DNA of 37,837 nt, taken from assembly GCA_902633515.1 (NCBI GenBank), contig CACPGB010000004.1, positions 1 to 37,837 of the forward strand. Direction: 5' to 3'. How positions within the stretch are numbered: position 1 is the first letter of the stretch; every line of letters begins with the position of its first letter. A program made the translations under genes and the position numbers. Origin of the DNA: an uncultured Pelagibacteraceae bacterium (GTDB lineage Bacteria; Pseudomonadota; Alphaproteobacteria; Pelagibacterales; Pelagibacteraceae). Positions 1 through 37,837 of this stretch are shown here, one piece after another. The notes under the pieces were generated by a model, which worked only from the letters and a program-made list of their open reading frames with translations, was not told where the DNA came from and made no database searches.

Positions 1-623
1 CAATGGAACCCAATCTTTTAGTTGGAGATAGATTGTTTGTAACTAAATATTCATATGGGTATAGCAAGCATTCATTTCCATTTAGTCCTCCAATTTTTAA
101 AGGAAGATTAATTTTTAATGAACCTAAAAGAGGAGACGTTGTGGTATTTAAAACACCTGCTGATAATAGAACAGACTATATAAAGAGATTAATTGGTTTA
201 CCTGGGGATCAGGTTCAGTTTATAAATTCAAACTTGTACGTTAATAACTCTGAAATTCTAAAATCAAGAATCTCAGTTAATGATAAAATATTCTGTGGAA
301 AAAGAAATATTGATGTATTTACTTTTGAGGAAATTTTACCGAATGGGAAAAAACACAAAACTGTTTATTTGAAAGATTATAATTTTACAAATTCTGATAA
401 ATTTATAATTCCAAAAGATCACTATTTTTTTTTAGGAGATAATAGAGATTGCTCTAAAGATAGTAGATATTTATCTAGTGTTGGTTATGTTCATAAAGAT
501 AACCTAGTTGGGAAGGCTCAGTTTATATTTTTCTCTTCAGATAGATCTATCGGAAGTATTTTTTCATTTTGGAAATGGAACAGATCGATCAGATTTGATA
601 GATTTTTTCAAAAGATAAATTAA
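1..623 (+). CDS. lepB: Signal peptidase I, 5'-truncated by window edge
   Basis: Begins at ..MEPNLLVGDRLFV, with KRGDVVVFKTP, DYIKRLIGLPGD and FFLGDNRDCSKDSR motifs of the S26 family; the N-terminal TM segment lies outside the window. Confidence 0.93.
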   Translation, partial: MEPNLLVGDRLFVTKYSYGYSKHSFPFSPPIFKGRLIFNEPKRGDVVVFKTPADNRTDYIKRLIGLPGDQVQFINSNLYVNNSEILKSRISVNDKIFCGKRNIDVFTFEEILPNGKKHKTVYLKDYNFTNSDKFIIPKDHYFFLGDNRDCSKDSRYLSSVGYVHKDNLVGKAQFIFFSSDRSIGSIFSFWKWNRSIRFDRFFQKIN

Positions 624-1291
624 TGAAAATCAATTACCAAATTTTAGAAAAAAAAATTAAAATCATTTTTAAAGATAAAAATTTATTGATTAGATCATTA
701 ACCCACAAAAGTTATAGTAAAGAAATCAATAATGAAAAATTAGAATTTTTAGGAGATCGAGTTTTAGGGTTAGTAATTGCAAAGAAACTTTTGGAAATTT
801 ACCCCAATGAAAGAGAAGGTATATTAGACAAAAAATTTGCATCATTAGTAAATAAGAAAACTTGTTTACAAATTGCAAAAAAAATTAATCTTGATAAATA
901 TATTTTAACATTGGATATAAAGAAAAAGAAAAATATAATTGAAGATAAGGTTATATCTGATTGTTGTGAAGCTTTGATAGGATCAATATATTTAGATAAA
1001 GGTTTTGGTTCTGTAGAAAAAGTTATTTTAAAATTATGGTCAAATAATATTAAAGAAAGTATTGTAACTCAGATCGATCCTAAAACAAAATTACAGGAAT
1101 TTTCTTTAAAAAAATTTAAGAAACTACCTATTTATAAACTTGTTTCAAATACAGGACCAAGACACAAACCCCTCTTTAAAGTTGGTGTAAAATTAATCGA
1201 TACAAAGTTTTTTTTAGCAGAGGGTAATTCAAAAAAAGATGCTGAACAAAATGCTGCTACTAAATGTTTACAAAATCAAATAAAATTATGA
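623..1291 (+). CDS. rnc: Ribonuclease III
   Basis: NEKLEFLGDRVLGLVIA catalytic motif plus C-terminal dsRBD (DPKTKLQEF...GNSKKDAEQNAA). Confidence 0.95.
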   Translation: MKINYQILEKKIKIIFKDKNLLIRSLTHKSYSKEINNEKLEFLGDRVLGLVIAKKLLEIYPNEREGILDKKFASLVNKKTCLQIAKKINLDKYILTLDIKKKKNIIEDKVISDCCEALIGSIYLDKGFGSVEKVILKLWSNNIKESIVTQIDPKTKLQEFSLKKFKKLPIYKLVSNTGPRHKPLFKVGVKLIDTKFFLAEGNSKKDAEQNAATKCLQNQIKL

Positions 1292-1965
1292 TTTGGGACG
1301 ATACTGGATTTTTATTAGCTAAAAATAAATATAATGAAAATTCATTAATATCGGAAATCTACACTCAAAATTTTGGCAAAATAAGTGGCATCATTTTTGG
1401 TGGAACTTCAAAAAAAATAAAGAGCTATCTTCAGATAGGTAATAAACTTTATGTAAATTATAATTCTAAAAATGAAAATAGCATGGGTCATTTTAAAATA
1501 GAAATTCAGGAGGCCCTAACTCCTTTATATTTTGACAATCCTCAAAAATTATCTTGTATTTACTCAGCTATGAATTTAGTTAAATTACTTACTGCTGAGT
1601 CACAAAAAAATACAAAAATATTTTCTTTGTTAGAAGAATTTTATATTTTATTGAATTCCAAATCTTGGATTAAGAATTATATCTTTTGGGAATTAGAATT
1701 GTTTAAATCCTTGGGATATGACTTAAATTTTAAAAACTTAGTAAATGAAAAAATTATTGATGATAAAAAACAATATATATCAAAATCACCAAAAAAAAGA
1801 ATTATACCTAATTTTCTTATAGAAAAAAAAGAGACTAAAGAAGATATAAATTCTCTGATAACTGGTTTAAAATTATTAAGTGATTATCTTGAGAAGTCTA
1901 TTTTAAAGCCCAATAATTTGAGTCAACCAGTTAGTAGATTACAATTTATCAACACTTTAAAATGA
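1288..1965 (+). CDS. recO: DNA repair protein RecO; start moved from 1264 to ATG 1288 overlapping the rnc stop
   Basis: MIWDDTGFLLAKNKYNENSLISEIYTQNFGKISGI N-terminal OB fold; position after rnc. Confidence 0.85.
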   Translation: MIWDDTGFLLAKNKYNENSLISEIYTQNFGKISGIIFGGTSKKIKSYLQIGNKLYVNYNSKNENSMGHFKIEIQEALTPLYFDNPQKLSCIYSAMNLVKLLTAESQKNTKIFSLLEEFYILLNSKSWIKNYIFWELELFKSLGYDLNFKNLVNEKIIDDKKQYISKSPKKRIIPNFLIEKKETKEDINSLITGLKLLSDYLEKSILKPNNLSQPVSRLQFINTLK

Positions 1966-2955
1966 TTATTTAATAATATGATCTAATCTATCAGCATAGT
2001 AGCTTACAATTGCATTTGCGCCAGCTCTCTTAAATGCTATTAGACTTTCCAAAATTATGTTTTTGTCGGTTAAATTATTTTTAATTCCATTTTCCAATAA
2101 TGAATATTCCCCTGAAACTTGATATGCCATTACTGGAATCTTGAAATTTTCTTTAACTTTCTTGATAACATCAAGATAAGGGAGACCTGGTTTAACCATA
2201 ACCATATCAGCTCCTTCTTTAATATCTAAGGCTACTTCTCTTAGAGCCTCGTTAATGTTTCTGTAATCCATTTGATAATTTTTTTTATTTCCTTTTAATA
2301 AATTCTTTGAACCAACGGCGTCCCGAAAGGGTCCATAAAAACTTGATGCATATTTAACTGCATAAGAAAGAATTTGTGTCATCTTAAGATTGTGTTTGTC
2401 TAGATGTTTTCTAATTTCACCAATTCGACCATCCATCATGTCTGACGGTGCTAGAACATCACAACCCATTTGTGCTTGTAGTAAAGATTGATCTAATAAA
2501 ACTTTTATTGTCTCATCATTTAAAACATATTTGTCTTGTAAAAGACCATCATGACCATGTGACGTGTATGGATCTAATGCGACATCACACATTATCCCTA
2601 TCTCGTTTTTATATTTTCTTTTTATTTCCTTTAAAGCCCTACAAACAAGATTATTTTCATTAAGAGCTTCCGTTCCTAAAGCATTCTTTTTCTTTTTACT
2701 TATGTAAGGAAATAATGCAATCATGGGTATCCTTTTTTTGATTGCTCTATCTATTATAAAATTCAATTTATCTATTGAATACCTGTATACACCTGGCATT
2801 GATTTAATTGATTGTTTTTTATTTTTCCCTTCAATAAGAAAAATTGGTAAAATAAAATCACTAGGTGTTAGATTATTTTCTTCAATTAATCTTCTCGACC
2901 AATCAGTCTTTCTACTGCGTCTAAGTCTCAAAGCTGGAAATTTTCCTGTAATCAT
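1966..2955 (-). CDS. hemB: Delta-aminolevulinic acid dehydratase (porphobilinogen synthase)
   Basis: RLRRSRKTDWSRRLIEEN, DVALDPYTSHGHDG, DGADMVMVKPGLPYLD-type, YQVSGEY motifs. Confidence 0.95.
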   Translation of the reverse strand: MITGKFPALRLRRSRKTDWSRRLIEENNLTPSDFILPIFLIEGKNKKQSIKSMPGVYRYSIDKLNFIIDRAIKKRIPMIALFPYISKKKKNALGTEALNENNLVCRALKEIKRKYKNEIGIMCDVALDPYTSHGHDGLLQDKYVLNDETIKVLLDQSLLQAQMGCDVLAPSDMMDGRIGEIRKHLDKHNLKMTQILSYAVKYASSFYGPFRDAVGSKNLLKGNKKNYQMDYRNINEALREVALDIKEGADMVMVKPGLPYLDVIKKVKENFKIPVMAYQVSGEYSLLENGIKNNLTDKNIILESLIAFKRAGANAIVSYYADRLDHIIK

Positions 2956-3046
2956 GTTTAAATTTATTTAATATATGCGACAAATGTTATATACAAATAT
3001 ATCTTAAAAAAGATATTTAACAATATCAGGAGACAATTATTTAAAG

Positions 3047-3637
3047 ATGAATTTAAATTTTAATGACTTTCAAAAACAAGATGTCAAATTTGACATCAAT
3101 AAACTTCAAAAGGCTTATAAAGAATTATTAACTATTAAGGGATTTACAGGCGTTGATGGTGTTACAAATTTTGGAGCTATATCACTTACTCAAATTCCAG
3201 GTGATCCTAACTCCGTTAAGGGTAATAAGGCTAGAGGTATATTCTGGACTAAACCAGATTCTTCCGGAAAAGAAGCTGTAAGAGACCATATGATAGATGA
3301 AGCTGCTTATTCTGAGTTTATAGAAGATTACAAAAATACTTATTTTAAAGAAGTCTTTGACATTCTATCATCAAAATACAAGCTAGGTCGTGTAAGAATT
3401 TTGCTTAAAGAGCCGAGATCAACTTTAAGTTGGCATAGAGATCCTGAGCCAAGACTTCATATTCCGATAATTACTAACCCAGGTTCTATAATGGTTATTG
3501 ATAATGTTGCAAAACATATGCCAGCTGATGGATCTACTTGGATTACTAACAACACTAAATATCACAATGCCTTCAATGGTGGAGAAGAAAACAGAATCCA
3601 TTTAGTGGCATGTGTTTTAGATTACAAATTTAACTAA
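3047..3637 (+). CDS. Aspartyl/asparaginyl beta-hydroxylase-like 2-oxoglutarate/Fe(II) dioxygenase candidate
   Basis: LSWHRDPEPRLHIPIITNPG ... TKYHNAFNGGEENRIHLVACV: HxD...H plus distal R arrangement. Confidence 0.5.
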   Translation: MNLNFNDFQKQDVKFDINKLQKAYKELLTIKGFTGVDGVTNFGAISLTQIPGDPNSVKGNKARGIFWTKPDSSGKEAVRDHMIDEAAYSEFIEDYKNTYFKEVFDILSSKYKLGRVRILLKEPRSTLSWHRDPEPRLHIPIITNPGSIMVIDNVAKHMPADGSTWITNNTKYHNAFNGGEENRIHLVACVLDYKFN

Positions 3638-3638
3638 T

Positions 3639-4064
3639 TTGAAAAAAATATATATTTCTTCAGATCACGCTGGATATAATTTGAAAGAAAAAATCAAAAA
3701 AAGATTCATTAAAAAATATAATTTTCATGACCTGGGAACAGATAATTCGAAGGTATCTGTTAATTATCCAGAATATGCTCACAAATTGTGCAAGAAAGTG
3801 AGTGATAATCCTAAAAATATAGGTATTTTAGTTTGTGGATCAGGTATGGGTATGTCAATGGCAGCAAATAAACATAAAAAAATTAGGGCAGCGATGTGTT
3901 ATTCAATAAAAAATACAAAATTATCTAGATTGCATAACAATGCAAATATTATAACATTAGGTTCTAGATTGACAAAAAAAAATATTGCTTTTAAGTGTAT
4001 TGACACTTTTGTTAATACAAAATTTGAAGGTGGAAGGCACAAAAAAAGAGTAAAAAGGATATAG
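3639..4064 (+). CDS. rpiB: Ribose-5-phosphate isomerase B family, TTG start
   Basis: [51 protein letters not shown]. Confidence 0.92.
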
Positions 4065-4071
4065 GTACAAT

Positions 4072-5385
4072 ATGTCAAGTGAAACAAAATATATAAATTC
4101 TTCTTATCAAGATTTTTTTGAAAAAAGTCTTTCAAAGGCTGATCCTGATTTATTCAAGGCAATAAATGATGAATTAATAAGACAACAAAATCATATTGAA
4201 TTAATTGCTTCTGAAAATATTGTTTCACAAGCAGTTTTAGAAGCCCAGGGATCTGTTTTAACTAATAAATATGCTGAAGGTTACCCTGGTAAAAGATATT
4301 ACAATGGTTGTGAACATGTTGATGTAGCAGAAGAGCTGGCTCTAGAAAGAATAAAGAAATTATTTAATTGTAAATACGCTAACGTCCAACCTCACTCTGG
4401 AGCTCAAGCTAATGGTGCGGTATTTTTAGCTTTACTAAAACCTAATGATACATTTTTAGGTATGAGTTTAAATTCAGGTGGACATATTACACATGGTTTA
4501 AAAATTTCAATGTCCGGTAAATGGTTTAATGCAATAAGCTATGATGTAGATAGAAAATCTGAACTAATTGATTATGATAATGTTGAAAAATTAGCTTTAG
4601 AACATAAACCAAAACTAATTATAGCTGGAGGTAGTGCTTACTCAAGGGTTATTGATTTCAAAAGATTTAGAGAAATTGCAGACAAAGTAGGGGCATATCT
4701 TATGGTTGATATGGCTCATTTTTCCGGATTAGTTGCTGGTAAAGGTTATCCAAATCCTTGTGATCATGCTCATGTTGTAACATCGACGACACATAAAGTA
4801 TTTAGAAGTGCTAGAGGTGGAATAATATTATCTAATGATTCAGATTTAGGTAAAAAATTTGATACTGCCGTTTTTCCAGGCTATCAAGGTGGACCGCTAA
4901 TGCACGTGATTGCAGCTAAGGCCGCTGGTTTTTTTGAGGCATTAAAACCAGAGTTTCAAACTTATATCAAGAATGTGTTAGCTAATGCTAAGATGTTAGC
5001 TGAAACCTTAAAGAACAATGGTTTCAAGATTTATTCGGGTGGGACTGATACTCATTTGATGTTGGTTGATTTAAGGCCTTTTAATGTAAAAGGAAATATT
5101 GCTTCAGAGAGTTTGAGCAGAGCAAACATAACTTGTAACAAAAATGGAATTCCTTTTGATACTGAAAAACCAATGATAACTTCAGGTATAAGGTTGGGTT
5201 CTCAGGCAGCTACGACTAGAGGATTTGGTCTAAAGGAATTTGAGAAAGTAGGAGAATTAATAACTAAAGTTATAAAAGGTCTATCAGAAAATCCAGACGA
5301 TAATACTAAAGTAGAGGAAGAAGTTAGAAATGAAGTGGTTAATTTGTGTTCAAATTTTCCAATTTATAAAAATTTAAATAGATGA
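4072..5385 (+). CDS. glyA: Serine hydroxymethyltransferase
   Basis: [53 protein letters not shown]-lysine motif. Confidence 0.98.
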
Positions 5386-5840
5386 TTTGTCCTTGTGAGA
5401 AAAAAGGCGAAACCTCAGTTGTCGACTCTAGACCCACAGAAGATGGTACCGCAATAAGAAGAAGGAGATTGTGTAGTTGCGGTGCAAGGTTTACTACATT
5501 TGAAAGAATTCAGCATCGTGAGGTGATGGTTGTTAAAAAAAATGGGAGGAAATCTTCTTTTGATCGAGATAAATTAGCAAAATCAATTTACATTGCACTT
5601 AAAAAAAGACCATTAGATTCAGAAACTGTCGAAAAATTTATTAGTCGTATTACAAGATCTTTAGAAGAACTTGGACAGAATGAAATTGCGAGCAATACAA
5701 TTGGAACAATGGTCATGGAAGGTTTAAAGGAACTTGATCCAGTTGCTTATGTTAGATTTGCTTCTGTCTATAGAAATTTTAGAGAAGAACAAGATTTCGT
5801 ACAATTTGTGGACAAGCTAGATGTCTACAAAAAAAGATAA
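5382..5840 (+). CDS. nrdR: Transcriptional repressor NrdR
   Basis: [43 protein letters not shown] Zn-ribbon plus ATP-cone. Confidence 0.96.
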
Positions 5841-6924
5841 ATTCTCATCTCAAGATAAAAATTTCATGAAATTAGCCTTAAATTTAGCTAATGCGAGGAG
5901 AGGTTTAACAGGAAACAATCCTTCGGTTGGATGTGTAATTGTAAAGAATAATAGAATAATATCTATAGGGCAAACAAGCTATAATGGCAGACCTCATGCA
6001 GAACATAATGCTATTTTAAATTGTTCAGAAAATTTAAAAGACTCAAAAATGTATGTTACTTTAGAGCCATGTAATCATTATGGGAAAACCCCGCCCTGCA
6101 CCAAAAATATTATAAAGAATAAAATTGGAGAAGTTTATTATTCAATTGATGACATTGATTTAAAAGTAAAGGGCAAGAGTAATTCAATATTAAGAGAAAA
6201 CAAAATTAGAGTTAAAAAGGGGCTTTTAAGAAAAGATGCAGAGAATTTATACAGATCTTATTTTTTTAATAGAAAAAAGAAACTACCCTATGTAATTGGA
6301 AAAATTGCAGTATCAAAGAATAAGATTATTTACAGCGAAATATCAAAAAGAATTACTGATAAAACATCTGATAAATTATCTCATTATTTAAGATTAAAAA
6401 GTGATGGTATAATGATTTCTAGCAAAACACTAAATATCGATAATCCAAAACTAAATTGCAGGTTGGAGGGTTTTGATCAATTCTCTCCAAAAAGAATTAT
6501 TTTAGACAGAAATTTAGAAATAAATTTGAAAAGTTATATTGCTAAATCTATAAAAAAAAAAAATACTATAATTTTTCATAATTCTAACGATCAATCAAAA
6601 ATAAAGCTTTTAGAAAAAAAAGGTACTATTTTGATAAAGCAATCTACAGATAAATACAAAAATTTGGATCTAAAAAAAATTCTAAAAGATCTATTTAAAA
6701 TGGAAATAAGAAATTTATTGGTAGAGGGTGGAGATATGTTAACAAAAAATTTCCTTCAAAGAAAATTATTTAATGAATTTTATATGTTTAAAAGTTCTAA
6801 AAATTTATCTAGAAACAAAAAACATGTTAATTTTACCTCTTTCAGCATTTTAAATACCAAATATAATAAACATAAGATAAACTCTAAATTAGCTAAAGAT
6901 AAATTAACTATTTACAAAAATTGA
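5821..6924 (+). CDS. ribD: Bifunctional riboflavin deaminase/reductase RibD
   Basis: NPSVGCVIV, RPHAEHNAI, VTLEPCNHYGKTPPCT deaminase motif; NLLVEGGDMLTKNFL reductase domain. Confidence 0.95.
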   Translation: MSTKKDKFSSQDKNFMKLALNLANARRGLTGNNPSVGCVIVKNNRIISIGQTSYNGRPHAEHNAILNCSENLKDSKMYVTLEPCNHYGKTPPCTKNIIKNKIGEVYYSIDDIDLKVKGKSNSILRENKIRVKKGLLRKDAENLYRSYFFNRKKKLPYVIGKIAVSKNKIIYSEISKRITDKTSDKLSHYLRLKSDGIMISSKTLNIDNPKLNCRLEGFDQFSPKRIILDRNLEINLKSYIAKSIKKKNTIIFHNSNDQSKIKLLEKKGTILIKQSTDKYKNLDLKKILKDLFKMEIRNLLVEGGDMLTKNFLQRKLFNEFYMFKSSKNLSRNKKHVNFTSFSILNTKYNKHKINSKLAKDKLTIYKN

Positions 6925-6925
6925 A

Positions 6926-7519
6926 ATGTTTAATGGAATTATTTTCAACAAAGGTTTAATAACAAAAATAATTAAAAGACCAAAAGGAATTAATATCTTT
7001 GTAAAATCTAATCTTAAATTAAGTTTTAAAGATATAGGTGTTTCGGTAGCTTGCGATGGTGTTTGCCTTACTCTCATTTCAATAAAAAAAAAGATTATGG
7101 AATTTTATTTATCTAATGAAACTATAAAAAGATCGAAATTTAGATACATAAAGTTAAATGATAAAATTAACATAGAACTCCCTCTTAAATATGGTCAAAA
7201 AATTTCAGGTCATATTTGTCAAGGACATGTTGACACTGTTGGGAAAATATTATCAGTAAACAAAATTGATAAATCTTATTTATTTGATTTTGAAATTAAT
7301 AAAAAAGAGAGAAAAAATATCATTGAAAAAGCATCAATTAGTATAAATGGTATATCATTAACAATTTCTAAAGTGACGAAAAAAGGTTTTCAAATTTGGA
7401 TAATTCCTCATACTTATAAATTAACAAATCTATCATCTCTTAAAAAAGGTAATTTAGTTAACGTAGAAATAGATATTCTTTCAAAATACGTTAGAAACTA
7501 TTTTTATGAAAAAAAATAA
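6926..7519 (+). CDS. ribE: Riboflavin synthase alpha subunit
   Basis: MFNGII, SVACDGVCLTLI, GHICQGHVDTVGKI, SINGISLTI duplicated lumazine-binding repeats. Confidence 0.94.
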   Translation: MFNGIIFNKGLITKIIKRPKGINIFVKSNLKLSFKDIGVSVACDGVCLTLISIKKKIMEFYLSNETIKRSKFRYIKLNDKINIELPLKYGQKISGHICQGHVDTVGKILSVNKIDKSYLFDFEINKKERKNIIEKASISINGISLTISKVTKKGFQIWIIPHTYKLTNLSSLKKGNLVNVEIDILSKYVRNYFYEKK

Positions 7520-8606
7520 TTATTCATCAATAGAAACTATAATAAATATAGCAAAAGGAGGGGGTATGTACATTTTAGTTGATGATGAAAAAAGAGAGAA
7601 TGAAGGTGATTTAGTTATGTCAACCTCGGACACAAATGCAAAGAATATTAACTTTATGGCTAAATATGGAAGAGGCCTTATTTGTTTGGCCTTGGATAGT
7701 CTTCAAGCTAAAAGATTAAATTTATCTTTGATGTCACCTGTAAACCAATCTAGAAATCAAACAGCTTTTACTGTCTCAATTGAGGCTAAAAAAGGTATCA
7801 CAACCGGTATATCAGCAAAAGATAGGGCAAAAACTATTAAGATAGCATCAAAAAAAAATGTAAATAAAAAGGATATCGTTTCTCCAGGTCACGTATTTCC
7901 AATTATTGCAAAAGATGGTGGTGTTCTTGTAAGAGCTGGCCATACTGAAGCTTCAGTTGATATTTCAAAATTAGCTAAAAAAAATAACTCAGCAGTTATT
8001 TGTGAAATTATGAATGAGGATGGGACTATGGCTAGAGGTCAAGAACTTTTCAATTTTGCAGTCAAACATAAACTAAAAATTGGAAAAATTGAGGATCTTA
8101 TTTCTTATCGATTAAAAAAAGAGAAATTAGTCAAACTTAAAAAAACATCACAAATTAGAGTAAAAAATCAAAAATATAAAATTAAGATTTATGAAAATCT
8201 ACTAGACGGATCTGAACATTTTGCATTGATAAAGGGCTCTTTACAAAGATCAGTTATACCACGTGTAAGGGTAATTTCGTCAAATGTTGTCTATAATTAT
8301 TTGATAAGTCAAGAATTGCCCAATTCCTTTAACAAAACTATAAATTATTTTAAAAGATATAATAATTGTGTGCTAATTTTTATTAAAGACACTAACTTAA
8401 ATTCTGTTACTCAAACACTTAAAAGCTTTAAAAATAAAGATTTAAACAAAAAAGGTAAGGATAATCTTATAAGAAATTATGGTATAGGTGCACAAATCAT
8501 AAAAGATTTAAAAATAAAAAAAATGATATTAATTACCAGAACCCCAAAAAAAGTTATTGGATTAGAGGGATACAATATTAAAATAATTAAACAAGAATTA
8601 ATTTAA
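7506..8606 (+). CDS. ribB: 3,4-dihydroxy-2-butanone-4-phosphate synthase with degenerate GTP cyclohydrolase II-like C-terminal domain
   Basis: DDEKRENEGDLVM, GHTEASVDISKLA (DHBPS); C-terminus keeps NYGIGAQI..GLEGY but lacks the GCHII Cys/zinc motif. Confidence 0.9.
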   Translation: MKKNNYSSIETIINIAKGGGMYILVDDEKRENEGDLVMSTSDTNAKNINFMAKYGRGLICLALDSLQAKRLNLSLMSPVNQSRNQTAFTVSIEAKKGITTGISAKDRAKTIKIASKKNVNKKDIVSPGHVFPIIAKDGGVLVRAGHTEASVDISKLAKKNNSAVICEIMNEDGTMARGQELFNFAVKHKLKIGKIEDLISYRLKKEKLVKLKKTSQIRVKNQKYKIKIYENLLDGSEHFALIKGSLQRSVIPRVRVISSNVVYNYLISQELPNSFNKTINYFKRYNNCVLIFIKDTNLNSVTQTLKSFKNKDLNKKGKDNLIRNYGIGAQIIKDLKIKKMILITRTPKKVIGLEGYNIKIIKQELI

Positions 8607-8992
8607 TGAAAAAAATTTTAATTGTTACAGCAGATTATTACAAAGAAATTTCTCTTGGGTTATTACATGCTGCTAAAAAAAATCTTCCAAGAAATTTAAA
8701 GATTAAGATTATTAAAGTTCCCGGGGTTTTTGAAATACCTGTAACAATTTCTAAATATATAAAAAAATTTGATGCATTTATTGCTCTTGGATGTGTTATA
8801 AAGGGCCAAACTCCACATTTTGATTTCATATGCCAATCATCTACTAATGCCATTATGGAATTGTCTATAAATTCAAAAAAACCAATAGGAAATGGAATTC
8901 TTACTTGTTTAAATATGATACAAGCTAAGGCTAGGAAAAAAAAGGGTGCTGAAGCAGCAAAAGCTGTTCTCTCAGTGTTGTCACAAAAATGA
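8606..8992 (+). CDS. ribH: 6,7-dimethyl-8-ribityllumazine synthase
   Basis: VPGVFEIPVTISKYIKKFDAFIALGCVIKGQTPHFDFIC, GILTC. Confidence 0.95.
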   Translation: MKKILIVTADYYKEISLGLLHAAKKNLPRNLKIKIIKVPGVFEIPVTISKYIKKFDAFIALGCVIKGQTPHFDFICQSSTNAIMELSINSKKPIGNGILTCLNMIQAKARKKKGAEAAKAVLSVLSQK

Positions 8993-9393
8993 GACTAAAG
9001 TATAGTCCAAAAAATAACCCAAGAGTTATTATCATTCAAAAATTATACGGTGTCTTATTTAATAACGATGACAAAATAGAATTCCCCAAGCATAGATTTA
9101 AAAAATTCATTAAGGATATAGTTTTAGGTACAATTGAACGAAATGAGTTTATTGTGGATGAATTGGACAAAAATTTAGGTGAAAATTTTAACTTATTAAA
9201 ATTAGATAAGATATTTCAAGTTATATTAAAATCTGCAACTTATGAAATTTTGTACAAACCCAATGTATCAATAAAAATAATTATTAAAGAATATCTTGAT
9301 GCATCTAATCTCTTTTTGAATGACTCTCAAACAAAATACTTGAATGCATTATTAGATAATGCTGCCAAAAAGTTAAGATCTTCTAATGCATGA
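8989..9393 (+). CDS. nusB: Transcription antitermination factor NusB
   Basis: Position after ribH; ILKSATYEILYKPNVSIKIIIKEYLDASNLF motif. Confidence 0.85.
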   Translation: MRLKYSPKNNPRVIIIQKLYGVLFNNDDKIEFPKHRFKKFIKDIVLGTIERNEFIVDELDKNLGENFNLLKLDKIFQVILKSATYEILYKPNVSIKIIIKEYLDASNLFLNDSQTKYLNALLDNAAKKLRSSNA

Positions 9394-10345
9394 ATTTGAT
9401 ATAATCAAAAAATATTTTTCAAAACTATCTTTAGATAATAAAAATTCATTAAACTTAAATGATGATGTTTTTTTCGATAGATCTAAACAATTAGTTATTT
9501 CTGTAGATACTTATGTTGATAAAACTCATTTCTTTGATTTTAAAAAACCAAATTTAGTTATAAAAAAAATTCTTAGATCCTCTATTTCTGATCTGATCTG
9601 TAAAGGTGTTAAACCAAAGTACTATTTTATTTCAGGGTCTGGAAATAAAAAAACTTTTACAAAATCAAATCTAAGTAAAATTTCTCAATCACTAAAACAA
9701 GAGCAAAAAAAGTTTGGAATTTACATATCAGGTGGTGATACTGTTTTTTCAAATAAACTAAGCTTTACAATAATTTCTGTTGGTTTTTCTAATCGTATAA
9801 TATTTAGAAATAAAGCAAAGCTAAATGATGATATCTATGTAACGGGTAACCTGGGTGATAGTTACACAGGTTTAAAGATTTTAAAAAAAAAATTATTATT
9901 AAAAAAAAATTTAAACTATTATTTTTTGGCAAAATATTACCTTCCGCAGTTATATGTTAATTTGGCAAAAAGATTATTCAATTTTGCGAACACATCTATC
10001 GATGTTTCTGATGGTCTTTTCACTGATTTAGATAAATTAATTAATAAACAGAAACTTTCTTACAAAGTAAATTTAGCTGACGTTCCAATTTCTAAAAATT
10101 TAAATAATATGATTTTATCAAAAAAATTAAATAAAATCGACTTCGTGTCTAAAGGTGATGATTATCAAATATTATTCACTGCTTCTAAAAACAAGGCCAG
10201 AATCATTAAAAGAGTATTTAAATCGTTAAGTATTAAGATTTCAAAAATTGGAAATATTTGTACTGGTACTCAAAAATCACAAATTATTGATGAAAAAGGG
10301 AATAAAATTGCCATTAAAAACAAAGGTCATATTCATAGATTTTAG
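9386..10345 (+). CDS. thiL: Thiamine-monophosphate kinase
   Basis: NLNDDVFF, ISVDTYVDKTHF, YISGGDTVFS, DVSDGLFTDL, SKGDDYQILFT. Confidence 0.9.
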   Translation: MHEFDIIKKYFSKLSLDNKNSLNLNDDVFFDRSKQLVISVDTYVDKTHFFDFKKPNLVIKKILRSSISDLICKGVKPKYYFISGSGNKKTFTKSNLSKISQSLKQEQKKFGIYISGGDTVFSNKLSFTIISVGFSNRIIFRNKAKLNDDIYVTGNLGDSYTGLKILKKKLLLKKNLNYYFLAKYYLPQLYVNLAKRLFNFANTSIDVSDGLFTDLDKLINKQKLSYKVNLADVPISKNLNNMILSKKLNKIDFVSKGDDYQILFTASKNKARIIKRVFKSLSIKISKIGNICTGTQKSQIIDEKGNKIAIKNKGHIHRF

Positions 10346-10427
10346 AAGTTATTTATTGCCTTTTATACCTTTTTTTGTATTGTCCGATTTTTAATAACTA
10401 ACAACCAACAACTTAATTAAGGTTTAT

Positions 10428-12533
10428 ATGAATTCAACCATCGAAACTATTCTTTTATATACTATAGGCGCAGGATTATTATCTATAGTTTATGGATATT
10501 TAACTGGAAAAAATATTTTAAATTCAAGTGCAGGAAATGCTAAAATGCAAGATATTGCATCAGCAATTCAAATTGGTGCAAAAGCTTATCTAGCAAGACA
10601 ATATAAAACGATTGCCATAGTTGGTGTAGTTGTTTTGATTATTGTAAGTTTTGCTTTTAGTATGCTTGTTGGATTGGGTTATCTTATTGGTGCAACTCTA
10701 TCAGGTATAGCTGGATATGTTGGGATGTTAGTTTCTGTAGAAGCAAATGTAAGAACTGCTGAAGCATCTAAAAAAGGATTGGCTAGCGGCCTATCTGTGG
10801 CTTTTAAATCTGGAGCGGTAACTGGTATGTTGGTTGCTGGTTTAGCATTATTATCAATAGCAGTTTATTATTATTTATTATTAAAATTTAACGTTGATGA
10901 AAGGGAAATTGTTAATGCTCTTGTTGCACTTGGTTTTGGTGCATCATTAATTTCTATTTTTGCAAGACTGGGTGGTGGAATATTCACAAAAGGAGCTGAT
11001 GTAGGAGCTGACTTAGTTGGAAAAGTTGAAGCTGGTATACCAGAGGATGATCCTCGAAATCCAGCTGTAATTGCTGACAATGTGGGTGATAATGTAGGTG
11101 ATTGTGCAGGTATGGCAGCTGATTTATTTGAAACATATGCTGTTACTATTGTTGCTACAATGGTCTTGTCATCTATTTTTTTCCAGGGTGACATGTCAAT
11201 GATGATTTATCCTTTAACTATTGGTGGAGCTTGTATTTTAACATCTATATTAGGCACATTTTTTGTAAAATTAGGTAAAAGTAAAAATGTAATGAATGCT
11301 TTATACAAAGGTTTTGTAGTTTCAGCTATTTCGTCGTTAATAATTCTTTATCCTGTTACTGATTATGTATTAGGTTTAGACAATACATATAACTTAGAAA
11401 ATAAAGTTTTTTCAGGTATGAGTTTATACTATTGTGGGGTAATAGGTTTAGTAATAACAGGCTTATTAATCTGGGTTACTGAATACTACACAGGAACTAA
11501 TTACAGACCTGTTAGAAGTGTAGCTAGTTCATCTACCACAGGTCATGGAACGAATGTTATTCAAGGACTAGCTGTTTCACTTGAAGCTACAGCAATTCCA
11601 GCTTTAATTATTGTTACTGGAATATTAGCGACCAATCATATTGCTGGTCTTTATGGAATTGCAATTGCAGTCACAACTATGTTGGCTTTAGCTGGAATGG
11701 TTGTTGCACTAGATGCTTATGGTCCTGTTACTGATAACGCTGGCGGTATAGCTGAAATGTCTAAATTACCAAATAATGTGAGAAAAACTACAGATGCCCT
11801 TGATGCTGTCGGAAACACAACAAAAGCTGTAACAAAAGGTTATGCTATAGGTTCAGCAGGATTAGGAGCATTAGTTCTTTTCGCAGCATATACAGAAGAT
11901 ATAAAGCACTTTTCTAAAGAAGCAGGATCTGCACTTGAGGGAATTGTTGTTACTTTTGATCTATCAAATCCATATGTTGTCGTTGGTTTATTGATTGGTG
12001 GAATGCTTCCATATTTATTTGGTTCAATGGGTATGCAGGCTGTTGGTAGAGCTGGTGGTGCTGTAGTTGTTGAAGTAAGAAGACAATTTAAAAAATATCC
12101 AGGCATAATGAAGAGAAAACAAAAACCAGATTATGCAAAATTGGTTGATTTATTGACTGTTGCGGCAATTAAAGAAATGATAATTCCATCTTTATTACCT
12201 GTTTTATCTCCAATTGTTTTATATTTTATTATTTTTGCCATTGGAGGACAAGTTGCAGCATTAGCATCAGTTGGTGCAATGTTGCTTGGTGTAATTATCA
12301 CTGGTCTTTTTGTTGCTGTTTCTATGACTGCTGGAGGAGGCGCTTGGGATAATGCAAAAAAATATATCGAAGACGGAAACCATGGTGGAAAAGGATCAGA
12401 AGCTCATAAAGCCGCTGTAACAGGAGATACAGTAGGGGATCCCTATAAAGATACTGCAGGACCAGCAGTTAATCCTATGATTAAGATAACAAATATTGTT
12501 GCCTTACTATTATTAGCTGTTATCGCTGGCTAA
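10428..12533 (+). CDS. hppA: Membrane-bound H+-translocating pyrophosphatase, K+-independent type suggested
   Basis: [70 protein letters not shown]. Confidence 0.97.
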
Positions 12534-13005
12534 TTTCTTTTCTTTTCTTGGCCCTAACACCTAGAGGATCGTTTATTTTTTGCCTCATACTAGACATAAA
12601 ATCATAAATAAATGAGTTTCTTGCAAAAGTTGCCTCAGTCGTTTCTTCTACGACTTTTATTTTCTGCATATCATCCATATTATAAAAATCTTTTTTTTTA
12701 AGAATACCAAAATTATCAATTTCTAAAACAAGTACATCGTTTTTGAATATTTTCATTCTACCTAAATTTCTTAATTTTGATTGGGTCTGTTTCCTTTCAA
12801 TATATATCCATATATCATTGTCAAATTTACTTCGTGTGGATGGTGTACCTAAAATTTTTCTCACATCATTACTTGTAGATTCATCTATAATTAGTTGTTT
12901 TTGTTTTTTTTCAAGAAAGGGAACGCCATGGTGTTTGACAACCTTTTTAAAAGAACAATTTGTTACTACTAATGTAAAAAAAAATATATATAGTATTTTT
13001 ATCAT
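12520..13005 (-). CDS. bamE: Outer membrane assembly lipoprotein BamE/SmpA family
   Basis: Signal peptide with lipobox-like [52 protein letters not shown]. Confidence 0.85.
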
Positions 13006-13471
13006 GGCAGAAAATTATATTAATATTTATAACAATTTAATCAATTACTCTAGAAATAAAAAACTATATAGTTCACTAAATAGAGAAGATAATTTTTCTG
13101 ATCGTTTAACATTTTTTCTTATTCACTTTGCTTTCTTTTTGAAAAATTATAAAGACAAAGAAAATAAGGATTTTTTACAAAAAATTTACGATTTTAATTT
13201 TAGACAACTAGAATTAAGTATTCGTGAGATAGGCTATGGTGATCAATCAATAAATAAAAAAATGAAAGTTTATTTAAATTTATTTCATGCTATTGTTTCA
13301 GAAATACACTTTTGGGATGAATTGGATAAAAATGAAAAATTAAAAAAACTATCCTTTTTTTTAGATGATTTTAAAGAAATCAATATTTTGGTTGATTATT
13401 TTGATGATTTTGACCAAAATTTGAAGAAAAAAAATTTGAATTTTTTTTTAAAAAGTGTAATTAGTCCATAA
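13004..13471 (+). CDS. Ubiquinol-cytochrome c chaperone (CBP3)-like family protein; start moved from 12743 to ATG 13004
   Basis: [38 protein letters not shown] resembles PF03981; upstream 87 codons of the tracked ORF are antisense to bamE. Confidence 0.65.
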
Positions 13472-13473
13472 TT

Positions 13474-13656
13474 ATGGCAGTTCCAAAACGAAAACAAACC
13501 CCATCAAGAACTGGTATGAGAAGGTCTAAGAATATGAAATTCTCATCTAAAAATGTTATTGAAGATAAAAAAACGGGTGAATATAGGTTGTCCCATCATT
13601 TAGATTTAAAGACTGGGATGTATAAAGGCCGTCAAGTTTTAGACCCGGAAGATTAA
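13474..13656 (+). CDS. rpmF: 50S ribosomal protein L32
   Basis: [20 protein letters not shown]...[10 protein letters not shown]. Confidence 0.96.
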
Positions 13657-13662
13657 TTATAT

Positions 13663-14670
13663 TTGAAAATGTCAGATTTAACTAAAATTGCAGTTGATGC
13701 AATGGGCGGTGATGGATCACCAAAAAAGATCATTGATGGTATAATCCATAATCATAAGTTAAATGGAATGAATTTTTTTATAATCTTTGGTAACCAAAAA
13801 GATATTGAACCCCATATAAATAATAAAATAAATAAAAATTTTTATAAAATAATACATACTGAAAATATCGTAAAAAGCACAGATAGCCCTCTTGAAGCTG
13901 CTAAAAGAGGTAAAAATACGAGTATGTGGTTAGCAATTGAGAGTGTTAAAAATAAAGAGGCAGATATTGTAATATCTGCGGGAAATACAGGTGCATTACT
14001 TGTGATAGCTAAATTAAATTTAAAGATGATAGAAAATATAGATAAACCAGCCTTATCAGCTTTATGGCCAAACAAGAAAGGGTTGAGCGTTGTTTTAGAT
14101 TTAGGTGCTAATATAGAATGTAGTTCAAAAAATTTAGTTGATTTTTCAATCATGGGTGCATCACTTTATAAATCTCTTTATCCCGATGAAACACCTAATA
14201 CAGCTTTACTTAATATTGGTTCTGAGGAATTAAAGGGCAATGAAATTATTAAAGAAACTTTTCAATTACTTAATGAAAAAAAATTAAATAATTTTAATTT
14301 CTCTGGTTACATAGAAGGAAATCAGATTATGGACGGTATTGTAAATGTAATAGTCTCAGATGGCTTTACAGGCAATGTTGCACTTAAAACAGCTGAGGGA
14401 ACAGCAAATTTTATCACAAATGAATTAAAAAAAGTTTTTAAAGGATCTTTATTGGGTAAAGTATCATCAATGTTAAATTATTCAAATTTAAAAAGATTTA
14501 AAAAAAGATTAGATCCAAGATTATATAATGGTGCAATTTTTATTGGATTAGACTCCCCAGTGGTTAAAAGTCATGGTGGAACAGATTACATTGGTTTTTC
14601 AAATTCTCTGGATGTCTGTAGTAAAATTGTTAAGGGAAATTTGATTAACAAAATTAGAGAAAATATTTAA
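13663..14670 (+). CDS. plsX: Phosphate acyltransferase PlsX (start TTG 13663 or ATG 13669)
   Basis: KIAVDAMGGDGSP, DIVISAGNTGALL, VSDGFTGNVALKT, HGGTDYIGF. Confidence 0.96.
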   Translation: MKMSDLTKIAVDAMGGDGSPKKIIDGIIHNHKLNGMNFFIIFGNQKDIEPHINNKINKNFYKIIHTENIVKSTDSPLEAAKRGKNTSMWLAIESVKNKEADIVISAGNTGALLVIAKLNLKMIENIDKPALSALWPNKKGLSVVLDLGANIECSSKNLVDFSIMGASLYKSLYPDETPNTALLNIGSEELKGNEIIKETFQLLNEKKLNNFNFSGYIEGNQIMDGIVNVIVSDGFTGNVALKTAEGTANFITNELKKVFKGSLLGKVSSMLNYSNLKRFKKRLDPRLYNGAIFIGLDSPVVKSHGGTDYIGFSNSLDVCSKIVKGNLINKIRENI

Positions 14671-14673
14671 TTA

Positions 14674-14979
14674 ATGAGAATAAATTTAACAAAAAAAGAT
14701 CTTATCAACGCTGTCTATATGCAGCTTGGGTTTTCTAAACAAATAGCAGAAAATTTAATTGAAGAATTTTTTTCTATAATTGTTACAAATCTTATTGAAA
14801 ATAAAAGTGTAAAAATTTCCAAATTCGGAACATTTTCTATTAGATCCAAAAATCCAAGAATAGGTAGAAATCCGAAAACTAAAGAGAAAAAAGAAATTTC
14901 TAAAAGAAATGTAGTTCTATTCAAGCCCTCTAAAGAATTCAAAAATTTCTTAAATATTACAGGAGATAATGCATCCTAA
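14674..14979 (+). CDS. ihfA: Integration host factor alpha / HU family protein
   Basis: LTKKDLINAVYMQLGFSKQIAENLIEEFF...KISKFGTFSIRSKNPRIGRNPKTKE. Confidence 0.92.
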   Translation: MRINLTKKDLINAVYMQLGFSKQIAENLIEEFFSIIVTNLIENKSVKISKFGTFSIRSKNPRIGRNPKTKEKKEISKRNVVLFKPSKEFKNFLNITGDNAS

Positions 14980-15025
14980 TAACACTTGATAAAAATACTA
15001 TTTTGCAATAAAAAAACTGAGATTT

Positions 15026-15100
15026 GGTCCCTTCGTCTATCGGTTAGGACACGTGGTTTTCATCCTCGAAAGAGGGGTTCGATTCCCCTAGGGACCGCCA
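15026..15100 (+). tRNA. tRNA-Glu (TTC), CCA encoded
   Basis: GGTCCC acceptor pairs GGGACC; T-arm GGGGTTCGATTCCCC; anticodon loop TTTTCAT; ends GCCA. Confidence 0.93.
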
Positions 15101-15105
15101 TAATT

Positions 15106-15354
15106 ATGATATTTTATGTTTATATGCTCAAAAGCATAAATAAGAGAACAACAAAAACATACGTAGGATATACTAATAACCTTGATTTGAGACTTAAAAA
15201 ACATAATTCAGGATTTGGAGCAAAATCAACACGTGGTCGAAAATGGAAAATAATCTATAAGAAAAAATTTTATGATAAAAGTTTAGCTATGTCATTTGAG
15301 TATAAATTAAAAAAAGATAAGATTGAGAGAAAACGACTATTAAGCATAAGTTAA
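15106..15354 (+). CDS. GIY-YIG domain protein (82 aa); true start is ATG 15106, the tracked ORF runs through the tRNA
   Basis: FYVYMLKSINKRTTKTYVGYTNNLDLRLKKHNSGFGAKSTRGRKW. Confidence 0.85.
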   Translation: MIFYVYMLKSINKRTTKTYVGYTNNLDLRLKKHNSGFGAKSTRGRKWKIIYKKKFYDKSLAMSFEYKLKKDKIERKRLLSIS

Positions 15355-15355
15355 A

Positions 15356-17464
15356 ATGAAAATAGCTTCAATACTTCCTTATAAAGAAAATTATACTAAA
15401 CATGGTGCTGGAGCTGTCTCCTTATGGATTAGTGAATTTTTGAGAGATTCCAAGTATAAAAAAGATACTTTTATTTTTGGAAATACACTTAAAAAAAAAT
15501 TTTTAACTAAAAACTACATTAATATTAATATAGAAAATATAAATTCTAAACTACACAGCACTACAAAGAAGTACTCAGAAAAAATTATACGAACAATTAA
15601 AGATTTTGAGTTTGATATAATTGAATTACATAATAGACCGATTATGGTAAAAAGCTTTTTTCAAAGGACTAATTCGAAAATAATTTTATACTTTCATAAT
15701 GACCCAACAACAATGAAAGGAGCTAAAAGTATCGAAGATCGTTTATACTTATTAAAAAATGTAGATAAAATAATCTTTATATCTTCATGGGTTAAAAAAA
15801 AATTTTTTAAAGGTCTGCCAATTTTGTCAGATAATAAAACAAGTATAATATATCATAGCATAGACCCTTTTAAAAAAAAACCTAAGAAAAAAAAACAAAT
15901 TATTTTTGTTGGTAAGCTCAATGAATCTAAAGGATATGATTTGTATTGTAAATCAATGTTTAAGATTTTGAATTTAAATAAAAAATGGCAAGCATTTTCA
16001 ATTGGTGAAGAAAAAAGATTTAAAGATTTTCCAACCCATGAAAGGCATAAAAATCTTGGACAGATAACTCATAAAAGAGTTCTGGACATATTAAGTAAAT
16101 CTGAGATAGCTATAATACCCTCTAGATGGGAAGAGCCATTTGGTCGAACAGCACTGGAGGCATCGTCACGTGGATGTGCAACAATTATTTCTAATTCTGG
16201 TGGCTTAATTGAGACAACAGATCATTCAATAGTTTTAAAAAAATTAGATGTTAAAAACATCGTATCTGAAACTTTAAAGTTAATTAGAAATAATAACTTA
16301 AGAAAAAATATACAATTTAAAAGTAGAAAATTTATTAAACATAAATTAAAAGAAAATTCAAAAAAAATTGATTTAATGAGACTTTCATTATTTCCATTTA
16401 CAAATATTAATATTAATAAGAAAAATAAATTAAGGATATTAAATATTTATAACGTAGCCCAAAAATTAAATCATAGGATTTATAACTTATCTCTTGGTAA
16501 AAAATTTACTAACGGATTTATTAGAAATGGTCACGATGTCATTGAAATAAGTGATCGGGACTATATGAAGCAAAACAAGTCTTTTGGATTTTTTAATTTA
16601 GAAAATAAATTTAATCAATATTTAAAAGAAACTTTTAAAAATTATAATCCAGATTTAATAATTTTTGGACATACTGAGAATATTAATAGCGAAATAATTG
16701 ATGATTTTAGATCTCTTAATAAAAATGTAATAATCTCTCAATGGAATGAAGATCCTTTAATGACTAATTTAACTGAAACTTCAAAAAATATAAATAAATT
16801 AAAAAATTTTATTCCATTAGTTGATCATTCTTTTATTACAACAAATCCAAGTATACTTAATATTTCTAAGAATAGTTTAAAGAATGTTCATTTCTTCATG
16901 ACACCAGTAGATAAAAATATTGAATGTTTTGATGTTTATAAACTCAATCCTACTAATGATGTTTTTTATGCTATGAGCCATGGTGTTAATCGAGGCACTT
17001 TAAAAGATAGAAAAACAGACAATAGAGCAAACTTCTTAAAAAAACTTATAAATAAAAGCAATGGTATTAAATTTGATTTTTATGGTTTTGGTAAACAAGA
17101 GCCAATTTGGGGTAACGATTTTTACAAGTCATTATTAAATTCCAAAATGGCCCTAAATTTGAGTAGAGGTAATCCAACTAAACACTATTCAAGCAATAGA
17201 ATTGCTTCACTTATGGGAAACGGATTGTTAGTTTTCATAGATAAAAAGGTTCAAATGGACTATTTTTTTAACCCAAATGAAATCATTTCATATGATTCTA
17301 TAGATGATCTTGCAAGTAAAATTAAGTATTACAAGATGAATGATAAATTAAGAATAAAAATTGCAAAAAAAGGTAAAGAAAAATACTTTAAATTATTCAA
17401 TGAAACAAAGGTTTGTAAATATATAATTGATAAATCTTTAGGAAAAAAAGCATCTTTAATTTAA
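15356..17464 (+). CDS. Two-domain glycosyltransferase (N-terminal GT4-like, C-terminal second GT/CgeB-like domain)
   Basis: N-half: RWEEPFGRTALEASSRGCATIISNSGGLIET; C-half: KMALNLSRGNPTKHYSSNRIASLMGNGLLVFIDKK. Confidence 0.8.
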   Translation: MKIASILPYKENYTKHGAGAVSLWISEFLRDSKYKKDTFIFGNTLKKKFLTKNYININIENINSKLHSTTKKYSEKIIRTIKDFEFDIIELHNRPIMVKSFFQRTNSKIILYFHNDPTTMKGAKSIEDRLYLLKNVDKIIFISSWVKKKFFKGLPILSDNKTSIIYHSIDPFKKKPKKKKQIIFVGKLNESKGYDLYCKSMFKILNLNKKWQAFSIGEEKRFKDFPTHERHKNLGQITHKRVLDILSKSEIAIIPSRWEEPFGRTALEASSRGCATIISNSGGLIETTDHSIVLKKLDVKNIVSETLKLIRNNNLRKNIQFKSRKFIKHKLKENSKKIDLMRLSLFPFTNININKKNKLRILNIYNVAQKLNHRIYNLSLGKKFTNGFIRNGHDVIEISDRDYMKQNKSFGFFNLENKFNQYLKETFKNYNPDLIIFGHTENINSEIIDDFRSLNKNVIISQWNEDPLMTNLTETSKNINKLKNFIPLVDHSFITTNPSILNISKNSLKNVHFFMTPVDKNIECFDVYKLNPTNDVFYAMSHGVNRGTLKDRKTDNRANFLKKLINKSNGIKFDFYGFGKQEPIWGNDFYKSLLNSKMALNLSRGNPTKHYSSNRIASLMGNGLLVFIDKKVQMDYFFNPNEIISYDSIDDLASKIKYYKMNDKLRIKIAKKGKEKYFKLFNETKVCKYIIDKSLGKKASLI

Positions 17465-17468
17465 AAAT

Positions 17469-18422
17469 CTAAATTTTAATTTTATTAAGTGCGTTATTTT
17501 TAAAAATATTTGCTTCCTTTATATATCTTCTTACCATTTGTGTTGTTTTATGACCTGTCATAGCCATAATACTTCTTTCATCTGCACCAGATTCTGCCGC
17601 GGCCGTAGCAAAACCCGACCTTAGACTATGACCAGCAAAATTTTTATTTTCAATTCCTGATAGATTTAAATATTTTTTCATTATTAAAACTACAGATTGA
17701 TCAGTTAGTCTTTTGTTAGTTAAAGATGATCCTTTAGAAAATTTTCTAAAAATAGGTCCCGATTTAATTTGTGAAATTTCCAACCATTTTTTTATATTTG
17801 TAACTGGACAATAGGTTTCATTAGTGAAGTAGGGCAGTCCTTTTATCATACCCTCGCCAAATTGATCAGTTTTTGATCTTTTAATGGTAATTTTGAGTCC
17901 TTCAGGGACAAATTCCAAATCTTCATGATCAATTGATATAAGTTCTTTTCGTCTAAATCCGCCTCCAAAGCCAACTAATAAAATTGACTTGTCCCTGTAT
18001 TTCTTAATTTCCTGAATTTTTTGTTTATCTATTACATTAATTATTAATTTTAAATGATTGATTAATAATGGTTTTTTACCTTTTTGAATGCTCCCTTTTA
18101 CTCTTCTTATACCCATTAAATTCTCGACAATTATAGGATGTTTTGTATCTAAATAATGCCCTTTAAGCTTATGAACCATACTTATTGACACCAGTCTTCT
18201 TCTCAGAGTACTGATTTTTGAATTTTTCGAAAGATGAGTTAAATATAAAGAAACTACTTTAGGATCAGATGGTAGTGAATTTAACCCATGTTTAAAACAA
18301 AAAGCGGCAAAATCTCTAAAATCTGATTTATAAGCTCTTAAAGTATTATTAGATTTAGAATTTTTTAAATTATTTAAAGTTGCCTCATGCAGCGATTTTA
18401 GATCTGTTGTTAAATTATTCAT
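17469..18422 (-). CDS. Tyrosine recombinase / phage-type integrase
   Basis: Catalytic set visible: GGFRRKELISIDHEDL (Arg), FAGHSLRSGFATAA (HxxR), TGHKTTQMVRRYI (His, Tyr); N-terminal SAM-like domain. Confidence 0.93.
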   Translation of the reverse strand: MNNLTTDLKSLHEATLNNLKNSKSNNTLRAYKSDFRDFAAFCFKHGLNSLPSDPKVVSLYLTHLSKNSKISTLRRRLVSISMVHKLKGHYLDTKHPIIVENLMGIRRVKGSIQKGKKPLLINHLKLIINVIDKQKIQEIKKYRDKSILLVGFGGGFRRKELISIDHEDLEFVPEGLKITIKRSKTDQFGEGMIKGLPYFTNETYCPVTNIKKWLEISQIKSGPIFRKFSKGSSLTNKRLTDQSVVLIMKKYLNLSGIENKNFAGHSLRSGFATAAAESGADERSIMAMTGHKTTQMVRRYIKEANIFKNNALNKIKI

Positions 18423-18425
18423 AAC

Positions 18426-18460
18426 ATTACTATTGATAACAATTAATTATCAATAGTAAT
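18426..18460. repeat. Perfect 14-bp inverted repeat with 7-bp spacer, ATTACTATTGATAA-caattaa-TTATCAATAGTAAT
   Basis: Read directly; 3 bp upstream of the recombinase start codon. Confidence 0.95.
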
Positions 18461-18504
18461 ATATTAAGTGATTTTTAATGTCAATAGTTTAAATATAAAA
18501 TAAT

Positions 18505-18681
18505 ATGGGTTCAGTAGATGGAGAAATTCCAGCAGTATGGTTCCTAATCACATCTGTTGGATTTATTATTTTGAGTTCAATTCAATATAAGAATCACGGA
18601 AAAAGCATTGAAACTATCTTTTTATCTATAATGGCTATTTTGTTTTTGATAAGTTATTTTATATTAGTTTTTAAATCTTAA
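18505..18681 (+). CDS. Small hydrophobic protein, 58 aa, two predicted TM segments (below ORF-track cutoff)
   Basis: MGSVDGEIPAVWFLITSVGFIILSSIQYKNHGKSIETIFLSIMAILFLISYFILVFKS*. Confidence 0.55.
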   Translation: MGSVDGEIPAVWFLITSVGFIILSSIQYKNHGKSIETIFLSIMAILFLISYFILVFKS

Positions 18682-18777
18682 ATTATCCCCAATATTCACA
18701 ACTAATTTTAAAATTTTTAAGAATCAATTATAAAGTGATACATGATTTCTTTTTAATTTGTTATTATGCACTTAATT

Positions 18778-18958
18778 AAGGGGCAACTCTTAACTGGCCG
18801 GTTGGAGAAAAGCCGAGAGGTACAATTCCAAAGGGCAGAAAGCTCTGCAAAGCATCGCTGAACATGCAGAGTGGTGGGCATGGCGGTAGCGCATCAACGA
18901 CGTGCCAAAACAACTGTTCTTTGCACCTTTAAAAAGTGCAAGGAAACAGGTGTTTTTT
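18778..18958 (+). ncRNA. Candidate structured RNA of unassigned family (body about 18781-18906 plus terminator)
   Basis: About 56% G+C by manual count over 126 nt in an otherwise AT-rich window; several complementary segments; no ORF; ends in an intrinsic terminator. Confidence 0.7.
18911..18958 (+). terminator. Intrinsic terminator
   Basis: CTGTTCTTTGCAC / GTGCAAGGAAACAG stem (one bulged A) followed by TTTTTT. Confidence 0.85.
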
Positions 18959-18965
18959 AAAAAAA

Positions 18966-19241
18966 ATGATTTTTAAAGGCACAAAATTCCAAATTAAAGT
19001 CTGGAAATATCTTAAAACTATACCAAAAGGCAAGGTAAAAACCTATAAACAAGTGGCTATTGGTATAAAAAGCCCTAAATCAGCTCGTGCTGTAGCTAAT
19101 GCTTGTGCTAAAAACCAATATGCTCCAAAAGTACCCTGTCATAGAGTGGTCAGATCTGATGGAGCTCTTGGAGGTTACTCTGGGAGAGGTGGAATTATGC
19201 AAAAGCTCAAATTACTTAGGTCTGAAAAAGTAGTAATTTAG
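18966..19241 (+). CDS. ogt: Methylated-DNA--protein-cysteine S-methyltransferase, single-domain; start moved from 18936 to ATG 18966
   Basis: FKGTKFQIKVWKYLKTIPKGKVKTYKQVA...VPCHRVVRSDGALGGYSGR. Confidence 0.9.
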   Translation: MIFKGTKFQIKVWKYLKTIPKGKVKTYKQVAIGIKSPKSARAVANACAKNQYAPKVPCHRVVRSDGALGGYSGRGGIMQKLKLLRSEKVVI

Positions 19242-19342
19242 ACCTTTTTTAAGGCTTTTTTATGCTAAAAAAGCTAGTTAATTCGTGCTTTTTTGATCTT
19301 TTTGCTGGCTTTTCACTAAATAACATAATTCACCCTTCAGTT

Positions 19343-19399
19343 GTACCATATATGAGCCTATACTTAAAATAGACCCCTCTATGGGCGTTTAAATGGTAT
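19343..19399. other. Candidate long imperfect hairpin in intergenic region
   Basis: GTACCAT/ATGGTAT (7 bp) and GCCTAT/ATGGGC (6 bp) helices separated by a symmetric 6x6 internal loop. Confidence 0.45.
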
Positions 19400-19697
19400 A
19401 TTCAATTAATGCATCACTCTACTATTCAACTATATCAACGTTTTTAGGCACCCCTATTTTATTAACAATTTAATAATTACAATGTTAAAAAACCTTAATT
19501 TTTATGTGTTATTTAATATTTTTTTTATTTATGAAAAATCTTAAATATTCTAACAAGAAAGTGGAGTGATTTAATTTAAAATATTAAAAATACTTAATTA
19601 ATTAAAATATTTCAATTATAAAAAAATCAATAAATACAACATTTTAAATATAATACTTAATGTAATACATTAGATATTAGTAAATAAAAATGACCTA

Positions 19698-20549
19698 TTA
19701 TTTTATCTTTTTAACTAAGCTTTCTCGTCTAAAGATATAAAGACCACTTAATACGATTATTAATAAACCCAAAAAAGTCCAATTATCAGGAAAATCACTG
19801 AAGAAATAATAGCCTATAAAAATGTTTGTAATGATTTCAAAGTAGCTAAATGGAGCTAACTTAGAAGCATCAGCATATTTGAGAGACAATATAAGGAACA
19901 AATGACCAATACAGGCGAATATACCTATCGCCGCCATCATAGTCCATTGATTTAGTGTTGGTTTTACCCAAATAAATGGCATTACAGCAGAAGTAATTAT
20001 CGCCCCTACTACACCAGTTAATAATAAAGTTAATAATGGATTGTCTGAGGTGCTTAATTTACGAGTAATTATTAAATAAAACCCATACATAACTCCTGTA
20101 CAAAGTGCAGAAAGACTCGCTGAATTAATTTCTACAAATCCTGGTCTGATAACTATCAAAGAGCCAACAAATCCGATGATTACCGCTGTCCATCTTCTAA
20201 AACCAACTTTTTCTTTTAGAAATGTTGGTGAGAAAGCGGTAACAATTAATGGTGCAATAAATGCTAAAGTTAATGCCTTAGCCAAAGATATAATTGATAT
20301 AGCATAAAAAAAGAAAATATTTGCAAGAAGTAAGATCAATCCTCTAATAAGCTGTAACATAGGTTTATTGGTCCAAACTAAATTTTTCCTAAAAAATAAA
20401 AACATGATTGGCAAAGTAAGAACGACAGTAAAAAAATATCTTGCCCAAGTAATTTGTAATACAGGAAGGTCTGAGCTTAAATATTTTGCAAATCCATCCA
20501 TTATAGGAAGCATTATCCATGCTAATAAATTGAAAGTTATAGCCTTCAT
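19698..20549 (-). CDS. DMT-superfamily (EamA) transporter
   Basis: 10-TM-like hydrophobic pattern; LLANIFFFYAISIISLAKALTLAFIAPLIVTAFSPTFLKEKVGFRRW. Confidence 0.88.
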   Translation of the reverse strand: MKAITFNLLAWIMLPIMDGFAKYLSSDLPVLQITWARYFFTVVLTLPIMFLFFRKNLVWTNKPMLQLIRGLILLLANIFFFYAISIISLAKALTLAFIAPLIVTAFSPTFLKEKVGFRRWTAVIIGFVGSLIVIRPGFVEINSASLSALCTGVMYGFYLIITRKLSTSDNPLLTLLLTGVVGAIITSAVMPFIWVKPTLNQWTMMAAIGIFACIGHLFLILSLKYADASKLAPFSYFEIITNIFIGYYFFSDFPDNWTFLGLLIIVLSGLYIFRRESLVKKIK

Positions 20550-20569
20550 CTTTAGAAGAAGGATATAGA

Positions 20570-21472
20570 TTAATTAAAGTACTTTAAAGCAAAGAAAACA
20601 ACTATGGGAACAGTTATGAATGACATGAGTGTTGAAACAACAATGGTGCTTGCAACACTATCAACGATCCTTTTAGGAGAATATATTGATGCTACAAGAT
20701 AGTTAAGAACAGCACTTGGCATGGAGCATTGAATTAACAAAACCCCCGCTGCAAATCCTTCAAGATTAAAATATAAGATTAATAAATATCCAATTATGGG
20801 ACCAACGATAACACGTCCAATAGAGGAAAATATTGCTTTATTTAGGGAAAAAACTTTAAGTCTAGTTAAAGCGATTCCTAATGACATCAAGATAAGAAAT
20901 ATTGTTGCATACATTAAGAGAAAAGTAGTATTTTCAATAAATCCTGGAAGTTCTAAATCATAATAAAGTAAGAATATAGCAATTATTATTGCATAAAATG
21001 GAGGGCTTTTAAGTATTACATTTAAACTAAATTTTCTGTCAGACAAAAAAACTCCTAGGGTAAAATGACACAAAATAATTAAGGCAGATATTGCAGCTGA
21101 AACACCAAGACCTTGTGAACCATAGGCAAAAAGACATATCGGTAAACCCATATTTCCAGTATTTGGCATGGTTAATGGAGGTAGTTCCCTAATAATATCT
21201 TTAGTATTTAAAAAATATAATATTATTACTCCAGTAATCATGAATCCACCAATGGCTAATGCATAATACCAAAAATAATTAATAAAAATGTTAAATGATA
21301 TATTTACTGGATTTAAAGCATAAATAATCATTGCCGGAGTGCCTACATTAGCTGCAAAATTAGTAATAAAAGTTGTATCTATTTTTGGATTTTTTTTACC
21401 TAAATAATATCCAATTCCAACAACAAAAAAAACAGGAAATAAAACTTCAAAAAGTTTAATATAAATATCCAT
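20570..21472 (-). CDS. AEC family (auxin efflux carrier) transporter
   Basis: MPNTGNMGLPICLFAYGSQGLG; LLIQCSMPSAVLNYLVASIY. Confidence 0.88.
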   Translation of the reverse strand: MDIYIKLFEVLFPVFFVVGIGYYLGKKNPKIDTTFITNFAANVGTPAMIIYALNPVNISFNIFINYFWYYALAIGGFMITGVIILYFLNTKDIIRELPPLTMPNTGNMGLPICLFAYGSQGLGVSAAISALIILCHFTLGVFLSDRKFSLNVILKSPPFYAIIIAIFLLYYDLELPGFIENTTFLLMYATIFLILMSLGIALTRLKVFSLNKAIFSSIGRVIVGPIIGYLLILYFNLEGFAAGVLLIQCSMPSAVLNYLVASIYSPKRIVDSVASTIVVSTLMSFITVPIVVFFALKYFN

Positions 21473-22764
21473 TAATTATATAGTCTGATCAATGTTGGAA
21501 ATTTAAGAATATTTTTATTTTTTTTAAATATTGATAAACAATTTCTTGAGTTAATTTCTGTTGTTTTATGGGTGATAATCACAATTGTTGCTTTTTTATT
21601 CTTCTTATCAGGTGTTTGAATTATTCTTTTTACCGAAATTTTATATTTTGCTAATCTATTTGTTATTAATGAGAGAACTCCTTGTTTATCTTTGACCTCA
21701 AACCTAAGATATAAGGAATTTGTATATTTGTCATTGTTGAATGGTTTAATTGACTTTCTTTTATTGTATGAAATACCAAAAGGATATTTAGAATTACCCC
21801 TTAAAATAGATAATAGATCAGATAATAAAGATGAAGATGTTGGACCAGGTCCAGCGCCCTCACCTTGTAGAACACTTTGACCTATTGGTTTACCTTCTGT
21901 AATAACTGCATTCATAACACCATTAACATTTCCTATATATGTGTTTTTACTTACCAAACATGGGTGTACTGTCTCAAATAGTTGACCATTAATAATTTCA
22001 GAAATTCCGAGTAATTTAACTCTAAGACCTAATTGATTAGCAATCTTAATATCCTCTAATTTAATATTTTCAATACCTTCCATTATGCATTTACTTTTAG
22101 AAATTTTTGTATTGAAAGAAAGAGCAGATAATATTCTAATCTTCGCAAAAGCGTCAAAACCATTTAGATCTAATTTTGGATTACCTGGCTCCGCATAGCC
22201 AAGTTTTTGCGCTTTTTGTAAAACCTTATCAAAAGTTTCATTACTAATTTCCATTTCTGATAAAATATAATTAGTTGTACCATTCAGTATACCATAAACT
22301 TTACTAATTCTATTTGTTGCTAAACCCTCTTTGATTGTTCTTAAAATAGGAATTCCTCCGGCAACGGAAGCCTCAAACTCTAAATTTACTTTATTTTTTT
22401 CTGCTAGCTTAGAGAGATAATCTCCGTGTTTTGCTATTAGCGCCTTATTAGGAGTTATAACATTAATTTTATTTTGTAAGGCAATTTCTACAACTTTTTT
22501 TGAAATACCGTCCGATTGACCTACACATTCAAATAAAACATCTATTTTTTTTTCTGTAAAAATTTTAAGAGGATTTGAATAAAAAATTTTCTTATTAATA
22601 TTGAAACGTCTTTTTTTATTTATTTTTTTTGCTGATATAGCGATAACTTTAATTTTTTTTCCTGTTTTAATCTCAATTTCTTTTTTTTTTAGGTTTAATT
22701 CATTATATAAGTATATGCCAACTTGACCTAATCCCACTAATGCAATGTTAATATTTTTATTCAT
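21472..22764 (-). CDS. hom: Homoserine dehydrogenase with C-terminal ACT domain
   Basis: ALVGLGQVG, EASVAGGIPILRTIKEGLATNRISKVYGILNGTTNYILSEM, GEGAGPGPTSSSLLSDL. Confidence 0.95.
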   Translation of the reverse strand: MNKNINIALVGLGQVGIYLYNELNLKKKEIEIKTGKKIKVIAISAKKINKKRRFNINKKIFYSNPLKIFTEKKIDVLFECVGQSDGISKKVVEIALQNKINVITPNKALIAKHGDYLSKLAEKNKVNLEFEASVAGGIPILRTIKEGLATNRISKVYGILNGTTNYILSEMEISNETFDKVLQKAQKLGYAEPGNPKLDLNGFDAFAKIRILSALSFNTKISKSKCIMEGIENIKLEDIKIANQLGLRVKLLGISEIINGQLFETVHPCLVSKNTYIGNVNGVMNAVITEGKPIGQSVLQGEGAGPGPTSSSLLSDLLSILRGNSKYPFGISYNKRKSIKPFNNDKYTNSLYLRFEVKDKQGVLSLITNRLAKYKISVKRIIQTPDKKNKKATIVIITHKTTEINSRNCLSIFKKNKNILKFPTLIRLYN

Positions 22765-22988
22765 TAATTAATATCCGGAAATTCACTTCTCTTAGCGTAA
22801 TTATTTATATAAACTTGATATTCATCAAAACTCATTAATCTAATATCATTTGATTTTTTCATAACTTCTACTAACTTTATACTCTTATCACTTTTTTTAT
22901 TATTTTTTTCGTGCCAATAAACAGAATCAATATTAAATGAGCACGAGCTTAAAGTAAGACCAAAAATTATAAATACTATTTTTTTCAT
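22764..22988 (-). CDS. Small putative lipoprotein of unknown function
   Basis: MKKIVFIIFGLTLSSCSF lipobox; overlaps argC stop and abuts hom. Confidence 0.55.
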   Translation of the reverse strand: MKKIVFIIFGLTLSSCSFNIDSVYWHEKNNKKSDKSIKLVEVMKKSNDIRLMSFDEYQVYINNYAKRSEFPDIN

Positions 22989-24007
22989 TTAAATCCAGAA
23001 TTTGTTGGAAAACCAAATTTTAAATTCATATTTTGTATTGCTTGGCCTGCCCCACCTTTAATTAAATTATCAATTGCTGAAAGTATGATTATCTTGTTTT
23101 TATTTTTTGAAGTGCAGACTGATATTTTACAATTATTTGTGTTTATTACATCATTTGTACTTATTAATTTATCTTTACTTAATATCTTTATAAAATTTGC
23201 CTTTTTATAATATTTTTTTAATGTTTTTAATATTTTTGATATTGAGGAAGATTTATTGAGATCTACATAAATTGTGCTTAAAATACCTCTAAACATAGGT
23301 GTTAAGTGAGGAGTAAAATCAAACTGAATACTTCCTTTAATAAATCTTTTAATCATCTCTTCAATTTCAGAATTATGTTTATGTGAGGCAACACCATAAA
23401 CACTTAAAGATTCATATAGGTTTTTACCCTTATATTTTTTGTGAACAATTCGACCAGCGCCAGAATATCCTGATTTAGAGTCAATAATAATATTATCTTT
23501 TTTGATTAACTTATTCTTTAATAAAGGGATTAAAGGTAATAGAATAGATGTGGGGTAACATCCTGGACAAGAAATAATCTTATAATTTTTAACTTTTTGA
23601 TCTGTGATTTCAGGCAATGAATAGATACTTTTTTTAATATTATATTTTGCTTTATGATTTTTTTTATACCATTTTTTATATTCTGAAGCTTTTTGAAGTC
23701 TAAAATCTGCAGCAAGATCAATCAAGACATTTTGTTTATTTAAATATTTCGAAATTATCTGAGCTTCTCCATTAGGAAGAGCAGTAAATATTATATCAAC
23801 TTTTTTTAAAAGTTTTTTATCAAATTTAACAATTTTTGGTAATTTTTTTAATCCAACTGAGTTATCGTATTTAGATATTTTTTTGCCTATAGAAGTGTTT
23901 CCACATAAATACTTTATCCTTACGTATTTATGTTTAACTAACAATTTCACCAATTGGATACCTATGTAACCAGTTGATCCAGCGACTAATACATTAAGCT
24001 TAGGCAT
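22985..24007 (-). CDS. argC: N-acetyl-gamma-glutamyl-phosphate reductase
   Basis: LVAGSTGYIGIQLVKLL, SCPGCYPTSILLPL, DSKSGYSGAGR, HKHNSEIEEM. Confidence 0.94.
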   Translation of the reverse strand: MPKLNVLVAGSTGYIGIQLVKLLVKHKYVRIKYLCGNTSIGKKISKYDNSVGLKKLPKIVKFDKKLLKKVDIIFTALPNGEAQIISKYLNKQNVLIDLAADFRLQKASEYKKWYKKNHKAKYNIKKSIYSLPEITDQKVKNYKIISCPGCYPTSILLPLIPLLKNKLIKKDNIIIDSKSGYSGAGRIVHKKYKGKNLYESLSVYGVASHKHNSEIEEMIKRFIKGSIQFDFTPHLTPMFRGILSTIYVDLNKSSSISKILKTLKKYYKKANFIKILSKDKLISTNDVINTNNCKISVCTSKNKNKIIILSAIDNLIKGGAGQAIQNMNLKFGFPTNSGFK

Positions 24008-24040
24008 TTTTCATTATAACAGTTAAAATTTAAAAAAAAA

Positions 24041-24478
24041 TTATCTTTTAGAAAACTGAAAGCTTCTTCTAGCTTTTCTTCTTCCAGGTTTTTTTCTTTC
24101 AACAGCCCTGGAGTCTCTCGTGGTTAATTTCTCAGTTCTAAGTGTAGATTTAAAGCTTTCGTTGAATAATACTAAAGCTTTTGAAATTCCATGTACCATT
24201 GCCCCTGCCTGTCCTGTAGGACCGCCACCTTTAACATTGCATCTCACATCGTAATCTGTAGCTTGATTTATTAATTCAAAAGGTCTTGTAATTTGCATCT
24301 TATGGTTCTCACTAGCAAAATATTCATTGTATAATTTACCATTTACATAAATTTTCCCCGAACCTTTTTTCAACCAAACTCTTGCAACAGATGTTTTTCT
24401 TCTTCCAGTTGCATATTTACTATCCTTAAAATCAAGTTTTAATTTTATTGTTTTTGATAAAGTTTGAGTATTTTCCAT
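24041..24478 (-). CDS. rpsI: 30S ribosomal protein S9
   Basis: YATGRRKTSVARVWLKKGSGKIYVNG ... KKPGRRKARRSFQFSKR. Confidence 0.97.
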   Translation of the reverse strand: MENTQTLSKTIKLKLDFKDSKYATGRRKTSVARVWLKKGSGKIYVNGKLYNEYFASENHKMQITRPFELINQATDYDVRCNVKGGGPTGQAGAMVHGISKALVLFNESFKSTLRTEKLTTRDSRAVERKKPGRRKARRSFQFSKR

Positions 24479-24479
24479 A

Positions 24480-24938
24480 TTAATTTCTTGCTATATTCTT
24501 ATTATTCAATTTATCTAATTCTATTACTTTAAGATTTTGAGCAGAATGTGGATGATTATTACCAGAATAAATTTTTAGTTTTGTAAGTTGTTTTCGACCT
24601 AAAACTCCACCTGGTAACATTCTTTTAACTGCAAGCTTTAGAACTTCACTAGGTTTTTTCTCATGTAATTTTTCTGGTGTTGTTTCCTTGATACCACCTG
24701 GATAACCAGTGTGTCTATAATATGTTTTATTTTGAAATTTTTTACCTGTAAACTTTATATGTTCAATATTTTTAACTACTACAAAGTCTCCTGTATCCAT
24801 ATTCGGTGTGTAAGTAGCTTTGTTTTTTCCTCTTATAATTTTAGAAACTATTGTTGCGAGTCTTCCCACTACAGCATTTTTTGCATCAATTTCATACCAA
24901 GAGGAATTTAACTCACTTTTTTTAACAAATTTTGTCAT
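24480..24938 (-). CDS. rplM: 50S ribosomal protein L13 (start moved from 25004 to 24938)
   Basis: WYEIDAKNAVVGRLATIVSKIIRGKNKATYTPNMDTGDFVVVKN; VKRMLPGGVLGRKQL. Confidence 0.96.
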   Translation of the reverse strand: MTKFVKKSELNSSWYEIDAKNAVVGRLATIVSKIIRGKNKATYTPNMDTGDFVVVKNIEHIKFTGKKFQNKTYYRHTGYPGGIKETTPEKLHEKKPSEVLKLAVKRMLPGGVLGRKQLTKLKIYSGNNHPHSAQNLKVIELDKLNNKNIARN

Positions 24939-25018
24939 CAAGCGTGGATTAATACTATTATTAAGTTTAAAGTCAATTTGATATTTGCTTGAAAAATAAA
25001 TCAATTCTGATAAAAGAA

Positions 25019-25061
25019 TTATGCCGATTTGATCCTATTGCGGGCATAACTGCTAAAAAGG
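25019..25061 (+). promoter_or_regulatory. SAM-II riboswitch aptamer (upstream member of tandem)
   Basis: TTATGCC-GATTTGATCCTATTGCG-GGCATAA-CTGCTAAAAAGG: P1 7 bp, GATTTGA..TATTGC loop, GCTAAAAAGG 3' motif. Confidence 0.85.
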
Positions 25062-25079
25062 AATTTTCATATTAAATCG

Positions 25080-25137
25080 GTAGGCATTTGAACTATATTG
25101 TGCGCCTTGTACTTATCAAAAGCACTAAAAAAGGAGC
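25080..25137 (+). promoter_or_regulatory. SAM-V riboswitch aptamer overlapping the metY Shine-Dalgarno
   Basis: AGGCATTTGAACTATATTGTGCGCCTTGT...GCACTAAAAAAGGAGC; CCTT can pair with the AAGG of the SD immediately before ATG 25141. Confidence 0.85.
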
Positions 25138-25140
25138 AAA

Positions 25141-26469
25141 ATGAAAAAAAAAAGAAATAATCCAGAAACCATTGGTTTACATGGAGGTGAGTATAGAAAA
25201 GATCCCGCCACCAATGCTGTTACAGTTCCAATATACAGAACAACTGCTTATCAGTTTGATAATACAGAACATGCAGCAAAACTTTTCAAGCTCGAAGAAT
25301 TTGGGAATATTTATACAAGAATAATGAATCCAACCAATGATGTTTTAGAAAAAAGATTAGCAGAATTAGAAAGTGGTTTAGCTTGTTTAACTGTTTCTTC
25401 TGGTCAGACTGCTTCAACATTTGCCGTGTTAAATGTAGCACAAGCAGGTGATAATATAGTTAGTTCAACTGATTTATATGGAGGAACTGTGTCTCTGTTC
25501 ACAAACACTCTAAGCAAATTAGGTATTGAAATTCGTTACGCAGACCCATTAGATCCTAAAAATTTTGAAAAACTTGTCGACGATAAAACAAGAGCTTTTT
25601 ACGGAGAAACACTTCCAAATCCTTATTTGAGAGTTTTTCCTATAAAGGAAGTTTCAGATATAGGAAAAAAATATAGTATCCCTCTAATTATGGATAATAC
25701 TGCTGCACCAGTTATTTGCAGACCGATTGAACACGGTGCAGCTGTTACAATCCACTCTTTAACTAAGTATATAGGAGGTCATGGTACTGCTGTTGCAGGT
25801 AGTATAGTAGATGGTGGTAATTTTGACTGGACTGCAGATCCTAAAAGACAACCATTATTTAATGAACCAGATCCTAGTTATGGTAATGTGATATGGGGTA
25901 AAGCAGTTCCAGAATTAACAGGAGCAAATATACCATTTGCTATTAGAGCTAGAGTTTGTTTATTGAGAGACTTAGGTTCGTCATTAGCACCTGACAATGC
26001 CTTTTCTATTATACAAGGGTTAGAAACTTGTGCTTTAAGAATGAAACAACATTGTCAAAATGCAAATAAAGTTGTCGAATTTTTATCTAAACACAAAGAA
26101 GTTTCAAAAGTAATATACTCAACTAAGCATGAAAAAAAGATATCAGATAGGGCAAAAAAATACCTCACAGGTGGAAATGGTGCAATGGTTGGAATTGAAC
26201 TCAAAGGTGGTATTGAAGCTGGTAAAAGATTTATTGAGTCTTTAAAGATGTTCTATCATGTTGCTAATATTGGTGATGCAAGAAGTTTAGCTACTCACCC
26301 AGCTAGTACAACTCACAGTCAATTAAGTGAAAATCAACTTGCAGCATCAGGTGTTACTCAAGGTTATGTAAGATTATGTATAGGTATTGAACACATAGAT
26401 GATATAATTTCGGATCTAAATCAGGCTTTAAATAGATCTTCTAGGGGTAATTTAAAAGCAGTAAGTTAA
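25141..26469 (+). CDS. metY: O-acetylhomoserine aminocarboxypropyltransferase (sulfhydrylase)
   Basis: ETIGLHGGEYRKDPATNAVTVPIYRTTAYQFDN; TIHSLTKYIGGHGTAVAG; MRLDRDLGSSLAPDNAFSIIQGLETCALRM-type motif. Confidence 0.95.
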   Translation: MKKKRNNPETIGLHGGEYRKDPATNAVTVPIYRTTAYQFDNTEHAAKLFKLEEFGNIYTRIMNPTNDVLEKRLAELESGLACLTVSSGQTASTFAVLNVAQAGDNIVSSTDLYGGTVSLFTNTLSKLGIEIRYADPLDPKNFEKLVDDKTRAFYGETLPNPYLRVFPIKEVSDIGKKYSIPLIMDNTAAPVICRPIEHGAAVTIHSLTKYIGGHGTAVAGSIVDGGNFDWTADPKRQPLFNEPDPSYGNVIWGKAVPELTGANIPFAIRARVCLLRDLGSSLAPDNAFSIIQGLETCALRMKQHCQNANKVVEFLSKHKEVSKVIYSTKHEKKISDRAKKYLTGGNGAMVGIELKGGIEAGKRFIESLKMFYHVANIGDARSLATHPASTTHSQLSENQLAASGVTQGYVRLCIGIEHIDDIISDLNQALNRSSRGNLKAVS

Positions 26470-27479
26470 TTTTGTTTATTTATATATAAAAAATATATAG
26501 AGGAACTTATTAAAAAAATTGAACTTAACTGGTGCATAGCTGCTAAATATATGTAGGCACCATGAATGACTGTATAAATTCCTAAAATAATTTGTAAAAA
26601 GATAAAAAAACCAAGAATATTGATTGCTCTATATAGATGGTAAATTTTATTTTTGTAGACTTTAAAAAACATGAATAGATAGTAAAGTGTAATAACATAT
26701 GCTAAATTTCTATGCATGAACTGAACTAATGACGGTTCGCTAAATGCAGACAATTTAAATAAATTATTTACCATATTATCATCTGGAAAATAATTATTGC
26801 CCATTAATGGCCAAGAATTATAAATTTTACCAGCATCCATGCCTGAAACAAAGGCTCCAATTATTATTTGAATAAATATCAATACCAAAAAAAAGAAAGG
26901 TATCTTAAGATTAATTTTATATAGATTACCATTATCAACTTTTATCTTTAGATAGTTCCACAATATTAAAGACAAAATTACAAATGCGATTAATAAATGT
27001 AAAGAAAGTCTAAAATGACTTACATCTACTCTATTAGTTAACCCACTACTGACCATATACCAGCCAATAAAACCCTGAAAACATATGAGGAAAAAAATAA
27101 AATAATAATTTATTAAATTAGAAATTTTGATTTTGAAAGAAAAATAAATTAACGGAATTAAAAAACTGAGGCCAATTAATCTTCCTAAAAAACGATGAGC
27201 CCATTCCCACCAGAAAATAATCTTAAATTCTTGTATATTCATATTATAATTTTGAAGTTTAAATTCTGGTATTTCCTTATACAGACTAAAATATATCACC
27301 CAATCTTTCTGACTTAAGGGTGGTAATAATCCTGAAAATAACTGCCATTTAGTAATTGAGAGACCTGAGTCAGTTAATCTTGTTAAACCACCAACTACAA
27401 TCATCGTCGATACAATCCAAAACATTGAAATTAACCAAATAGATAATTGATTATTAATTCTTTGATTTACTGTGTACAT
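26466..27479 (-). CDS. ctaA: Heme A synthase (COX15/CtaA); start moved from 27554 to 27479
   Basis: MIVVGGLTRLTDSGLSITKWQLFSGLLPPL, EWAHRFLGRLIG, GAFVSGMDAGKIYNSWPLMG, QFMHRNLAY. Confidence 0.93.
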   Translation of the reverse strand: MYTVNQRINNQLSIWLISMFWIVSTMIVVGGLTRLTDSGLSITKWQLFSGLLPPLSQKDWVIYFSLYKEIPEFKLQNYNMNIQEFKIIFWWEWAHRFLGRLIGLSFLIPLIYFSFKIKISNLINYYFIFFLICFQGFIGWYMVSSGLTNRVDVSHFRLSLHLLIAFVILSLILWNYLKIKVDNGNLYKINLKIPFFFLVLIFIQIIIGAFVSGMDAGKIYNSWPLMGNNYFPDDNMVNNLFKLSAFSEPSLVQFMHRNLAYVITLYYLFMFFKVYKNKIYHLYRAINILGFFIFLQIILGIYTVIHGAYIYLAAMHQLSSIFLISSSIYFLYINKQN

Positions 27480-27522
27480 AATCGCATAAATATAATAATT
27501 TTTTATATATCCAAATATATAA

Positions 27523-27813
27523 ATGTCGCCATTAAAAAGAAAAAAACTAAGCAAAATTAGACTAGAATTAGATAAATTAGATAATTCTCTTATAAAGATA
27601 ATAAAAAAAAGAACTAATTTAGTTAAAAAGGTTTTAGATCTAAAAGATAAAAAAAATCAAATAGTCGATCAAAAAAGAATTAAGTCAATACTTCTTAATA
27701 TAAAAAAAAAATCATTAAAAAATAAAATTGATCCACTTATTACAAATAGGATATGGAAAAATATGATATGGTCATATATCGATTTTGAAAAAAGGAATTT
27801 TAAAAAAAAATAA
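27523..27813 (+). CDS. Chorismate mutase type II (AroQ-like) domain protein
   Basis: LSKIRLELDKLDNSLIKIIKKRTNLVKKVLDLKDKKNQIVDQKRIKSIL. Confidence 0.75.
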   Translation: MSPLKRKKLSKIRLELDKLDNSLIKIIKKRTNLVKKVLDLKDKKNQIVDQKRIKSILLNIKKKSLKNKIDPLITNRIWKNMIWSYIDFEKRNFKKK

Positions 27814-28005
27814 TTATTTACTATGTGGTGGTAGCTTCTTTTCCACAAAAATTTCATGTTTTCTAGTTGATGGATTATATTTTCTAGCTTTTAATTTTAC
27901 CTTTGCTTTTTCACCACCAGCTGGTTTTTTGACATAATAAAAAAAAGAGCTATCAGGTTTTTCCTCTGGTACTAGACGAACTTTAACGTGTGTTTTCTTT
28001 GCCAT
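27814..28005 (-). CDS. rpmG: 50S ribosomal protein L33
   Basis: MAKKTHVKVRLVPEEKPDSSFFYYVKK...LKARKYNPSTRKHEIFVEKKL. Confidence 0.9.
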   Translation of the reverse strand: MAKKTHVKVRLVPEEKPDSSFFYYVKKPAGGEKAKVKLKARKYNPSTRKHEIFVEKKLPPHSK

Positions 28006-28006
28006 T

Positions 28007-28378
28007 TTATTTTAATTTTTTTAAGCTTTTTACTATATTAGAAATTTTATTTAATTTTATTTTTAAATTGACAGTTCTTATAGAATTATTATCTATTTCG
28101 TCAAGCTTTAAAGGTTCTTTGTTATCAAGTATTTTTTTTACACCTTTAATTGTCATTCCTTGATCTTTTAATAAAAAATGAATTTTTTTTAATAATTCAA
28201 TATTTTTTTTATCGTAATATCTTCGGTTCCCTAAGAAAATCTTTGGTTTTATTTGTTTAAATTTTTTTTCCCAAAAACGAAGCGTATGAGTTGGTATGGA
28301 ATGACTTTTTTTTGATTTCAAATTTAATAATTCTACAACTTCACTTATAGTTTTGTAAGAATTATCCTCTTTATTCAT
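28007..28378 (-). CDS. MerR-family transcriptional regulator
   Basis: TISEVVELLNLKSKKSHSIPTHTLRFWEKKFKQIKPKIFLGNRRYYDKKNIELLKKIHFLLKDQGMTIKGVKKIL. Confidence 0.9.
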   Translation of the reverse strand: MNKEDNSYKTISEVVELLNLKSKKSHSIPTHTLRFWEKKFKQIKPKIFLGNRRYYDKKNIELLKKIHFLLKDQGMTIKGVKKILDNKEPLKLDEIDNNSIRTVNLKIKLNKISNIVKSLKKLK

Positions 28379-29318
28379 TTATTTTTTTTTTTAATTTAAT
28401 AATTTTTTTTGTGTTAACAGATTTATGAGTGATCAAAGTTTCTGAAATATAACTATCTTGCTCAATTTTTATTCCAGAAACAATATCTCCATTTGTAATG
28501 CCAGTAGCACAAAATATTGAATCTCCGGTAATGATTTCGTCTAATGAATACTTCTTGTTCAAATCAGTGATTCCCATTTTTTTTGCTCTATTTATATCAC
28601 TCTCGTTATCAAAAATAAATCTACCTTGGAAAAAACAATTATAAGCATCTAATGCCGATGCAGCTAGCACTCCTTCAGGTCCTCCGCCAATACCCAAAAA
28701 AATGTCAATATTATAACTTTCCTTGGAAACCAATAAAGCTCCTGAAATATCTCCATCAGTTATAAGTTTTAAATTTACATCTAAACTTTTAAGCTCATCA
28801 ATAATTTTTTTATGTCTTGGTCGATCTAAAATACACGCAAATAATTCATTAGGTTCCTTATTTTTATAATCTGCAAGATTAAAAATATTTTTTTTAATTG
28901 AATAGTCTAAATCAATTATTCCTTCAGATGGTACATTTGCTGAAATTTTATTCATGTAAGTCTCTGGCGCGCTGAATAGATTTGATTTTTCTGCAACTGC
29001 AATAACAGATAAAGCACCAGGTAAATTATTTGCAGCAAAATTTGTTCCCTCTAAAGGATCTACAGCAATATCTAGTTCAGGACCAGACATAGTTCCTAAA
29101 GTTTCTCCAATATATAACATGGGAGCTTTATCCAATTCTCCTTCTCCTATAACAACTTTACCTTTCATCTCTATTTGATTTAATTTATTTCTCATCGCAT
29201 CTACAGCAGATTTATCAGCTGCTATTTTATCTTTTTTACCAACAAAATAATAAGATGATAATGCTGCTCTGGTAGATACATTAAGAAACAAATCTTCAAA
29301 TTTTTTGTCTAATGACAT
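28371..29318 (-). CDS. glpX: Fructose-1,6-bisphosphatase class II
   Basis: VIGEGELDKAPMLYIGE, DIAVDPLEGTNFAANNLPGALSVIAVAE, GGGPEGVLAASALD. Confidence 0.95.
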   Translation of the reverse strand: MSLDKKFEDLFLNVSTRAALSSYYFVGKKDKIAADKSAVDAMRNKLNQIEMKGKVVIGEGELDKAPMLYIGETLGTMSGPELDIAVDPLEGTNFAANNLPGALSVIAVAEKSNLFSAPETYMNKISANVPSEGIIDLDYSIKKNIFNLADYKNKEPNELFACILDRPRHKKIIDELKSLDVNLKLITDGDISGALLVSKESYNIDIFLGIGGGPEGVLAASALDAYNCFFQGRFIFDNESDINRAKKMGITDLNKKYSLDEIITGDSIFCATGITNGDIVSGIKIEQDSYISETLITHKSVNTKKIIKLKKKINE

Positions 29319-30310
29319 TATTTTGCAGTTTCAATGGAAATATTTTTCTCTAATTTTGACTCAAATTCTCTTAATCTTTTCCAAACAGAAATTAGTTCAA
29401 CAATAATTGGCCAACTTCTAACTAAATATTGAAGTGAAGTTTCAACACGACCAAAGGCTCTTATAATTTGTTGAACAAAACCAAGGGTTATTGCACCAGT
29501 TACAATTGTTGGTGCTAAAGCAAGATAAGGAACAATAACCATACCTTGTAAATAACTCCATTTAACGGCATTAAAATAAAGATAATGAAAATACATTTTA
29601 TAATGAATTTTTCTCACCCCACCATAAAGATCTGTAATTTTTGCTGGTTGCGCGCTTTCCTTAAAATCCTCTCCTAACACTAACTCTTTTCTGTAAGCAG
29701 CTTCTTCTTTTTGGATATCATATTCGATACCCGGAAGTTTAATTCCTACACTTGCTAAAATTATCGTACCTCCTAATGCAGATATAATTGCGACCCAAAC
29801 TAAAGCATGATCAACTTCACCGATCCAAGGCAAAACAGTAATACTTTTAGATAAACCCCATAAGATTGGAGTAAAAGCAATTAAAGTCATTACGCTTCTT
29901 AATAATTCAGCACCCAAACCTTCCATTATTCTTGCAAATTTAAGTGTATCTTCTTGAACTCTTTGTGATGCCCCCTCTATAGAAGATGCTTCATTCCATT
30001 TATCATGGTAAAAATTAGCCATTGCAGTTCGCCATCTAAATGTCCAATGACTAGTAAAATAATCACTTAAAATAACAACTAAAATATATACTGCTGCAAT
30101 TTTTGCGAATGTAAAAAGATAAGCAATGAACTCTTTTTCAGATACAGAGTTTGGATTTGTAAGTGCTTTTTGTAAAGTATCATAAAATTCTCCAAACCAC
30201 TCATTAATTCTTACATCAAGTTGAACTTGATACCAAGTAGCAATCAAGATCAGTAAAGTTCCACCTATACTCCATAAATGCCATTTTTTATCTGTAAAAA
30301 ATTTAAACAT
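29318..30310 (-). CDS. sbmA: SbmA/BacA-like peptide transporter family protein
   Basis: TSHWTFRWRTAMANFYHDKWNEASSIEGASQRVQEDTLKFARIMEGLGAELLRSVMTLIAFTPIL. Confidence 0.88.
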   Translation of the reverse strand: MFKFFTDKKWHLWSIGGTLLILIATWYQVQLDVRINEWFGEFYDTLQKALTNPNSVSEKEFIAYLFTFAKIAAVYILVVILSDYFTSHWTFRWRTAMANFYHDKWNEASSIEGASQRVQEDTLKFARIMEGLGAELLRSVMTLIAFTPILWGLSKSITVLPWIGEVDHALVWVAIISALGGTIILASVGIKLPGIEYDIQKEEAAYRKELVLGEDFKESAQPAKITDLYGGVRKIHYKMYFHYLYFNAVKWSYLQGMVIVPYLALAPTIVTGAITLGFVQQIIRAFGRVETSLQYLVRSWPIIVELISVWKRLREFESKLEKNISIETAK

Positions 30311-30317
30311 AATTTAT

Positions 30318-30599
30318 TTATTTTAAAAAGTTATCTGCATAAGACTTTTTTACTATTTTTCTTTTTTTTGGCTCAATTAATTCAAATTGAATTTTTTTTT
30401 TCTTTGCATAATTTACAGCAAGTTCTTTTGTGGAAAATTCTAATTTTAGTTCAGTATAAGTATCATTAGAACTTTCCCATCCCATTAAAGGATTTTTGGT
30501 TGGATCATTAGTTTCAAATTCAAGTACCCATTTATCAAGTTTTCCTAAACCTGACTGCATCGCACTTTTGTTAGGTATATATATCTTTGCTTTTCTCAT
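30318..30599 (-). CDS. NADH dehydrogenase accessory subunit NDUFS4-like (ETC complex I)
   Basis: AKIYIPNKSAMQSGLGKLDKWVLEFETNDPTKNPLMGWESSNDTYTELKLEFSTKELAVNYAKKK. Confidence 0.88.
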   Translation of the reverse strand: MRKAKIYIPNKSAMQSGLGKLDKWVLEFETNDPTKNPLMGWESSNDTYTELKLEFSTKELAVNYAKKKKIQFELIEPKKRKIVKKSYADNFLK

Positions 30600-30604
30600 A
30601 TTAA

Positions 30605-30681
<77 letters not shown>

Positions 30682-30802
30682 AGATTGTTGGTTATAGCGT
30701 TTTTACTTATGTTTTCAATAAAAAGAAAAAGAAAAACAACAGGTAAAAATAGCATTAATTGATTTTACTTTATATATTTTAATATAATTTCAGGAAGCGA
30801 CA

Positions 30803-31585
30803 ATGTTTATATTAAATAGATATTATAAATTTTACAAATATAATGGATTAGTTAAGACTATTAATAAGATTTTAACAACACCATATCGTATTGTTAAAAA
30901 GCATATTTACCAAAAAAATAAAAAAATAATCTTTGAGCAAAATACCTCAGAAAAAAGATTTAATCTGATTTATAAAACTAATTTCTGGTCATCAAATGAA
31001 AGTACTTCAGGCTTAGGATCTGAACTAAAAAATACTGCTAATATTGAAAAGGAAATTGTAAATATTATTAAAAAATATGAAATCAAAAGCATTTTAGATG
31101 CACCCTGTGGAGATTTTAATTGGGTTAAAAATGTTTTAAATGAAGATTTGTCTTATATTGGTGGAGATATTGTTCAAGAAATAATTGATAATAATATTAA
31201 AAAATTTAAAGCTGATAACTTAGATTTCATCAAACTTGACATTACCAACGAAAATTTTCCTGATTCAGATTTGATGATCTGCAGGGATTGTTTAATTCAT
31301 TTATCGTTTAAAAGTATCAAATTATTTTTTGAAAACTTTAGAAAAAGTAAGATTAACTACTTATTACTTACAACATATAAATTAAAAGATAGAGGTAAAG
31401 AAATAGATAATTTAGATATTCCTGATGGAGAATATAGAGAAATAGATTTAACCAGACCTCCGTTCTGTTTACCTAAGCCATTATATGAAATACTAGATAA
31501 AGACGAACTGAATAAAAATAGTGGTTTTAATTGTTACTTGAATCTTTATACAAGAAATCAAATTAATGAATTAAAAATTAAATAA
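30803..31585 (+). CDS. Class I SAM-dependent methyltransferase
   Basis: IKSILDAPCGDFNWVKNVL motif I; YIGGDIV; DLMICRDCLIHLSF. Confidence 0.78.
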   Translation: MFILNRYYKFYKYNGLVKTINKILTTPYRIVKKHIYQKNKKIIFEQNTSEKRFNLIYKTNFWSSNESTSGLGSELKNTANIEKEIVNIIKKYEIKSILDAPCGDFNWVKNVLNEDLSYIGGDIVQEIIDNNIKKFKADNLDFIKLDITNENFPDSDLMICRDCLIHLSFKSIKLFFENFRKSKINYLLLTTYKLKDRGKEIDNLDIPDGEYREIDLTRPPFCLPKPLYEILDKDELNKNSGFNCYLNLYTRNQINELKIK

Positions 31586-32348
31586 ATAAATTCTTATATT
31601 TTTTAATAAAATTAACTCTATCTCTTCGCCTTATACCAGCTAAATGAATTACCACAGGATTAAAATAAAAATTTGATATTTCATTATTTTTTGGATCATT
31701 AAAATTTTTATTTGGCATACTATTCCAGATTCCAGATAATAACTGAATTTTATTTAAAGTAGACTTGTTTGGTTTATTATCTGACAACTTTGAAATTTCA
31801 GCTTTGAAACCAATTTCATCCATTACTGCAGCGTTATCTGGCCAATGATGATTTAAATATCTTTTTTTATTCCATACATTTTTAAAAAAATTTAAAGACC
31901 ACTCAGTACCTCTTACCAGAATTACTCCAACATTAGGTCCCCAGGTTAAAAAATCAACATTTTTATATTTTGTTTTATGTTTGGACCTAAAAAATTGATT
32001 GTGAATAAAAATATGTTTTGTTTTATCAATATGATTTAAGATATTTTCGTATCTGCACACAAAGGCATCAGCATCTATCCATAAATAAAATTCATGTGTT
32101 TTAGCCTCAAGATTCTCAATTAACATTTTTATTTTCAGCCAATAAAAATGTCTTTCAAATGAACTTCTTTTATCAATTTCATAATCAAATTTGAAATGAT
32201 TAGCATATTTGATTATGGTTTTTTCTGATTCTTTTCCAACATTTCTATATCTGTGATTGTAACCAGATAAAATTTTTAATTTACTATTTTTAAAATTTTT
32301 TGTTTTGCTTTTAAAAAAGAACATCTCTGCATTTATTAGATTTATCAA
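31578..32348 (-). CDS. GT34 (GMA12/MNN10)-like glycosyltransferase
   Basis: EFYLWIDADAFVCRYENI DxD motif; NVGVILVRGTEWSLNFFKNVW; HHWPDNAAVMDEIG. Confidence 0.65.
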   Translation of the reverse strand: MINLINAEMFFFKSKTKNFKNSKLKILSGYNHRYRNVGKESEKTIIKYANHFKFDYEIDKRSSFERHFYWLKIKMLIENLEAKTHEFYLWIDADAFVCRYENILNHIDKTKHIFIHNQFFRSKHKTKYKNVDFLTWGPNVGVILVRGTEWSLNFFKNVWNKKRYLNHHWPDNAAVMDEIGFKAEISKLSDNKPNKSTLNKIQLLSGIWNSMPNKNFNDPKNNEISNFYFNPVVIHLAGIRRRDRVNFIKKYKNLFI

Positions 32349-32477
32349 TGATTTTAACCATATACATCAATAGTCAAATGTAAATAAAAAACAAATTTGT
32401 TTAAATAATATCAAAACTATAATTAACTTTTTCTAATAAATGATTATAAGTGAATAACAATATTTACTAAAAAAATT

Positions 32478-32951
32478 ATGATTATTGAGTGCATTTGCGG
32501 TCAGAAAAAATTTGAAGTCAATTCTGAATTAATCCCTAATACTGGAAGAACAATTCAATGTGGTTCATGTGATAAAGTATGGTTTTATAAACCAGAGAAT
32601 TTAAATAATGAAAATCAGAAAGATTTAATTATTGAAAATGAAATACCAAATAGTCCCTCAAAAAAAGTCATTAAATCAGATAACAAGGATACACTTGCAA
32701 ATCAAAATATTTCCTATTTAGAAAACATAAAAAATTACGAGATAACAAAATATAAACCAAGAAAAAGTTTATCTTTTACAAAACTACTTTCTTATTTAAT
32801 TGTATTTATGATAACTTCTGTTGCTTTATTAGTTGTCATAGATACTTTTAGCACATATTTATATCAATTGTTCCCCTCTCTTGAGCTTGTTATATTTAGT
32901 CTTTTTGAGATATTGAAAGATATTAAATTATTTATTAAAGACTTAGTTTAG
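32478..32951 (+). CDS. MJ0042-type zinc-ribbon protein with one C-terminal TM segment
   Basis: MIIECICGQKKFEVNSELIPNTGRTIQCGSCDKVWFYKP; hydrophobic LLSYLIVFMITSVALLVVI. Confidence 0.8.
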   Translation: MIIECICGQKKFEVNSELIPNTGRTIQCGSCDKVWFYKPENLNNENQKDLIIENEIPNSPSKKVIKSDNKDTLANQNISYLENIKNYEITKYKPRKSLSFTKLLSYLIVFMITSVALLVVIDTFSTYLYQLFPSLELVIFSLFEILKDIKLFIKDLV

Positions 32952-32953
32952 TC

Positions 32954-34126
32954 ATGATTAATTACTTATCTAAACCTTTTAAATGGTTTTTTAAACTTGA
33001 AGCTGCTAGCGGTCTAGTTTTGCTATTTGCGGCTATAATTGCATTAATAATCAGTAACTCTAATTTATCTGATTTATATTTTTCAACTTTAAATAAATAC
33101 TTATTTATAGGTATTAACAACTTTGGGTTAAAATTATCTGTTTTACATTGGATTAATGATGCCTTAATGGCAATATTTTTTTTCTTTGTCACTTTAGAAA
33201 TAAAAAGAGAATTTTTACAAGGAGAGCTTTCAAATATAAAACAAGCCTTACTTCCAATAATTGCTGCTGTAGGTGGTATGTTAGTTCCTGCATTATTTTA
33301 TGTATTTATAAACTTCGGTGATAGCGAAACTATGAATGGATGGGCTATTCCCTCTGCTACCGACATTGCTTTCTCACTTGGTGTATTATCTCTATTAGGA
33401 AAGAGAGTACCATTATCTCTAAAAGTTTTTTTAACTGCTTTAGCAATCATTGATGACTTAGGAGCGATTGTTATCATTGCTTTATTTTATTCAGGTGATT
33501 TGAACGTCAAATACTTAACGCTTATGCTATTAGCTTTTATTATGCTATTAGTAATAAATAAATTTGATATTAAAAAATTTTTACCTTACTTAGTTGTAGG
33601 TATATTTCTTTGGGACTTTACACATAATTCAGGTATTCATGCTACTATTGCTGGAGTTTTATTGGCCATGACCATACCTCACCGAAAGAAAGAAAAAGAT
33701 TTTTCTTTATTAATCAAAGTTGAACATGCAATAAGTCCTTACGTAGCTTTTGGTATTATGCCTTTATTTGCTTTTGCAAATGCAGGAGTATCTCTAGAGG
33801 GCTTATCTTTCAATTCTTTATTAGACAAAGTGCCACTAGGAATTTTATTAGGATTATTTATAGGTAAACAATTAGGTGTGTTTGTATTTTCATATATATC
33901 AATTAAAACAAAAATTGCTCAAATGCCTAACAATTCAAATTGGTATAACTTTTATGGTGTTGGCGTTCTAACAGGTATTGGTTTTACAATGAGTCTTTTT
34001 GTTGGAAATTTAGCTTTTGTTGAGAATATGCAATATATGGATGGTGTAAAAATAGGAGTACTAACTGGGTCACTTTTATCCACTTTATTTGGTTACTTCT
34101 TAATACTACTTACACCTAATAAATGA
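32954..34126 (+). CDS. nhaA: Na+/H+ antiporter NhaA
   Basis: AASGLVLLFAAIIALIISNS, WAIPSATDIAFSLGVLSLLG, IIDDLGAIVIIALFY. Confidence 0.96.
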   Translation: MINYLSKPFKWFFKLEAASGLVLLFAAIIALIISNSNLSDLYFSTLNKYLFIGINNFGLKLSVLHWINDALMAIFFFFVTLEIKREFLQGELSNIKQALLPIIAAVGGMLVPALFYVFINFGDSETMNGWAIPSATDIAFSLGVLSLLGKRVPLSLKVFLTALAIIDDLGAIVIIALFYSGDLNVKYLTLMLLAFIMLLVINKFDIKKFLPYLVVGIFLWDFTHNSGIHATIAGVLLAMTIPHRKKEKDFSLLIKVEHAISPYVAFGIMPLFAFANAGVSLEGLSFNSLLDKVPLGILLGLFIGKQLGVFVFSYISIKTKIAQMPNNSNWYNFYGVGVLTGIGFTMSLFVGNLAFVENMQYMDGVKIGVLTGSLLSTLFGYFLILLTPNK

Positions 34127-34668
34127 CAAAAAAATTTATATTAGGTTTTACAATAATTATGTTTTTTTTTAAAAACTCAGCTATCGCAAATTATGAAGAA
34201 AACTTTTTTGATCTAAATATTGAGAGTATATCTGGTGAAACAATAAATTTTAGTGATTTCAAAAATAACGCAGTATTAATTGTAAATACGGCAAGTTATT
34301 GTGGATTTACAAATCAATATCAAGAACTTCAAATCCTTTGGGATAAATATAAAAAAAAGGGTTTAGTTGTTATTGCTGTACCGTCAAATTCATTTAATCA
34401 AGAAAAAAATAAGAATTCAGAAGTTAAAGAATTTTGTGAAGTAAATTTTAATATCACCTTTCCAATTTCAGCTATTACCGAAGTAAAAGGAAATAATGCG
34501 CATAAGTTATTTAAATGGGCTAAAACTAATCATGGTAGCTCAGCAGTACCAAAATGGAATTTTCATAAGATTCTAATAAATAAAGAAGGAAAAATTGAGG
34601 ATACCTTTTCTTCCTTTACTAAGCCATTATCAAATAAGATAATTAATAAAATAGAGAATATTTTATAA
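34123..34668 (+). CDS. Glutathione peroxidase family thiol peroxidase with N-terminal signal peptide
   Basis: VLIVNTASYCGFTNQYQELQILWDKY, PSNSFNQE, WNFHKILINKEG; hydrophobic N-terminus MTKKFILGFTIIMFFFKNSAIA. Confidence 0.9.
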   Translation: MTKKFILGFTIIMFFFKNSAIANYEENFFDLNIESISGETINFSDFKNNAVLIVNTASYCGFTNQYQELQILWDKYKKKGLVVIAVPSNSFNQEKNKNSEVKEFCEVNFNITFPISAITEVKGNNAHKLFKWAKTNHGSSAVPKWNFHKILINKEGKIEDTFSSFTKPLSNKIINKIENIL

Positions 34669-35433
34669 ATTTAGAGCAAGCCCATCAAAAGCTGGTATTA
34701 TATTTTTAGGTAAAATTTTCTTTAGAACTTTGTAATCTAATACTGGAGATAAATTGGTTAAAATTGCTTTTCTTGGTTTGAACTCTCTAATCATAGAAAG
34801 GGAGGTCTCTAAATTAAAATGTGATGGATGGTAGTTATACCAAAGGCAATCTATTACTAAAAATTTTAAATTTTTAAAATATCTGAAATCTTTTCTATAA
34901 ATTTTACTTACATCACTAATATAAGCCAATTTCTTATCAATAATAAAGCAATTAGATTTAACTTTTCCGTGTTCAACTTTAATTGATTTAACAGAAATTT
35001 TTTTCTTATTATTAGATGTAAAAAAAGTTTTAGGTAATTTATGCAATTTTAATGTAGCAGGATACTCTCTAGAGAAACTTTTAAATATATATGAAAAATT
35101 ATTTTTCAAATATTTAGAGGTAAATGGATCTGCATAAACATCGATTTGATTTTTGCTACTTATATAAAATGATCTTAAATCATTAATTCCATGTGTTTGA
35201 TCACCATGCATATGTGAAAAAAGCACTTTATTTATCTTTTTAATCTTATGTCTTAATAGTTGTTGACGTAAATCAGGTGATGTATCAATTAAAATATTTT
35301 GACTAGAGGTTTTTAATAGTGCAGAACATCGTGTTCTATAATTTTTCTTAATTTTAGGATCACAATTACCAAAAAAACCATCTGGCCTTGGTACACCCAT
35401 TGAACTACCACAACCAAGTATTATAAACTTCAT
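34663..35433 (-). CDS. MBL-fold metallohydrolase (PhnP-like)
   Basis: ILGCGSSMGVPRPDGFFGNCD, LIDTSPDLRQQLL, VLFSHMHGDQTHGINDLR. Confidence 0.9.
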   Translation of the reverse strand: MKFIILGCGSSMGVPRPDGFFGNCDPKIKKNYRTRCSALLKTSSQNILIDTSPDLRQQLLRHKIKKINKVLFSHMHGDQTHGINDLRSFYISSKNQIDVYADPFTSKYLKNNFSYIFKSFSREYPATLKLHKLPKTFFTSNNKKKISVKSIKVEHGKVKSNCFIIDKKLAYISDVSKIYRKDFRYFKNLKFLVIDCLWYNYHPSHFNLETSLSMIREFKPRKAILTNLSPVLDYKVLKKILPKNIIPAFDGLALNL

Positions 35434-35439
35434 TCGATC

Positions 35440-36201
35440 TTAATTAAAAAAAAGATTATTAAAATTATTAGTGGTGATCTTAATAAGTTGAGATTTTTCA
35501 ATACCCTTTATTTCTGCAAGTTTAGCTGCAGTAAAATCTATAAATGATGGTTCATTTTTTTTTCCTCGATTTGGCACTGGAGCTAAAAAGGGACTATCTG
35601 TTTCAATTAGAATTCTATCTAATGGAAGAAACTTAAATGTACTCTGAAGGTCAACAGAATTCTTAAAGGTAATAATACCACTTGCAGAAAAATAAGAGTT
35701 AAATTTTAAGAGCTTTTCTGCAAATTTTTGGGATCCTGTGAAACAATGCATCAAAATTTTGAGCTTTTCACCTTTGTATTCATTTAATATTTCATAAGTT
35801 TTTTCTTCAGCATTTCTTGAATGAATAATCAATGGTATATTTGCTTTTAATGCAGCTGAAATGTGTATCTTGAAACTTTCTATTTGTTTATCTCTATCTG
35901 AATTATCGTAATAAAAATCAAGACCAGTCTCCCCTACTCCAATAATTTTTTTATTTTCATCTAAATTTTTTTTGAAAAATTCTGAGTTGACGTTATTTTT
36001 ATTTGCCTCATGTGGGTGTATTCCAATGGTGCCAAATATAATTTCATCCTTATTTACAATTTCTTTAACTCTAGAAAAACTTTCAATAGAGGTTGAGATT
36101 GTTAATAATTTTTTAACACCGATTTTTTTTGATCGCTGTATAACATTTTTTAAATCACTAAATAATGGCTCATGATCTAGATGGCAATGTGAATCAATCA
36201 T
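35440..36201 (-). CDS. tatD: TatD family metal-dependent DNase
   Basis: MIDSHCHLDHEPL, GTIGIHPHEA, VGETGLDFYYDNS, IHSRNAEEKT, LIETDSPFLAPVPNRGKKNEPSF. Confidence 0.95.
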   Translation of the reverse strand: MIDSHCHLDHEPLFSDLKNVIQRSKKIGVKKLLTISTSIESFSRVKEIVNKDEIIFGTIGIHPHEANKNNVNSEFFKKNLDENKKIIGVGETGLDFYYDNSDRDKQIESFKIHISAALKANIPLIIHSRNAEEKTYEILNEYKGEKLKILMHCFTGSQKFAEKLLKFNSYFSASGIITFKNSVDLQSTFKFLPLDRILIETDSPFLAPVPNRGKKNEPSFIDFTAAKLAEIKGIEKSQLIKITTNNFNNLFFN

Positions 36202-37735
36202 TTTGTTTTTCTATTTTCTTAAATAGTATATCAATTTTATTAATATCACTTCCTTTTTTTAAAAAATCATTATTTCCGATTGTCTCAAAAAGTACATCTT
36301 TTTCTTTAAGATTAAAAATTTTAAGTGCTCTAAGTGATGATTGCGGAATAATGGGATATAGTAAAAAAGATACTTTTCTAAGAATTTCAAGAGTTGTGTA
36401 AACTATTGTGTTTAATCTGATCTTATCATCTTTTTTTTTCCACGGCTCCTGATCATTAAAATATTTATTGGCTTCAAATAATCGATTAACAATATAATTA
36501 ATATAATAATTGATATTTTGATTGTCTATTTCTGATCTTAACTTATTTAAATTTTGACTATATTCATCTAAAAGTTTTATGTCATCATTTTCAAATTTGA
36601 CTTTTTCTGGCACCTTGCTATCACAATTTTTAATAACAAAAGCAGATACACGTTGACATAAATTACCAAAATTATTTGCTAAATCACTATTAATACAATC
36701 CTCTAATCTTTCTTGGGAAATATTACCATCATTTCCAAATGAAACTTCTTTTATTAAATAATATCTTAAAGGATCCAATCCATATTGTTTTATAATTTCT
36801 AATGGATCCAATATATTTCCTTTCGATTTAGACATTTTTTCCTCATTGGATAATATCCATCCGTGTCCATAAACTTTTTTTGGAGGAGAAATTTTTGCAG
36901 CCAATAGGAATGCAGGCCAATATATTGCATGAAATCTCAATATATCTTTTCCGATCAAGTGAACAGATGCTGGCCAAAATTTTTTATATAACTCATCATC
37001 TTTATTGGGATAATTTAAAGCACTAATATAATTAGTGAGAGCATCTAACCATACATATATTACATGATCATCATCATTTGGGACCTTAATACCCCATGAA
37101 AAACTTTTTCTACTCACTGACAAATCCTTTAATCCACTTTTAACAAAACTTATCACTTCATTTTTCCTAGACGCTGGAGAAATAAAAGCAGGATTTTTTT
37201 GGTAAAATTCTAATAATGGCTTTTCCCACTTAGATAATCTAAAAAAATAAGACTCCTCATCAACCCATTCAACAGGGGATTTAGATGATATAGCAACTTT
37301 TTTACTATCAAGCTCTTCTATTTCATCTTCATTGTAAAACGCCTCATCCGATACAGAATACCAACCAGAATATTTTGATAAATAAATATCATCATTTTTT
37401 TTCAATTCTTCCCATAAATATTGAACAGATTTTTTATGTCGAGACTCGGTTGTTCGTATAAAATCATTATTTGTTAAATTTAAGGTTTTTGATAAATTCT
37501 TGAATGTTTTGCTAATTTCATCACAGAACGCCAAAGGTTCAACTCCTTTTTTTTCAGCAGCTCTTTGAATTTTTAAACCGTGTTCATCAGTCCCAGTCAG
37601 AAAATAAACTTTATATCCATCAATTCTTTTAAATCTAGCAAAAAAATCAGCAATAATACTTGAATAAGCATGTCCCATATGAGGTTTAGCTGAGGGATAA
37701 TAAATAGGTGTTGTAATATAATAATTTTTACTCAT
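36194..37735 (-). CDS. metG: Methionyl-tRNA synthetase
   Basis: YYITTPIYYPSAKPHMGHAYSSI, FLTGTDEHGLKIQRAA, KMSKSKGN. Confidence 0.97.
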   Translation of the reverse strand: MSKNYYITTPIYYPSAKPHMGHAYSSIIADFFARFKRIDGYKVYFLTGTDEHGLKIQRAAEKKGVEPLAFCDEISKTFKNLSKTLNLTNNDFIRTTESRHKKSVQYLWEELKKNDDIYLSKYSGWYSVSDEAFYNEDEIEELDSKKVAISSKSPVEWVDEESYFFRLSKWEKPLLEFYQKNPAFISPASRKNEVISFVKSGLKDLSVSRKSFSWGIKVPNDDDHVIYVWLDALTNYISALNYPNKDDELYKKFWPASVHLIGKDILRFHAIYWPAFLLAAKISPPKKVYGHGWILSNEEKMSKSKGNILDPLEIIKQYGLDPLRYYLIKEVSFGNDGNISQERLEDCINSDLANNFGNLCQRVSAFVIKNCDSKVPEKVKFENDDIKLLDEYSQNLNKLRSEIDNQNINYYINYIVNRLFEANKYFNDQEPWKKKDDKIRLNTIVYTTLEILRKVSFLLYPIIPQSSLRALKIFNLKEKDVLFETIGNNDFLKKGSDINKIDILFKKIEKQND

Positions 37736-37837
37736 TTAAAAGCTTTGAATTTATCTCTAAAAATAAAGATTCATCATCTAAATTGAATTTCTTAAAATCA
37801 TTTATTCTTCTTAAAAAATAATTGTAAACATCTGAAT
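37728..37837 (-). CDS. holB: C-terminal end of an upstream CDS, probably DNA polymerase III delta' subunit (truncated by window)
   Basis: Reverse-strand open frame SDVYNYFLRRINDFKKFNLDDESLFLEINSKLLNE*; identity from position before metG-tatD, not from a motif. Confidence 0.5.
   Translation of the reverse strand, partial: SDVYNYFLRRINDFKKFNLDDESLFLEINSKLLNE

Follow-up and report, generated by a model that had tools for sequence, protein, structure and literature searches.

The inverted repeat at positions 18426–18460 of the window (the whole stretch of 37,837 nucleotides analysed here) is very probably the dif site of a single-recombinase Xer system in the Pelagibacteraceae (SAR11), the family to which the window and the related loci belong. 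SAR11 are the most abundant bacteria of the sea. The reading is based on the conservation of the site, its single copy, its position at the replication terminus, the lone recombinase beside it, the presence of FtsK gamma, the lack of XerC and XerD, and mimics of the site in phages; from these observations we infer binding, the positions of cleavage, activation by FtsK, resolution of dimers, autorepression and recombination itself.

Sequence and conservation of the site

Read directly, the window has ATTACTATTGATAA-CAATTAA-TTATCAATAGTAAT at this position, that is two perfect 14-bp arms around a 7-bp centre, and the edge of the repeat lies 3 bp from the ATG of a gene for a 317-aa tyrosine recombinase on the minus strand (Table 1), so the geometry given in the initial annotation was confirmed on rereading. 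No other inverted repeat in the window combines arms of at least 12 bp with a spacer of at most 20, none with arms of 14 bp or more arose in 30 Markov shuffles of the 37.8-kb window, and the assembly holds a single copy of the palindrome when up to three mismatches are allowed. The palindrome is real and not a product of chance, in agreement with the initial view that it was improbable by chance.

The perfect 14-bp form is a minority one, being present in just seven of the 101 orthologous loci that were read (51 distinct sequences) because the promoter-proximal arm varies at two positions. The conserved object is a pair of 11-bp arms with a conserved 7-bp centre, the arm proximal to the start codon being nearly invariant. 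A 35-bp element of the form ATTACTAAYGATAA-TTAATKG-TTATCAATAGTAAT (11-bp arms, 7-bp centre) precedes the recombinase in every one of the 101 loci, and across these the element reads TATTACTAAYGATAA-TTAATTG-TTATCAATAGTAAT on the gene strand. Information is about 2 bits over most of the block and lower outside it, where the flanks drift (same 101 loci and 51 distinct sequences). Comparison of homologous loci had been proposed as a check on the palindrome, and the element was present at all 101 orthologous recombinase loci; inversions, insertions, occupied or empty variants and prophage at the site were not seen in the loci read. In three of four loci from distant genera, whose recombinases are about 53–62% identical, both arms are changed jointly to TTCCGATAA-N7-TTATCGGAA, and such symmetric co-variation is what would be expected if a single protein bound the dyad.

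For counting sites in whole chromosomes a loose pattern (GATAA-N7-TTATC with three mismatches) was swamped by chance matches and a stricter core pattern was used instead. This gave one site per complete chromosome, adjoining the recombinase, in 11 of 11, plus two matches with one mismatch elsewhere. A recurrent second match, CTATTGATAAAGCCAGATTATCAGTAGAAA, gives IDKARLSVE when translated in one frame and probably belongs to coding sequence. The site itself has the form of its class, being a non-coding, low-G+C imperfect inverted repeat with 10–11-bp arms and a short centre, present once per chromosome. The genes upstream of it vary among loci, as might be expected if it served to invert DNA or shuffle genes at the terminus in a programmed way and not to resolve dimers, but a site that occurs once in each complete chromosome has nothing to pair with for an intramolecular inversion, and we consider this explanation very improbable.

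Table 1. Coordinates of the site, the recombinase gene with its promoter, and neighbouring features in the window
Feature	Position	Strand	Evidence or remarks
Single Xer-like tyrosine recombinase, 317 aa (P0001, provisionally XerP)	17469–18422	−	PF00589 (71 bits) and PF02899
Dif-like site, conserved block TATTACTATTGATAA-TTAATTG-TTATCAATAGTAAT (gene strand)	18426–18461	−	Found before each orthologue that was read and once in each complete genome; conservation by column drops outside the block
Start-proximal arm TTATCAATAGT, nearly invariant	18429–18439	−	Orthologous loci
7-bp centre TTAATTG, presumed strand-exchange region	18440–18446	−	Almost unchanged in 101 loci, with TTAATGG the most frequent variant
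Promoter-proximal arm ACTATTGATAA, the variable one (ACTAATGATAA, ACTAACGATAA, ACTAGTGATAA, ACTATTGATAA)	18447–18457	−	Orthologous loci
−10 box TATTAC, which shares bases with the promoter-proximal arm in the outer part of that arm	18456–18461	−	TATTAC/TATATT/TAATAT/TATTAG with 17-bp spacing across genera
−35 box TTGACA of the recombinase promoter, overlapping the reported third half-site	18479–18484	−	Spacing to the site constant; 17 bp upstream of the −10 box
ORF of 58 aa, membrane-like and divergent from the recombinase gene; neighbour, outside the system	18505–18681	+	Direct reading; same start in many, not all, orthologous loci
IMES-2 structured RNA, neighbour	18769–18908	+	Rfam RF02035, 140.6 bits
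SAM-V riboswitch	25073–25139	+	Directly 5′ of an O-acetylhomoserine sulfhydrylase-like gene (25141–26469)

Among the neighbours of the site, the 58-aa ORF is replaced by other genes in the loci that lack it. IMES-2, an RNA of marine metagenomes, lies roughly 0.1–0.9 kb upstream of the site both here and in eight of 16 further loci scanned (L032, L033, L036, L042, L049, L054, L065 and L094), and may be an RNA associated with the SAR11 terminus.

The recombinase is a chromosomal core gene

The gene beside the site, called an integrase in the initial annotation, is not a prophage gene. Its orthologue is the only conserved PF00589 protein in all 11 complete Pelagibacteraceae chromosomes, which represent four genera, and R157, K184, H265, R268, H291 and Y300 (the catalytic set, assigned from the family pattern) are invariant in 20 diverse orthologues. 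A tyrosine recombinase with the full catalytic set that is kept as a chromosomal core gene, and no second conserved Xer recombinase in any of the 11 complete genomes, are both marks of the single-recombinase class. Across the family the recombinase is present in 235 of 297 genomes (mostly drafts), nearly always in one copy. It is absent from eight draft genomes of the same genus that are at least 90% complete, and five family drafts checked with PF00589, G012 (99%) among them, yielded no orthologue; these absences may reflect gaps in the assemblies, which is how we read them. Extra PF00589 proteins occur sporadically in three of the 11 complete genomes. These second tyrosine recombinases, at G017:C1:676679, G009:C1:1204798 and G063:C1:11153, are possibly those of islands or prophages.

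P0001 does not belong to the Xer families for which it was scored. It reaches 65 and 71 bits against curated cut-offs of 335 and 330 for XerC and XerD and 51 bits against the XerS model cut-off of 267, and for XerH no chain was found by sequence at E ≤ 0.001 among solved structures, with a weak fold match only. In the tree P0001 is split from XerC/XerD with 100/100 support, on long branches, and is placed beside phage tyrosine recombinases, also on long branches, so that no claim of phage origin is made from this placement. The structure model is of modest quality (pLDDT 78, pTM 0.57); its best match is Cre, followed by XerH and XerA.

These results bear directly on the possibility that the palindrome is the attachment core of an integrated phage or island, with the adjacent gene as its integrase. 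An integrase next to its core has the same geometry, and the distant, long-branched tree neighbours of the protein are phage enzymes. Against this the gene is single-copy and core throughout the family, no second copy of the core was found in the complete genomes, no recombinase in the phage records exceeded about 28% identity to P0001, and the neighbouring genes in the window are housekeeping genes, which leaves this alternative with scarcely any probability. A phage or island integrase of patchy distribution with two flanking cores was likewise sought and not found, and is largely refuted by the family-wide presence of the gene. Of the suggestions in the initial annotation, the wider one of a crossover site for a tyrosine recombinase has the best support, with family-wide pairing of site and gene, co-variation of the arms, the terminus position and the phage mimics in its favour. 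Of the analogues that it named (lox, dif and the lambda core) dif is the appropriate one, since the gene is chromosomal core and not a prophage integrase.

Position at the replication terminus and comparison with the sister family

In all 11 complete genomes the distance from the site to parB is 0.46–0.50 of the chromosome, that to dnaA 0.42–0.50 and that to ftsK 0.45–0.50. In five of six genomes sampled (G003, G022, G005, G026 and G040) cumulative GC skew reaches its maximum at the recombinase, to within the sampling step of 60–65 kb. In the sixth, G078, the maximum is about 115 kb from the site, an offset of an order that is not unusual, since distances of up to 90 kb between difH and the GC-skew shift have been published (PMC2731167). 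Within the window the cumulative G−C count peaks at 17450, which is 1 kb from the site, and the direction in which most genes run is reversed at this peak. Skew over a local 3-kb span about the site carried no information on this point. Location at the replication terminus (by skew in five of the six sampled, opposite parB in 11 of 11), linkage of the site to its recombinase gene, and an FtsK with a gamma domain (PF09397, about 100 bits) in all 11 complete genomes are further features of the class that are found here. KOPS of the E. coli type (GGGNAGGG) were counted 24 times toward the site and five times away from it, a bias not beyond that of the strands in general.

The sister family in the same order provides a contrast. 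No P0001 orthologue was found in it, and two PF00589 proteins were detected in seven of the eight genomes searched; those of G297 score 316 bits for XerD and 314 bits for XerC, slightly under the curated cut-offs, as against the 71 and 65 bits of P0001. As the sister family has XerC and XerD and lacks the orthologue, the Pelagibacteraceae appear to have exchanged a two-enzyme system for one unrelated enzyme.

Overlap with the recombinase promoter

The −10 and −35 boxes of the recombinase promoter lie at a fixed spacing relative to the site (Table 1), and from their positions the transcription start should fall inside it, a start within 18440–18456 being predicted. Because the site covers both the −10 box and this expected start, bound recombinase should repress its own promoter, and autorepression is likely, as we infer from the arrangement of these elements. 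It also means that part of the conservation of the site could be regulatory. The initial suggestion of an autoregulatory operator is thus probably also true, but it does not account for the terminus position. Were the dyad an operator only, bound by the recombinase or by another dimeric repressor that shuts the promoter, with no recombination taking place there, the overlap with the −10 box and expected start, and a distance to TTGACA that stays the same in every genus read, would be accommodated. Left unexplained would be the constant position at the terminus, the lack of any other Xer-like protein in this family when its sister has both XerC and XerD, the near-invariance of the 7-bp centre and the arm mimics in phages that do not carry the gene, and we therefore regard the operator-only explanation as improbable.

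Two other elements had been suggested in this region. A third half-site at 18481–18488 dissolves into the −35 box TTGACA, which it overlaps; its extra bases, at positions −37 to −34, carry 0.5–0.8 bits compared with 1.4–2.0 for TTGACA, and as they are so poorly conserved it is probably not a recombinase half-site. The other was a hairpin in the 5′ UTR by which translation of the recombinase would be blocked or tuned. RNA of the window sequence does fold to −18 kcal/mol (z −3.0), ending 3 nt from the ATG, but of the 51 distinct sequences 16 have a broken pair at the sixth position from the centre and 40 at the position after it, perfect 14-bp arms are confined to the seven of 101 loci noted above, and with a promoter start inside the site most of the upstream arm would go untranscribed. 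Since most orthologues have lost pairing in the inner part of the arms, an RNA hairpin is disfavoured as the selected feature, and we think it most unlikely.

Mimics of the site in pelagiphages

When a 39-bp consensus was compared with 50,697 phage records the top-listed match was the pelagiphage Greip EXVC021P (E 4e-3), in an intergenic position. Among phages of the HTVC010P type, Greip, HTVC024P, HTVC100P, HTVC035P and HTVC106P match at 18–21 of the 22 arm positions in the syntenic gap upstream of the terminase gene, which was equalled in 0 of 300 shuffles for each; the first two came from the search itself and the last three are independent. The mimic of Greip lies at 22465–22498 and that of HTVC024P at 35155–35185. 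Weaker mimics are present in HTVC203P (5 of 300 shuffles), HTVC034P (9 of 300) and HTVC010P (17 of 300), and the same gap in HTVC028P, Skadi-5, Lederberg and HTVC204P shows no arm match beyond chance. An Xer-exploiting mobile element (IMEX) would combine a dif mimic with the lack of a recombinase of its own, and the HTVC010P-type phages may be of this sort: the mimic is present, and no integrase is annotated in Greip or HTVC024P. The mimics support the idea that the arms are recognised as sites, but are not proof of it.

Inspection by eye indicated that several phage gaps seem to hold another dyad, with TTTCCGATAA, which is how the arms read in other genera of SAR11. Two adjacent dyads in the gap upstream of the terminase, one of the TTTCCGATAA and one of the ACTAAYGATAA type and so like the arms of different SAR11 genera, are seemingly found at L313 220–290, L318 180–240, L324 1510–1570 and L294 4000–4070.

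Pelagiphage terminase was detected in only one of 399 genomes of the genus, as two matches on one contig, so that stable integration is unsupported and, on this measure, integrated copies of the HTVC010P type at dif were not found. The two matches (G509:C20:1236–2348 and 12110–13222) are identical-scoring copies in opposite orientation on a draft contig, which may be a phage contig or an assembly palindrome. Resolution of dimers or circularisation of phage genomes by the host enzyme is as likely as integration.

Proposed mode of action and significance

In the system as we picture it, the arms ACTAWYGATAA and TTATCAATAGT, of 11 bp each, would be occupied by two recombinase monomers. If sister chromosomes became fused by homologous recombination into a dimer carrying two copies of the site, FtsK would bring both copies together at the septum, and the recombinase, with cleavage predicted at the borders of the 7-bp centre TTAATTG, would exchange strands across this centre to give two monomers; while bound to the site it would also hold its own promoter in check. 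The phages would carry dif mimics, often apparently in tandem with one for each arm type, and the hijacked host recombinase would resolve, circularise or transiently integrate their genomes. The combined proposal, that XerC/XerD were replaced by an unrelated self-regulating recombinase with dif in its own promoter and that HTVC010P-type pelagiphages hijack this recombinase through dif mimics, is put forward tentatively, its chances being slightly short of even.

P. ubique has been listed as a species without a dif/Xer system (Carnoy and Roten, 2009; PMC2731167), Pelagibacter is not named in the text of a dif prediction paper of 2011 (PMC3025954), and no description of a SAR11 dif was found in the literature searched, subscription journals lying outside its coverage. 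If the reading of the palindrome as dif holds, this would be a new form within the single-recombinase Xer/dif class, for which we use the provisional names XerP and difP. SAR11 would then not have lost dif/Xer but replaced it with one gene and one site, the position of dif on SAR11 chromosomes could be given to the base pair, and a Cre-like tool that is minimal by nature and acts on a 35-bp AT-rich site may become available. There would also be a testable answer to the question of how pelagiphages in which no integrase is annotated could engage with the chromosome of their host.

Comparison with known systems

The best reading by analogy is of a system that would work like XerS/difSL and XerH/difH, with an unrelated recombinase. 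XerS/difSL of Streptococcus and Lactococcus likewise consists of one chromosomal recombinase and a dif-like site that adjoins its gene at the terminus, and its dependence on FtsK is known (PMC5357621). XerS is however 356 aa long against the 317 aa of P0001, and difSL has an 11-bp centre and other arms. XerH/difH of Helicobacter and Campylobacter is also a single-recombinase system in a proteobacterial lineage without XerCD, and difH usually adjoins the xerH gene near the GC-skew shift (PMC2731167), as is the case here, whereas XerH has 353–363 aa and the difH arms (TGAAAAC/TTTTCAAA) are unrelated. With XerCD/dif, the system of most bacteria, whose XerC and XerD are present in the sister family, the site shares two 11-bp arms with a short centre, the inner ATAA…TTAT, the terminus position and FtsK gamma, but XerCD/dif needs two recombinases and has a 6-bp centre in place of the 7 bp found here. 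Cre/loxP of phage P1 also resolves dimers with one enzyme on an inverted-repeat site, and Cre is the best structural match of the model, yet it is a plasmid-prophage system with an 8-bp spacer and Cre is only 18% identical to P0001. XerL of the Legionellales has its catalytic tyrosine at 387 and is hence longer than P0001. Its history offers a precedent for the present case in that the lineage was said to be without dif/Xer and a single-recombinase system was then found: the Legionellales were declared without dif/Xer in 2009, and XerL was shown in 2022 after a dif-mimicking mobile element had exposed the system (PMC9765430).
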